A model generated the notes under the pieces. The model saw only the letters and a list, made by a program, of their open reading frames with translations, was not told the DNA's origin and ran no database searches. The translations under genes and the position numbers were made by a program. A stretch of 64,000 bases of DNA from Puniceicoccaceae bacterium (GTDB lineage: Bacteria; Verrucomicrobiota; Verrucomicrobiia; Opitutales; Coraliomargaritaceae): the NCBI GenBank assembly GCA_902587165.1, contig CACIKF010000003.1:1-64000 (forward strand), written 5' to 3'. This document shows, piece after piece, positions 1-64,000 of the stretch (position 1 is its first letter; every line of letters starts with the position of its first letter).

Positions 1-489
1 GTAATTGGTAGCCATTGTTCCGTTCCGGTTAAACTCGTAGTAGTAATATTCCTCACCGCTGCTACCAGACTGTGCTGATTGCCGTGGATAATTTATTTTC
101 ATATTACTACTAGCTGGTAACCCCTTGCTTAAAGCCTCGTTAAAATAAATTCCTTCAGGAAGGTAGGTGCCTTGGGTCGCAGCAAACCATTGATCTGATC
201 CAGCAGGCGCCTCCTCGTAGACAATACCAAAGTAACGCAGCTTCTTTTCCTCATCTTTATTGGAAGCTAAATCTGAGTAAATAATTAGACGTGTCTTCGC
301 ATTTTTAAGAATCGCCTGACCACGTGCACCTTGCGCGATTCCAGAAATAATGCGCTGAGAGGAACTTAACTTTGCGCCGTCTCCACCACCTCCGCCAATG
401 AAAATGATAGACGAAGCAATCAGTATAATACTGATGACGACCAGTAGTTCAATTAAGGTAAATGCTGATTTCTTGGAATAAGAATTCAT
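1..489 (-). CDS. Prepilin-type N-terminal cleavage/methylation protein, partial
   Basis: The start ATG is at 489 and the frame stays open to the left window edge, so the C-terminus is missing. The protein begins MNSYSKKSAFTLIELLVV, a class III prepilin signal: a short basic leader, then the hydrophobic helix with Glu at +5 after the cleavage site. A prepilin peptidase would cut before the Phe and methylate it. A Gly-rich stretch follows the helix at about residue 31. Such proteins form type IV pili or type II secretion pseudopili. It lies just downstream of two further pseudopilin-like genes on the same strand, so the three probably form an operon. The relatively short helix and later beta-rich sequence suggest a minor, GspH-like pseudopilin, but this is inference. 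Confidence 0.85.
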   Translation of the reverse strand, partial: MNSYSKKSAFTLIELLVVISIILIASSIIFIGGGGGDGAKLSSSQRIISGIAQGARGQAILKNAKTRLIIYSDLASNKDEEKKLRYFGIVYEEAPAGSDQWFAATQGTYLPEGIYFNEALSKGLPASSNMKINYPRQSAQSGSSGEEYYYYEFNRNGTMATNY

Positions 490-503
490 TAAGAAAAATA
501 AAA

Positions 504-1058
504 TTAGTCGTAGAGAGAGTAGCCTGGTGCGTCTGTGGTGGTGTCTGTGACCACATATGCCGTTACTGGGGATTTCAGTTTACTATTTCCTGGGACCGAA
601 ACATCGCCGTCGCCATCACCGTCGATGGCAATGAAGATTTGGGTGTTGTTGAAGCGATCTGCGATGATGTTATAATCAAGAGTATCGTCATCTTTTAGCA
701 AAAACTCAGACTCAGAAAAACTATGAAAAGAGATTCGACGACGATTCCCACCAGTTGAGACCGTTTCACCACTGTCATTTCGACCAGACAAAGTTTCAAT
801 AAAGCCACTAGAAAGTGAATTAATATTAGCCCCATTATTGGACTGCGCGTCGGAAAAGGGATAATAGCCATACTCACCCTTGAACATGGTAATCGCAGTC
901 ACATAATTTGAAAGTTGAGCTTTGGAGGCTGCTAAGTTGGCTTGTGTCCTGACAGCTCCAACCGTGGGAATCAGAATGCCAGCCAGGATGCCGATAATGG
1001 CAATCACCATCAAAAGCTCGATCAAAGTAAAACCTGAGATTTTTTTGTTGTTCTTCAT
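504..1058 (-). CDS. GspG-like pseudopilin (type II secretion / type IV pilus family)
   Basis: This 184-residue protein starts MKNNKKISGFTLIELLMV, a classical prepilin leader with cleavage after Gly and Glu at +5, followed by a helix of about 22 hydrophobic residues. The middle contains KGEYGYYP, close to the short Tyr/Pro motif of major pseudopilins of the GspG family. Near the C-terminus, IDGDGDGDV is an acidic, possibly calcium-binding segment; GspG proteins bind calcium. The stop of the upstream gene (1062) is three bases before this start, which points to an operon with translational coupling. Processing would need a PilD-type peptidase, which is not in the window. Confidence 0.88.
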   Translation of the reverse strand: MKNNKKISGFTLIELLMVIAIIGILAGILIPTVGAVRTQANLAASKAQLSNYVTAITMFKGEYGYYPFSDAQSNNGANINSLSSGFIETLSGRNDSGETVSTGGNRRRISFHSFSESEFLLKDDDTLDYNIIADRFNNTQIFIAIDGDGDGDVSVPGNSKLKSPVTAYVVTDTTTDAPGYSLYD

Positions 1059-1061
1059 AAA

Positions 1062-1667
1062 TTATTCTCCTGCGTATATATTGTCGATATTTTTGGAATT
1101 TTGTCGAAGTGTAGCGTCTAGGATCCCATCGCTTGATACCTCGACATGGCTGTTGTCAGAGCCCTTTGAATAGAGCACATAACCAAAGTTATCCCAACTA
1201 CTAGCGGTGGAAGTTCTGTATTTATAAACATACAAATTGCCCCATGGATCCGTGTAGTACAAGTCAGTAGGCATTACGTTATTGTTACTAGGCAAAGTAC
1301 CAGAGTAGCTTAACTTTTCAGGATCGATAAATGCTCTAGGTCCAGAAGACGGAACGGTATCTTCATCCTTATCTATATAGTCTACAGAGCTTCCGCTGCG
1401 GTCAAATTCTTTCCATCCCATAAGCGCCTTAGCTAATTCCTTTGCCCTAGTTACTTCATTACTACTTTCTGTTACCCACGGGTAATCCCCGTTTACTGAT
1501 TTATACTGCTCTAAGCCCTGGGAGATAATAGCCAGCTCTGCTTTAGCCTTGGTACGTGCCTGCGCGTTTTGCACGCCGCGTGAAATACCGAAGGTGATGC
1601 CAGCAAGAATCAAAATCACGGCAATGACCATCAGAAGCTCAATCAAAGTGAATCCTTGTTGGCGCAT
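1062..1667 (-). CDS. GspG-like pseudopilin
   Basis: Prepilin-like protein of about 201 residues when started at MRQQGFTLIELLMV. An upstream ATG at 1703 would add 12 residues (MLYNPPNLYSQS), but prepilin leaders are short and basic, so 1667 is preferred. The helix is followed by a conserved GspG-like section: KSVNGDYP at about residue 60, and later DPWGNLYVYKYR, the motif typical of major pseudopilins. It is the first gene of the three-gene prepilin cluster reading leftwards. The similarity to its neighbour in the N-terminal helix only is normal for this family. Confidence 0.88.
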   Translation of the reverse strand: MRQQGFTLIELLMVIAVILILAGITFGISRGVQNAQARTKAKAELAIISQGLEQYKSVNGDYPWVTESSNEVTRAKELAKALMGWKEFDRSGSSVDYIDKDEDTVPSSGPRAFIDPEKLSYSGTLPSNNNVMPTDLYYTDPWGNLYVYKYRTSTASSWDNFGYVLYSKGSDNSHVEVSSDGILDATLRQNSKNIDNIYAGE

Positions 1668-1839
1668 ACTCTGCGAATAAAGATTAGGGGGGTTGTATAA
1701 CATGGGGATGTTAACTAAATTTAATCAGTTTTATAGAAAATAAAAATAACGCCTTTAAATCAATTACTGTCAACTCTGCTCTAGGGCAGTTCAGTTAATA
1801 TGTTGGACTTCGTGCCGTAGATGCACTGAATCGTGGATT

Positions 1840-2322
1840 ATGAAAATCGGTATCTATCCGGGGTCCTTCGACCCGATTACTAATGGCCACCTCGATGTGA
1901 TCAACCGCGCGCGGCACATCTTCGACAAGGTTATTGTGGCGGTTGCGCGCAACGCGGCTAAGGATCCTCTCTTCACAAGTGAAGAGAGGGTTCATATGAT
2001 CGAAGAAAACCTAACGGATCGCCCAAATATATCGGTCATCGCCTTTGACGGTCTAATCGTCGATCTGGCGAAGGAGAAAAAAGCGGTGGCACTTATCCGT
2101 GGACTGCGGGCGGTTTCAGACTTCGAGCACGAGTTCCAAATGGCGCAAATGAACCGCCATCTCGACGATTCGATCGAAACGATCTTCCTCATGCCCAATG
2201 AGCAATTTTTCTTCACTAGCTCAAATCTAGTCAAACAGGTCTTTAAGTTCACCGATCGGGAGCGCAGGTTGATCCCCACGAATGTGCACGAGGCACTTTC
2301 GGAAAAATTCGGACACGGATAG
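1840..2322 (+). CDS. coaD: Phosphopantetheine adenylyltransferase
   Basis: CoaD transfers AMP from ATP to 4'-phosphopantetheine, the fourth step of coenzyme A synthesis, in the cytoplasm. The 160-residue length is typical. The N-terminus [20 protein letters not shown] holds the nucleotidyltransferase T/HxGH motif in its NGH form. Further conserved parts are the RGLR segment near residue 89 and a [11 protein letters not shown] stretch near residue 127, matching the usual (V/T)SSxxVKE region. It stands alone on the plus strand, opposite to the prepilin genes. No Shine-Dalgarno sequence is visible before the ATG. Confidence 0.97.
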
Positions 2323-2460
2323 GAAACGCTATTTCGAGCGCAGCGACAAGACCGGGCGCGAAGCGAACCGGAACAATGCTGAAATTCATTAACCTAATCT
2401 CCTATCCATTCACCGCAGGGCTAGAGTAAGTTTAAGAGCAGTACCAAGATCAAGTAGAGC

Positions 2461-3804
2461 ATGAGCGACACTAACGATACGATTACCAACACCAAAAGCC
2501 ATAGCCGCCTAGGCATCATCTTCCTGACTCTGTTTCTAGATTTAGTTGGGTTTTCGATCATCTTCCCGCTTTTTCCAGCAATGCTCGAGTATTACCTACC
2601 GAGCGGCGATGGGGGCTCGACTCTGCTTGCGCTATTGATCGCCCCACTCGCCGATTGGGCGGAAAGTAGTGGTGCAACAAATCCTCGCTTTATGACGGCA
2701 GTACTTTTTGGCGGCATCCTCGGTTCTCTCTACTCGATCCTACAATTTATCTGCGCGCCACTTTGGGGTGCCTATTCCGATCGAGTCGGACGGCGTAAGG
2801 TCCTGTTAATAACAATCAGCGGACTGGCCTTAAGTTACATCGCTTGGTTTTTTGCGGCATCCTTTTGGATGCTGGTTCTCGCTCGAGTGCTAGGTGGCGT
2901 AATGGGGGGTAACCTCTCGGTGGCAACGGCCGCAGTGGCTGATAGCACAACACGCGAAAAGCGCTCCAGTGGGCTAGCTATTATCGGGATCGCTTTTGGG
3001 CTGGGCTTCATCGTGGGGCCTGCTATCGGTGGTCTTCTAGCTAAGATCGATCTGTCGATGATCGCGCCCGCGCTGAAAGCTTTTGGCGTGAACCCCTTTT
3101 CCATGCCCGCGCTAGTCAGCTTGATTTTGACCACGATTAATTTGATCTGGGTCTATCAGCGCTTCGGGGAGACTTTACCTCCAGAGAAGCGTGGGGAGCC
3201 GAACCCCGATCGCAAGGGGCTTGCAGTATTCCGCCTATTTCGTTGCCCCGAGCCCGCGACACGTCGCACAAATCTCGTCTATTTGGTCTACATGTTAGCC
3301 TTTAGTGGGATGGAATTTACGCTGACATTTCTCGCGTCCGAGCGCTTTGACTTCACGCCGGCACAGAATGGAGGCATGTTCGTCTTCATCGGACTCATTC
3401 TGGTGCTCGTTCAAGGTGGCATCGTGCGTCGACTCGCATCTCCTGTCGGCGAGAAGCGACTTGCCATAGCTGGACTAGCCTTTGGCGTCGCCGCCTTTCT
3501 AGCATTGGCTATGGCCTTAAAGCTAGGCCTTTTCTTCGGAGCGCTCGCCTTGATGGCATTCTCCATCGGCCTTGCCTCGCCTACACTCAGTGCGCTCGTA
3601 TCACTTTACTCCAGCGAGTCGGATCAGGGTGCAAATCTTGGTATATTCCGCTCGGCTGGCTCGCTCGCTAGAGCAGTAGGCCCACTGACAGCGGCCTTAG
3701 TTTACTTTATCTATGGCTCACAAAGTGCCTACCTTTTTGGTGCGCTCGTGGTAATTATCCCGCTGGTCATGGCGCTAAAGCTACCAAAACCGGTTAAGGG
3801 CTAA
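2461..3804 (+). CDS. MFS transporter, TetA-like drug exporter family
   Basis: A 447-residue membrane protein with about 12 hydrophobic segments, the major facilitator layout. The N-terminus [20 protein letters not shown] resembles the first helix of TetA/MdfA-type antiporters. The loop between helices 2 and 3 carries [14 protein letters not shown], the MFS signature motif A (GxxSDRxGRR). [11 protein letters not shown] segment at about residue 183 matches motif C of the drug/H+ antiporter group. An extra segment near residues 45-75 lies between the first two helices and is longer than usual. Substrate cannot be deduced. The gene is monocistronic. Confidence 0.9.
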
Positions 3805-3905
3805 ACCATGACCAGCAGTTGCACGTCCACATACTAGGCACTTACGGCGATCGGCCATAGCCAAAAAATTACTGGGCGTTCGTCAAGAGAGCACCCCGTT
3901 CAAAC

Positions 3906-4184
3906 CTAGTCGCTATCGCCTGTACGATCGCTTTCTTGACGCTCTTTGGCGACGTTAACCACTAGCTGGCGGCCAGAGACCTCTTGGCCATCGAGCTGGC
4001 GAATGGCTTCTTGGCCTGAGGACTCTTCGGCCATTGTAACAAAACCGAAACCACGAGGACGACCGCCACCAGGACGGGTCACGATGATCGCGTCTTCGAC
4101 CTCTCCGGATTGTCCAAAAATCTCGCGGAGATCATCAGCGGTGGCATCGAAAGAGAGGTTACCTACATAAAGTCGAACGGCCAT
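3906..4184 (-). CDS. RNA-binding protein, single RRM domain
   Basis: A 92-residue protein consisting of one RNA recognition motif. RNP2 is LYVGNLSF at residues 5-12 and RNP1 is RGFGFVTM at about residues 44-51, with the two RNA-stacking Phe residues present. The short tail is charged (KERQESDRTGDSD) and lacks the glycine-rich extension of its paralogue at 6708-7076. Bacterial proteins of this type resemble the cyanobacterial Rbp family and are often cold-induced RNA chaperones. It is divergent from the ABC exporter gene at 4338, with about 150 bases of shared upstream region. Confidence 0.93.
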   Translation of the reverse strand: MAVRLYVGNLSFDATADDLREIFGQSGEVEDAIIVTRPGGGRPRGFGFVTMAEESSGQEAIRQLDGQEVSGRQLVVNVAKERQESDRTGDSD

Positions 4185-4337
4185 AGTGAAAATTAGGAAT
4201 TAAAAATTAAGAACTCGGAATGAATCGAGTAGATGCGCAAACAAGCGGACAAAGACTCGGCCTGACAACCTTTTATTTATATTCTGATTTGCCAAGACTC
4301 CGCTTCGAGGCTTGCTTGCAAGTAACTTTGATCGCAC

Positions 4338-6107
4338 GTGAGTATAAAAAAAGACAAACACCATAAAAACGTCATTCTTCGGGTCTCTGCCTACCTGTTT
4401 CGCTATAAAGGCTTGTTCTGGCTGACGATCGGGCTTGCTGCGAGCATGGCGGCCATGGAGATCGCCGTACCGATTGCAATTCAACGCATCTTCGACGGAC
4501 TCGAAGCAACGAGAGCGCTCGAAGGCCTCATTTACGGGGTCGGGCTGATCGCCCTTTTCTACCTCGGCAGTGAGATTTTTAATAGCCTACGTATCCGAGT
4601 AAACAATACTCTAGAGCAGCGTGTCCTTCTAGAGATGCGGCGCGACCTCCACAGCAAACTGCTGCGCCTGCCCGTCTCATTCTACGACCAGCGCAAGAGT
4701 GGCGAGATTTCCTCTCGTGTAATTGAAGATGTGGCAGCTGTCGAGCGCGCCCTACTTGACGGCACGGAACAAGGTACAGGCGCTATCCTGCGGATCTTAA
4801 TGATCAGTGCTTATCTTTTTTATCTGCAACCCTTCCTAGCATCCTTCGTATTTCTGCCAGTTCCAATCTTGCTAATTATGGGTATCTATTACTCGAAGGG
4901 ATCTCGCGCAGTCTGGAAAGGGGTGCGAGAGAGCTCGGGAGATCTGAATAGTCTGTTGGTTGAAGATATTCAAGGCAATCGCCTCATTCAGACTTTTGGA
5001 CTTCAGGACCGCGAGTCCGCTAGATTCGAGGTCAAAGCAAAGTCCTTAAAGGAGAAAACCCTGCGAGCGATGTATCGCTGGGCAAATTATCACCCAGTCA
5101 CTAACCTGGTGACCAAGCTCGGCTTCCTCAGTATCGTAGCGATTGGTGGTTACTTTGTGCTGCAAGAATCAACAGACTTTACCATGGGCAAGTTAATCGC
5201 TTTCTTTCTATTGGCCAACATGCTCTACCAGCCTATCTCCCAGTTGCACGGATTGAACCACCTGATCGCTGCGGGTCGCGCCTCAGGCGTGCGAGTTTTT
5301 GAAATACTCGATGCGCAGGTTGATGTCGATGAGCCGCGATCACCCAAATCGCTACCCAATCAGCCGATTGAACTGAGCTTCGAAGGTGTGCATTTCAAAT
5401 ACCCAGAACGACCTGCGATCTTAGAGCAATTCAATCTCACGCTGGAGGCAAATCGAGTCACTGCAATCGTTGGGCACACCGGCGCAGGTAAGTCTACAGT
5501 GGCCAATCTCGCCATGCGCACCTACGATGTGGGCGGCGGCACGATCAAACTCTCAGGCGTCGACATCCGTCAAATTGCACTCAATGAACTACACGATAAA
5601 GTCGGCCACGTCGCCCAAGACCCCTTCCTCTTTGAAGGAACAGTACGCGATAATCTTCTTCTAGCTAAGGAGGATGCCACGGAGGACGAGATCATGGACG
5701 CACTGGATCAAGCGTGCTCAAGTGACTTTGTCGATGCCTTGCCGATGCGACTCGACACCAACATCGGCGAAAAAGGTATCCGCTTGAGCCAAGGCGAGAA
5801 GCAGCGACTGACTATTGCGCGTGTACTACTAAAAAATCCGCCCTTTGTCATCCTCGACGAGGCCACTGCCAGCGTTGACACGATCACCGAGCGCAAGATC
5901 CAAGAAGCTCTAGATCGCCTCGTGCAAGAGCGTACCGTGTTAGTCATCGCGCACCGACTCTCCACCGTACGACGAGCGGACAAGATAGTGGTCATGGAAC
6001 AAGGCCAGATAATTGAGTCTGGTTCGCACGAAGCGCTAATCGACCAAGGTGGACACTATGCTAATCTATGGCGGCACCAGAGCGATCTGATTCCGGAATA
6101 TTCGTAG
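4338..6107 (+). CDS. ABC transporter, fused permease and ATPase (exporter type)
   Basis: A half-size ABC exporter of 589 residues starting at GTG. The first 320 residues hold six transmembrane helices of the type-1 exporter fold. The nucleotide-binding domain follows: Walker A GHTGAGKST at about residue 381, a Q-loop (VAQDPFLFEG), the signature RLSQGEKQR (LSQGE in place of LSGGQ), Walker B FVILDEATA and H-loop IAHRLST. It would work as a homodimer exporting a lipid, peptide or drug; MsbA-like lipid export is one option, but nothing in the sequence settles it. No partner genes are adjacent. Confidence 0.93.
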   Translation: MSIKKDKHHKNVILRVSAYLFRYKGLFWLTIGLAASMAAMEIAVPIAIQRIFDGLEATRALEGLIYGVGLIALFYLGSEIFNSLRIRVNNTLEQRVLLEMRRDLHSKLLRLPVSFYDQRKSGEISSRVIEDVAAVERALLDGTEQGTGAILRILMISAYLFYLQPFLASFVFLPVPILLIMGIYYSKGSRAVWKGVRESSGDLNSLLVEDIQGNRLIQTFGLQDRESARFEVKAKSLKEKTLRAMYRWANYHPVTNLVTKLGFLSIVAIGGYFVLQESTDFTMGKLIAFFLLANMLYQPISQLHGLNHLIAAGRASGVRVFEILDAQVDVDEPRSPKSLPNQPIELSFEGVHFKYPERPAILEQFNLTLEANRVTAIVGHTGAGKSTVANLAMRTYDVGGGTIKLSGVDIRQIALNELHDKVGHVAQDPFLFEGTVRDNLLLAKEDATEDEIMDALDQACSSDFVDALPMRLDTNIGEKGIRLSQGEKQRLTIARVLLKNPPFVILDEATASVDTITERKIQEALDRLVQERTVLVIAHRLSTVRRADKIVVMEQGQIIESGSHEALIDQGGHYANLWRHQSDLIPEYS

Positions 6108-6260
6108 AAGCGACCCCCTTCTTACCTCGAAGATAAACTCTAGACGGTAATTTTCGTGAGAAACTTACCAAATATCTATGGATTCTCGTATGAATTTGGT
6201 AATCTTGGATTATATCTTGCTATAAATACCAGTAACTTTTTTATACACATGTTAATATCC

Positions 6261-6566
6261 ATGAGCACACCAGAAAGCAGCGAAAGCAACGAAGCGACTA
6301 CCAAGATACTCGTTGTCCAAAACAAGATGGGTATCCACGCCCGTCCTGCAGCCATGATTGTACGCATCGCCAACACTTTTAGTGGCGAAGTATGGGTGGA
6401 AAAAGACGGTGAGCAGGTCAACGGCAAGAGTATTATGGGCCTTATGATGCTGGCTGCCGGCAAAGGCTCCAACCTTGTGGTGCGTGCCGAAGGAGCCGCC
6501 GTAGATGCCGAGCGGATGCTCGGTGAGTTGGTCGATCTATTTGAGCGACGCTTTGAAGAAGTTTAG
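6261..6566 (+). CDS. HPr family phosphocarrier protein
   Basis: HPr carries a phosphoryl group from enzyme I to sugar transporters or to regulatory partners. The phospho-acceptor is His26 in MGIHARPAAM. The regulatory serine is present as Ser57 in GKSIMGLMML, the site of HPr kinase in species that have it. The protein has about 101 residues from the ATG at 6261; an in-frame ATG at 6156 would add 35 residues (an odd extension rich in aromatics) and is not favoured. It ends shortly before the convergent RRM gene. No other PTS gene lies in the window, which suggests a mainly regulatory phosphotransfer role. Confidence 0.92.
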   Translation: MSTPESSESNEATTKILVVQNKMGIHARPAAMIVRIANTFSGEVWVEKDGEQVNGKSIMGLMMLAAGKGSNLVVRAEGAAVDAERMLGELVDLFERRFEEV

Positions 6567-6628
6567 CTCGCCTATCATGGGAGGATAAGTGGGAATGGAA
6601 GTGTTCGCACTCTACGCTAAAACTCACC

Positions 6629-6655
6629 AAAAAAAGGGTTCCGTTTCCAGAACCC
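6629..6655 (-). terminator. Intrinsic terminator of the RRM gene at 6708
   Basis: On the minus strand GGGTTC (6655-6650) pairs with GAACCC (6641-6636), with an 8-base loop, followed by seven Ts (complement of 6635-6629). It sits about 50 bases after the stop of the RRM gene. The stem is only 6 bp, but it is followed directly by the T tract. Confidence 0.7.
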
Positions 6656-6707
6656 CGTTAGAATGTGATTTTTGTGAATCCGCAGGATTCTGAAGCTGGG
6701 TCGTTAA

Positions 6708-7076
6708 TTAGTATTTGTCGCGACCGCCACGGTCGCCACCACGGCCACCACGATCTCCACCGCCATAACCGCCGCGTCCGCGACGATCACCGCCACGATT
6801 ATAACCGCCGCCGCCCTGTGGGCGCTCTTCACGGGGACGTGCTTCGTTGATGGTCAGGGCACGACCGGCAAATTCTTCGCCGTTGAGACCTTCGATCGCT
6901 GCATTCATTTCTTCAGGGGTTTCCATCGAGACAAAAGCAAAGCCGCGGGGGCGGCCAGACTCACGGTCTTTAACGATGAACACGTCACTTACGGTTCCGT
7001 GTGCTTCAAAAAGCTCGCGGATATCACTATCAGTTGCGTCGTAGGACAGATTGCCTACATACATTTTGGTATTCAT
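6708..7076 (-). CDS. RNA-binding protein, RRM with glycine-rich tail
   Basis: A 122-residue protein. The RRM occupies residues 4-80, with RNP2 MYVGNLSY and RNP1 RGFAFVSM. The tail from about residue 85 is made of Arg-Gly-Gly-type repeats ([20 protein letters not shown]), as in cyanobacterial Rbp proteins and plant glycine-rich RNA-binding proteins. Such tails bind RNA loosely and can promote condensation. It is a paralogue of the protein at 3906-4184. The 298 bases upstream carry no gene and must hold its promoter and a possibly long 5' leader, as is common for cold-shock genes; no specific element could be confirmed. Confidence 0.95.
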
Positions 7077-7374
7077 TTATTTATCTTTTATTGGGCTATG
7101 CCACTTGCTTCTTTGCTTTGAGTTTCGCTAAGACGCGAATTCGACCTGACTGAATACATTTTTACTTTATCCAACTGATACTACCCATGCTCTGAATATT
7201 AACATGTGCTATAGAGGATCTAGGCTTATTGACAATTCGGTATAAATAGCAAGCGACATTTTTGGGCATTACGGTAAATTAACTTATGGAATACTTTCCA
7301 AGAAGGGTTGTTAGCGCCAAGTCCTTTCAGGTCAATCGACACAGGCTCGAGCTAGCACGCAGGCTACAGTTCAA

Positions 7375-7818
7375 CTACTGGTGGTGATACTTAGAGCCAG
7401 TCTGGATAGCCACGGCTCGGTAGAGCTGCTCGTAGACGAGCATACGTGCGATTTCGTGAGTGAATGTGAGTGGCGAGAGGGAAAAAAGTGCGTCGGCACG
7501 TGCCTTGACCGTATCACTTAGACCGTAGGCCCCGCCGAGGATGAAGATGGCGGGGCGACCTTGTAGGGCGTAGAGTTCATCGGCCAGTCTTTGCGAGGTG
7601 CGGGTCATACCCTCTTCTGCCATCGCGTAAATGCGAGCGTCGCTGCGCTTAGCGAGCGCTTCAAGGATACGTAACCCCTCGCTCTCAACGTCGCCGTCTT
7701 TTAACTCGATCAATTCAAAGTTGCCCTGCCGCTTCAGACGCTGGGAAAAGTCGTCGCAGAGCATAGCAAGCGAGCGGTTTTTCATTTTGCCAATCGCGAT
7801 AACGGTGAAGCGGAACAT
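7375..7818 (-). CDS. rlmH: 23S rRNA (pseudouridine-1915-N3)-methyltransferase
   Basis: RlmH is a SPOUT-class enzyme that methylates pseudouridine 1915 in helix 69 of 23S rRNA, using SAM and acting on the assembled ribosome. The 147 residues match the family. The SAM-binding knot is seen in IFILGGAYGLSD at about residue 92 and LTFTHEIARMLVYEQLYRA at about residue 117, and the C-terminus has the usual YHH ending (SKYHHQ). It reads in the same direction as the unknown gene at 7924-8700, about 100 bases upstream, so they may be co-transcribed. Confidence 0.96.
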   Translation of the reverse strand: MFRFTVIAIGKMKNRSLAMLCDDFSQRLKRQGNFELIELKDGDVESEGLRILEALAKRSDARIYAMAEEGMTRTSQRLADELYALQGRPAIFILGGAYGLSDTVKARADALFSLSPLTFTHEIARMLVYEQLYRAVAIQTGSKYHHQ

Positions 7819-7923
7819 TTCGGATTAAAGATAGAGCTAAGAGATAAGAAGGGTCGATGTAGTTCGCTAGTGAATTTAACAGCTTTCGTCTTCCACACTC
7901 TTAAATCCTTATCTAACTCTAAC

Positions 7924-8700
7924 TTACGATTCGTTTGCGTCTTTGACCGATTTAGCGTAGCGCGAAACTGCCTTAAACAAACTGTCTGCAAAAGAGGCAA
8001 TCGTGATCAACATAAGCTGCAACTCACGATCGCTAAAGGTCAGCATGTCACCCTCTTTGAATATTATGCGCTGATCGACAAGCTTGCCCTTGGGCTTTTC
8101 TGCGGTGGCATCTCGACTGGGGACTTTGGCCGCCTTCAGCTCCAGCACCAGTTCACCATTTTTATCGACTTGCGGTTCTTTGAGCACACCACCCTGCTGC
8201 ATAAGCGCTTGCATGATAAAGCCGAGCGAGATGACACTATCCTCCAGCTCACACAGGATGCCGTAGTCCTTCTCAAGGCGATTAAACTTTTCGTCGAGCT
8301 GCGAGGGGACGAAGGCTTGCTGTGTTTTTTGGGCTTCCTGTTGCGCTTCGGGGCTAACGCTCGAGTTGGCCTTCGTTATCTTGACTAGTGCGAGAAAAAA
8401 GTGCGCGTTATTCATCCCTGTTACTGCGAGATTCATGCAGTCGTTGATCACCTGGCGCACAAGCAAATCCCGGGCGTAGGCCTGCATTTGCTCGAAATTC
8501 TGGTGGTGCTGAGCGGCGGGCATAACTCTGGGTACGTTCACGCGGCTATTGTAAGCGTCCTCCTGCACGCTCTCGCGAGCAACCATATTAAATGCGAGCA
8601 TATCAAAATGGCGCTGTAGACCCGCCATGAACTGGTGAGCGAACTGTTGCAAATTGACCTGCTGGGGCTGACCTTGATTTGGTTGTGGGTTTTCTGACAT
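7924..8700 (-). CDS. Hypothetical protein, glutamine-rich N-terminus
   Basis: About 258 residues from the ATG at 8700; an in-frame start at 8736 adds 12 residues that look unconserved. I do not recognise the family. There is no signal peptide or membrane helix. The first 25 residues are rich in Gln, Asn and Pro. Residues 25-150 appear helical and contain many Met, His and Gln. The C-terminal third holds an FKEGDMLTFSDRELQLML segment and ends in a charged helix. It lies upstream of rlmH on the same strand. Codon use is normal for the window, so it is probably a real, lineage-restricted cytoplasmic protein. Confidence 0.8.
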   Translation of the reverse strand: MSENPQPNQGQPQQVNLQQFAHQFMAGLQRHFDMLAFNMVARESVQEDAYNSRVNVPRVMPAAQHHQNFEQMQAYARDLLVRQVINDCMNLAVTGMNNAHFFLALVKITKANSSVSPEAQQEAQKTQQAFVPSQLDEKFNRLEKDYGILCELEDSVISLGFIMQALMQQGGVLKEPQVDKNGELVLELKAAKVPSRDATAEKPKGKLVDQRIIFKEGDMLTFSDRELQLMLITIASFADSLFKAVSRYAKSVKDANES

Positions 8701-9001
8701 ACTGATCTCTAGGCAACGCATATCGGGAGTTGGCACAATACTGTAATCGTATATCTATAAATTTAAGAACAGGTTAGCTAGCCGATTAGTCCGCTCATCG
8801 TCTTTAAATTACAATGTACGCTAGAGACTTACTATCTAAACGCAGAGAGCCGATCATCCTGACTGTCGGCTACAGTCTTAGAGCTAGATTCATAAGAATA
8901 CCCCTAGCCTAAGCCTAGTGCAGTACGGTTTATCTACGAAAGAGTTAAACAAGCCTGTTTTTGTTTTGCCGACACAAATCCTCTAGGCCTTATTCGTGTA
9001 A
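8701..9001. other. Intergenic region between divergent genes
   Basis: About 300 bases between the unknown gene (minus strand) and the oligopeptide-binding lipoprotein gene (plus strand). It must contain both promoters. I see a short inverted repeat (GCCGA/TCGGC near 8848-8869) but no convincing promoter, riboswitch or small ORF. Confidence 0.4.
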
Positions 9002-10603
9002 ATGCATCTTCGGCTCTACATTCTATTACTTGCATGCGCTGGCCTAGCAGGCTGCGGACAAAACCAATCAAACGTTGAAAAGGGTAATGCCGAGCAGGAG
9101 CTCTACATAGGGATCGGTACTGAGCCGGAAGGTCTAGACCCACACATCGTCACAGGCGTAACCGAGCACTACGTTCTACTTTCGCTCTTTGAAGGGCTCA
9201 CAACGGTGCACCCCGAGACCCTTGCCATCGAGCCTGGCGTCGCCCTAAGCTGGGACATCTCCGAAGACGGCCTTCGCTACACCTTCAAACTCGACCCCGA
9301 AGCTCGCTGGTCCAACGGCGATCCACTCACCGCCGAAGCATTTCTATTCGCTTATGAGCGCATCCTCACCCCCGCGATGGGCGCTCCCTACGCCTACATG
9401 CTATACTGTATACGCGGCGCTGAAGCGTTCAATAAAGGCGAACTCTCTGACTTCGCTGAAGTCGGTTTGAGTTCGCCCGAACCGTATACCCTCATTATCG
9501 ACCTGGAAGCCCCCACCCCTTACTTACTCAGCCTGCCGACTCACTATACCTGGTTCCCCCTACATGAGCCGACCGTGCTCGCCAACGGCGATATGACCTC
9601 CCGTATCTCTAAATGGACGAAGCCTGGCAACATGGTTAGCAACGGCCCTTTCACGCTCGAGACTTGGCGGCTTAATCACTCCATCCATGTGACCAAAAAT
9701 CCCCACTACAACGCAGCCGAAACCGTGCAGCTAAACGGCATCCACTTTCTTCCCATTGCAACTGATGCGGAGGAGCGCGCCTTCCGCACGGACCAACTCC
9801 ACCTCACCAGCACCGTGCCCATCCCCCGCATCGACTGGTATCGCGAAAATCAGCCCGAGCGTATGCGCTTTGATTCCTACCTCGGAGTTTATTATTATCT
9901 GATCAACACCAAGCGTGGTCCTTTAAAAGACCCGCTCGTGCGCAAAGCCCTTGCCTATTCCATCGACCGCGAGTCACTCACCGAGCATGTGCTTAAAGCA
10001 GGGCAAAAGCCCGCCTACCATTTTACTCCACCCAACACGGGAGGCTACACAGCCGAAGTCAAACTACCCTACGATCCAGATCTCGCTCGCCAGTTACTAG
10101 CCGAGGCAGGTTTTCCAGGCGGCGAAGGCTTTCCGAAGTTTGAATTGCTCTTTAACACCAGCGAGTCGCACGCCACCATCGCCGTGGCCATTCAGCAGAT
10201 GTGGAAAGAAGAACTCGGCATCGAGATCGGTCTCTACAACCAAGAGTGGAAAGTCTACCTCGCCACACGTAAGACCCGTAATTTCGACATAGTCCGCGCG
10301 GCATGGATCGGCGATTACGTGGACCCTAACACTTTTCTTAGTCTTGTGACCAGCGACAACGGTAACAACCACAGTAACTGGGGCGAGTCCACATTTGACG
10401 ACTTGATTCGCCAAGCCGCCTCTGAGTCAGACCACGCTGCCCGCTTTGCACTCTTTCAAAAAGCCGAGGAAATACTAATCGACGAAATGCCCGTCATCCC
10501 GATTTACTTTTACGTCCGTAGCACACTAATCGACGAAGCCGTCAAAGGTTGGTATCCCAACATTCTCGACTACCACCCCTATCAAGATGTCTATTTGGAT
10601 TAA
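9002..10603 (+). CDS. Oligopeptide ABC transporter substrate-binding lipoprotein (OppA-like)
   Basis: A 533-residue family 5 extracellular solute-binding protein. The signal peptide ends in the lipobox LAGC at residues 15-18, so it would be lipid-anchored. The mature start contains LYIGIGTEPEGLDPHIVTG, the usual first strand of OppA-type proteins, and the family signature region is seen around residues 60-100 (WSNGDPLTAEAF). OppA binds peptides for import by OppBCDF, and some members bind murein peptides. No permease or ATPase gene is adjacent, so it is an orphan receptor here. Its stop lies one base from the stop of the convergent sufU. Confidence 0.94.
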   Translation: MHLRLYILLLACAGLAGCGQNQSNVEKGNAEQELYIGIGTEPEGLDPHIVTGVTEHYVLLSLFEGLTTVHPETLAIEPGVALSWDISEDGLRYTFKLDPEARWSNGDPLTAEAFLFAYERILTPAMGAPYAYMLYCIRGAEAFNKGELSDFAEVGLSSPEPYTLIIDLEAPTPYLLSLPTHYTWFPLHEPTVLANGDMTSRISKWTKPGNMVSNGPFTLETWRLNHSIHVTKNPHYNAAETVQLNGIHFLPIATDAEERAFRTDQLHLTSTVPIPRIDWYRENQPERMRFDSYLGVYYYLINTKRGPLKDPLVRKALAYSIDRESLTEHVLKAGQKPAYHFTPPNTGGYTAEVKLPYDPDLARQLLAEAGFPGGEGFPKFELLFNTSESHATIAVAIQQMWKEELGIEIGLYNQEWKVYLATRKTRNFDIVRAAWIGDYVDPNTFLSLVTSDNGNNHSNWGESTFDDLIRQAASESDHAARFALFQKAEEILIDEMPVIPIYFYVRSTLIDEAVKGWYPNILDYHPYQDVYLD

Positions 10604-10604
10604 A

Positions 10605-11054
10605 CTATTCAGTCGCGGCCTTAGCCTCGCCGCGTAGCGCCGCTTGATAGGTGTGCCAAGGCAAGGTCGCGCACTTAATCCGTGAAGGAAAATTTCGTAC
10701 GCCTGAGAGCGCTGCGACCTCACCTTGAACGTCAAGGGTGACCGTTTCTGTATCCGTTTTTAAAATACGGCTAACCGACTCCCGAATGGACTCGCCAATA
10801 GATATACTTTGTCCCGCTAAAGCCTCAGCCATGATCGACGCGCTAGCTTTACAAATCGCGCAACTCGCGCACTCGAATTGAATGGCCTCGATTTGATCCC
10901 CCGAAAGTTGAAGAAAGACTTCGATCCTATCCCCGCAGAGCGGGTTGTAGCCTTCGGCCTCGTGAGTGGCATTCGCAAGCGCGCCATAATGGCGAGGGCG
11001 CTTGTTGTGATCGAGTATGATCCCTTGATAGAGATCGTTAAGATCTTCGGACAT
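10605..11054 (-). CDS. sufU: Iron-sulfur cluster assembly scaffold SufU (NifU/IscU-like)
   Basis: SufU accepts sulfur from the cysteine desulfurase SufS in Fe-S cluster assembly. The three conserved cysteines are in [14 protein letters not shown] and IKCATLPW. The longer spacing and sequence around the second Cys mark the SufU subgroup rather than IscU. The start ATG at 11054 gives about 149 residues; a GTG directly after the upstream stop (11093) would add 13 unlikely residues. It follows the yyaL-type gene on the same strand. No other suf gene is in the window. Confidence 0.92.
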
Positions 11055-11093
11055 GAGTTGTGAGTATTGATTAAGGCTTGAATTGTGACGCAC

Positions 11094-13100
11094 TTACATA
11101 GGAAGCATCGCGGTGGCTAAATCATCCTCTGCTGCAAAGCATTGAGTGCCAAGGCAGACTTGAATCTGATTTGGCGATAAGTCCATACTTTGTTGGACAA
11201 AGGTGCGTCGCCAAGCTTTAGCAGCGAGGGCTTTGCGCAGGGCGTTCATATCGACATCCACTCCTACCTTGATCACTGCAACACCCGACTGGTAGGTGGC
11301 GGCGGCTTCGAGGCCATGAGCGACACCCGCAGCGACTTTGCCCGCATAGTCCGCATAAGCAGGTAAGGTGGCTTCAAGCTCGGCCGCGTAGCGACTGTCC
11401 CCAGTTAGCGCGTGGAGACCGCTGAGCGCGTGGAGCATGACTGAATTGCCCGACGGAGTGGCGTTATCGAACCACTCTTTACGACGGGCAACGGGGGTTT
11501 CAGCACCTTTCGCTGTAAAATAATAGCCGATACTGTGTTCGTCCGCGAAGTATTGCATCGCTTGACCGACGCAGGCTTGAGCGCGAGCTTGATAGATGGC
11601 AGAAGCACCGGGCTCGATCCAGTCGATTTTGGAGGCCACTGCAAGGCATGCCTCGGCGAGTAGAGCATAATCATGTAAGAAGGCGTCAACATTTGCGCCG
11701 CCGCTTTCGTAGTAAACTGCCTTCAGCTGGATTCCTTTTGAAGTTTCAGTGACGAGTTCGCTCCAAAGAAAATCAATAGCTTTACGGGCACGCTGCGTCC
11801 ACTTTGGGCGATCGAAGTAAAATCCTGCATCAGCGAGCGCGCGAATCATCATGCTGTTCCACGCATTATTGATTTTAGTATCTTTACCGGGAGGCACGCG
11901 CTCGGCCTCACGGTACTCGCGAAGTTGGCGGCGTGCATGGGCCAATTTTACACGAGCGGCAAAGTCTTCCTCAACAAGGGCAGGATTGCTCTTGCCATGC
12001 TCGAAGTTACCCTCGCCCGTGATGTTATAAGCAGCGCGCAGCTCGCGAGCAAGCGAAGGACCCAGTACGGAGTCGACCTGCTCGGGTGTCCACACGTAAT
12101 ATTGACCTTCTTCGCCCTCGCTATCAGCATCGAGCGCGGCATAAAAGCCTCCTTCAGGCGCGGACATTTCGCGATCAATCCAGCCTATAGTTTCTTCGAC
12201 CACGGTGGCGTAGAGTGGATCTTGCGTATCAAGCCAAGCACGGGTATAAGCATCGATTAGCAGAGCATTGTCGTAGAGCATCTTCTCGAAGTGCGGTATT
12301 AGCCAGTGGGCATCCACGCTATAGCGGGCAAAGCCACCGCCAAATTGATCGAAGAGGCCGCCGTGCGCCATAGCGCGTAGCGTAATGTGGCTTACTTCAT
12401 CAATCCGCGCGGCTAGACTGGGCTCGACTGAAGGGTGAAGTGCTCTCAGGAAATTAAGCGACATAGAGGGCGGGAATTTCGGTGCTTCGCCGAAGCCACC
12501 ATATTGGTCATCGTGGTTACCACAAATGCCCTGCGCGGCTTCGAGCAAACATTGGGGATTCCAATCGCTAGCAGCTCCCCCCGTGCTAGCGGCTTGAGTG
12601 CCCGCGAGGATGTTTTTTTGAATGGCCTCGGCGTTTTCGATCAGTTCTCCTTTGGAGCGTTTATAAAAATCGGCGATGCGCATGCAAATCTGTGGCCAGG
12701 GAATAAGCCCTAGTCCTCGGTCTTCGGGCGGGAAGTAGGTGCCACCAAAAAAAGGTCTCCCATCGGGCAGGCAAAAAACGTTAAGCGGCCAACCACCCTG
12801 CTGTTGGATCATCTCCACAGCCTCCATATAAATCTGGTCAATGTCAGGACGCTCCTCGCGGTCGACCTTCACACAAATGAAGTGTTTATTCATGATCCCA
12901 GCAATGTATTCGTCCTCAAAACTCTCGTGCGCCATGACGTGACACCAGTGACAAGCAGAATAACCGATTGACACCAAGAGTGGCTTACCAGAGGTCTCTG
13001 CGGCCTTGATCGCTTCTTGGCCCCATGGATACCACTCAACTGGATTAGAGGCATGCTGCTGCAAATAGAGGCTATTTTCCGTTGAAAGTCGGTTCGGCAT
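11094..13100 (-). CDS. Thioredoxin-domain protein, YyaL/SSP411 family (DUF255)
   Basis: About 668 residues from [16 protein letters not shown]. The N-terminal DUF255 domain is thioredoxin-like and carries the motif ACHWCHVM (CxxC) at about residue 46, followed by HESFED and a GGWPLNVF segment. The rest is an (alpha/alpha)6-barrel similar to that of N-acylglucosamine 2-epimerases, with [14 protein letters not shown] and [11 protein letters not shown] motifs. The family is widespread from bacteria to animals (SSP411/SPATA20), and its biochemical role is not settled. The start at 13100 is chosen because conservation begins here; an ATG at 13118 is also in frame. It precedes sufU with a 39-base gap. 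Confidence 0.93.
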
Positions 13101-13363
13101 ATCGTTTTTTATAAACAATTTAAGATATTTTTCTAGTCAGATTTTACACTCTGAATCTGTAGGTATAAGTGTTTAATATATTTAGTCGTTACTGTAAGCC
13201 TCGCCTAAAAACCTCAAGTCGGGATTTACTTTAGTCCAGATCGTTATCAGCAGTCAGTTGGCAGAGATTATTTAGACTACGCAGTCGGGGGATAGGAAGA
13301 AACATAGAAATTGCGTTGCAGGCAGTGCGCTCTGCTTCAATAGAAGAGTCTGTAAAAAGATAC

Positions 13364-15121
13364 ATGTCCTCGATTCGCATATTATCTGACCGGGTCGCCA
13401 ACCAAATCGCTGCTGGCGAAGTAATTGAGCGCCCTGTCGCTGTGGTCAAAGAGCTCGTCGAGAATAGTATCGATGCAGGTGCCACACGGATCGAGGTCGA
13501 GATTCGCAACGGTGGCAAATCTTACATTCGCATCGAGGACAACGGCAAGGGCATGAGCCCCGATGAAGCACTACTCTCGCTAGAACGCCACGCCACCAGC
13601 AAAATTCGCGAGGCGGCCGACCTAAACGTGGTTTCCAGCTTTGGCTTTCGCGGCGAAGCGCTACCCTCGATCGCGTCGGTCTCACGCTTTACCCTACGTA
13701 GTCGTGCTGAGGGCCGGGAACACGGCACCGAGATTAAAATTAATGGCGGCAAACTAATCGAAAAAAAAGACTGCGGCATGCCCGTCGGTACTGTGATTGA
13801 AGTCGCACAGCTATTTAACTCAGTACCTGCACGGCGCAAGTTCCTCAAGACTGATCCGACCGAGACCGCTCACATTAACTACAATACGCGGCTCTTTGCG
13901 GTGGCGCATCCCAGAGTCGCCTTCCGCGTGCTTGATAGTGGACGCACTATCTTCCAATCCCCCGCCTGCGAAGATCTGCGAGATCGCATAGCCGAGATCT
14001 GGGGGCGTAGCCTAGCTGACGATTTGATCTCCGTCGATGTGAGCGATCCCAAGACCGGATACCGATTGACTGGACTCACCGCCAAGCCAGGCGTCGGTCG
14101 TTCTACCCGCCGCGAACTTGTTACCCTAGTCAACCGCCGACCAGTCGACAGTCGCACACTCGGTTTCGCCGTGCTCGATGCTTATCATGGTCGCATCCAA
14201 AAAGGGCGTTATCCGCCTGCCTTTCTCTTTCTCGAAATCGAACCACAAGAGGTCGATGTCAACGTCCACCCCGCAAAGCGCGAGGTGCGTTTTCGAAACG
14301 ACGGCGCTATCCGTCGCTTTGTGCTCGGAGCAATCACCGACACCTTAGCGGCCGCGACCGTAGCCGAGCGCCCAAACGCGGAGTTAAGAGCGCCGGCAGC
14401 CAAAAATGAAATCAATCCCGTTCGACCTTCGAAACCTTCCGTCTCTCTAGGACCAATTTCAACGAAACCAAGAGCGGCCAAGACATCAACTGGGCCAAGA
14501 ATTACTGAATCACAAAAGCTGGCAGAACCTGCAAAAGTAAACACCACGTCATGGCGGCTGATCTCAATTTTGAAGAAGCAATACGGGCTCTTTGATACAC
14601 CGCGCGGACTCGTCATGCTGCACATCCGCTACGCCGACCAGCGAGTGCGTTTTGAGCGAATCTTGAAAAGCTACAAAGAAAGCGCGCCGCCAAGCCAAAG
14701 CCTACTCATCCCACAGGCCATCGAACTAGAACCGCTTGCCTCTGAGGCACTGCTCACGCACTTAGATTTGATCAACGAACAGGGCTTCCAAGTTGAAGAA
14801 TTCGGCCGTCATTTTTACCGCATAGAATCCTTACCCGCATGGCTAGAGCCAGAGCAAGCGGAAGATTTTATCCGCGACATGATCGACCTCCTCCGCCAGC
14901 GCGGAGAATCTCGCAAGCAAAGCGAACTCATTTGGGAATCGGTAGCCAAGCTAGCCGTCGGAGGCAGCTACCGCCTTAAGGACACTATGAGTGAGGCCGC
15001 CGTTCAGCAACTAGCCGAAACCCTAATCACTTGCGAGACACCTCATACCTCACCCTTCGGTAAGCCCACTTTTAACGAAATCACTTGGAGCGAATGGGAA
15101 CGCCGTTTTGGCAATGAATAA
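13364..15121 (+). CDS. mutL: DNA mismatch repair protein MutL
   Basis: MutL couples mismatch recognition by MutS to strand incision. The N-terminal GHKL ATPase is well conserved: [10 protein letters not shown], the ATP-binding Asn in [16 protein letters not shown], and [14 protein letters not shown]. The domain 2 signature [13 protein letters not shown] is at about residue 300. A Pro/Lys linker of about 50 residues leads to the dimerisation domain. There, the endonuclease motif DQHA(x)2E(x)4E is replaced by [13 protein letters not shown], starting near residue 420, and the Cys/His of the later zinc motifs are also missing. The start at 13364 matches the family N-terminus; an upstream in-frame ATG at 13316 adds 16 poor residues. 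Confidence 0.96.
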
Positions 15122-15154
15122 ATCTATACAACAACAATCCACCAAGACTAAACT

Positions 15155-16003
15155 ATGACACTACCCCATGATTCCTCCCCCGAAGATTGGCCACTTAAGG
15201 CTTATAAAAACCTCAGTTTCTTAAATAGCGACCCTGCTCGTAGCATCCGCGTACTTTGCGAGATGACGGAACCTGACCTCCGCTTCGCGGAGCAAAAAGT
15301 CAAAGATACCATTGTGCTTTTCGGCTCTGCCCGGACGAAAACGATCGAAGTTGCCGAGAAGGAACTCACTGCAGTCCAAGCCACGATCAAAGACCCTGAG
15401 AACCTCACGGCTCAAGAAAAGCAGAGCCTCCACCAAGCGGAGTGCGCAGTCAAATCTGCGCCCTACTATAATGCGGCGGTGCAGCTATCGGAGTCGTTGA
15501 CCCGATGGTCGATGAGTCTTCCTAAAGAACACCAAAGGCGTTTCCTAATTTGTTCGGGCGGGGGACCTGGCATCATGGAGGCGGCCAATCTTGGCGCGCG
15601 CAATGCAGGCGGCAAATCTGTAGGCCTCGGCATCAGCTTGCCCTTCGAGCAAGGCGTCAACGAATACATACCCGAAGAATTGAAGTTTGAGTTCCACTAT
15701 TTCTTTGTGCGCAAATACTGGTTCGTCTTATTAGCTAAAGCACTCGTCGCCTTTCCTGGCGGCTTCGGCACCATGGATGAACTTTTTGAAACACTCACGC
15801 TCGTGCAAACTAAGAAGATCGTGGAAGTGCCACCCATTGTCCTGTTCGGAAGCGAATTTTGGAATGAAGTCTGCGATTTCGGTGCGCTCGTCAAGTGGGG
15901 TACCATTTCGCCAGAGGATGTCGATCTATTCAAGATTGTCGATACGGTCGAAGTGGCGCACGACTACATAGTCGATTGCCTTACAAAACGGTTCTTGTCA
16001 TAA
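15155..16003 (+). CDS. LOG family protein (TIGR00730-like, Rossmann fold)
   Basis: A 282-residue protein with the two LOG signatures: GGGPGIMEAANLGA at about residue 133 and PGGFGTMDELFE at about residue 200. LOG enzymes release free bases from nucleoside monophosphates (cytokinin-type phosphoribohydrolase), and members were once annotated as lysine decarboxylases. The N-terminal 110 residues are longer than in the short LOG type and contain a helical, charged stretch, as in the larger bacterial subgroup. It begins 33 bases after mutL and may share its transcript. The natural substrate is unknown. Confidence 0.9.
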   Translation: MTLPHDSSPEDWPLKAYKNLSFLNSDPARSIRVLCEMTEPDLRFAEQKVKDTIVLFGSARTKTIEVAEKELTAVQATIKDPENLTAQEKQSLHQAECAVKSAPYYNAAVQLSESLTRWSMSLPKEHQRRFLICSGGGPGIMEAANLGARNAGGKSVGLGISLPFEQGVNEYIPEELKFEFHYFFVRKYWFVLLAKALVAFPGGFGTMDELFETLTLVQTKKIVEVPPIVLFGSEFWNEVCDFGALVKWGTISPEDVDLFKIVDTVEVAHDYIVDCLTKRFLS

Positions 16004-16023
16004 CGGATAACAAAGCAAACAAA

Positions 16024-17379
16024 TTAATGCTTTTCCATCACGATGTGCTGCACGTCGATCAGATCTGCGTCAAAGCCTGCCTCGCAATAACTTAGATAGT
16101 AGTTCCACTTGCGACGAAAAGCCTCATCAAAGCCAAGCGCGTCCACAGCCGACTTAGCGGCATTGAAACTCGCCGACCAACGACGGAGAGTTTCAGCGTA
16201 GTCGTGGCCGAAGGCTTCCATCTTAATCACCGTGGCTTCGCCAGCACTCGCTAGGTGCTCGCAGATTGCACTAGGCGAAGGCAAGTGCCCTCCTGGAAAA
16301 ATGTGTTTTTGTATCCAATCGCAACTCCGGCTATAGCTTTCATAACGTTCATCAGGAATCGTAATTGCTTGAATGACTGCGCGCGCCTTTGGCTTGAGCG
16401 ACTGACTAACAATTTGAAAATAACTGTCTAAATATTCGCGGCCGACGGCCTCAATCATTTCGCAGGAGAGAACGGCATCGTATTGACCTGTTTGAATGCG
16501 GTAGTCCTCTAGCACAATCTCAACTCGATCGCTTACGCCCTCGTGCTCAAACAGATTCTTAGCATAAGCGAACTGCTCTTCAGACAAGGTGATCGTTTTT
16601 ACGCGGCAGCCACGCTGCGCGGCACGGAGTGCGAGCGCCCCCCAACCCGAACCGATTTCGAGGATGGTGTCACCCTCACCCACGTCTGCCAGATCTAGCA
16701 TGCGGTCGATTTTATTAAACTGTGCTTGCTCTAGACTCTCCTCGAGCGACTGAAAGAGAGCGCTGGAATAAGTCATGCTCGGATCAAGGAAGGTTTGGTA
16801 AAAATCGTTACTTAAGTCGTAGTGCGCTTGAATATTTTTCTTACTTTGCTCCAGAGTATTGCGGCGCGCTTTGTGGTAGATGCGGTTGGCTTGTTTTGCT
16901 AGAATCGAGAGACCACGACCAATGCAGCCTAAATCTTTTTGATTTTTTGCAAGCAGAAGAAGTAGCCCAGAAAGGTCATGTGTATCCCAATCGCCTTCGA
17001 CGTAGGCTTCCCCAAAACCAATGCTTCCACCGGAGAGGACCTTATTAAAAAAATGTGGTTTTTTTATCTCAAGCTCAAGCACAGGAAAACTGCGATTGCC
17101 AACTAAAACTCGAACCCCACTGGGAAAAGTAATTTGTAAAGTACCTCCATGTAAATTGCGTAGGGTCCAAGCAAAGAAGCGCTCGAGTGGGCGGAGGCGT
17201 TTCCAAGGAACACTCTTAGCAGATACTGGAAGCACTCTCGAATTACCCCCGAGCGGACTGACTTGATCTAATTTGGCTTCCGGCCCCGTAGTATTTGACT
17301 GAACAATTTCCGGAGACTTAGACTCACTCGCTAGAAGCTGACTGTTTCCTATTAAGCTGTCTTGTTTCGAGGGATCCAT
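16024..17379 (-). CDS. Cyclopropane-fatty-acyl-phospholipid synthase family methyltransferase
   Basis: A 451-residue SAM-dependent enzyme that acts on double bonds of membrane-lipid acyl chains. After a non-conserved N-terminus of about 65 residues comes the family's small N-terminal domain (FGEAYVEGDWD). The catalytic domain has the SAM motif LEIGSGWGALALRA at about residue 236, and the family-specific SCEMIEAVG and DWIQKHIFPGGHLPS. The product could be a cyclopropane ring or a methyl/methylene branch. Its start overlaps the end of the DUF1295 gene by 28 bases, and the desaturase lies directly upstream, so the three are co-transcribed. It converges on the LOG gene. Confidence 0.93.
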   Translation of the reverse strand: MDPSKQDSLIGNSQLLASESKSPEIVQSNTTGPEAKLDQVSPLGGNSRVLPVSAKSVPWKRLRPLERFFAWTLRNLHGGTLQITFPSGVRVLVGNRSFPVLELEIKKPHFFNKVLSGGSIGFGEAYVEGDWDTHDLSGLLLLLAKNQKDLGCIGRGLSILAKQANRIYHKARRNTLEQSKKNIQAHYDLSNDFYQTFLDPSMTYSSALFQSLEESLEQAQFNKIDRMLDLADVGEGDTILEIGSGWGALALRAAQRGCRVKTITLSEEQFAYAKNLFEHEGVSDRVEIVLEDYRIQTGQYDAVLSCEMIEAVGREYLDSYFQIVSQSLKPKARAVIQAITIPDERYESYSRSCDWIQKHIFPGGHLPSPSAICEHLASAGEATVIKMEAFGHDYAETLRRWSASFNAAKSAVDALGFDEAFRRKWNYYLSYCEAGFDADLIDVQHIVMEKH

Positions 17380-18137
17380 GGGAAAAAGGCATTCGTCGAG
17401 GATTGGTATCGGCGGTAAGCCTCACCGCGACTATTGAGTGAGGACATCTCAGCATAGGGCACACCGGTCAAAAAACGAAGAAAAATGAACATGGCAATGG
17501 GACCGACCAGAGCGAACCCCACCGACGATGAACCCATAGCAAAAGCGAGGTAAGCGAACCAGTGCAACCATTCGAAAAAATAGTTTGGGTGGCGTGAGTA
17601 GCGCCATAGGTGATCCTGACAGACGCAACCTTTGTTGTCAGGATTGGAGCGAAAATTAGCTAATTGGCGATCAGCAATCCATTCCCCTAACATCGCAGAA
17701 ATCCCGATTAAAACGGCTAGGCTGTCTGTCCATGCCCAAACTGGTTGGGGATTTTGCATCGCGATGCTGACCGGAAATAAAAAAAGCGCGATAAAAACAA
17801 TTTGGGCTAAAAATAGAAAGAAAAAGTTTCGGGCAGACTGTATGCCCCAATGTTCGGCGAGCGCCTTGTAGCGCGGGTCCTCGTGCCCCGCGAAGACACG
17901 GTCTTTAAGCAGGTGAAAGCTGAGCCTAAAAGACCATAAAAATATGATTAATAAAACCGCCCATGAGCGAATGGATTCCAACTCCGCTACCGTATGATAA
18001 ACTAAAGCAGATAAGCCTAAGCCAGCAGTCCAAATAGTATCGACAATCGCCATGAGCTTGAGTTCGCGAGCGATAAGAAAGGCAACAGATGCCACAAAGA
18101 ATCCGATGCAGAAAAAACTAATCCAGAAGCCAAGCAT
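17352..18137 (-). CDS. DUF1295 membrane protein (steroid 5-alpha-reductase-like)
   Basis: A 261-residue integral membrane protein with about seven hydrophobic segments. The C-terminal signature LWRYSRHPNYFFEW (about residues 180-193) is the NADPH/substrate site typical of DUF1295 and of the steroid reductase/isoprenylcysteine methyltransferase superfamily. Members are predicted to reduce double bonds in lipids. The gene lies one base after the stop of the desaturase and overlaps the Cfa-type gene by 28 bases. This operon position suggests it acts on the same acyl chains, for instance reducing a methylenated product, but that is inference. Confidence 0.88.
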   Translation of the reverse strand: MLGFWISFFCIGFFVASVAFLIARELKLMAIVDTIWTAGLGLSALVYHTVAELESIRSWAVLLIIFLWSFRLSFHLLKDRVFAGHEDPRYKALAEHWGIQSARNFFFLFLAQIVFIALFLFPVSIAMQNPQPVWAWTDSLAVLIGISAMLGEWIADRQLANFRSNPDNKGCVCQDHLWRYSRHPNYFFEWLHWFAYLAFAMGSSSVGFALVGPIAMFIFLRFLTGVPYAEMSSLNSRGEAYRRYQSSTNAFFPWIPRNKTA

Positions 18138-18138
18138 C

Positions 18139-19047
18139 CTAGGATTCGATAGGCGGGGTTGCGTCAGCTTCTTCGTAGATTTTCTTAGGGTAAACTTTTA
18201 AATCCCAGACGAGGCCTAACTTTTCAAGCGCACAGAGCCCCCAATAGCTCATGTCAAACTCCCACCAATACATGCCCTGGCGTGCGGAGAGGGGCCAGCG
18301 GTGGTGGTTATTATGCCAGCCTTCTCCAAAGGTGAGCAAGGAGACCCACCAACTGTTGCGACTTTCGTCGTCGGTCACAAAACGCTTAGTGCCGACGATG
18401 TGAGTGACTGAGTTGACGCAAAATGTGACGTGATAGACCAAGACAGTACTAAGAAAGAAACCCCACATTACAAGCTGCAGGCCACTAGTGCCCAGCGCAG
18501 GGTAGAAAGCATTCAGTCCTGCACCGGTGACGAAAAGTAGAATGATTAACGAAAGCACTGGTAGAACATGGAAACGATCGATGAAGCGCAGCTCTGGATA
18601 CTTAGTAAGGTCTTTGATTCGATCATGCTGGATCGAACCGTAAGCACGACAGAGCACCCAGCCAATGTGCGCCCAAAAAGCATCCTTGGTCACTGGCGAG
18701 TGGATGTCTTCCTCCTTGTCGGAATGTTGATGATGGTGCCTGTGATTGGCTGCCCACCACATAGGGCCAAGCTGTGCGGATGAAGTGCCCACCCAGGCCA
18801 TGATGAACTGGAAGGTGCGGCTTGTTTTGAAAGCACGGTGCGAAAAATAGCGGTGAAAGCCAGCAGTCAGCGCGAAGACTCTGACTACGTAAGTCATCGC
18901 GAGCGCTACTACCGCAACCCAGCTGAAACCAGTAAAAAAGACTCCAATAGCGGCTAAATGCATGAAGAAAATGGGAGAAGATGCCATCAATAGACGGTTA
19001 TCCTCATCACGAAGAGCATGTTGTAAAATAGTTCGTATTTTTTGCAT
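18139..19047 (-). CDS. Acyl-CoA/acyl-lipid delta-9 type desaturase
   Basis: A 302-residue membrane di-iron desaturase of the stearoyl-CoA desaturase type. All three histidine clusters are present: HRYFSHR at about residue 65, HRHHHQHSD at about residue 103, and EGWHNNHHRWP near residue 240. Four membrane helices flank them. It would place a cis double bond in fatty acyl chains, providing the substrate for the Cfa-type enzyme two genes downstream. It is the first gene of the operon. The start at 19047 has no Shine-Dalgarno sequence. Confidence 0.95.
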   Translation of the reverse strand: MQKIRTILQHALRDEDNRLLMASSPIFFMHLAAIGVFFTGFSWVAVVALAMTYVVRVFALTAGFHRYFSHRAFKTSRTFQFIMAWVGTSSAQLGPMWWAANHRHHHQHSDKEEDIHSPVTKDAFWAHIGWVLCRAYGSIQHDRIKDLTKYPELRFIDRFHVLPVLSLIILLFVTGAGLNAFYPALGTSGLQLVMWGFFLSTVLVYHVTFCVNSVTHIVGTKRFVTDDESRNSWWVSLLTFGEGWHNNHHRWPLSARQGMYWWEFDMSYWGLCALEKLGLVWDLKVYPKKIYEEADATPPIES

Positions 19048-19135
19048 ATTAGTATGAGTTGAAAAAACGTTCCCTTACAAACTAACTTACAACAAAGATC
19101 AAGTAAGGCAAGTTACTGCAAGACGATCTTGTCAT

Positions 19136-19594
19136 ATGCCCAAAATCCACCAAATCCACAGTGAATTAACGATCCAGACAGATTTGGACAGTGCTTGGGA
19201 CTTTATATGCTCACCAAAGAATCTAGACCTAATCACGCCCGATGACATGGTCTTTGAGATCGTCAGTGATCTACCCGAGGAGATGCACGAAGGCCTTCTG
19301 GTCGAATATCGAGTAGGTATACCCCTAATAGGGTGGCAAACATGGCTAAGCGAGCTCAAGCACATCCGCAAGCAACAGTCTTTCGTAGACGAGCAACTGA
19401 TTGGCCCCTATAAGTTATGGTTCCACTACCACGAGATTTCCGAGGTCGAAGACGGCATTCGATTCGTTGACCACGTTAACTACATTATGCCATTCGGCCT
19501 CCTTGGCGCAATCGCCCGCGCAATTTATGTAAAGAGGGAGCTGAAGCGGATATTCGATTACCGCACTGAGGCGATGGTTCGTCACTTTGCTTAG
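19136..19594 (+). CDS. SRPBCC (START/Bet v1-like) lipid-binding protein
   Basis: A 152-residue protein with the pattern of the SRPBCC superfamily: an N-terminal strand (IHSELTIQTDLDSAWDFI), a helix containing the CSPKNL turn with Trp and Phe residues, then alternating strands and a long C-terminal helix. These domains bind hydrophobic ligands in a deep cavity. It resembles the cell-division-inhibitor-like/YfcH-associated proteins that begin with a similar sequence. It is divergent from the desaturase gene with about 90 bases between starts, so it could share a promoter region with the lipid operon. Confidence 0.8.
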   Translation: MPKIHQIHSELTIQTDLDSAWDFICSPKNLDLITPDDMVFEIVSDLPEEMHEGLLVEYRVGIPLIGWQTWLSELKHIRKQQSFVDEQLIGPYKLWFHYHEISEVEDGIRFVDHVNYIMPFGLLGAIARAIYVKRELKRIFDYRTEAMVRHFA

Positions 19595-19959
19595 ATTGAC
19601 TATTTACACTCAAGCTTCTAAGGATTGTCTCTTTGCATAGGCAGAATAAATACTGCTCCCAGCGAAAGCGCGACAGCCTCCAGATTATAGTAATTGACAG
19701 GTCGAAATGATTACCGCTTAAATTATTAATCGCGTTACGGAAAACGTACTCATAATGCGCCGTATCATTTGTCCGCATGGACAACTAACCACATGCAAAA
19801 TCAGCCCTGTGGATGATCGACCCGATGAGAGACTGCCATTGGTCTATTCGTTCTAACGCACCTCACTACATTACTCTGGGTAATCATCCAACAGTAAGCG
19901 ACCTGCCGCGGCTAGTCACACCTTTTCACTAATTTATTAAAGCACACACGCGCTATGCT
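19595..19959 (+). other. rho: Long untranslated region before rho
   Basis: These 365 bases contain no gene I can support. A possible sigma-70-type promoter is TTGACA (19694-19699) and TTAAAT (19718-19723) with an 18-base spacer, which would leave a leader of about 230 bases before rho. A long leader is compatible with Rho controlling its own synthesis by early termination, as in E. coli, but no diagnostic element can be seen. Confidence 0.35.
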
Positions 19960-21159
<1,200 letters not shown>

Positions 21160-21288
21160 GCGCCGGTACATAGTAGTCCCAGATGCCAATGCGCACGAGC
21201 TCCTCGCTGGCATGTTTGGTCTCGCTTATATAGCGCTCAAGCATCGCCAAGCATAAATATTCTTTTATGTTTAGTATACTGGATCAAC

Positions 21289-21978
21289 ATGTATATATGG
21301 ACTACAGGATGGAGGACATTAACTTGCTTAACAATTTGTCTGATTGGCGATACTTCCCTAAGTGCCCAAGTCCAAGCAAAGCCCATATCAATTGTTATTC
21401 ATTCAACCATACAGCTTGGTGGGAATGGTAACAAATTATTTGAAATGGTGGTAAGTAGCAAAGAACAAAAATACATCCGTGCTTCCATCCGAAACCCCAA
21501 GAAAACGGCTGGTGCAGACATAATCTATAACGGGAAAGCGATTGCAGTCGTTGAGAGGGGAACCCTAAAAAGTAAATCGCGAGTTGTCAGTGGAGATGAA
21601 GCTGCCGCCGATTTATTCGACCTCATCGCACTCAATCCAGAATATCATTTCAGAAAGATTGATGGGTTTAATTTTAACATTCCGACTTTCAAGGCTTACC
21701 GTGTTGAGCTTCAATATGAAGCAGAACCTATTGGAGAAACAGAACGATGTCGTCCCCTTAAGGCTCTGCTCTACAAAGAGCAAGATGCAGTAAGTACCCT
21801 TGTTCGCATTGCCGAATACAGAAAATTTTTTGATCAAATTGATCCCTATTTCCAGCCAAAGGAACTTACATTCACCGAAGTAATGACAGGAGATATTGGT
21901 CACATTTCCGTGGACAAGATTGAATATAATATCGGTCTTCCTAGTTTTCTGTTCGATATAATCGACGAGATAGAATAA
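21289..21978 (+). CDS. Hypothetical exported protein, AT-rich gene
   Basis: A 229-residue protein with an N-terminal signal peptide (hydrophobic LTCLTICLIG, likely cut after LSAQVQA). No family is recognised. The mature part looks beta-rich and has lipoprotein-sorting-like wording (IIYNGKAIAVVERG, then ELQYEAEP), which recalls periplasmic LolA/DUF2092-type folds, but this is weak. The gene is visibly richer in A+T than its neighbours: two lines sampled have about 35 percent G+C, against just over 50 percent around it. That suggests a different origin or weak selection. It stands alone between rho and the SIS gene. Confidence 0.75.
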   Translation: MYIWTTGWRTLTCLTICLIGDTSLSAQVQAKPISIVIHSTIQLGGNGNKLFEMVVSSKEQKYIRASIRNPKKTAGADIIYNGKAIAVVERGTLKSKSRVVSGDEAAADLFDLIALNPEYHFRKIDGFNFNIPTFKAYRVELQYEAEPIGETERCRPLKALLYKEQDAVSTLVRIAEYRKFFDQIDPYFQPKELTFTEVMTGDIGHISVDKIEYNIGLPSFLFDIIDEIE

Positions 21979-22051
21979 AAGCATAATTATAAGCCTGCGC
22001 TAGGATTGAAAGCACTTGCCGTGCCTGCACTTAAACTGCGATCTTTCAACT

Positions 22052-22777
22052 ATGTCACTCGCCCAAAAATTCTACGACTCCTCGCTCGCGCTCCAAACCA
22101 GCGTCTACGAGACCAATAAAGCGATACTGAAAGCTGCAGGCTTGCGTATCGCCAAGAGCCTCGCTGCCGATGGTGTGCTCCACACTTTCGGCTCCGGGCA
22201 CTCGCAGATTTTAGCTGCTGAAATCGAGCGCCGCGCGGGTGGCCTAGTTCCAGTCAGTAGCATCGACGACCCAGCAGACGGTTGGCCAGAACAAATCGTA
22301 GGCTATGGAGCAAGACTCTTTCAACGCTACGCCTACCGCTATGCCGTCCAAGCATCTGATATAGTCCTCGTTATCTCCAACTCAGGACGGAATGCCAGCC
22401 CAATTGAGGTAGCTATGGAAGCCAAAGCTGCAGGACTCGATGTGGTCGTGATGACTTCGCTTGATATGTCAAAGAGCACCACCTCGCGGCATGCCTCCGG
22501 TAAAAAGCTATACGAACTGGGAGACTACGTATTGGATAATGGCGGGGTGCCTGGAGATGCGGCGATCGATGCACCTGGGTTTGATTACAAAATTGGACCC
22601 ACCTCGACCATGAGCGGGGCGCTTTTACTCAATTTGCTCTCCATGGAAATTATCGAAAACTTAATCGACATGGGCGTGACGCCTCCTACTTACGTTAGCC
22701 AAAACGCCGATGGTGGCGCCGAGCACAACGAAGCGCTGGCCACGAGATACCGGCACCGGATACGTAGGCCAATTTGA
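22052..22777 (+). CDS. SIS domain protein (sugar phosphate isomerase/binding, UPF0309-like)
   Basis: About 241 residues from [11 protein letters not shown]; an upstream in-frame start (22016) adds 12 poor residues. The SIS fold is seen in [15 protein letters not shown] at about residue 45 and [15 protein letters not shown] at about residue 115, where the Ser/Asn residues bind the sugar phosphate. The [15 protein letters not shown] segment is typical of the UPF0309 subgroup, whose members sit near PTS or N-acetyl-sugar genes in other bacteria. No sugar operon is present here. It converges with the exbD gene. Confidence 0.88.
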
Positions 22778-22830
22778 CGGAGTAGCGGGCGCTGCTTTCT
22801 AGTAGTGCGAGCCCTACTTACTAAATAAAC

Positions 22831-22868
22831 AATGAAGAAGCAGACGCTCAAGATAGCGTCTCTTCATT
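22831..22868. terminator. Possible bidirectional terminator between SIS gene and exbD
   Basis: AATGAAG (22831-22837) pairs with CTTCATT (22862-22868) and AGACGCT (22842-22848) with AGCGTCT (22855-22861), giving two 7-bp helices separated by a 4-base bulge. It lies between convergent genes and touches the exbD stop codon. A strong T tract is missing, so its activity is uncertain. Confidence 0.45.
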
Positions 22869-23274
22869 AACGAGACTGCAGCCTAATCTTGTTTAGCTGA
22901 TAAGTACGGCAGACATCCATCACCTCCGTCACGAATTTGAGCGGGACTTCCTCATCAGCGATCAGTAATACAGGCATATTTGGCGTCAACTCACCTGCTA
23001 ATTTCATAGCTGCTGCAAGCACAGCTGTCTCGACCGCTCGATCGTTTAAATAGAACTCCCCTTCGGGGCTGACTGCGATCACAATTCGCTCTTCTATCTC
23101 ATTTTCACCCGCAGTTTCGATCTTAGGCACCGTGATGTTAAGAGTGCTCACTTGCTTGAACTGCATCGTAACTAGAAAAAAGAAGAGCAAAACGGTGAGC
23201 ACATCGACCAAAGGTACGATGTTGATAGTGGGGCGCCTTCGACGGCGGCAGATCCAGTCAGAAGTTGTATCCAT
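22867..23274 (-). CDS. ExbD/TolR family biopolymer transport protein
   Basis: A 135-residue protein with a short basic N-terminus (CRRRRRPTINIVPLVDVL), one transmembrane helix at about residues 20-40 with the essential proton-pathway Asp (VDVL), and a periplasmic domain. ExbD/TolR works with ExbB/TolQ as a proton-driven motor that energises outer-membrane transport or cell-envelope constriction. The partner ExbB-type gene is nine bases upstream. No TonB, TolA or receptor gene lies nearby, so the client system is unknown. Confidence 0.93.
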   Translation of the reverse strand: MDTTSDWICRRRRRPTINIVPLVDVLTVLLFFFLVTMQFKQVSTLNITVPKIETAGENEIEERIVIAVSPEGEFYLNDRAVETAVLAAAMKLAGELTPNMPVLLIADEEVPLKFVTEVMDVCRTYQLNKIRLQSR

Positions 23275-23283
23275 TATCCTAGC

Positions 23284-23847
23284 CTAGACTTCCTTCGATT
23301 GAACAAGTGCTTGTACACCAAGTCCAATACGCGCGGCCATCGACTCGACTCGTCTTAACAGATAGGCATGCACAGCTAAGGCTGGTATCGCGATGGTCAA
23401 GCCAAGGATGGTGGTATTCAGCGCCAAAGCGATACCCATAATGAAAGTAGCGGGATCGGGCAAACCAGTCTCGGCAGAGAAACCACTAAATACTTGCGTA
23501 AGCCCAGTTACCGTGCCTAGCAGGCCAATCAATGGCGCAGCACCGATCACCACCTCCAAGAGAAACATGCCACGCTCCATTCGGCTGACTTCAAGCCGCG
23601 CGTAGGCTTTGAGCGAGTCAGAATCCAATGGTCTCGATTTGTAAAAACCGACGATACGGCCCACGACAGATACCGAGTCAACGGGAACGCCATCGAAACG
23701 ACCCGAAACAAAGGCTTCGACCATCGCTTCTGGCATGACACGCGACGGACGCAAAGCGATGAGACGCTCAAAGGTGATGAAAACCGCGACTGCCGAGCAA
23801 AGAGCAAGCGGATAAATGAAAATTCCAGCGTGAGTGAAGATGTCCAT
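23284..23847 (-). CDS. MotA/TolQ/ExbB proton channel family protein
   Basis: About 187 residues from MDIFTHAGIFIYPLALCS, with three transmembrane helices. The family motif lies in the central pair: IGAAPLIGLLGTVTGL followed by TTILGLTIAIPALAVHAYL. It forms the stator ring around ExbD. An alternative GTG at 23940 overlaps the leuD stop as GTGA and would add 31 residues; the family N-terminus favours 23847. The order is leuC, leuD, exbB, exbD on one strand, so the motor genes may be read from the leu transcript. Confidence 0.92.
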   Translation of the reverse strand: MDIFTHAGIFIYPLALCSAVAVFITFERLIALRPSRVMPEAMVEAFVSGRFDGVPVDSVSVVGRIVGFYKSRPLDSDSLKAYARLEVSRMERGMFLLEVVIGAAPLIGLLGTVTGLTQVFSGFSAETGLPDPATFIMGIALALNTTILGLTIAIPALAVHAYLLRRVESMAARIGLGVQALVQSKEV

Positions 23848-23936
23848 TTTTAGATTAGGATATAATGAATTAAAGTCCCACCTAATTTGATTTAGGTGTA
23901 TAAGAGTCCAATAAGCTAACAAATAGCTTATCGTTG

Positions 23937-24539
23937 TCACGCTTGCATATAGGGCAGCGTAGACGCAGTCCTAGACACTTCAACTGCTCCTACAAGAAGT
24001 TCGTCTAGCGGGTCGTAATTGCCACTTAGTAAACTATCGCGTGCGCCTAGCTTAATCTCACAGGGCACGAATTGGTCACCATACCAGATCTTGTAGTCTT
24101 CCACATCAATGGTGATTTCGAGTTCAGGGTGTATCTCAATCGCACTAGCAATAATTTTTCGGTCAGCATCGCTAGCGATTACACAGACAACACCGAGATT
24201 TGTCGAATTACCAAAAAAGATCTCCGCAAAGCTACCAGCGATCACAGCATTGTATCCCGCACGGAGGATCGATTGCGGTGCATGTTCGCGCGAACTGCCA
24301 CAACCAAAATTGTTACCACTCACCAATATGGAGGCTTCAGCGAAGCGCGGATCATTGAGATTATGATTCTTATTTTCGCCACTCTCAGTTTTACGAACGT
24401 CGTAGAAGAGATACTCTCCTAGTCCGTCGAAGGTAATGCACTTCATAAAGCGAGCTGGGATGATACGGTCGGTATCGATGTCGTCGCCTGGAACGAAGAC
24501 AGCCTTACCGGTAACTTTTTTAATAGGTGTAGAGGACAT
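23937..24539 (-). CDS. leuD: 3-isopropylmalate dehydratase, small subunit
   Basis: LeuD supplies the swivelling domain of isopropylmalate isomerase in leucine synthesis. The 200-residue length is normal. Typical motifs are [13 protein letters not shown] at about residue 20, the substrate-specificity region [13 protein letters not shown] at about residue 77, and [13 protein letters not shown]. It follows leuC by 45 bases, forming the usual leuCD pair. No leuA or leuB is in the window. Confidence 0.96.
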
Positions 24540-24584
24540 GACTTTTAAAATTTAGAATAGGACTTTAGGAAGAAGAAATAATTT

Positions 24585-26009
24585 CTAGATTCCCGAGGAG
24601 GCGAAACCAAAGACTTTGCGGGCGTCGGATACTTCGCCAGTCACGGCCGCAGCTGCTACCATGATGGGGCTCATGAGCATGGTACGACCTGTCGGACTGC
24701 CTTGACGGCCTTTGAAGTTACGATTCGAGGAACTCGCACAGAGCTGATCGCCAACGAGTTTGTCAGGATTCATAGCAAGGCACATGGAACAGCCTGCGGC
24801 GCGCCATTCGAAGCCCGCTTCGATGAAAATCTTATCTAAGCCTAGGTCTTCAGCGATCTTGGCCACGACTTGCGAGCCTGGGACGATGATAGCTTGCACG
24901 CCCGCGGCGACCTTGTGCCCTTTCACGTATTTAGCGACTTCTTGAAAATCGGAAAGGCGACCGTTCGTGCAAGAGCCAATGAAGGCGACGTTGATCTTCT
25001 TACCCTTAATTGGGCTGCCACCTTCGAATTGCATGTATTCAAGGGCTTCCGCCACGGAATCCCGCTCAGATTGCGTAGGGGCGTCAGAAATGGTTGGAAT
25101 ACTTTCCTCAATACCAATACCCTGTCCAGGGGTGATCCCCCAAGTAACGGTAGGCTGTATTTGCGAAGCGTCGATATTGACTACGTCATCAAAAGTGCAA
25201 TCTGGGTCTGAAGCAAAAGACTTCCACTGCTCAACCGCGGCGTCCCATGCGGTGCCTTTCGGTGAATAAGGACGACCTTTGAGATATTCAAAAGTCGTTT
25301 CGTCAGGGTTGACATAGCCAACACGGGCACCGCCCTCAATCGACATATTGCAGACCGTCATGCGCTCTTCCATTGTGAACTCATCGAATGTCGTGCCAGC
25401 ATACTCGTAGGCGTAGCCAGTACCACCCTGTGTGCCGAGGAGACGGATGATATGCAAAACTACGTCTTTAGCGTAAACGCCAGGGGGTAATGTGCCATCC
25501 ACATTGATTCGGCGGACTTTAAGCTCGTTCAAGGCAATGGTCTGAGTGGCAAGAACGTCACGAACCTGACTAGTGCCGATACCAAAAGCAATAGCACCGA
25601 AAGCACCGTGCGTCGCAGTGTGTGAATCCCCGCAGGCAATGGTAGTTCCTGGCTGCGTGATGCCCTGTTCAGGACCCACAATGTGGACAACACCCTGTCT
25701 GCCAGTATTGGTGTCGAAGAAAGTGACATTGTTATCCGCGCAATTCTTACGCAACTCCTCGATCATCCCCTGAGCAAGCGGGTCACTGTAAGGCTCAACT
25801 GATTCGTTGGTCGGTACAATATGATCGACCGTGGCAAAGGTGCGGTGGGGATACTGCACCTTCAAATGACGGTCACGGAGCATGCCAAAGGCCTGAGGGC
25901 TCGTAACCTCATGAATAAGGTGAGTGCCGATTAATAATTGTGTTTGGCCGTTAACCAAGCGGCGAACGGCGTGTGCATCCCATACTTTTTCAAATAAGCT
26001 TTTGCCCAT
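24585..26009 (-). CDS. leuC: 3-isopropylmalate dehydratase, large subunit
   Basis: LeuC holds the [4Fe-4S] cluster of isopropylmalate isomerase, which interconverts 2- and 3-isopropylmalate. The 474 residues include [14 protein letters not shown] at about residue 126, the first cluster ligand in [13 protein letters not shown] at about residue 345, and the Cys pair in [13 protein letters not shown] at about residue 408. N-terminus [13 protein letters not shown] is typical. It starts the leuCD operon. A 29-codon reading frame lies directly upstream (26110-26021) and may be a leader peptide. Confidence 0.97.
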
Positions 26010-26212
26010 AATACTAGTTCCTAGTGAAGAGTGATTCTTGAAAGCGCCTCAATAAGGATAGCTTGTGGGTGACTGGCAACCGCAAAGGCGGGAATTTTGC
26101 AGGTAGTCATGCTAGTTCCCAAACGAAATCTATAAAGTGGAGAGGGCGAATTCATCCGTAAATGTTTCAAATGAACGACCGACACGCGGAGCGCCTCACC
26201 TATTTTAATACG

Positions 26213-26249
26213 AAAAACCCGCGACTCCCAAATGAGAACTGCGGGTTTT
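26213..26249 (-). terminator. Intrinsic terminator of the HU gene
   Basis: On the minus strand AAAACCCGC and GCGGGTTTT form a 9-bp stem with an 18-base loop, ending in TTTTT (complement of 26217-26213). It lies 45 bases after the HU stop and before leuC, separating the two units. Confidence 0.75.
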
Positions 26250-26294
26250 GAAATTTTGAACTAAGCGGTGAGAAAATGGCTTAAAAAAGTTCTC

Positions 26295-26570
26295 TTAGAG
26301 AACTGCCTTAAGACCAGCACCTGCTTTGAATTTCACTGCCTTGGATGCCTTGATACGGATCTTCTCTTGAGTCTGTGGGTTGATGCCGTCACGAGCAGCA
26401 CGCTTTGTTACTGAGAAATTACCAAAGCCGATGAGTTGAACATTCTTATCCTTTTTAACGCCCTTTTTGATACCTTCAAGAACCGCTTCGATTGAGCGCT
26501 CTGCGGCTGCTTTGGAGGTGTCTGCACCGAGTGATTTTTGTACTTCTGCAACGAGTTGTGCTTTGTTCAT
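26295..26570 (-). CDS. HU family DNA-binding protein
   Basis: A 91-residue nucleoid protein. The N-terminus MNKAQLVAEVQKSL and the core VQLIGFGNFSVTKRAARDG, followed by NPQTQEKIRIKASKAVKFKAG, match HU/IHF; the arm with its Pro at the tip of NPQT inserts into the DNA minor groove. HU bends and compacts DNA as a dimer. It is a single gene with its own terminator. The A/T-rich leader has no Shine-Dalgarno sequence. Confidence 0.96.
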   Translation of the reverse strand: MNKAQLVAEVQKSLGADTSKAAAERSIEAVLEGIKKGVKKDKNVQLIGFGNFSVTKRAARDGINPQTQEKIRIKASKAVKFKAGAGLKAVL

Positions 26571-26723
26571 ATAATATAATAATGTTGTTGAGGTTGATGG
26601 TCACATGACCGTTGCCGATAAGAGAAGCGAGTGACAGAAGCGTCAATATAAAATCGGTTTTAAGCCTAGGTTTTTTGGGCCTTTCAGACTTACTTACCGC
26701 ACGAAGCCAAACCCAGAGCCAGC

Positions 26724-26924
26724 TCAATGCCCTTGCCGCGCCTCAAGCACCTGTTTTAGTAGGCTCTCGGTCGCCTCGACTTTTGAAATATCTCGCTCTT
26801 GAGCAATCTGCTCAGCTCTTTTTATCAACTGCGATGCCATCACTACAGCTTGCTTCTCAGGCGCACCTAAATTCACAAAAATACAGGCAATTTCCGCCAC
26901 CTCCTTGCTAGATAAATCAGCCAT
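26724..26924 (-). CDS. Small hypothetical protein downstream of ygfZ
   Basis: A 66-residue protein, almost entirely helical and charged (MADLSSKEVAEIACIF, then a VVMASQLIKRAEQIAQER helix). No family is recognised. It overlaps the end of ygfZ by eight bases in another frame, which indicates translational coupling and supports a real gene. It has no signal peptide. A helical bundle or a partner-binding role is possible, but nothing defines it. Confidence 0.6.
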   Translation of the reverse strand: MADLSSKEVAEIACIFVNLGAPEKQAVVMASQLIKRAEQIAQERDISKVEATESLLKQVLEARQGH

Positions 26925-27849
26925 TAACAGGTCCTTCCCGAAGTGCTCGTAGAACGTTCACTTCATTCATATTATATCTCAAAGTTTCGCCTACGATTGC
27001 AAAACGTGTTTTTAAAATTGCTACGCCCTGCCAAGTCTCACCATCCATATAAGCTGTGCGCAATTCGCCAACTCGCTTCGATTCACTATTCGTGAGAACA
27101 ATCGGTAAATCCGGGATCGCACCTTCACCGCGGACCACAAAAAGGCCGCGCTGCGCTTTACCCACATTGTGCATGCGCGCAACCACTTCTTGACCGAGGT
27201 AGCAGCCTTTCGTGAACGAAATTGCATCGTGCTCCAGACCGCCCTCCCCTGGCATATCGGCCGCGCCAATCTCTTCTGGGACTGTGGGCCTACCACGATC
27301 AATACGCGCAAGACCACGCTCAGATGCGGAGAATTCAATAAAGCCCAAATCTGTCAGTTCCTCAAAAACAAGTTTGGCCGCTGACTCTTTGTGCATCACC
27401 ACATTATATATGGAATCTTGGATAGAGTAGATAATCCCCTCTTTGAATCGTATAAATCGCCCACTCTTCGGACAGTCTAAAGCAAGCGCTTCAACAGCCT
27501 GAGTAGTTAGTTCGAATCCGAAACCCGACTCGACATGTTCGATCTCCACATCATCCGCGATGATGTGCCGCCCCATGTGCGCCGTAATCAACTCGCTGGC
27601 GCAACACTCGCTAATCACTCGAAACTGCTCAGCCCCTTCGCAAAGCATGACGCTGTCGGCGATTACTTTTCCCTTCACATCCAGCCAGAGACCATAGGTT
27701 GCCTGCCCTACTTTAAAGGGGCGCAAATCGTTGGTAAACTGGCTCTGCAAAAAATCCGCCGCATCCTCTTCTGTGACGATGAAATGCGCCGCGGGTGCAT
27801 ACTGGTAAAAACTTTTGGAAACATCCACGGTAATAGTCGTAGATTGCAT
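26917..27849 (-). CDS. ygfZ: YgfZ/GcvT-like folate-binding protein
   Basis: YgfZ uses folate in maintaining certain [4Fe-4S] enzymes such as MiaB. The 310-residue protein has the diagnostic motif KGCYLGQEVVARMHNVG at about residue 218, with the functional Cys. The rest follows the GcvT fold. A gcvH gene is present elsewhere in the window but gcvT is not, so the YgfZ signature is what separates this gene from an aminomethyltransferase. It is divergent from the DAHP synthase gene with 75 bases between starts. Confidence 0.92.
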   Translation of the reverse strand: MQSTTITVDVSKSFYQYAPAAHFIVTEEDAADFLQSQFTNDLRPFKVGQATYGLWLDVKGKVIADSVMLCEGAEQFRVISECCASELITAHMGRHIIADDVEIEHVESGFGFELTTQAVEALALDCPKSGRFIRFKEGIIYSIQDSIYNVVMHKESAAKLVFEELTDLGFIEFSASERGLARIDRGRPTVPEEIGAADMPGEGGLEHDAISFTKGCYLGQEVVARMHNVGKAQRGLFVVRGEGAIPDLPIVLTNSESKRVGELRTAYMDGETWQGVAILKTRFAIVGETLRYNMNEVNVLRALREGPVNG

Positions 27850-27881
27850 TTTAAAAGTTTCAACTCACATCGTTCAAGTAA

Positions 27882-27901
27882 TTGGGCTTGTTACAGCCCA
27901 A
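27882..27901. promoter_or_regulatory. Palindrome between ygfZ and DAHP synthase (possible operator)
   Basis: TTGGGCT (27882-27888) and AGCCCAA (27895-27901) form a perfect 7-bp inverted repeat with a 6-base spacer, centred in the 75-base gap between two divergent start codons. It could be an operator, or a hairpin in the DAHP synthase mRNA leader. No T tract follows, so it is not a terminator. Confidence 0.4.
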
Positions 27902-27924
27902 AAGCTACTTTACACATTCCGCCC

Positions 27925-28977
27925 GTGAAAAAGGTTACCGATATCAACATTACTTCCAAGACTCTGCTCCCGACACCACTCGCCCTCTGCGAGGAGATCG
28001 AAAAGACGGATGCAGCTGATAAATTTGTAGCCGAGAGCCGCGACGCGATCAAAGAGGTCATCTTCGGCAAAGATCGCCGTCTACTCGTCGTGATAGGCCC
28101 CTGCTCAATCCACGACCTCAAGGCTGGTCGAGAATACGCCAAGAAACTAGCCAAACTAGCGAAGGAAGTCGACGACCGCATGCTCATCGTGATGCGTGTC
28201 TATTTTGAAAAACCGCGTACAACCGTAGGCTGGAAGGGTCTAATTATGGATCCAAAGTTAGACGGCACCAGCGACATTCCAGAAGGGCTACGCATTGCGC
28301 GCCGATTCCTCCTCGACATCATCGAGCTCGGCTTGCCTACCGCGACAGAGCTGCTCGACCCAATCACCCCGCAATACATAGCCGACCTTATCAGTTGGTC
28401 GGCAATCGGTGCGCGTACTACCGAGAGCCAGACACACCGCCAAATGGCCTCTGGTCTCTCCATGCCACTTGGCTTTAAGAATGGCACTGACGGCGGTCTG
28501 ACTGTTGCGATCAATGCGATCAAAGCGGCCAGCCAGCCGCAAACTTTTCTTGGCATCGACAATGAAGGCCGAGCAAACGCCCTCAGTACGAAGGGCAACC
28601 CACATTGTCACGTCGTACTTCGTGGTGGCTCTCACGGCCCTAACTACAACGCCGAGGATGTCGCCCATGTCCGAAAGCAACTTGAAGCTGCCCAACTCAC
28701 ACCCGCGATCATGACCGACTGTAGTCACGCCAATAGCTGCAAAGACCCTAGCCGCCAGCCAGAGGTCTTTGAAGAGATCGTGCGCCAGAGCTTGATCGAC
28801 CCCAGAGTAATTGGCGCGATGGTTGAGAGTAACCTCGGCTTCGGCAACCAGTCCTTCCCTCAGCCAATAGATAACCTTAAATACGGCGTCTCGATCACTG
28901 ACGCTTGTATCGATTGGGAGACCACTGAAAAGATGATCCGTAAAGGCTACGCCGACCTAAAACCGCTTTTTGTTTAA
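27925..28977 (+). CDS. 3-deoxy-7-phosphoheptulonate synthase (DAHP synthase, class I)
   Basis: This enzyme joins phosphoenolpyruvate and erythrose 4-phosphate in the first step of the shikimate pathway. From GTG at 27925 it has 350 residues, exactly the size of the E. coli AroF/G/H type. Motifs: VIGPCSIHD at about residue 55, YFEKPRTTVGWKG at about residue 93, GARTTESQTHRQ and KNGTDGGL, plus CHVVLRGG. A frame open back to 27535 would run 390 bases through the opposite-strand ygfZ and is rejected. Members are feedback-inhibited by single aromatic amino acids; which one is not evident. Confidence 0.95.
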   Translation: MKKVTDINITSKTLLPTPLALCEEIEKTDAADKFVAESRDAIKEVIFGKDRRLLVVIGPCSIHDLKAGREYAKKLAKLAKEVDDRMLIVMRVYFEKPRTTVGWKGLIMDPKLDGTSDIPEGLRIARRFLLDIIELGLPTATELLDPITPQYIADLISWSAIGARTTESQTHRQMASGLSMPLGFKNGTDGGLTVAINAIKAASQPQTFLGIDNEGRANALSTKGNPHCHVVLRGGSHGPNYNAEDVAHVRKQLEAAQLTPAIMTDCSHANSCKDPSRQPEVFEEIVRQSLIDPRVIGAMVESNLGFGNQSFPQPIDNLKYGVSITDACIDWETTEKMIRKGYADLKPLFV

Positions 28978-29084
28978 CAAAAAATAAGCTAGTGTCCTTT
29001 TGCATACGCTCATTTGCTCACCGCTTTACCTAGCGACTTATCCCATTCCCCAATTTTCTAAACAAGTATCATTTAAAACGTATT

Positions 29085-30068
29085 ATGAGCAAACAAGCTA
29101 TTCGTGTCGCCGTTACTGGTGCAGCTGGCAACATAGGCTACGCACTTCTCTTCCGCATCGCATCGGGTGACATGTTTGGGCCCGACCAGCCAGTTGCGCT
29201 GAATCTAATTGAAATCCCACCCGCCCTCGACGCGCTCAAGGGTGTCGTCATGGAACTCGACGACTGTGCCTTCCCTTTGCTTAAAGATGTCGTCGCCACA
29301 ACCGACATGAACGAAGGCTTTAAAAACGTCAACTGGGCGCTACTCGTCGGCTCCGTCCCACGCAAAGCAGGTATGGAACGCGGCGATCTTCTCAGTATAA
29401 ACGGTAAGGTTTTTACCGGCCAAGGTAAAGCTATTGCTGCCAATGCGGCTGCTGATGTGCGCGTGCTCGTAGTCGGCAACCCCTGTAACACTAACTGCCT
29501 CATCGCTATGAACAATGCCAAGGGTGTGCCTTGCGACCGCTTCTTCGCGATGACCATGCTCGACGAAAATCGCGCAAAAACGCAGCTCGCACAAAAAGCA
29601 GGCGTCGATGTGACTGAAGTTACCAACATGACGATCTGGGGTAACCACTCAGCCACGCAGTATCCTGATGCTTACTCCGCACTAATTAGCAGCAAGTCAG
29701 CAGCCCATGTGATTGGCGATGAAGCTTGGCTCAAAGACAGCTTCATTCCTGAGGTGCAAACGCGTGGCGCCGCCATCATCAAGGCACGCGGCGCTTCTTC
29801 CGCAGCTTCTGCGGCCAACGGCATTGTCGATTCCGTTCACGCATTAACCACACCAACCGCAGTCGGCGACACATTCAGCATGTGCCTGTGTTCCGACGGC
29901 AGTTACGGCACACCCGAAGGCCTTATCATCTCCTTCCCTTGCCGCACCGATGGCCAAAAGATCGAGATCGTGCAAGGCGTCAATCTCAACGAGTTCAGCC
30001 GCGCAAAGTTCGACGCCTCCGTGCAAGAGCTGGCCGAAGAGCGCGAAGCCGTCAAAGACCTAATTTAA
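29085..30068 (+). CDS. mdh: Malate dehydrogenase
   Basis: Oxidises malate to oxaloacetate with NAD+ in the TCA cycle. The 327 residues start with the dinucleotide fold [19 protein letters not shown]. Active-site features include the loop Arg residues ([16 protein letters not shown], about residue 86), [13 protein letters not shown], and the catalytic His in [13 protein letters not shown] (about residue 187). It belongs to the group 2, cytosolic-type MDHs also found in Chlamydia and Verrucomicrobia. It is monocistronic and followed by a terminator. Confidence 0.97.
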
Positions 30069-30112
30069 TACGGAGACATCCACTGGATACCCTTGCCAAT
30101 ACTAACTTTCCG

Positions 30113-30149
30113 AAAGCCCACAAGCGTCGTCGCTGCACGGGCTTTTTTG
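30113..30149 (+). terminator. Intrinsic terminator after mdh
   Basis: AAAGCCC (30113-30119) pairs with GGGCTTT (30139-30145). Inside it AGCG and CGCT form a second short stem. Six Ts end the element (30143-30148). It sits 45 bases after the mdh stop and just before the convergent amidase gene. Confidence 0.75.
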
Positions 30150-30155
30150 TAGCTA

Positions 30156-31298
30156 TTAGCGCTCGTAGGCGCGCAGCACCCCAGTCACCACAGCATCCGC
30201 ATATTCGACAAGAATGTCATCTGCTGGGAGCGGCTCGTGGTATTCCCTGGCTCTAAGTGCTTTTTGAATTCGTGCATAGCTGCTATGGCTATTGGTAATA
30301 TAGGGCTCCATCAAAACAGTCGGACAATCGACAAGGCGGAGCAGCATGAGATTTCGCGCCCAAAGAGACGGCACCTCGGGATCAATACGGATCGCGTTAC
30401 GACCTTGATAATCCGAGGCGGGTAAACCTGTTGTTTCGATCAGGGCGGAGCCAAGCGCGGCACCCAGTTGCGCTTCAACCGTGCCGCTCCCGTTGCTTAA
30501 TTTTTCAAGGAGCCGTACCTGTTGATTAGGCGAGGCTAGCTCTGTCTCACTCAGGCAACCAAAGATCAGAACATGCGCATGGTCGCCATCGACGAGTTGA
30601 TCCCTATTACCGTCGGGCCACTCCGCTGCATTAATATGTAAAGAGATTAAAACATCAGGCCGGATGACTTCGTTGACCAGCCTAGCCCGCTCGGCGATTT
30701 CGCCTCTTACGATGGCCAAGCGTATAGCGCGATTGCGGACTTTCAGCGCGTGATCAAGTTGCGATTTGAAAGAGGGCTCTGTGGGAGGCATTTTTTCTGC
30801 AGCAGCAAGCGGCCAATAATCAATAAAATTCATTGGATTAATCGGCTGATAATCCTCTCTTAAGAGTGTGACCTCGGCGCCAAGATTTGTGAGGCGAGTG
30901 CGGATACGTTGCGCTACTTCAAGCACGAGTTCACCCTCGCGTATCCAGTAGTCTTCTTCAGAGATGCGGAAGTTACGCCACTCCCAATCTGCCCAAATGC
31001 CACCAACATGACCGGGATCAAGCGCAAGATGTAGGCTAGCGAGAGGTCGATCGAAAGCGTTTATCGATTTAGAGGCGATCTGCTCGAGATCGAGCACGGC
31101 TGCGTCATCTGCATAAGGCGTGTAACGAGTCGAAAGTTCATATGCGATTTGATCAGGCATCGCCTGCGCAGAACATGGAATAGGTGAGAGGGCAAGCCAT
31201 ATTAAAGCAATAGAGGGTCTAGCGCCTGCGTATCCACCTATTTGCCGGTAAAGGATGTGCAGAAGCGCGGCCCCCCATTCTTTAAATTCAATGCTCAC
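30156..31298 (-). CDS. N-acetylmuramoyl-L-alanine amidase (Amidase_3)
   Basis: A 380-residue zinc amidase that cuts the bond between muramic acid and the peptide stem of peptidoglycan. Zinc-binding His is in LALDPGHVGG at about residue 90; the second conserved His is in LISLHINAAE near residue 220, and the Glu in ELVLEVAQRI lies between. A hydrophobic stretch (SIALIWLALSPIPC) with an SAQA cleavage-like site at residues 42-46 is a signal peptide, but with an unusually long N-region, so the true start may be later. It follows mscS on the same strand. Confidence 0.85.
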   Translation of the reverse strand: MSIEFKEWGAALLHILYRQIGGYAGARPSIALIWLALSPIPCSAQAMPDQIAYELSTRYTPYADDAAVLDLEQIASKSINAFDRPLASLHLALDPGHVGGIWADWEWRNFRISEEDYWIREGELVLEVAQRIRTRLTNLGAEVTLLREDYQPINPMNFIDYWPLAAAEKMPPTEPSFKSQLDHALKVRNRAIRLAIVRGEIAERARLVNEVIRPDVLISLHINAAEWPDGNRDQLVDGDHAHVLIFGCLSETELASPNQQVRLLEKLSNGSGTVEAQLGAALGSALIETTGLPASDYQGRNAIRIDPEVPSLWARNLMLLRLVDCPTVLMEPYITNSHSSYARIQKALRAREYHEPLPADDILVEYADAVVTGVLRAYER

Positions 31299-31397
31299 TC
31301 GGATAAAAGTCTGATAGATCAGACCTCACACACCAATGGAAAACCGCTAGTTTGCGCTGGGAGTTTAAAAATTAAAGTCCTCCAAGGCTTAGGGGGC

Positions 31398-32276
31398 TTA
31401 AGAGGACTTCTCTTGGAATACATGAACGTCGCTTTGCGGATAAGGGATGCTGATGCCTTCAGAATCGAACTTCTCTTTGACTGCCTTCGTAAAGTCAAAT
31501 TTGACAGCCCAGTAATCTGCAGAATTGACCCATGGGCGTATCACGAATTCGACACTGCTGTCACCAAGCTTAGCCACTGCAATCGTCGCGACTGGATCCT
31601 TGAGCACGCGCTCATCAGCAGCTAGCAAGTCTTCGATAATTTGTTTAGCCTTATTTAGGTCATCATCATAGCCGACACCAAGGGTCATATCGATACGGCG
31701 AGTGGGGTGCGCTGATACGTTCGTGATTGCACCGCCCATGATAGTGGAATTTGGAATGATGATTTGCACATTGTCAGGAGTCTTCAACTCAGTTGTGAAA
31801 ATACCGACTTCCACAATCACGCCAGCTACGCCGCCTGCTTTGACGAAATGGCCTACTTTAAATGGTTTGAAGAGAATGAGCAAGATACCCGCTGCAAAAT
31901 TCGAGAGTGAACCTTGCAGTGCGAGACCGACCGCTAAACCAGCAGCACCAATCACAGCAACGAAGGATGCAGTTTGCACACCGAGCTTACTGATCGCAGA
32001 GATGAAAACAAATATGACTAAGCCACCATGAAGCATGCTGGCAAAGAAACCGACCAATGTGGGGTCGACTTTCTTCTTCTGGAGAGTCTTTAAAAAGCAG
32101 CTCTTGATTATCTTAGAGATCCATAGACCCACCACGATAATAAGGACTGCAGCAATAATTTTCATTCCGTAAAGCGAAAGAGCTTCGATCATCTTTTCGA
32201 CGACGGTCGGTTCAGTTACTTGGCTTACTGGGGCATTAGTTTCTAAAACTTTTGCATCGTTAAATTGTGACTTCAT
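31398..32276 (-). CDS. Small-conductance mechanosensitive channel, MscS family
   Basis: A 292-residue heptameric channel subunit that opens on membrane stretch to release solutes. Three transmembrane helices occupy about residues 30-150. The pore helix TM3 is visible as GAAGLAVGLALQGSLSNFA, with the Gly/Ala packing pattern of MscS. The following beta domain has VIVEVGIFTTELKTPDN and IIPNSTIMGGAI, both characteristic. The N-terminus lacks the large extension of MscK types. It is transcribed towards the amidase gene, with about 100 bases between them. Confidence 0.94.
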   Translation of the reverse strand: MKSQFNDAKVLETNAPVSQVTEPTVVEKMIEALSLYGMKIIAAVLIIVVGLWISKIIKSCFLKTLQKKKVDPTLVGFFASMLHGGLVIFVFISAISKLGVQTASFVAVIGAAGLAVGLALQGSLSNFAAGILLILFKPFKVGHFVKAGGVAGVIVEVGIFTTELKTPDNVQIIIPNSTIMGGAITNVSAHPTRRIDMTLGVGYDDDLNKAKQIIEDLLAADERVLKDPVATIAVAKLGDSSVEFVIRPWVNSADYWAVKFDFTKAVKEKFDSEGISIPYPQSDVHVFQEKSS

Positions 32277-32388
32277 CGTAATTGTGTTTTGCTTCAGAGA
32301 TTTTTTGCTTTGTGAGGACCAGATGACCTACCTTACAAAAAAGTAAAATATAAATAATACGAGCGATCAAGTATGATTGAAGTTTCGT

Positions 32389-32418
32389 AAAAAAAGCCAC
32401 AGATTCAATCAAGGCTTT
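32389..32418 (-). terminator. Intrinsic terminator of the DtxR-family gene
   Basis: On the minus strand AAAGCC (32418-32413) pairs with GGCTTT (32398-32393) around a 14-base loop, followed by a run of seven Ts in total (complement of 32395-32389). The 6-bp stem is weak, but the position just after the stop at 32434 fits. Confidence 0.55.
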
Positions 32419-32433
32419 GGTGCTTTTAGTCTT

Positions 32434-33123
32434 CTAAGAGTAAATATCCCGCTTCAACCTGACTAAAATCTTGACAGCCGCTCCTTTGCCTAGGGTTAGA
32501 AAATTTCCGCTGCCAATTAATTCTAGCTCTACAGACTCTGCACGCTCACTACGCGCCTTTACGCACAGAGTCACCCCAGGGTTCAGACCTGACTCTGTGA
32601 TATAGTTAAGGAATTCCGTATCTTGGTCGCTAATCCGTGCAACAGTGACATGGGTTTGCAGCGGACACTCCATCAATGTCTCCACCTGCCCATGTACTAG
32701 TTCGCCCCCCGCTGAGGGGATCGGGTCTCCATGCGGATCCTCCGTTGGATGCCCAAGATAGCGATCAATACGCTCTAGTAAAAGATCCGAGACGACATGC
32801 TCCATCTGTTCTGCCTCTTCGTGTACTTCCGACCAATCAAAGCCCAATACCTCGACTAGAAATTGCTCAATTAATCGGTGGCGACGCAAGACATGCAGCG
32901 CCAGCTTGCGACCTGGCTCGGTCAATTGCACTCCGACACGAGGCGCGTATTCAACCAAGCCCGCATCCGAGAGCGCCTTGACCATCGTCGTCGCTGTGCC
33001 TGGCACCACACCAAGCGCTTCAGCCACCTGACCCATTGCCACATCTGCCACATCTCCCGAATTCCGCTTCTCGGATACAAGGTAAATGTGCTTAATATAA
33101 TCTTCGACCGTGGCGCTTGGCAT
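32434..33123 (-). CDS. DtxR/MntR-family metal-dependent transcriptional repressor
   Basis: A 229-residue regulator that senses Fe(II) or Mn(II). The winged helix is in residues 1-65 (ATVEDYIKHIYLV, then VAEALGVVPGTATTMVKAL). The dimerisation and metal site follows, with LHVLRRHRLIEQFL and HEEAEQMEHVVSD supplying Glu/His ligands. The C-terminal FeoA/SH3-like domain is present from about residue 150, so it is the long IdeR-like form. Start at 33123 fits the family; an ATG at 33144 adds seven residues. No metal transporter is adjacent, so targets are elsewhere. Confidence 0.92.
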   Translation of the reverse strand: MPSATVEDYIKHIYLVSEKRNSGDVADVAMGQVAEALGVVPGTATTMVKALSDAGLVEYAPRVGVQLTEPGRKLALHVLRRHRLIEQFLVEVLGFDWSEVHEEAEQMEHVVSDLLLERIDRYLGHPTEDPHGDPIPSAGGELVHGQVETLMECPLQTHVTVARISDQDTEFLNYITESGLNPGVTLCVKARSERAESVELELIGSGNFLTLGKGAAVKILVRLKRDIYS

Positions 33124-33259
33124 CGTGACATCAACATCTAACAAGCAAGAACGAAGTCCAAGGAAAATTTTAGCCTGAAATGATTGACTCCGAGCTTTCC
33201 TAGCCAGAACGCTTTCTTGTTGGCGAGTTCATCTTGAAGCTACATATCTCGATATAAAA

Positions 33260-34096
33260 ATGCCACGCTACCAAAACACTTTTACTCTTTGCCTACTTTC
33301 ACTCTGGGGCCTTGGGCTTACAAACGGCTCCGATCTAGCCAGTAAACGCTTACTCAATATCGCAGAAAAAGAGACCCAAATCTACCAAAAGATCGCCGAA
33401 AACCCCGAGTTCTACAGCGAAGATGACCTAGACCGTAGAATTAACGAACTTGTTCAATCCTATCGCACCTACCTTCTTGATCAGCCCGACGATGTTAGTG
33501 CCTACATCCTTTACGGCAAACTACTGCGTCGAGTGCAGGAAAACGAGCAAGCCTTCCTCGCGTTTTTAAAAGCCGATGAGCTAGACCCCGAGATCGCCGT
33601 GGTCAAACAACAGATTGGTAACCACCTTGCAGAAGAGGGCAAAGGCAAAGCCGCCCTCACCTTTTATCTGCAGGCCGTCGAACTAGAGCCAGAGACCGCA
33701 GTCTATCACTTTGCTCTGGGTCAACTAATCTACAATTTCAAAGATGAATTCATAAAAAGCGGTGTTTTCACTCAAGATGCCTCAGAGCGAGAGATGCTGA
33801 AAGCCTTCCGCAAAGCGGCCAAGCTAGCGCCCAACAACTTTGACTATCAAATGCGACTCGGCGAGGCCTACTACGACCTCAACAGCCCTGACTGGAAAAA
33901 CGCCCTAATCCACTGGAAGCAAATGAGCAAGCAAGCCACTACCACTCTCCAAGTCGAAATCCTAGACCTCCACCGCGCCCGTGCGCTTGGCAAGCTCGGC
34001 CGCTCCGACGAAGCTAAGATTCTACTTGATAGAATCTTCAACCACGCGCTGCAAAATTCCAAACGACAAGTGCTCGAGGAGATAGCGGTTCACTGA
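33260..34096 (+). CDS. Tetratricopeptide-repeat protein, exported
   Basis: A 278-residue protein with a signal peptide (LCLLSLWGLGLTNG) and three to four TPR-like repeats, for example DVSAYILYGKLLRRVQENEQ and KAALTFYLQAVELEPETAVYH. It probably serves as a protein-protein scaffold in the periplasm. Divergent from the DtxR-family gene with about 135 bases between. The particular partner is not evident. Confidence 0.85.
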   Translation: MPRYQNTFTLCLLSLWGLGLTNGSDLASKRLLNIAEKETQIYQKIAENPEFYSEDDLDRRINELVQSYRTYLLDQPDDVSAYILYGKLLRRVQENEQAFLAFLKADELDPEIAVVKQQIGNHLAEEGKGKAALTFYLQAVELEPETAVYHFALGQLIYNFKDEFIKSGVFTQDASEREMLKAFRKAAKLAPNNFDYQMRLGEAYYDLNSPDWKNALIHWKQMSKQATTTLQVEILDLHRARALGKLGRSDEAKILLDRIFNHALQNSKRQVLEEIAVH

Positions 34097-34225
34097 TCCA
34101 GAGAGCAGAAACCAAAAATGAAGTTACACGACTGTGTTAATATTTAAGATGCACGGTGGCGGGTTAGCGTAAAGCCCAAGGATATTTCACAGGCCCCTGT
34201 ATTATTATTTTAAAAGGAAAACTTT

Positions 34226-35149
34226 CTAATCGTGACGCGGGGGCAGACCAAGTGCGTGAGTAGCAGCGCGCGTCATGGCGTGAGCATCCACTTCGGCGTG
34301 GGACCAAATTTCTAAGGAGCGGACACCTTGGTGCACGAGCATCGAGAGTCCGTTGGCTGCGCGAAGACCCTGTGACCTCGCGTCTAGTAGTAAGCGAGTG
34401 ACATTGGGATTGTAGATCATATCGTAAACCGTCCATGTTTTGGGCAATAATTGAACGTCAAATGGCGCGGGGTCAGCCTCTTTCAGGCCAAGAGAGGTAG
34501 CGTTGACGAGCACGCCTTGCTCAGCAAACCCAAGGGGTGGATTGTCCAGTGCAAAGGCTTCGGCACAATCGCCGCCGGGCATCGCATGCACGATGGCCAT
34601 GAGCTGCTCAAGGCGCTCGACGTTGCGGTTGCCGATATAAAGCTTTTTGCAGCCGTCGAGGATGCATTGCACGGCTGCGGCGCGTGCGGCACCGCCTGAA
34701 CCCAGTAGCACGACAGTAGAACCTTGGAGTTTGACGCCAAGATCAGTTTTAAGCGCTTTTTTGAGACCGTAGCCGTCGGTATTAAAACCGTCGTAACCAT
34801 GCTCTCCCCAGACAAGAGTGTTGACAGCGCCCATGCGCTCTCCGTCGGGTGAAACGCCATGGATCAAGTCCATGGCCTGCACTTTGTGAGGGATGGTAAG
34901 ATTGAGGCCGAGGAAGTTATATTTATAAAACAGAGATACGGCCTCAGCGAAATCATCGGGCGCAATATCGAAGCGGTAATACGCCCAATTGTTAAAACGA
35001 GAGTTGCTTGGACGTAGCTTAGCAATAGCCGCGTTATGCATGGCGGGACTTACTGAGTGCTTAATCGGGTGGCCAATTACAGCAAGAGGCGTGCCCGGGA
35101 ATTCAAGATTGCCGAGGTCATCTAATTTGTAAGTGAAATGCGTTTCCAT
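34226..35149 (-). CDS. aroE: Shikimate dehydrogenase
   Basis: AroE reduces 3-dehydroshikimate with NADPH. About 307 residues from METHFTYKL. Substrate-binding motifs: VIGHPIKHSVSPAMHNAA at about residue 25 and LNLTIPHKV with the catalytic Lys near residue 83; NADP site VLLGSGGAARAAAVQ at about residue 150; C-terminal LVHQG. The start at 35149 is chosen by family length; an upstream ATG at 35203 is in frame. It follows ftsH by 62 bases. A DAHP synthase of the same pathway is at 27925. Confidence 0.95.
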   Translation of the reverse strand: METHFTYKLDDLGNLEFPGTPLAVIGHPIKHSVSPAMHNAAIAKLRPSNSRFNNWAYYRFDIAPDDFAEAVSLFYKYNFLGLNLTIPHKVQAMDLIHGVSPDGERMGAVNTLVWGEHGYDGFNTDGYGLKKALKTDLGVKLQGSTVVLLGSGGAARAAAVQCILDGCKKLYIGNRNVERLEQLMAIVHAMPGGDCAEAFALDNPPLGFAEQGVLVNATSLGLKEADPAPFDVQLLPKTWTVYDMIYNPNVTRLLLDARSQGLRAANGLSMLVHQGVRSLEIWSHAEVDAHAMTRAATHALGLPPRHD

Positions 35150-35211
35150 GTTAACGGGAGATACCCGTGCTTTACTCCGTGGAAAAAGTATGGGGCGCAA
35201 CAAAAAATTAG

Positions 35212-38732
<3,521 letters not shown>

Positions 38733-38850
38733 CAAATGATAAGTTGACCAAATGATCGAAGCCTTGCAAGCGGATCGCGCTATGCCTTTTTGACCCAATC
38801 TTATCAACAAAGCGATACATAGTTGATCTAACGATTTATGCGGTCCGATC

Positions 38851-38894
38851 AGAGCAATGCCCCATCAATAGTAAACGCCATAAGGCATTGCTCT
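38851..38894 (-). terminator. Hairpin downstream of speA
   Basis: AGAGCAATGCC (38851-38861) is perfectly complementary to 38884-38894, an 11-bp stem with a 22-base loop, ten bases after the speA stop. There is no T tract, so it may be an mRNA 3'-end stabiliser or a weak terminator. Confidence 0.5.
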
Positions 38895-38903
38895 AGCCTA
38901 AGC

Positions 38904-40833
38904 TTAATGGGCTAAATAGGTATGGCCACTCAGTAGTTTGACGTATTCGTCGAGCATGCGAGTACCTTCACGAGGCTTAATCTGGTCGTCTTTAGTGGCA
39001 CGGTCTATAATCTTCTTCATACGGCGGGTGAGTATATGGCCGTCGTATTGAGTGAAACCGATAACGTCATTCACAGTGAAGCCCTTGATACTATCTTCAA
39101 TGTAAAAGCCATCCTCTTCGTCGTCTTCAAGGAAGACGTGGACTTCATTCACACGGCCAAACAAGTTGTGCAAGTCACCCATTATATCCTGATACGCACC
39201 AACCAAAAATACGCCAAGGTAGTAAGGCTCTTTAGACTTTAACTTGTGCAAACGAATGGTGTGACGGATATCTTCTACATCAGTAAAGCTAGATACTTTA
39301 CCCTCGCTGTCGCAAGTAATATCAACGAGTGTGGCATCCACATCGGGCGACTCATCGAGGCGTTGCAGTGGTGCGATCGGGAAGAGCTGCTTGCACGCCC
39401 AATGGTCGATCAACGATTGAAAAATAGAAAAGTTGCAGACGTATTGTTCCGCCATCGTCTGTGGCAGGTTTTCCAGTTCTTCTGGCGTGTAGACGCCGCT
39501 CTTAGCTTGGTCACAGAGTTGTTGGCAGATTGCCCAGTAGAGAGAGTCGACCTGCGCGCGTTCTGCTAGGTCGATGTAGCCGAGGCTAAAGAGACTGTTG
39601 GATTCTTCCTTTTTCTGTTGAGCATCGTGGTAACGCTCTAGAGGTGAGGAGCCGTGCTCATTATCTAGAATTGCCTGCAGGTCTCGTAGGACTGGATTTA
39701 CTTTTTTTCTTTTGGGCGCAGGCTTGGGCGGAACGGAAGTTTTAGAGATTCGGTCGCAGACCTCGGTGATTAAAATGGAGTGTGGAGCGACGACCGCACG
39801 ACCACTTTCGGTCACAATGTCAGGCACGTCGATCCCAGAATCTTGGCAGACAGTTTTAATATTATAAACCACATCACGCGCATACTCACGCATCGTATAA
39901 TTCATAGAGCTTTCGTAATTACTTCGGGAACCATCGTAATCGATACCGAGCCCCCCACCGACATCCATCAGCTCCATAGGAAAGCCCATTTTCTTGATTC
40001 CACAGTAGAAGCGTGCGGCTTCTACTGTGGCTTTTTTTTATGGTCTGGATATTGGGTACTTGTGACCCGATGTGGAAATGAATAAGGCGTAAGCTCTCAG
40101 TTAGCCCGACACGCTTTAGGCGCTTAGCCGCATCGATAATTTCGGGACTGGTGAGGCCAAACTTCGCATCCTCACCCGAAGAACTCGCCCACTTACCCTC
40201 GCCCATCGTGGAAAGCTTTATCCGGAAACCGATGCGCGGTATGACACCGAGCAGCTTTGATATCTGGATGATGCGTGGCACTTCGCTAATTTGCTCGACC
40301 ACAAGGTAGATTTCTTTGCCCAGACGCAAACCTTGGAGCGCGAGGCGAATAAATTCGTCGTCTTTGTAGCCGTTACAAATAATCAAAGCTTTGGGGTCTT
40401 TGTGCATGGCAAGCGCGAGCATCAGCTCTGGCTTACTACCGCATTCTAGGCCGTAATGGAATGGCTCGCCCGCATCTTGTATCTCTTCGACCACTTCGCG
40501 CAGCTGGTTGACCTTGATTGGGAAAACGCCGCGATAGCGACCTGCGTAATTTTCGTCTTTTATCGCTTCGCGGAAAAGTTCGTTTAGATCGATCACACGC
40601 GTATGCAAGAGGTCTTGGATACGTATGGTAAGCGGTGGCTTTAGCCCCTTCTGTGCGGCTTCTTCGACGATATCATGGATACGAATACAACGCTGGTCAC
40701 GCAATGGATGCACTTGCATAAAACCTTTGGAATCAATCGAGAAATAACCGCCACCCCATCGCTTGAGACCATAGTAATCCTCCGAATCTTTGACTGACCA
40801 ATTAGGTATACCGCTCTTGTATGGTGATGACAT
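38904..40833 (-). pseudogene. speA: Biosynthetic arginine decarboxylase, interrupted by a +1 frameshift
   Basis: SpeA makes agmatine from arginine with pyridoxal phosphate. The upstream part (40833 to about 40040) holds the PLP barrel: FPIKVNQLREV with the PLP Lys, and LRLIHFHIGSQVP. The downstream part has LMDVGGGLGIDYDGS and later EVCDRISK, up to the usual short C-terminus. The break is at eight As (complement of 40032-40039): with seven, the text reads TIKKATVEAARFYCGIKKMG, in full agreement with the family. A perfect 12-bp hairpin (40000-40011 with 40019-40030) starts two bases after this run in the mRNA. Total corrected length is about 640 residues. Confidence 0.92.
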
Positions 40834-40905
40834 GATAAAACGAGTAAAAGACGCAAACGACGTAATCGCGGCGCTCGCAGATCAATTAGTGATTAATCAA
40901 GCGCA

Positions 40906-41286
40906 CTAAATAATCCCAGCGTAAGCGTCTGCTTTAAGGAGCGCTACGACTTGAGAGGGGTCGGTCAGACGAATCTTCAAAAGCCATCCCTTTTGATAAG
41001 GGTCACTGTTGAGCAGTTCCGGTTCAGCATCTACCTCGTCGTTGACCTCAAGGACTTCAGCGTCTAGCGGCATGTAGAGATCCGATGCAGCTTTGACCGA
41101 TTCGACAACACCGAAAGTGTCTCCCCTTTTTAAAGATTCTCCCGCCAAGGGAAACTCGACAAAGGTTATATCGCCCAGACTCTCCTGTGCGTAATCAGTA
41201 ATGCCGACGGTGGCCGTGCTGTCTTCGTGGAGCTGAATCCACTCGTGATCCTTAGTGTAGAGTAGTGCTTCGGGTACCTGGCTCAT
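40906..41286 (-). CDS. gcvH: Glycine cleavage system H protein
   Basis: GcvH carries the aminomethyl group on lipoyl-lysine between the P, T and L proteins. The 126 residues have the lipoylation site in GVVESVKAASDLYMP (Lys65). Also conserved are TKDHEWI at the start and KGWLLKI near the end. No gcvP or gcvT is nearby. It is closely followed by the PEGA lipoprotein gene's upstream end on the same strand, with the H gene downstream of it by about 30 bases. Confidence 0.95.
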   Translation of the reverse strand: MSQVPEALLYTKDHEWIQLHEDSTATVGITDYAQESLGDITFVEFPLAGESLKRGDTFGVVESVKAASDLYMPLDAEVLEVNDEVDAEPELLNSDPYQKGWLLKIRLTDPSQVVALLKADAYAGII

Positions 41287-41317
41287 TCAGTGTTAAAGTA
41301 AAGCTACGGTTGAGATA

Positions 41318-41830
41318 CTAAGATTTAGATTCAAAGAATTCGATGATTTGCTCGATGATGTATTTGTGTTCAAGCGGAGTAATCTCACCTGCTTCTAGTC
41401 GGCTATCAGCTTCGAGGGCTTGTTGTGCCATGCGCTCAAAAGGATCTGCCCCTGTGGAAGTAGGCACGAGTTCGCTCTTCAACTTTGCTTTCATGGTGCC
41501 AGGTTCGAGATCAACATAATAGCCGAAATCTTCCATCAGACCAAAGCGGACGAAGTTATGTGCTTTATCATTTGGAACGGGTGCGAAGTATTTGACCGCA
41601 GAATTAAAACCATTCTTTTCAAGGCGAATCTCATGAACGACTTTGCGCGGCAATGACATCTCCATGGGTGTGATGCCAACTGCATCGCCATTAACGTAAA
41701 TACTCGCTTCAGTAGGAAAGGACAGTATGATAACTTTTTGCGGAACTCCACGCTCGAAAGAGGCGCAACCCAATAGCATAGGAAAACTGAGGCTAATTAG
41801 TGCTAAAGTGATATGAGGAGAGATTTTCAT
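41318..41830 (-). CDS. PEGA-domain lipoprotein
   Basis: About 170 residues from the ATG at 41830. The signal peptide ends in the lipobox LLGC (residues 16-19), so the protein is lipid-anchored. A PEGA domain follows: PTEASIYVNGDAVGITPMEM, the sheet type that binds the cell wall or surface. The C-terminal region is helical and acidic. An in-frame ATG at 41899 would precede the signal peptide by 23 residues and is less likely. Role unknown. Confidence 0.85.
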   Translation of the reverse strand: MKISPHITLALISLSFPMLLGCASFERGVPQKVIILSFPTEASIYVNGDAVGITPMEMSLPRKVVHEIRLEKNGFNSAVKYFAPVPNDKAHNFVRFGLMEDFGYYVDLEPGTMKAKLKSELVPTSTGADPFERMAQQALEADSRLEAGEITPLEHKYIIEQIIEFFESKS

Positions 41831-42068
41831 GCATTTAATAAGACTGTTGTAGCAAAAGGTGCGCCATGCGTATAAAATTAATGTATCGCTCAGAGCCAAA
41901 TACGGTCAAGTCTTTAGAGGGGGGGTAGATGAGAGAATCTCTAGAATGAGCAGGTTCTACTAAAAATAGTGCTTGAAACTAGAGGCTAGAGCGCCATCAA
42001 ATCACTACTTTAGTGTCCTTGTAGCTTAGCACATGTTAAGACGACATGGCCCAGGGGGCACACAAAAA

Positions 42069-43121
42069 ATGACTTTCGTATTCATCCTCGCAATCGCCTT
42101 CACCATTGGAATTTCTGCTCTTTGTTCCTTGCTGGAAGCCATGATTCTGAGTACTACTACAGCAGAAATCGAAGGACTGAAGAAGTTATACCCCAGTCGG
42201 GGAGAAAAGCTAGAAAAATACAAGCTTGGTCTAGAAGAGACGAGTTCGGCTATTCTGAGTCTTAATACAATCGCTAACACGCTGGGCGCTACCATGGTAG
42301 GTGGCCTCGCGGTGCAAATCTGGCCTGAAGACAGTAATATCTTAATCAAGGTCTCTTCTGCGATGGCGCTTTCGATTCTATTCTTTTCCGAAATCATACC
42401 GAAGAATGTCGGCGTGCTCTACCGCCCAAACCTTCAGCCTATTCTTATTTTCCCACTGAGCTGGATTTGCACCCTGATGACACCGATCTCGCGAGTTGTA
42501 GGTATCATCGTACGCTACACGCTACGCCCAGTCAATAAGCTTGCAGATAGCGACGAAGAAATTCTGCTCTTAGCGGAAAAAAGCGCGAAAGAAGGCACGA
42601 TGACTTCGAACGAGCGCGATATGATCAATAACGCGCTCAGCCTAGACGAGTTGTTGGTCAACGAAATCATGACCCCTCGTACTGTCGTGCAAGTATTCGA
42701 CGGGCAAGAAATCGTAGCTTCAGTTCTCCAGAAACACAAGAACATCCCCTTTGCCCGTATCCCAATTTATGAGGAGCAGACCGAAAATATTTCTGGCATC
42801 GTGCGACGAAGAGATATCCTAACCGCGATTGCTGACGATCGGGGCGATGTCCAAATTAAAGAGCTGGCTAGTGAGGCAATATTTGTCCCCGATAATGCGA
42901 CGGCATCAGATGCCTTACAGACATTCCTCAAATATCACCAGCAACTCGCCATAGTAGTGGATGAATTTGGCTCGATGTCTGGCGTCATCTCAATGGAAGA
43001 TGTAATCGAGCAAATCATCGGTCAGGAGATTTTTGAAGATGACGATCCTGCGATCGACATGCGTGAGCTAGCACGCCGACGACAATTTGCTGAAAAACAC
43101 AAACAGCGTCGCGAGAATTAG
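42069..43121 (+). CDS. CNNM/CorC-HlyC family protein (DUF21 plus CBS pair)
   Basis: 350 residues. Four hydrophobic helices form the DUF21/CNNM domain, with the SEIIPKNVGV motif at about residue 110 that lies in the ion-binding site. A pair of CBS domains follows (NEIMTPRTVVQVFDG and VVDEFGSMSGVISMEDV). Bacterial CNNM/CorB proteins transport Mg2+, and CBS domains sense ATP. It lacks the usual C-terminal CorC/HlyC domain: the tail after the CBS pair is a short basic helix. The ATG at 42069 is preferred over 42033. Confidence 0.9.
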   Translation: MTFVFILAIAFTIGISALCSLLEAMILSTTTAEIEGLKKLYPSRGEKLEKYKLGLEETSSAILSLNTIANTLGATMVGGLAVQIWPEDSNILIKVSSAMALSILFFSEIIPKNVGVLYRPNLQPILIFPLSWICTLMTPISRVVGIIVRYTLRPVNKLADSDEEILLLAEKSAKEGTMTSNERDMINNALSLDELLVNEIMTPRTVVQVFDGQEIVASVLQKHKNIPFARIPIYEEQTENISGIVRRRDILTAIADDRGDVQIKELASEAIFVPDNATASDALQTFLKYHQQLAIVVDEFGSMSGVISMEDVIEQIIGQEIFEDDDPAIDMRELARRRQFAEKHKQRREN

Positions 43122-43287
43122 AGACTCTCAACTGTTACCGCACTTGGTTGATTGTATCAGAGCGAGTCTGAAATCTTGGGGTAATTGCCATGCAATAAAA
43201 TCATCCATCCCAAGAGTTTGGCAGTGACCGCTAAGCCCTGTTTGAGTGCTGGTAATAAAAACCACCTGTAGGCACGAATCTAAGCGA

Positions 43288-44577
43288 TCAACGATCCACT
43301 ATTTGGACGTAATCGCGCTGTGTTTCACCCGAGTAAATCTGGCGTGGGCGGTGAATCCGACTTTTGGGATTCTCAGCGATTTCTTTCCAGTTAGCGATCC
43401 ACCCAGGCATACGACCAATGGCGAACATCACAGTGAACATCTCCACTGGAATGCCGATGGCTTTGAGGATAATGCCACTATAAAAATCGACATTGGGATA
43501 GAGTTTACGGCTAACAAAATATTCGTCTTCAAGTGCGGCTTGCTCCAGCCTTCGCGCAATATCGAGAAGCGGATCATTCATGCCTATACTGGCTAGGATG
43601 CCTTCCGCACTCTTACCAAGAATTTTAGCGCGTGGATCATAGTTTTTGTAAACCCGATGACCAAAGCCCATGAGCTTGGCTTCACCCTTCTTTGCGGCTT
43701 CGATAAATTTTGAGCCGTCGTCGCCCGCAGCATGTATCTCTTCGAGCATCTTGATCACGGCCATATTGGCACCGCCATGAGAGGGGCCCCAAAGCGCACA
43801 GACACCCGCAGAGACAGATGCGAAAAGATTAGCGCCACCAGATGCGACCATGCGCACGGTGGAGGTAGAACAATTTTGCTCATGATCGGCGTGGAGCATG
43901 AGGAAGAGATCGAGCGCTTTGCCCGCACCATGCTTGTCATCATATTCAGAATAGGGCTCTGAGAACATCATATGAAGGAAGTTTTCGGTATAGCGCTTTT
44001 CTGCTGGATGCACGAAGGATAAGCCCATTTTCATGCGATACGTCATGGCGGCTATCGTGCGAACTTTGGAAATGAGCAGCGCAGCGGTCTCGTCAAAATA
44101 TGCTAAGTCTTGCTCGCGATTGTTAGACGACATCTTGGGATAGTAGGCACCGAGTGAGTTGAGCATAGATGAGAGAATCGCCATCGGGTGGGCGCTTGTG
44201 GGGAAACCATCGAAGTGGCTATGCATTCCGGTGTGGATCGAAGCACTCTCGCGAACTTGCTTGCGAAAGGCACTCAAGCAGGCCTTTTGCGGTAGTGATC
44301 CATAGATTACAAGCATGGCTGTCTCCAGAAAGGAAGAATGCTCCGCGAGTTCTTCGATGGCATAACCTCGGTGGCGCAGTATTCCCTTTTCACCGTTGAT
44401 GAACGTGATGTCACTGATACAAGAGCCAGTATTACCGTAGCCTTCGTCAAAGGTAATGCAGCCGCTCTTGGCGCGTAAAGTCCGAGTGTCTAGAGCCTTC
44501 TCGCCCTCCGTTCCCTCAATGATAGGGAACTCGAAATTTTCGCTTCCTAGTCGGATAGTGCCTGTTGTGTTTTCCAT
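43288..44577 (-). CDS. gltA: Citrate synthase
   Basis: Condenses oxaloacetate and acetyl-CoA at the entry of the TCA cycle. 429 residues, the length of the hexameric type II group. The three catalytic residues can be placed: His in [10 protein letters not shown], His in [16 protein letters not shown], and Asp in [10 protein letters not shown]. The N-terminal beta region is present ([14 protein letters not shown]). It is monocistronic, with its own upstream region before hisH. Confidence 0.97.
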
Positions 44578-44616
44578 GATAGTGGTCGTTGAGCTCTTAG
44601 GTTAGCACCTGCAAGA

Positions 44617-45264
44617 TTAGAGCGATCTCAAAAAATTTCGGTATAGATGCAACCCTTTTGCCTGACTTTTTTCGGGGTGAAATTGGGTAGCGTAACAATT
44701 ACCAGAGCGGATACCGGAAACAAACTGCCCACCGTACTCAGTGTGAAAGAGTGCTAATGAGGGATCTTGTGGCACGATGTGATAGCTATGTACGAAGTAG
44801 AACTGATCTTGGCCAGAAGTGAGACCATCGGTCATTGGCGCACCGGAATCGAAAGTAACTGTATTCCAGCCCATGTGGGGAATCTTGAGCGATTGATCGC
44901 TGAAATCAAAGCGGAATCGTTTGACCGAGCCTTTAAAGATGTCGAGTGTATCAATATCGCCCTCCTCCGAATACTCGAAGAGTGCTTGCAAACCCAGGCA
45001 AATACCAAAAAACGGTTTATCCGCAGCGATCCAGTCACGGATCATGTTGTCAAAACCAGTCGATTGGAGCAGACGCATAGTATCGACGATTGCGCCTTGA
45101 CCAGGAAAAATCAGGGCATCAACGTTGGCAATCTGACAGGGATCCGAAACGAGAAAAGCATCCGCGCCAATGTGCTCCCAAGCACGCACAACACTTCGCA
45201 AATTTCCCATACCGTAGTCAATTACAGCGAGTCGCGGCTTGTATATAACAGAATTTTCAGTCAT
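44617..45264 (-). CDS. hisH: Imidazole glycerol phosphate synthase, glutaminase subunit
   Basis: HisH makes ammonia from glutamine and passes it through HisF to the histidine precursor. The nucleophile Cys is in [12 protein letters not shown] at about residue 88, and the His/Glu pair in TQFHPEKSQ near the C-terminus. N-terminal [10 protein letters not shown] is typical. 215 residues. No other his gene is in the window, so the pathway genes are dispersed in this genome. Confidence 0.96.
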
Positions 45265-45373
45265 AGAATATTAGCTTGCTAACAAAATCTAATCGAGTTG
45301 CAAGCCGACAAGATTTCCGACTAGGGGAATTCGCTCATCCTTCACAAAAGTTTCGGACACATTACTGCCGCCC

Positions 45374-45403
45374 AAAAGCCTGACGGAAACCATCAGGCTT
45401 TTT
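45374..45403 (-). terminator. Intrinsic terminator after fabF
   Basis: AAAAGCCTGA (45374-45383) pairs with TCAGGCTTTT (45393-45402), a perfect 10-bp stem with a 9-base loop, 24 bases beyond the fabF stop. On the plus strand it ends in five Ts, on the minus strand in four, so it may act in both directions. Confidence 0.7.
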
Positions 45404-45426
45404 AGTAAAATCATCTGCGGATGACG

Positions 45427-46686
45427 CTATACTAGTTTTTTATAGAGTAGAGTCGCGTTATGCCCGCCGAAACCGAGATTGTTGCAAATCGCCACTTTGA
45501 CTTCGGCCTCGCGCATTTTATTGGGCACATAGTCAAGATCGCAATCAGGGTCGGGATCGTTATAATTGATTGTTGGCGGGATCTTACCATCGCGGATGGA
45601 GAGCGCACAGACGGCAGACTCGATCCCACCGGCAGCGCCGAGGAGGTGCCCTGTCATGCCCTTAGTCGAAGAGATCGCAACTTTGTAAGCTTGCTCACCG
45701 TAGGCTTTCTTGATCGCACTGGTTTCAAATTTATCGTTGTATTGCGTCGATGTGCCGTGGGCGTTGATGTAGCTCACGTCACCTGGTGTGATGCCAGCTT
45801 CATTGATCACATTCAACATGGCTGCGCCGAGGGCTTTACCCTCAGGGTCGGGCGAGGTGATGTGATAAGCATCGCAAGTCGCACTGTAGCCAGCGATTTC
45901 GCAGATGATGTTCGCGCCGCGCGCTTTGGCGTGCTCAAGCGTTTCCATTACGAGCACGCCGGAACCTTCACCCATGATAAAGCCATCGCGACCATTTTCA
46001 AAAGGCCGACTGGCGGTAGTGGGGTCTTCGTTGTAGCTTGTGCTCATGGCCTTCATTGAACAGAAACCGGCGTATCCAAGTTCGGTAATGGCGGCCTCAC
46101 TGCCCCCGGCTAACATAATGTCAGACTCACCGTCGCGAAGCATGTGGAAGGCTTCGCCGATACTGTGAGTGCCAGATGCACATGCGCTGACAATACCATA
46201 GTTAGGACCACGGGCGCCTACCTCGATCGCTACAACACCACTGGCGATGTTAGCAATGAGCGAGGGAATCATAAATGGAGAAACGCGGCGAGGCCCTCCT
46301 TCGTAGAGCTTGCGGCTTTGCGTCTGGATCGTGAGCATACCACCAATACCGGAACCGATGAGAACACCAAAGCGGTCGGCTTTGAGTATCGAAGTATCCT
46401 CAATACCGGCGTCTTTGAGCGCAAGTCGGGATGCAGCTACTGCAAATTGCGTGTATCGGTCGTTACGGCGCGCTTCTTTTGGATCCATGTATTGAGCCGC
46501 ATCAAAGTGTAAGCACTCCGAGCCAACTTTGGATGGATAATCGGTGGTATCGAATGATTTTACCGAATCAATACCACTTTTACCTGCGAGGAGATTGTTC
46601 CACAAAGCTTCGACGCCGTCACCGTAACTAGTCACGGTGCCGATACCTGTTATGACGACGCGTTGTCTCTCCATTACTTCACTCAT
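45427..46686 (-). CDS. fabF: 3-oxoacyl-[acyl-carrier-protein] synthase II
   Basis: FabF elongates acyl-ACP with malonyl-ACP. About 419 residues from MSEVMERQR. The active-site Cys is in IVSACASGTHSIGEA at about residue 168, and the His pair in YINAHGTSTQYND and SSTKGMTGHLLGAAGG. It is the third gene of fabG-acpP-fabF. A terminator-like hairpin lies 12-45 bases upstream of its ATG, so its expression may be lowered relative to acpP. Confidence 0.97.
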   Translation of the reverse strand: MSEVMERQRVVITGIGTVTSYGDGVEALWNNLLAGKSGIDSVKSFDTTDYPSKVGSECLHFDAAQYMDPKEARRNDRYTQFAVAASRLALKDAGIEDTSILKADRFGVLIGSGIGGMLTIQTQSRKLYEGGPRRVSPFMIPSLIANIASGVVAIEVGARGPNYGIVSACASGTHSIGEAFHMLRDGESDIMLAGGSEAAITELGYAGFCSMKAMSTSYNEDPTTASRPFENGRDGFIMGEGSGVLVMETLEHAKARGANIICEIAGYSATCDAYHITSPDPEGKALGAAMLNVINEAGITPGDVSYINAHGTSTQYNDKFETSAIKKAYGEQAYKVAISSTKGMTGHLLGAAGGIESAVCALSIRDGKIPPTINYNDPDPDCDLDYVPNKMREAEVKVAICNNLGFGGHNATLLYKKLV

Positions 46687-46698
46687 GATGCTTCTTAT

Positions 46699-46731
46699 AA
46701 AAAAATTAAGCCGCATTTAAGCGGCTTAATT
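46699..46731 (-). terminator. Hairpin with T tract between acpP and fabF
   Basis: On the minus strand 46731-46721 and 46714-46704 form a perfect 11-bp stem (core AAGCCGC/GCGGCTT) with a 6-base loop, followed by seven Ts in total (complement of 46705-46699). It is placed inside the operon, 24 bases after acpP and 12 before the fabF ATG. It looks like an intrinsic terminator allowing partial read-through. Confidence 0.75.
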
Positions 46732-46754
46732 GTAAGTTTGAAAGTAGAATTTTA

Positions 46755-47009
46755 TTACCCTGCCTTTTCGGTGATGTATTTGATCACATCTCCGACATTT
46801 TGAAGCTTTTCAGCATCAGATTCAGGAATTTCACCGTCGATTTCATCACTAAACTCTTCTTCGAAAGCCATGATCAGCTCGACTGTATCGAGGGAATCAG
46901 CACCGAGATCATCCAAAAAGGATGCTTCTGCTGTAACTTGCTCCTCATTTACGTTGAGTTGGTCAACGATGATTGTTTTTACGCGTTGTTCGATTGTTTG
47001 GTCTGACAT
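46755..47009 (-). CDS. acpP: Acyl carrier protein
   Basis: An 84-residue acidic carrier for fatty acid synthesis. The phosphopantetheine attaches to Ser39 in [13 protein letters not shown]. The four-helix pattern and acidic composition are standard. It lies between fabG and fabF, the usual order. Its leader is A-rich and has no Shine-Dalgarno sequence, although ACP is normally a highly expressed protein. Confidence 0.98.
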
Positions 47010-47051
47010 AATTTTCTATTCTTGGGTTTGATTAAAACTGAATACATTTGG

Positions 47052-47800
<749 letters not shown>

Positions 47801-47899
47801 GTAGGCAAAGTTTCCGACATTTCGTTACTTTGGCGCAAGCCCAATGTGAAGACCGTGCAACATTGACATGCACGCCTTATCACGACTCTAGTAAGCGCA

Positions 47900-48631
47900 A
47901 TGTCCGAACAAGAACCACAGCGTATACAAAAGCTCATCGCCAACGCAGGCATTTGCTCACGCCGCGAGGCCGAACGTATCATCGAAAATGGCAATGTTCG
48001 TGTGAATGGAAAAGTTGCCCAGCTTGGCGACAAAGCTACTTTAGAAGATGCAATTTTTGTCAACAACAAGCCGATCCTTCGCAAGGAAGAGCGCTCGATT
48101 ACGCTCATCATGAATAAACCAAAGGGCGTACTTTGCACAAATTCTGATCCTCACGCAGATCGCACTGTCTTCGACCTACTGCCGCCCGAGCTACTGCGCC
48201 AGCGCCTTTTTTGCGCAGGACGCCTTGATAAAGATAGTGAAGGACTACTCGTCATTACAAACGACGGCGACTTGGCCCATCGCCTCACGCACCCCAGCAA
48301 TCAAGTAGTCAAGCGTTACCGTGTCGTTCTGCATCGTGATTTTAACAAAGCCGACACCCAAAAACTCCTTGCAGGCGCCGAATACGAAGGCGATTTCCTT
48401 AAAGCTGAAAAAGTCATTCCAGCCCCGCAAGCGGGCGAAGGCTACCAACGTCGACTCGAAGTGCACCTACATCACGGTAAGAAGCGTGAGGTACGTCGCC
48501 TCTTCGAAGCCAACCGTTACTTTGTTAAAAAACTCGTCCGCCACCAGATTGGTAGTATTGTTTTAAAAAATATCCCACGCGGCGGCATCAAGATTCTCAG
48601 TAAAAAAGATATTGAGCGCTTATTCGCTTAA
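47900..48631 (+). CDS. Pseudouridine synthase, RluB/RsuA family
   Basis: A 243-residue enzyme with an N-terminal S4 RNA-binding domain (RIQKLIANAGICSRREAERI) and a catalytic domain with the Asp motif CAGRLDKDSEGLLVITNDGD. The family makes single pseudouridines in rRNA; RluB modifies U2605 of 23S rRNA, RsuA U516 of 16S rRNA. The HPSNQVVKRYRV segment and length fit RluB better, but the target cannot be decided from sequence alone. Confidence 0.92.
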   Translation: MSEQEPQRIQKLIANAGICSRREAERIIENGNVRVNGKVAQLGDKATLEDAIFVNNKPILRKEERSITLIMNKPKGVLCTNSDPHADRTVFDLLPPELLRQRLFCAGRLDKDSEGLLVITNDGDLAHRLTHPSNQVVKRYRVVLHRDFNKADTQKLLAGAEYEGDFLKAEKVIPAPQAGEGYQRRLEVHLHHGKKREVRRLFEANRYFVKKLVRHQIGSIVLKNIPRGGIKILSKKDIERLFA

Positions 48632-48785
48632 TCTCTTAGCATAGGATAATAGCCAGAGAGGAGCGACTGAGCAACCCTTGCTTGCCAAAAGACAAGGTAT
48701 TCAGCTAATTTAGATGCTTAACAAAAACTTCGCTTAACTCGTCATTCTAATTGAGAACCATCGCTTAGCGGAGTCATTTTTAACC

Positions 48786-49619
48786 ATGCAAGCAATCAAG
48801 ACCATCACCTTCGCGGTCAACACGACCAAACCCGGAGCCGAAAAAGCCGCCCGCCGCCTAGCAAAAATAGCCGACTGCGAAGGCGTCCAGACCACAATTC
48901 GCAGCGACTATCCGCTCCAAACCGATGCCCTCGCTGGTCAAGACCTCTGCTGCGCCATCGGTGGTGACGGTACTCTACTCGGTGTACTAGACGCCGCACT
49001 CAAATCTGACTGTGCAGTCCTCGGCGTTAACATGGGCAAGCTGGGCTTCCTCGCCACATTCTCCGCCGAAGAAGCCGCCAAAGATTTGCCTAAATTAGTT
49101 AAAGGCTACTACGAAATCGCCGAACGTTCCATCCTATGTTGCACCACTAAAAATGGCGAATCCGTTTACGGACTCAACGACGTTGTGCTCAAAGAGACCG
49201 ACGGTAGCGGCCTCATCCGCCTACAAGTGGCGAGCAACGGCACCCCGGTTTCTGAATATGACTGCGATGGCCTAATCTTTTCCACACCAACAGGGTCAAC
49301 TGCCTACAACCTCTCTGCAGGCGGCCCCATTATTGGTATCCGTGTCAGCGCCATTGCCATGACGCCAATCTGCCCACATACTCTCGGCAATCGCTCCGTA
49401 ATTTTTGACAACTCTTCGCAGATCAGCGTTGCCCACCTCGAGCCTGGTCCCTGCCCCCGCATCACTATTGACGGACACGTTCGCTTTCCATCAGAGGATA
49501 ATTTTCCCATCGAGATAGCCGTGGCCGACCGCAACTTCCGTCTCATGCAAAACCCTGATCATAGCCACTTCGCCATCATCCGCGACAAGCTCCGATGGGG
49601 TAATCCGACGATTCAGTAA
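48786..49619 (+). CDS. nadK: NAD kinase
   Basis: Makes NADP+ from NAD+ and ATP. 277 residues. The diagnostic [12 protein letters not shown] motif is at about residue 59, and [14 protein letters not shown]-like sequence ([16 protein letters not shown]) is at about residue 170. The TPICPHTL segment is also conserved. It stands alone on the plus strand ahead of the CCA transferase gene, 24 bases away, so the two and polA may form one transcript. Confidence 0.95.
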
Positions 49620-49643
49620 ATCGGCTTTACCGAAAAATTAAAA

Positions 49644-51089
49644 GTGAAGGTTTTTAATGTAAATGCTGCTTACATCATACTTACCATTCCTCACTCCTCA
49701 CTTCCTTTGAGTATTCTAAAAAACATTCCAAAAACCCAAGGTGACAACGCAGAACAAGTCGCCCAGATACTGAGCGAAACTGGCGGTCGCGCTCTCTTGG
49801 TCGGCGGTTGTGTGCGCGACAGCTTGCTAGGTATCCCCGCCAAAGACGTAGATATGGAAGTTTACGGCCTTGATGCCGACGCGGTCGAAGCGGCCCTATC
49901 GCCTCACTTTCTACTAGATACCGTAGGTCGCGCCTTTGGTGTCTTCATCCTTAAAGGCCTCGGCATCGACATCGCTCTGCCTCGACGCGAATCCCGCTTC
50001 GGCCCAAAGCACACCGACTTCAAAGTCGAGGGCGACCCGACCATGTCCCCCCGAGAAGCCGCTTCACGCAGGGATTTCACTGTCAATGCGATCAGTTGCG
50101 ATCCATTGACAGGAGAGATGCTTGATCCCTATGACGGCATTGCCGACCTTAAAGCTCGTCGTCTCTGTCACGTCTCCGACGCCTTCTCCGAGGATCCGCT
50201 ACGGGTGCTCCGAGGCATGCAATTCATAGCCCGCTTTAACTTAGAGGCCGCACCCGAGACTGTCGCGCTATGCCAAAAATTAAGCCCTGAGCACCTGCCG
50301 ATGGAACGCCTCTGGGAGGAGTGGAAAAAGCTCATTCTTAAAGGGAATCAAATCGGCAGTGGCCTGCGTTTTATCCAAGCCTGCGGTTGGCTACAAAATT
50401 TTCCTGAACTTGCCGCCCTCGTCGGCTGCGCACAAGACCCCGAATGGCATCCCGAAGGCGACGTCTGGACACATACCTGTCACTGCCTCGACGTCTATGC
50501 AGCAAAACGCACAGGTGACCACTGGGAAGACCTGATCGTCGGTCTTGCCATACTGTGCCACGACATGGGCAAGCCCGAAACCACCTACACCGATGAAAAT
50601 GGCCGTATACGTAGCCCCCGCCACGACGTGCTTGGCGGCCCCATAGCCAAAACTTTCTTAGAGCGCATTACCCGACAGAAGAGAATTTTTGAAGAAGTAA
50701 TCCCCCTCGTTGAGCAGCACATGCGCCCTCTTTCTCTCTATCGCGAGGGCGCGGGAGACTCCGCTATCCGCCGCCTTGCCGCACGCGTCAAACGTATCGA
50801 CCGTCTCGTGCGCGTCGCCCATGCCGACACCTACGGCCGCCCTCCACTCAAACCAGAAGGATTTCCTGAGGGCGAATGGCTCCTCAAAAAGACTGCCGAG
50901 CTCACTATCCTGGATAACGCGCCCAAGCCCATACTCCAGGGTCGCCACCTTATCGACCTAGGCATCAAGCCGAGCAAAAACTTCGGCAAAATCCTCGACC
51001 AAGCCTACGAAGCACAGCTCGACGGCACCTTCACCGACGAACCTACGGGGCGCGATTACTTAAAGAACCTCGTTCCCGAGATTTTATAA
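49644..51089 (+). CDS. CCA tRNA nucleotidyltransferase / polyA polymerase family with HD domain
   Basis: 481 residues from GTG at 49644, though a later start such as TTG near 49717 is possible, because family similarity begins at about residue 35 ([14 protein letters not shown]). The nucleotidyltransferase core has GG, then KDVDMEVYG with the catalytic Asp pair, and RRDFTVNAI. An HD phosphohydrolase domain follows (LCHDMGKPE near residue 310). CCA-adding enzymes complete the 3' end of tRNA; the HD domain gives phosphatase/phosphodiesterase activity. PolA begins 21 bases later. Confidence 0.93.
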
Positions 51090-51109
51090 TTCTGATTCCA
51101 AATTAACAC

Positions 51110-53905
51110 ATGAAATCTCTCTACCTCCTCGACGGTATGGCCCTTGCCTATCGTGCGCACTTCGCCCTCATTCGCAGCCCCATATATACTAGCAAGGGTT
51201 TTAACACCTCGGCCATCTTCGGCTTCACCGCCACTCTGATCGAGCTGATCACAAAGCAGAAACCTTCGCACCTAGCAGTCGTCTTCGACACCTCTGCACC
51301 GACAGAACGCCATCGTATACACCCCGAATATAAGGCCAACCGCGAAGATATGCCCGAAGACCTCTCCGTCGCCATGCCCCACCTCGACCGCGTGGCCAAG
51401 GCTTTTGGCATCCCTGTTCTTAAACTAGACGGCTATGAGGCCGACGACATCATAGGTACCCTTGCTCATCGTGCTGAGGCCGACGGCTTCGACGAAATCT
51501 ACATGGTCACTCCTGATAAAGACTTCGGCCAACTCGTGACCGAAAAGATCAAAATGTATCGCCCCGGGCGCAAAGGCGACGGTGGAGAAATTCTTGGCAT
51601 CGAAGAGATCAAAGAAAAATGGGGCATCGCCCGCGTCGACCAAGTTATCGATATGCTGGGGCTCTGCGGCGACACCGCCGACAACATCCCTGGTGTTCCG
51701 GGCATCGGTCCCAAGACCGCCGAAAAGCTACTCGCTCAATACGACACCGTCGAAGGCCTCCTAGATCATGTGGACGAACTCAAAGGTAAGCAGCAGGAAA
51801 AAGTCCGTGACAACGCCGACCAAGCTCGCATGTCCAAAGTGCTCGCAACTATACAACTTGACGTGCCCATCGAGGCCGACTGGGAGGCCATCTTACTTGA
51901 ACAGCCCGACCAAACGAAGCTTGTTCCCCTTCTTACCGAATTCGAATTTCGAACCTTAGGTAAACGTATCTTCGGCGCTGACTTTTCCGCCCAAGAAGCG
52001 GCTACAGAACTCGTCCTGATGAGTGAGGACGATGAAAAAATGGCTGTGCCAAGTTCGAACTTGGCAGCGACGTCGCCCCAGCTAGACCTTCTTCCCGACA
52101 TTGCCTTCAAAAAGCTTGCTGACATCAAAACAAATTACCGTATCGTAAATTCGAATACAGAGCTAGACAAACTCGTCACCACACTCACTGCCGCGAAAAT
52201 CTTTGCCTTTGACACCGAAACCACCTCGCTCAACCCCCGTGCGGCAAAACTTGTCGGCATCTCCTTTTCCACCGAAGCCCACACCGGTTACTGGGTACCC
52301 GCTACTGAAGAATCTCTAGCGATACTACGCTCCCTCTTTGCCAACGAGTCGCTGACTAAAATCGGACACAACTTAAAATTCGACCTATCCGTACTAGCGG
52401 AGAACGACTGCCCGGTCGCAGGACTCTGCTACGACACCATGCTCGCACATGCCCTGATCGACCCCGAGCAAAGGCACAAGCTCGACACCCTCTCGGAAGA
52501 CTTCCTACAATATTCCCCCATTCGATTCAGCGAATTACTACCTGACGCTAAAAAGGGCGAAGTCATCGACTACTCAGACGTGGCGGAGCAAGATCTCGCT
52601 AACTATGCGATCGAAGACTCTGATGTCACACTTCAGCTCTGGAAAATCTTTCAACCAAAGCTCGAAGAGAGCGGTCAGGCCAAAGTATTTTACGAGATTG
52701 AGACGCCCCTCCTCCCCGTGCTGGTGGCGATGGAGCGCGAAGGCATACGTCTCTGCGAGACGACACTCGCAACCACCGGTGAATCCCTTACCGGACACAT
52801 CGCAGAGCTAGAAGCCTCCATTTACGCAGTCGCTGGACGTGAGTTTAATCTCAACTCCCCAAAACAACTGGGCGAAGTTTTGTTCGACGAACTCAAGCTA
52901 GTCGAAAGACCCAAGAAAACCAAGACTGGTCAATATGCCACCAATGAACAAGTCCTCTCTAACCTCGCGCCCAAACACACCATTGTGGCCGAGCTTCTAG
53001 AGTATCGCCAACTCACCAAGCTCAAAAGCACCTACATTGACTCGCTCCCGAACTCTGTCGATCTAGTTACCGGTCGCGTCCACACCCATTACGGCCAAGC
53101 GCAGACCGCCACAGGTCGACTCTCCTCTAACGATCCCAACCTCCAGAATATTCCCGTTCGCAGCCCCAAAGGCCGCGAGATTCGAAAAGCATTCGTCCCG
53201 CGCCAAGGATGGAAGCTACTCGCAGCCGACTATTCGCAGATCGAATTGCGCATCCTTGCGGCCCTGACGGGCGACGTCGGTCTGCTGACCGCGTTCAAGG
53301 ATAGCCAAGACATCCATACCGCTACAGCCGCAAAGATCTTTGACGTCTTGCCCGGGGAAGTGACCCGCGAACAACGCAGCACGGCGAAGATGGTTAACTT
53401 TGGCATTCCCTACGGCATCTCTGCATTCGGTCTCGCCCAACGCCTCGGCACCGTTAGCCGGACTGAGGCGCAAGAGATTATTGATAGCTACTTCGCTCAA
53501 TTTCCCGGTATCCCTGGCTACATGGAAGCACAGAAAGAAAGCGCCAAGGAGAACGGTTACGTCGAAACCCAATGCGGGCGCCGTCGCCACCTACGCGACA
53601 TCAACTCTGGCAATGGCACCATACGCGCCGCCGCTGAGCGCAACGCCATCAACATGCCGATTCAAGGCACCGCAGCCGACATGATCAAGATCGCAATGGT
53701 GCGCATCCAAAAGTCTATCGTAGAAAAAGGCCTCAAGAGTCGCATGCTTCTCCAAGTCCACGATGAACTCATTTTTGACATGGAACCGAGCGAAGAAGCC
53801 GAACTCCATGAGCTAGTAAGCCAAGGTATGATTGGAGCGCTGGAGCTACCCTGCCCCATCGAAATCGAGATCGGATTGGGTGAAAACTGGCTAGAAGCGC
53901 ACTAA
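51110..53905 (+). CDS. polA: DNA polymerase I
   Basis: 931 residues with all three domains. The 5' nuclease comes first (LLDGMALAYRAHFAL, then EADDIIGTLA and the helix-hairpin-helix GVPGIGPKTAEKLL). The 3'-5' proofreading domain looks active: FDTETTSL, IGHNLKFDLS and the YAIEDSDVT segment. The polymerase has DYSQIELRILA (motif A), RSTAKMVNFGIPYG (motif B) and LQVHDELIFD (motif C). It fills gaps in repair and removes Okazaki primers. Probably co-transcribed with the upstream CCA transferase gene. Confidence 0.98.
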   Translation: MKSLYLLDGMALAYRAHFALIRSPIYTSKGFNTSAIFGFTATLIELITKQKPSHLAVVFDTSAPTERHRIHPEYKANREDMPEDLSVAMPHLDRVAKAFGIPVLKLDGYEADDIIGTLAHRAEADGFDEIYMVTPDKDFGQLVTEKIKMYRPGRKGDGGEILGIEEIKEKWGIARVDQVIDMLGLCGDTADNIPGVPGIGPKTAEKLLAQYDTVEGLLDHVDELKGKQQEKVRDNADQARMSKVLATIQLDVPIEADWEAILLEQPDQTKLVPLLTEFEFRTLGKRIFGADFSAQEAATELVLMSEDDEKMAVPSSNLAATSPQLDLLPDIAFKKLADIKTNYRIVNSNTELDKLVTTLTAAKIFAFDTETTSLNPRAAKLVGISFSTEAHTGYWVPATEESLAILRSLFANESLTKIGHNLKFDLSVLAENDCPVAGLCYDTMLAHALIDPEQRHKLDTLSEDFLQYSPIRFSELLPDAKKGEVIDYSDVAEQDLANYAIEDSDVTLQLWKIFQPKLEESGQAKVFYEIETPLLPVLVAMEREGIRLCETTLATTGESLTGHIAELEASIYAVAGREFNLNSPKQLGEVLFDELKLVERPKKTKTGQYATNEQVLSNLAPKHTIVAELLEYRQLTKLKSTYIDSLPNSVDLVTGRVHTHYGQAQTATGRLSSNDPNLQNIPVRSPKGREIRKAFVPRQGWKLLAADYSQIELRILAALTGDVGLLTAFKDSQDIHTATAAKIFDVLPGEVTREQRSTAKMVNFGIPYGISAFGLAQRLGTVSRTEAQEIIDSYFAQFPGIPGYMEAQKESAKENGYVETQCGRRRHLRDINSGNGTIRAAAERNAINMPIQGTAADMIKIAMVRIQKSIVEKGLKSRMLLQVHDELIFDMEPSEEAELHELVSQGMIGALELPCPIEIEIGLGENWLEAH

Positions 53906-54106
53906 TCGTCCTGAACACGATACCTAGCTTGCGAGCTTACCCAGGCCTCCATTAGCTCACTAGCGCATGAAGTCCTATGAAGATAACCGAGTCGCAATCG
54001 GCCCAAGCCTTCCAAGTCGCCTTCGCCGAAAAGCAATCAGCTTAAAACCGAAAAGATCTAAGAAATTAGTCTCGCGCTTTGAGACTCCACGAGCAGTTTG
54101 GGCACC

Positions 54107-54841
54107 ATGAGAAGCGGAAACCCAACTCTAACAGCAAACACATTTCGAGAGCGTTGCCTGGACGACAACGCCATGACCTTGAATGGAACAGTGCACAAGA
54201 CTGCACTTTTGCTCATCGGCCTCATCGCGACGGCAGCAATCACTTGGCGTCGCACGATGCTAACTGAGGATCTTTCTACTCTGTATCCCTACTTAATAGT
54301 AGGTGTGATCGGTGGACTAGTAGTCGGACTCATTACCGTGTTCAAAAAGGAATGGTCGCCCGTAACAGCTCCACTCTATTGCGTGCTCGAAGGCCTTTTT
54401 CTGGGCATCGTCTCGGCTATCTTCGAGCAGAGGTTTCCGGGTATCGTTTTTCAGGCTGTGTCACTCACCTTCGGAACCCTAGCCTCACTACTCTTAGCCT
54501 ATCAAACTGGACTAATCAAAGCGACCGAGAATTTCAAACTGGGGGTAACGGCGGCCACGGGCGGGATAATGTTGATTTACCTCATAAACTTTGTAATGAG
54601 TTTCTTCGGTAGTGGCATTCCCTATATTCACGAAAGTGGCACCTTCGGCATTCTTTTTAGTCTCTTCGTCGTAGTGATCGCGGCACTCAATCTTGTCTTA
54701 GATTTCGACTTTATTGAAAATGGCGTGGAACAGAAGGCACCAAAATATATGGAATGGTATGCCGCCTTTGGTCTACTAGTGACTCTGATCTGGCTCTACC
54801 TTGAGATACTGCGCTTACTTGCGAAGATGCGTAGCCGGTAA
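54107..54841 (+). CDS. Bax inhibitor-1/YccA-type membrane protein
   Basis: About 244 residues from MRSGNPTLTANTF; a TTG at 54098 is also in frame. After a soluble N-terminus of about 38 residues there are six to seven transmembrane helices ending in a short basic tail. The segments LEGLFLGIVSAIFEQ and ALNLVLDFDFIENGVE match the YccA/BI-1 family; the Asp residues near the end form the di-aspartyl pH sensor in family members. It is likely a proton-regulated channel or a regulator of FtsH, as YccA is. An ftsH gene is elsewhere in the window. Confidence 0.87.
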   Translation: MRSGNPTLTANTFRERCLDDNAMTLNGTVHKTALLLIGLIATAAITWRRTMLTEDLSTLYPYLIVGVIGGLVVGLITVFKKEWSPVTAPLYCVLEGLFLGIVSAIFEQRFPGIVFQAVSLTFGTLASLLLAYQTGLIKATENFKLGVTAATGGIMLIYLINFVMSFFGSGIPYIHESGTFGILFSLFVVVIAALNLVLDFDFIENGVEQKAPKYMEWYAAFGLLVTLIWLYLEILRLLAKMRSR

Positions 54842-55135
54842 ATTCAGCCATCGAAGAAATAACCGTTGTCAGGACAAGCGGAGTTTAAAGAGCCAAAATT
54901 GGTCCCTGCCGACTACAGTTCGCAATTTTCTATCAAAAACTTGCACAAAGACATGGGTCTTGTAGCGTAAATATATAATGCAACTTTTCCAGACGTAATG
55001 GTCAATCGACTGCCTCGTAGGAAACAGGACCGCTACTTACTGAAACGAAGACCTTATAACCCCCTCACCCACGCGGTAAAAAATTAACCTTCGATCGCAT
55101 TCGATCATTTCCATAATCTCATATTTCAAAATACA

Positions 55136-56170
55136 ATGAACCCCTCTGAAATGACTCCACCCTTGCCAGATTCAGCTCCTGCTGCAGCGCCCAATTGGCG
55201 TAAGATTGTCAAAAAATACCAAGTGCCTTGCCTAAAAAAGAGCCTTTGGCAGATCGCCAACTCAATGGGCCCATACATTGCGCTGTGGATTCTGATGTAT
55301 TTCACAGTTTCGGTATCTTGGCCACTAACGCTGGGCCTCGCTATACTTGCAGGGATGTTTTTAGTGCGTGTTTTTATCATTTTTCACGACTGTGGGCACG
55401 GTTCTTTTTTTCAATCGAAAGATGCTAACAACGCCGTCGGATTCATCGCGGGTTTGATGACACTCACACCCTACCGCCACTGGCGCTGGCAACACGCAGT
55501 ACACCACGGCACTTCTGGCAACTTGGACGAGCGAGGCGTCGGCGACGTTTGGACGATGACAGTCAAGGAATATAAGGCAGCACCATTATGGCTCAAGTTG
55601 CAGTATCGACTCACACGGAATCCATTCATACTCTTCGTATTAGGACCACTTGGGCTATTCATCATTTACCAACGATTCGCCTACAAGTTAGCTAGCCGCC
55701 GCGACCGGATGGACGTCTACAAGATGAATGCCTGTATCGCGGTCTATGCCGTCGCTATGGCTTCACTTTTTGGCATCTGGAATTTCCTCTGGATTCAGCT
55801 AACAATCACAACCGTGTCAGGAAGCCTAGGCATCTGGCTCTTCTACGTGCAGCATCAGTTTGAAGACACCTACTGGCGCGCGGGCGAGGAATGGGACTAC
55901 ACAGACTCAGCCATGCAAGGTAGTTCCTTCTATCGATTGCCTGCGATCTTGAATTGGTTTTCTGGAAACATTGGCTATCACCATATTCACCATTTGAGTT
56001 CCCGTATCCCTAACTACCATTTGAAGGCCTGCCACGAAGCAGAGCCATTCTTCCAGCAAGTGCCAGAGCTAACGCTGCGCAGCAGTTTAAAATCGATAAA
56101 TCTCCGACTTTGGGATGAAGATGCTGGTAAGTTGGTTGGTTACAATGTACTACGCGAAAAGGCTATTTGA
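55136..56170 (+). CDS. Fatty acid desaturase (acyl-lipid, omega/DesA type)
   Basis: 344 residues with four transmembrane helices and the three His boxes of membrane desaturases: HDCGHGSF at about residue 84, HWRWQHAVHHGTSG (HxxxHH form) at about residue 117, and GYHHIHHLSSRIPN at about residue 277. It belongs to the plant-like acyl-lipid group, unlike the SCD-type enzyme at 18139. The stop codon overlaps a TTG of the following frame, and the YHYH gene's true start is 44 bases later, so the two are co-transcribed. Confidence 0.94.
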   Translation: MNPSEMTPPLPDSAPAAAPNWRKIVKKYQVPCLKKSLWQIANSMGPYIALWILMYFTVSVSWPLTLGLAILAGMFLVRVFIIFHDCGHGSFFQSKDANNAVGFIAGLMTLTPYRHWRWQHAVHHGTSGNLDERGVGDVWTMTVKEYKAAPLWLKLQYRLTRNPFILFVLGPLGLFIIYQRFAYKLASRRDRMDVYKMNACIAVYAVAMASLFGIWNFLWIQLTITTVSGSLGIWLFYVQHQFEDTYWRAGEEWDYTDSAMQGSSFYRLPAILNWFSGNIGYHHIHHLSSRIPNYHLKACHEAEPFFQQVPELTLRSSLKSINLRLWDEDAGKLVGYNVLREKAI

Positions 56171-56214
56171 AACTCCTACGCGCAGGGCGCGATGATACTT
56201 GCACCCAAAAATTA

Positions 56215-57171
56215 ATGACTCCCCCGAAAGCATTCTACCTCTTTACCTCTGGATTCTTGCCGCTAGCTGGGCTCGCGCATTCTAGTGAATTTCATTTAAA
56301 TTTAATTCCCGCTAGGCAAACCCTTGAAATCGCACCCCAATGTGAAATCAAGATAGAAGGCGACAAGCGCATCATAAAGTCCAACGGCATTCCAGACCAC
56401 GAAGTTGGACGATTCCCAAATCGAGGTAATCCGAACGGCATCCAAGCGCAAAACTACCGCTACGAGGTCTCACTCAAACCCGAACTTGCTAGAGAGGCCG
56501 TTGTGCTAGTCCGCCAACCATTTGGTATCGCGCTAAACGGCGTGCTATTTGATCCTGGCACCGCCGAATTTTTCCAACGTGACCGTAACTCAAAGTGGAA
56601 TTACGAAGCGCTGAGCGGCGCTGTTAAACTGGGACTCGATCAGAATCATGCTCACGTACAGCCGAATGGAGCCTACCACTATCACGGCTTACCAAGTAAA
56701 CTTTTCGAAATGCTCTCAGACGGAGAGCAAGGTATGGCCCTCATCGGTTGGGCTGCGGATGGCTTTCCCATCTATGGCTTATACGGAACAAAAGACCCGC
56801 TAGATGCAGACAGCGAAATCGTCGAATTGAAATCGAGCTACCAAATCAAAGCGGGCTCACGCCCGACTGGTAGCGACTCTCCAGAAGGCGACTACGACGG
56901 CAGCTTCACCATTGACTACGAATACGTAGCGAATAGCGGCGATCTCGATGAGTGCGGCGGTCGCTTTGGTGTGACTCCCGAATTTACCCAAGGCACTTAT
57001 TACTATGTGTTGACCGAGGACTACCCCTTTATCCCACGTATGTTTAAGGGTGAGCCCGACCCAAGTTTTGAACGTCGGCGGCACAGACGCCGACCATCCG
57101 AAAACTCAGATGATCAAGACCACCCAAATCGCGCTAGCAGTCGTGATCCCGCACATCCAAGGAGTTTTTAG
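56215..57171 (+). CDS. YHYH-domain exported protein
   Basis: 318 residues from MTPPKAFYLFTSG, with a signal peptide ending near GLAHSS. The YHYH domain is clear: DQNHAHVQPNGAYHYHGLP at about residue 140, with IGWAADGFPIYG following. An Asp/Glu-rich region with a GDYDGSF segment comes next. The tail is basic and low in complexity. YHYH proteins are exported, of unknown biochemical function, and some occur near copper or oxidase genes. A TTG at 56167 overlaps the desaturase stop but would place 16 residues before the signal peptide. Confidence 0.85.
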   Translation: MTPPKAFYLFTSGFLPLAGLAHSSEFHLNLIPARQTLEIAPQCEIKIEGDKRIIKSNGIPDHEVGRFPNRGNPNGIQAQNYRYEVSLKPELAREAVVLVRQPFGIALNGVLFDPGTAEFFQRDRNSKWNYEALSGAVKLGLDQNHAHVQPNGAYHYHGLPSKLFEMLSDGEQGMALIGWAADGFPIYGLYGTKDPLDADSEIVELKSSYQIKAGSRPTGSDSPEGDYDGSFTIDYEYVANSGDLDECGGRFGVTPEFTQGTYYYVLTEDYPFIPRMFKGEPDPSFERRRHRRRPSENSDDQDHPNRASSRDPAHPRSF

Positions 57172-57226
57172 ATAAACCCTAGGTTAAAGTGGCTTGATCC
57201 CTCGACCGTCGTGATCGCATCACTAA

Positions 57227-58231
57227 ATGGATTTATTCTCAAACAAAGCAATATTCCGTAAAATGCTGCTCGCGTGGTATGCCACTGCCCAACGCCCACT
57301 GCCTTGGCGTGCAGAACCAAGCCTCTATCGCACCGTTGTATCTGAGCTAATGGCACAGCAGACACAAATTAAGACCATGCTGCCCTACTTCGAGCGTTGG
57401 ATACAGCGCTTCCCCAACTTTACCACGCTAGCCGATGCGCCCGCCGAGGATGTGCTTAAGCACTGGGAAGGCCTTGGCTACTACAGCCGTGCGCGCAACC
57501 TTCATCGCTTGGCCAAAGAATACGTCGCACTCAATCCCAAGCCCGCGACCCGCGAAGAATGGCAACGGCTGCCCGGCATCGGTCCCTATACCTCTGCGGC
57601 CATCACTTCAATTGCATTGGGTCAACCAGCTGCAGTCGTCGATGGCAACGTCGTGCGTATCCTAGCCCGCTTGACCGACGATGCGCATATTTTTAAAAAC
57701 AATAGCGAAGCAGTCAAGGCCTTCACCGCAAGAGCTGACCAGTTGCTCGATGACAAAAACCCCGGTGACCACAACCAGGCCATGATGGAGCTCGGTGCAA
57801 CAGTCTGCCTCAAACATAAGCCTCTCTGCACCGTTTGTCCCGTCCTTAAGTTCTGCGTCTCTAATAAAAACGATACTCAAGACGAGCTCCCGAAAATAGA
57901 GCGCAAGGCCACTGTGCAAGTCGAGATCGATCGCGCATGGATCGTCGAAGATGCTAAACTACTACTCCACCGCATCCCCGAAAGCGCAGGGCAACTTGCA
58001 GGGCAATACGAATTACCCGAATTGAGCGCAGTCAAAGCGATGTCGTCGCCCCAACTCATCGCCAGCAAATCACGCTCCATCACTCATCGCCGAATCAAAG
58101 AATACATCTACAAAACAATCGTAGCCAGTATTGATGACTCATTAGAATGGGTCGCCCTCAACGAAATAGAGGCTATTACTATTTCGGGACCACATCGCAG
58201 GTGGATTAGCGAATTACTAAAGGGTCAATGA
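57227..58231 (+). CDS. mutY: A/G-specific adenine glycosylase
   Basis: MutY removes adenine paired with 8-oxoguanine. 334 residues. Helix-hairpin-helix LPGIGPYTSAAI with the catalytic Asp in VVDGNVVRILARL; the QQTQIKTMLPYFERW segment and GLGYYSRARNLH match the family. The [4Fe-4S] loop has the spacing C-x6-C-x2-C-x5-C (CLKHKPLCTVCPVLKFC). The C-terminal NUDIX-like recognition domain is short. Followed closely by the SET gene on the same strand. Confidence 0.96.
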   Translation: MDLFSNKAIFRKMLLAWYATAQRPLPWRAEPSLYRTVVSELMAQQTQIKTMLPYFERWIQRFPNFTTLADAPAEDVLKHWEGLGYYSRARNLHRLAKEYVALNPKPATREEWQRLPGIGPYTSAAITSIALGQPAAVVDGNVVRILARLTDDAHIFKNNSEAVKAFTARADQLLDDKNPGDHNQAMMELGATVCLKHKPLCTVCPVLKFCVSNKNDTQDELPKIERKATVQVEIDRAWIVEDAKLLLHRIPESAGQLAGQYELPELSAVKAMSSPQLIASKSRSITHRRIKEYIYKTIVASIDDSLEWVALNEIEAITISGPHRRWISELLKGQ

Positions 58232-58274
58232 TTCTTAGTTGGACGTTTAAGATTCCAATGCTCAGTTTTACTCC

Positions 58275-58658
58275 ATGTCAAAGATACAAAAATGGACTGC
58301 CGACGATTTTGAAATCCGCACCTCGACGATCGAGGGTGCAGGTATGGGGCTATTTGCTAGGCATGCTATCGGCGAAGAGGAAACTATCGGTTACTACACC
58401 GGCGAAGTGATCACAGAAAAAGAATTTCACGACCCCGACCGCCCCTTTTCTGCCTACGTGATGTGGGTCACCAAAGACCATATTCTCGTCGGTGAAGGTC
58501 CAAAGGCCAACTACACTCGCTACATCAATCACGATGATGAACCCAACGCCTTTCTCGTCGTCTCCAGTCGCTGGAAGACCGCCCGCTTCCAAGCCCTTCG
58601 TGACATCGAGCCAGGTGAAGAAATTTTCTTCGACTACGGCGACGACTACTGGGAGTAA
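58275..58658 (+). CDS. SET-domain protein (putative lysine methyltransferase)
   Basis: A 127-residue minimal SET protein. N-terminal IEGAGMGLFA, the NHDDEPNA version of the NHSxxPN motif (TRYINHDDEPNAFLV), and the C-terminal EEIFFDYGDDYW, which supplies the catalytic Tyr. Pre- and post-SET zinc motifs are absent. The domain is common in eukaryotes and in Chlamydiae/Verrucomicrobiota, where it may methylate bacterial proteins; chlamydial NUE-type enzymes act on histones. Target unknown. Follows mutY by 43 bases. Confidence 0.88.
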   Translation: MSKIQKWTADDFEIRTSTIEGAGMGLFARHAIGEEETIGYYTGEVITEKEFHDPDRPFSAYVMWVTKDHILVGEGPKANYTRYINHDDEPNAFLVVSSRWKTARFQALRDIEPGEEIFFDYGDDYWE

Positions 58659-58763
58659 GCCTAAGTGTCTGCCAATGTAGCCTTTACACACTTTGTCATA
58701 AGACTAGCTTCGAGGTTGATCTCGGAACAATCTCCCTTCATTTTGTATTAAAGATTTAGCCAT

Positions 58764-60443
58764 ATGAACATCGACCCCATTTTTTCAGGCCTCGGCGAGG
58801 GACAACGTAGCGTAATTTTAACTCTGCCTCGTGGAGATCGATTAATTGAGCTCGCTACCCTGCGTAACTGCTCTACCCGCGAGATCTTGTCCGAACTGGC
58901 CGACCTCGCAGAAATCGCAGTAATCAAAGACATCGAGCTGATTGACAATCCAACCGCCACGTTACCGTTGCGGATGATTCACGAGTATCAATGTATCCCA
59001 GTCCGAACAGTAGCCGACGATACCCCCATAGAAAAAGCCCCCATGACACTTGCCACACTCTGGCCACCTGATGAGGTGATGAGTCGATGGGTCTACGCCG
59101 TTAGCGGACGCAAAGTGCAGTGGTTAATGGGTGACCCAGAGCAGATCACTGAATCAATCACGCAAAACTTCGGAGTCGGCGCAGGCAGCCTCGACGAATC
59201 CGATCTTGTTACTGATGTTTCCGAAGCCGATGAGGTGGAAGATGAGGACGCCGCTGTGATACGATTCGTCAACGAGGTAGTGCAAAAAGCGGTCAGCGAC
59301 CGAGCAACTGACATCCACTTCGAACCACACCGTGATGAGTTACAAATTCGCTATCGCATCGACGGCGAGCTAGTATCCGTTCGAGTGCCCGATAATCTCA
59401 TACGCTTTCAAGGTGCCATCATCTCTCGCCTCAAGATCATGGCTAAGCTAAATATTTCCGAGAAGCGACGCCCGCAGGACGGTCGCATCTCCTTCGGTGC
59501 AGGTGATTCGGAATTAGATATTCGTATCTCCACCTTTCCTACAATGTATGGCGAGAGCGTGTCACTGCGCCTGCTCAACCAAAAGTCAAAACCACTCTCC
59601 ATGCGCGAGCTTGGCCTCGCCAACGACGAGGAAAAGAAACTTACCCACGCGCTTTCTACTCCACACGGAATCATCTTAGTGACGGGGCCTACTGGTTCGG
59701 GTAAATCCACTTCGCTCACGGCCTTCATCCGTTTGATCAACAAGCCCGAGCGCCGTATCATTACAGTTGAAGACCCCGTCGAGTATGAAGTGCCTGGTGT
59801 CAATCAGACGCAGGTCCATCCCGAGATCGGTTTGACCTTTGCCCAGTCGCTGCGCGCCGTGCTTCGCCAAGATCCAGACGTCATTATGGTTGGAGAAATC
59901 CGCGACCGCGAGACAGCCGACATCGCCATCCGCGCCTCGCTGACAGGTCACCTCGTTATGAGTACACTTCACACCAACGACGCACCGGGTGCCCTGACCC
60001 GTCTCGTAGATATGGACATTGAGCCATTTCTTATTGCTTCCTCCGTAGAGATGATTATCGCGCAGCGCCTCGTTCGCCGCCTCTGCCCCAATTGCGCACT
60101 ACCGGCCAAATACGATGAGCGCCAGATTACTGGCTTTCTCAACACAATGCGGATCGACCCGAGCGAAGCGCAACACGGTCATCTCGCCAAATCAGCTGTC
60201 GGTTGTGAACGCTGTCGCAACCTTGGTTTCCGCGGGCGCATCGGAGTCTTTGAAATTCTACGTGTTACAGAGGAAATCCACGAGCACATCGTCAAGCGTG
60301 ACTCTGCCCGAATGATTCGTCAGACCGCCGTCTCTCAAGACATGCGAACACTCATGCAAAGCGGCTGGTCTCATATTAAAAATGGCACCACCACTTTCGA
60401 AGAGGTCATGCGCTTCGCAGAACTAGAGAGCGAGGATGATTAG
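58764..60443 (+). CDS. Type II secretion / type IV pilus assembly ATPase (GspE/PilB)
   Basis: 559 residues. The N-terminal domain has no close motif. The ATPase core has Walker [13 protein letters not shown] at about residue 310, the Asp box TVEDPVEYE, Walker [14 protein letters not shown], and the His box STLHTNDA. A four-Cys zinc motif (CPNC and CERC) lies towards the C-terminus. It hexamerises at the inner membrane to drive pseudopilus or pilus extension. The matching pseudopilin genes lie at the other end of the window (1-1667), not adjacent. Confidence 0.95.
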
Positions 60444-60447
60444 GCAT

Positions 60448-60690
60448 TCAAGATTTGAAGTCTACAGCCCGCATTTTTGCCCTCTCTTCCTTAAACTTCG
60501 CTCGATTGCAATTACAGTGCAGGCAGAGTGGAGTGTTGTAGAGTAGCACAAATTTCTCACCGAGCTTCAGCGGGCGTTCCTGCCCACGCTCCACCATCCG
60601 TAAGGCAGGGCCACAACTGGGAACGATCGCACCGACGGCATCAAAAAATACATCGACGGCGGAACGCTTACCTTTTTTACGCTTTGGCAT
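60448..60690 (-). CDS. Small zf-HC2-like (anti-sigma type zinc finger) protein
   Basis: 80 residues from the ATG at 60690; a start at 60735 adds 15. The sequence after residue 25 recalls the short zf-HC2 proteins: a Cys (VPSCGPALRM), then ERPLKLGEKFVLL, and a CLHCNC cluster, compared with the family's HxxxCxxC. The His of the usual HC2 triad is replaced by Asn in YNTPLC, so zinc binding may use CLHC instead. Short HC2 proteins often bind a sigma factor, but no sigma gene is next to it. It lies between gspE and the TPR gene on the opposite strand. Confidence 0.6.
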   Translation of the reverse strand: MPKRKKGKRSAVDVFFDAVGAIVPSCGPALRMVERGQERPLKLGEKFVLLYNTPLCLHCNCNRAKFKEERAKMRAVDFKS

Positions 60691-60757
60691 ATAACTCATA
60701 CATATATGATAAAACAAATTTTCGGCATTTTCCAATCGTCGTCTACCTTTTTAAGCA

Positions 60758-62734
60758 ATGCCATATTTAATTTCTTTTCGCGCTCAAATTGTTGCCCTAG
60801 TTCTTTGCATTAGCGGCCTTAACCTGAGCGCTGCGCCAAAAATAGATCTTATCGAACTCTATCACGGAGTTGCCGAAGGTAACTATTTGATCGGCGATCT
60901 CGGTGGCGCGGAACGTGGTGTCGAAGAAATGCTCCGTATTGACCCTGACTATCTGCCTGCACTCACGCTCAAAGCGCGAGTGATGCTCGATCAAAACAAG
61001 CCTGTTCAAGCACTTAAAGCCGCTGAAAGAGCCATCGCGCTCGAACCTGAAAATCACAAGCACAGCCTACTCAAAGCTCTCGTGCTGAGTCATACGGATC
61101 GACGAGAAGAGGCCGCAGCTCTCATTCAACAAATTCTCGCAAAAGCGAAGCCAAAAAGCGACGAGGCACGAGTAGCCAAGCAGCTACTCGGCCTACTTCT
61201 TATAACTGAGGGCGATTGGGATGACGCCGCCTTTGGAACTAACAAAATTTACCTTGCCGACCCCGAAACCGAAAGTGCCAGTGCCAGTCTCCGTCACAGC
61301 AGAGATGCCTACCTCAAAAAAGCTCACGCCGATCTGCAATTTGGCGCTCAAAACGAAGCCATTAGTACAATCGATCAAGCTATCGCAGTCTACAAAGATC
61401 AAACTGGACAAGAAGCCCTTCAGCAAATTACTACACTGCGCTTGTTACGTGCCCGGCTTCTCACGCAAATCGGCCATTTCGATCAGGCGATTACCGATTT
61501 ACAAAACCTTACTGCACAACAACCACAAAACTTCGAAGCCCTCATCATCCTCGCCTCGCTCTACGCAAGCGTGGAGCGCTGGGAATCGCTAGAAGCTGTG
61601 ATCGAACCCATAGCCAAGCGTCCCGAGCTACGCGATGTCGCCCTCTACCTTGAAGGTCGCGCCGCCCTAGCTAATAACCGTGTCGGCACCGCACGAGCTA
61701 AGTTCGAAGCCGCGATTCAAGCGCTGCCTCAAGAGGCTGACCTACTCCGTCGCTCCCTTTTGTTTTATCGCGGGCTCTGCCTTCAAAAACTCGGCCGTCA
61801 CAAAGAAGCCTCTGTTTCAATCCTTAACGCGATCGATGCTGGCTTCCGTCCCGAGACACGTGAAGAAGCACTTGTCGCGGGCCGCACCCTACTTCGCGCG
61901 GATCGCTCGAGTGATGCCACTCCGATTCTCGAAGCCATCACCCTAAATCGTATCCATCCAGGCGCTGAGGTCTGGGCAATGCTTGGCCGCGCCCACCTCG
62001 CATCAGACACGCCGACTCTGGCTCTAAGCGCATTCAATGAATCCCTCTTGATAGACTCCGAGCAAGCCGAAGTACTAGCACTGCGAGGAGCACTCCTAAG
62101 AAAAATAGGCGACCTAGAAGGCGCCCTTACAGACTACAAAAAAGCTCATCAACTCACCCCCCAAAGTTCGGTCTTGAGCTACGAAAAAGGACTCGTGCTC
62201 CTACAGTTAGGCCGCTTACCCGAGGCTGAAGGCGTGCTTCAGATCGCAGCGCGCCAACTAAGCGCTTACTCTACTTTAGATCTCATCCACGCTAACTGTG
62301 CCTACGCAATCGGGAATATCGATGGCGCAACAGAATCACTCAGCGAATACCTTGCCGAAAACCCAAAAATCCTCGAACCAAATGCAATTTACTTAGCCCA
62401 ACTATTGCAGGCCGATTTTAATAAAAACATTTCTAGAGTGGAACGGACACCCGATTCAGCTAAGAATTTAAAAGTAACGACCTTAAACGATCCCGTGATT
62501 CAATATTTCAATGGTGCGGCAAATCGCAAAGCAGTCCTGGATTGGGCAGGCATCGCCAAATCACCTGAAGAAGCACGGCGACAAATTTGCGCCGCTGCGT
62601 TTTGGATGGCACAATGGGAAAAAGTGAATGGAGATGTCACAAAGGCCAAAGAACTTTTAAAAATCGCAGTCGATATAGGCAGCCCTGATCTAACGGAATG
62701 GCAACTTGCTAATTGGCAATGGAACAAAAAGTAA
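60758..62734 (+). CDS. Large tetratricopeptide-repeat protein, exported
   Basis: 658 residues with a signal peptide (IVALVLCISGLNLSAAP) and about a dozen TPR repeats, for example GDLGGAERGVEEMLRIDPDY and GDLEGALTDYKKAHQLTPQS. Such proteins form solenoids that hold other proteins; similar TPR proteins accompany secretion or exopolysaccharide systems. The nearest functional neighbour is gspE at 58764, but the link is weak. The C-terminal 130 residues are less regular and end in a Trp-rich stretch. Confidence 0.85.
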   Translation: MPYLISFRAQIVALVLCISGLNLSAAPKIDLIELYHGVAEGNYLIGDLGGAERGVEEMLRIDPDYLPALTLKARVMLDQNKPVQALKAAERAIALEPENHKHSLLKALVLSHTDRREEAAALIQQILAKAKPKSDEARVAKQLLGLLLITEGDWDDAAFGTNKIYLADPETESASASLRHSRDAYLKKAHADLQFGAQNEAISTIDQAIAVYKDQTGQEALQQITTLRLLRARLLTQIGHFDQAITDLQNLTAQQPQNFEALIILASLYASVERWESLEAVIEPIAKRPELRDVALYLEGRAALANNRVGTARAKFEAAIQALPQEADLLRRSLLFYRGLCLQKLGRHKEASVSILNAIDAGFRPETREEALVAGRTLLRADRSSDATPILEAITLNRIHPGAEVWAMLGRAHLASDTPTLALSAFNESLLIDSEQAEVLALRGALLRKIGDLEGALTDYKKAHQLTPQSSVLSYEKGLVLLQLGRLPEAEGVLQIAARQLSAYSTLDLIHANCAYAIGNIDGATESLSEYLAENPKILEPNAIYLAQLLQADFNKNISRVERTPDSAKNLKVTTLNDPVIQYFNGAANRKAVLDWAGIAKSPEEARRQICAAAFWMAQWEKVNGDVTKAKELLKIAVDIGSPDLTEWQLANWQWNKK

Positions 62735-62996
62735 TCAATAAACTGAATACACCTATGATCAAAAAATGCGTTATGAACCAATATTTCAGTGTTTTTGGAT
62801 AGTCACATTTGTGCTTGCACCGCAGTCGTAAAACGACATCTTCCTGCCCTTCAGCGTTAGAGCGCGCTCTGAGAAGAGCCCGTTCCTCGACATCTCTTCA
62901 CCCGGAGAGTTCAACGGTTCAGACGGCTCAGTGGCGGTCTAAACGGTTTCGACAACTCGAAGCCCAAAAGTCGTGATTCACACAATCAGAAACAAA

Positions 62997-63284
62997 ATGG
63001 CAAAATCAGCACCCGCAGGGGACACAACAATCGATAAGGAAGCGATCATCAAAGAATTTGGTCTTAAAGACGGAGACACAGGTTCGTCTGAGGTGCAAAT
63101 CGCACTTCTCACGGCCCGCGTCAAACACCTCACCGAACACTTGCGAGTCAACCGTAAGGATTTTCACTCACGCCGTGGACTTATCGCAATGACAGCACGT
63201 CGTCGTAAGCTCCTTGACTACCTCAAGCGTACAGAGTTCAACCGCTACACTGCGATCCTCGAAAAACTTGGGCTCCGCAAATAA
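62997..63284 (+). CDS. rpsO: Ribosomal protein S15
   Basis: S15 binds 16S rRNA helices 20-22 early in small-subunit assembly. 95 residues from MAKSAPAG; an in-frame GTG at 62973 would add eight residues. The [20 protein letters not shown] segment with its basic residues and [12 protein letters not shown] are typical. The gene precedes pnp with a terminator and a long hairpin between, the same order as in E. coli. Bases 62735-62972 upstream probably carry its promoter and leader; a palindrome AGAGCGCGCTCT is at 62859-62870. Confidence 0.97.
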
Positions 63285-63300
63285 CGGATTACTTTTTTAC

Positions 63301-63338
63301 AATGCCGGACTTCACAGGTGGGAGTCCGGCATTTTCTT
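63301..63338 (+). terminator. Intrinsic terminator after rpsO
   Basis: AATGCCGGACT (63301-63311) pairs perfectly with AGTCCGGCATT (63323-63333), an 11-bp stem with an 11-base loop, followed by TTCTT. It lies 16 bases after the rpsO stop. Confidence 0.85.
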
Positions 63339-63362
63339 AACACAAATCCCCCCTTTTTTCTT

Positions 63363-63430
63363 TCTTAATCATAATCTTAATCGTAATCCTCCCTGCCATC
63401 CGAGGATTACGATTAGGAGTAAGATTAAGA
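63363..63430 (+). repeat. Long imperfect hairpin upstream of pnp
   Basis: Two 29-base arms (63363-63391 and 63402-63430) pair with three mismatches around a 10-base loop. The arm repeats the motif TAATC several times (TCTTAATC, ATAATC, TTAATC, GTAATC). In E. coli a long hairpin at this place in the pnp leader is cut by RNase III and mediates PNPase autoregulation. Here it may do the same, or be a small repeated palindrome. Confidence 0.65.
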
Positions 63431-63642
63431 GCTGAAGAAAATGAACTTCACTTTAATCTAAATGACACCGGCGTAGATAAGGCTTGATGCCATTACTCAT
63501 CTACAAGCACTGATCGAAGCAAAACCTTCTTCCCTAAACTTTCATCCGAGCGTCCCGACCGATTCGAGCCGCAAGCTTCCAAGTAAGGTCCGATCCCCGA
63601 ACAGTCGTTTTGAATGCATAAAGCAAAACCAAGAAAAAGATA

Positions 63643-64000
63643 ATGAAACAAAAACATAACGTAAAAGTCGAAGGTCTCGATATCGAGATCTCTACTGGCT
63701 CCCTTGCAGGCCTCGCAAGTGGTGCTGTCACCATCCGCTCTGGCGAAACTGAACTCTTCGTTTCAGCCACTGCCGCGTCCTCACTCCGCCCCGGCCAAGA
63801 TTTCTTCCCTCTCACTGTGGACTACCGCGAGAAATTCTCCGCAGGTGGTAAATTCCCTGGTGGCTACTTTAAGCGTGAAGGTAAGCCTTCAGAAAAGGAA
63901 ATTCTCACATCTCGCTTATGTGATCGCCCCCTTCGTCCGCTCTTTCCCAAGGGCTTTATGAACGAAGTGCAGGTCATCGGCCTCCTCCTCGCGACGGATC
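63643..64000 (+). CDS. pnp: Polyribonucleotide nucleotidyltransferase, partial
   Basis: PNPase degrades RNA 3' to 5' by phosphorolysis. Only the first 119 codons are in the window; the frame is open at the right edge. The N-terminal RNase PH domain is clear: [19 protein letters not shown], then [32 protein letters not shown], and [18 protein letters not shown]. The start ATG at 63643 fits the family. It follows rpsO, as in many bacteria. Confidence 0.95.

Follow-up and report, generated by a model that had tools for sequence, protein, structure and literature searches.

A split arginine decarboxylase gene (speA) beside a homopolymer and a perfect hairpin in a Puniceicoccaceae genome: probable artefact rather than recoding

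In quasipalindrome-associated template switching (Ripley; Lovett), an imperfect inverted repeat is perfected when one arm templates a base of the other (PMC7202029; PMC8794818). The arginine decarboxylase gene (speA) analysed here resembles this situation at one templated base, although its frame break is an adjacent, untemplated homopolymer insertion and the site may be a read artefact. Transcriptional slippage in dnaX of Thermus thermophilus (PMC5009743) likewise involves a long homopolymer within a gene; however, the run measures 9 there and 8 in speA, where it is not conserved and bears no sign of correction. The stem-loop-dependent slippage of a Roseiflexus IS (PMC5009743; Penno et al., 2015) shares with speA a stem-loop beside a slippage-prone run, whereas in the speA mRNA the stem follows the run on its 3' side and the terminator-like order appears on the antisense strand only. 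Homopolymer indel errors of assemblies, described as one-base insertions at long runs (PMC9262707; PMC4787001), resemble the breaks seen in the otherwise conserved speA and ftsH, although very few are found in the source assembly and one substitution accompanies the insertion in speA. Moreover, an association of Illumina errors with inverted repeats, and of insertions with homopolymers, has been described (PMC4787001).

The gene lies in a stretch of 64,000 nucleotides (the window) from an assembly of 1.85 Mb in 28 contigs, 79% complete; the genomes nearest to it belong to the Puniceicoccaceae/Opitutales and were mostly assembled from metagenomes. The genes concerned are as follows:

40906-41286, minus strand: gcvH, intact, upstream of speA (ORFs and profiles)
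38904-40833, minus strand: speA, biosynthetic arginine decarboxylase, in two frames (ORFs and NCBIfam profiles NF003763/TIGR01273)
37278-38810, minus strand: tilS, intact, between speA and ftsH (ORFs and profiles)
35212-37270, minus strand: ftsH, split by one extra base in G9 (complement of C9 at 36338-36346; ORFs, profiles and relatives)

As originally noted, speA is split by an extra A in a run of eight (40039-40032) into minus-strand ORFs of 304 aa (39919-40833) and 361 aa (38904-39989), and a shift of +1 (or -2) is needed to restore the frame. The two halves match positions 8-266 and 280-634 of the 636 positions of the NF003763/TIGR01273 profile, and the motifs of PLP-dependent decarboxylases (PIKVNQ, HIGSQ, GGGLGIDYDG and CDSEG) are all found across the two frames; taken together, the ORFs thus carry the whole-length profile match and the decarboxylase motifs that define the SpeA family. 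In the assembly (~79% complete), speA is the sole PF02784 locus detected, and no second speA or other fold-III decarboxylase that might relax selection was found there. Three features of the break site are relevant:

40032-40039, minus strand: A8 run, A7 in all close relatives (sequence and alignment of relatives)
40000-40030, minus strand: perfect 13-bp hairpin with its loop at 40013-40017, just 3' of A8 in the mRNA (sequence and RNA fold)
40000, minus strand: A to G found in the window only, GAA to GGA, Glu to Gly (alignment of relatives)

The gene was searched for in genomes of the genus, family and order as well as in GTDB genomes, and was found in dozens of species; within the genus, the genomes compared belong to other species, and 80 GTDB arginine decarboxylase loci were read. 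In all 80 of these loci, and in every genus relative found, no run at this site exceeds A7 and the frame stays open through it. The four closest relatives (the ERR2098405 bin, ALOHA_ZT_54, FRAM18_bin340 and MED-G87) have A7, while distant ones mostly have shorter runs. The break is therefore private to the window, and the conserved frame break and shift site expected of recoding are absent, no relative having either an A8 or a break. Relatives had been proposed as a check on both A7 and the hairpin: they have A7, only the nearest of them share the hairpin, and the outcome speaks against recoding without separating an error from a private mutation. As a separate observation, speA of T3Sed10_256R1 contains an in-frame stop at about position 2930 of its own locus, after NYSME, unrelated to the break in the window.

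The downstream half of speA, which is out of frame with the sole evident start, yields dN/dS values of about 0.10 in comparison with ALOHA_ZT_54 and of 0.06-0.07 with FRAM18 and MED-G87; the value of 0.57 obtained with ERR2098405 comes from three differences only and carries no information. The half is still under purifying selection (dN/dS about 0.1 or lower), which bears out the earlier view that the gene has not otherwise decayed, and since it is still constrained, the break must be either very recent or not real. Purifying selection elsewhere in the gene, with the change present in one assembly only, is the pattern expected of an error.

The hairpin begins immediately past the single G that follows the A8 run. 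It had been described as 12 bp with a 7-nt loop; its presence holds, but C40018 pairs with G40012, giving 13 bp and a 5-nt loop. For the local RNA the fold energy is -26 kcal/mol, whereas shuffled versions average -8.4 (z = -7.3). In 1.25 Mb of the genome there are about 12 perfect hairpins whose arms measure at least 12 and whose loops measure 3-8, once a masked stretch of N among 13 entries is set aside, and that of speA is the only one in a conserved ORF. It is restricted to the nearest relatives and is absent elsewhere in the genus, save for one partly wobble-paired version. The hairpin arises because, in the peptide T-V-E-A-A-R-F-Y-C, the codons of Thr-Val-Glu and Phe-Tyr-Cys are mutually complementary, the first three being the reverse complements of the last three (ACA/TGT, GTA/TAC, GAA/TTC). 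In most relatives that encode the same peptide with other codons, the long stem is not formed. When codons for this peptide were sampled at the usage of the source genome, a stem of at least 12 appeared in 0.02% of draws, which makes it rare and attainable by chance. Among 28 distinct sequences, no stem pair has changed on both sides, and stem pairing stands at 79.2% against 79.3% when the 3' letters are shuffled. The structure is thus neither conserved nor covarying, as a stimulatory structure for recoding would be. A selected RNA structure was rejected on this lack of covariation, the stem being a by-product of complementary codons. The hairpin is unusual, yet selection is unnecessary to account for its stem.

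Position 40000 is A in all close relatives and G in the window only, and its codon is Glu or Gln in other Verrucomicrobiota homologues. The original statement that removal of one A leaves a fully family-like sequence therefore holds for most of the gene, the exception being Gly at this conserved Glu/Gln codon. Among the window-only differences in speA, 14 of 22 fall at third codon positions. The derived G complements the opposite arm, pairing with C40030 as the outermost C-G pair, so that the hairpin is one pair longer and the palindrome more perfect, as in quasipalindrome mutation. The two window-only changes, A8 and the G at 40000, thus stand one at each foot of the hairpin; given 21 window-only substitutions, the chance of a pairing letter at 40000 is roughly 0.4-0.7%, in a test framed post hoc. 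Such a signature of hairpin-templated change could equally be produced by fold-back copying during library preparation or sequencing.

A survey of 1.25 of the 1.85 Mb of the source genome (G000), with the ORFs of the relative FRAM18_bin340 (G011) as yardstick, gave 1066 conserved ORFs, of which 982 align over almost their whole length and 28 received a split flag. Most of these cases, when looked at closely, proved to be breaks on the G011 side, ORFs that are short or weakly conserved, or the ends of genes; G011 was rejected as sole yardstick, each split call being assessed at its own locus. Two clear breaks were left, speA (A8) and ftsH (G9), both in the window and each with one extra base. 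The ftsH break lies 3.7 kb from that of speA, and ftsH is intact in the relatives; in bacteria this gene is often essential or of great importance. In the reverse comparison, 97 ORFs of the source genome were flagged as split in G011 (L034-L038, L139-L156 and others), which suggests that the G011 assembly is frameshift-rich, with many indel errors.

The length of the run is itself ordinary, since A/T runs of exactly 8 occur 61 times in the 1.25 Mb. In addition, 27 other A/T runs of at least 8 lie in frame within conserved ORFs (1.25 Mb, against G011), so that an A8 alone neither breaks a frame nor demands correction in this genome; a genome-wide tolerance of slippage was rejected on the same count. 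The longest G/C run of the surveyed 1.25 Mb is a C10 (G000:C1:111578-111587), located outside the ORF stretches aligned to the relative. Open frames were found for both mutS and mutL, and a mutator arising through lost mismatch repair is unsupported, as the two genes look intact. Within the intact mutL, an A8 at 13761-13768 lies in frame and may make this mismatch-repair gene prone to slippage.

A sequencing or assembly artefact at a difficult site is, in our judgement, the probable cause of the split speA. A strong hairpin adjoining a homopolymer would be hard to sequence or assemble; the consensus may have gained an extra A in the run and, at the other foot, an erroneous G for A templated by the hairpin, and the true speA of the organism would be ordinary and intact. 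This explanation accords with the A7, the GAA at the mirror position and the intact frame of all close relatives, with a substitution that is exactly the one lengthening the stem by one pair, with the constraint on the downstream half of the sole PF02784 locus found in the assembly, and with the absence of any mutator sign while mutS and mutL appear intact. The splitting of a second housekeeping gene nearby, ftsH at G9, points the same way. An error is favoured because of this second homopolymer break and because speA shows no decay. Against it stand an otherwise good assembly, with two clear homopolymer breaks among roughly 980 near-full-length ORFs (against G011), the 27 long A/T runs that remain in frame, and the A to G change, for which a plain homopolymer miscall offers no explanation. 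We infer that raw reads would support neither A8 nor the G at 40000. New biology is probably unnecessary: a hairpin that arose by accident next to a homopolymer, together with an artefactual frame break, would account for the locus.

A real, recent and private mutation, by which the sequenced cell or strain has lost speA function and carries a pseudogene in the making, is a possible but less likely explanation. A template switch in the quasipalindrome during replication would account for the A to G change, a single copied base, and slippage of the polymerase by one in the adjoining A7 for the insertion. The substitution perfects the hairpin in the manner of known template-switch mutations (PMC7202029; PMC8794818), and the two changes occupy the two feet of a single hairpin, a coincidence of low chance by the post hoc estimate given above. 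This reading is kept open because the assembly is otherwise clean, nearly without such breaks, and because the substitution looks templated. The hairpin, however, offers no template for the inserted A, speA is otherwise without decay, the mismatch-repair genes appear intact, and a near-simultaneous loss of ftsH would also be required. The simplest explanation put forward at the outset, a sequencing error, is thus preferred here, with the private mutation retained as a tentative second.

Programmed transcriptional slippage at A8, or ribosomal frameshifting promoted by the 3' hairpin, would yield full-length SpeA, and we consider either highly improbable. The combination of a homopolymer and a 3' hairpin does have the architecture of recoding signals, and bacterial polymerases slip efficiently on A/T runs of 9 (PMC5009743). 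Nevertheless, no relative has the frame break, the hairpin is without two-sided pair changes, and the shift needed is +1 (or -2), whereas A-rich slippery sites followed by a stem-loop give -1. Known stem-loop-dependent slippage has its stem 5' of the run (PMC5009743), whereas here it is 3'; furthermore, the other 27 runs stand uncorrected in conserved ORFs, and the Glu to Gly change would be left unexplained. The recoding or slippage initially entertained for this site consequently finds no support, relatives having runs of at most A7 in frame and a hairpin limited to the nearest of them, without covariation. A narrower version, in which the A8 run and the completed stem truly exist in the organism and arose lately, while slippage by RNA polymerase supplies the cell with sufficient full-length arginine decarboxylase, would mean that a hairpin-templated mutation had recently given a single lineage a new gene dependent on slippage; it is scarcely more than conceivable.

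A selected antisense intrinsic terminator inside speA merits the least credence: the hairpin, C and T8 (U8 in the RNA) of the plus strand, seen earlier, are real and make a strong terminator-like match, and a near-perfect hairpin with T7 is common to the closest relatives, but no plus-strand gene lies just upstream, the genes just below the site all being on the minus strand back to a plus-strand gene ending at 34096, two synonymous changes in MED-G87 keep G-U pairs in the speA mRNA but produce A-C mismatches in the antisense RNA, and most of the genus has no such hairpin.

The locus illustrates how a split gene with a homopolymer and a hairpin can mimic a recoding signal while its relatives show none. 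Before recoding is called at such a site, the opposite foot of the hairpin should be checked for a templated change, along with nearby homopolymer breaks and the conservation of the run itself. Should the two changes prove real, speA of this organism would neatly show how a hairpin within a coding gene can become more perfect through a mutation that it templates itself.
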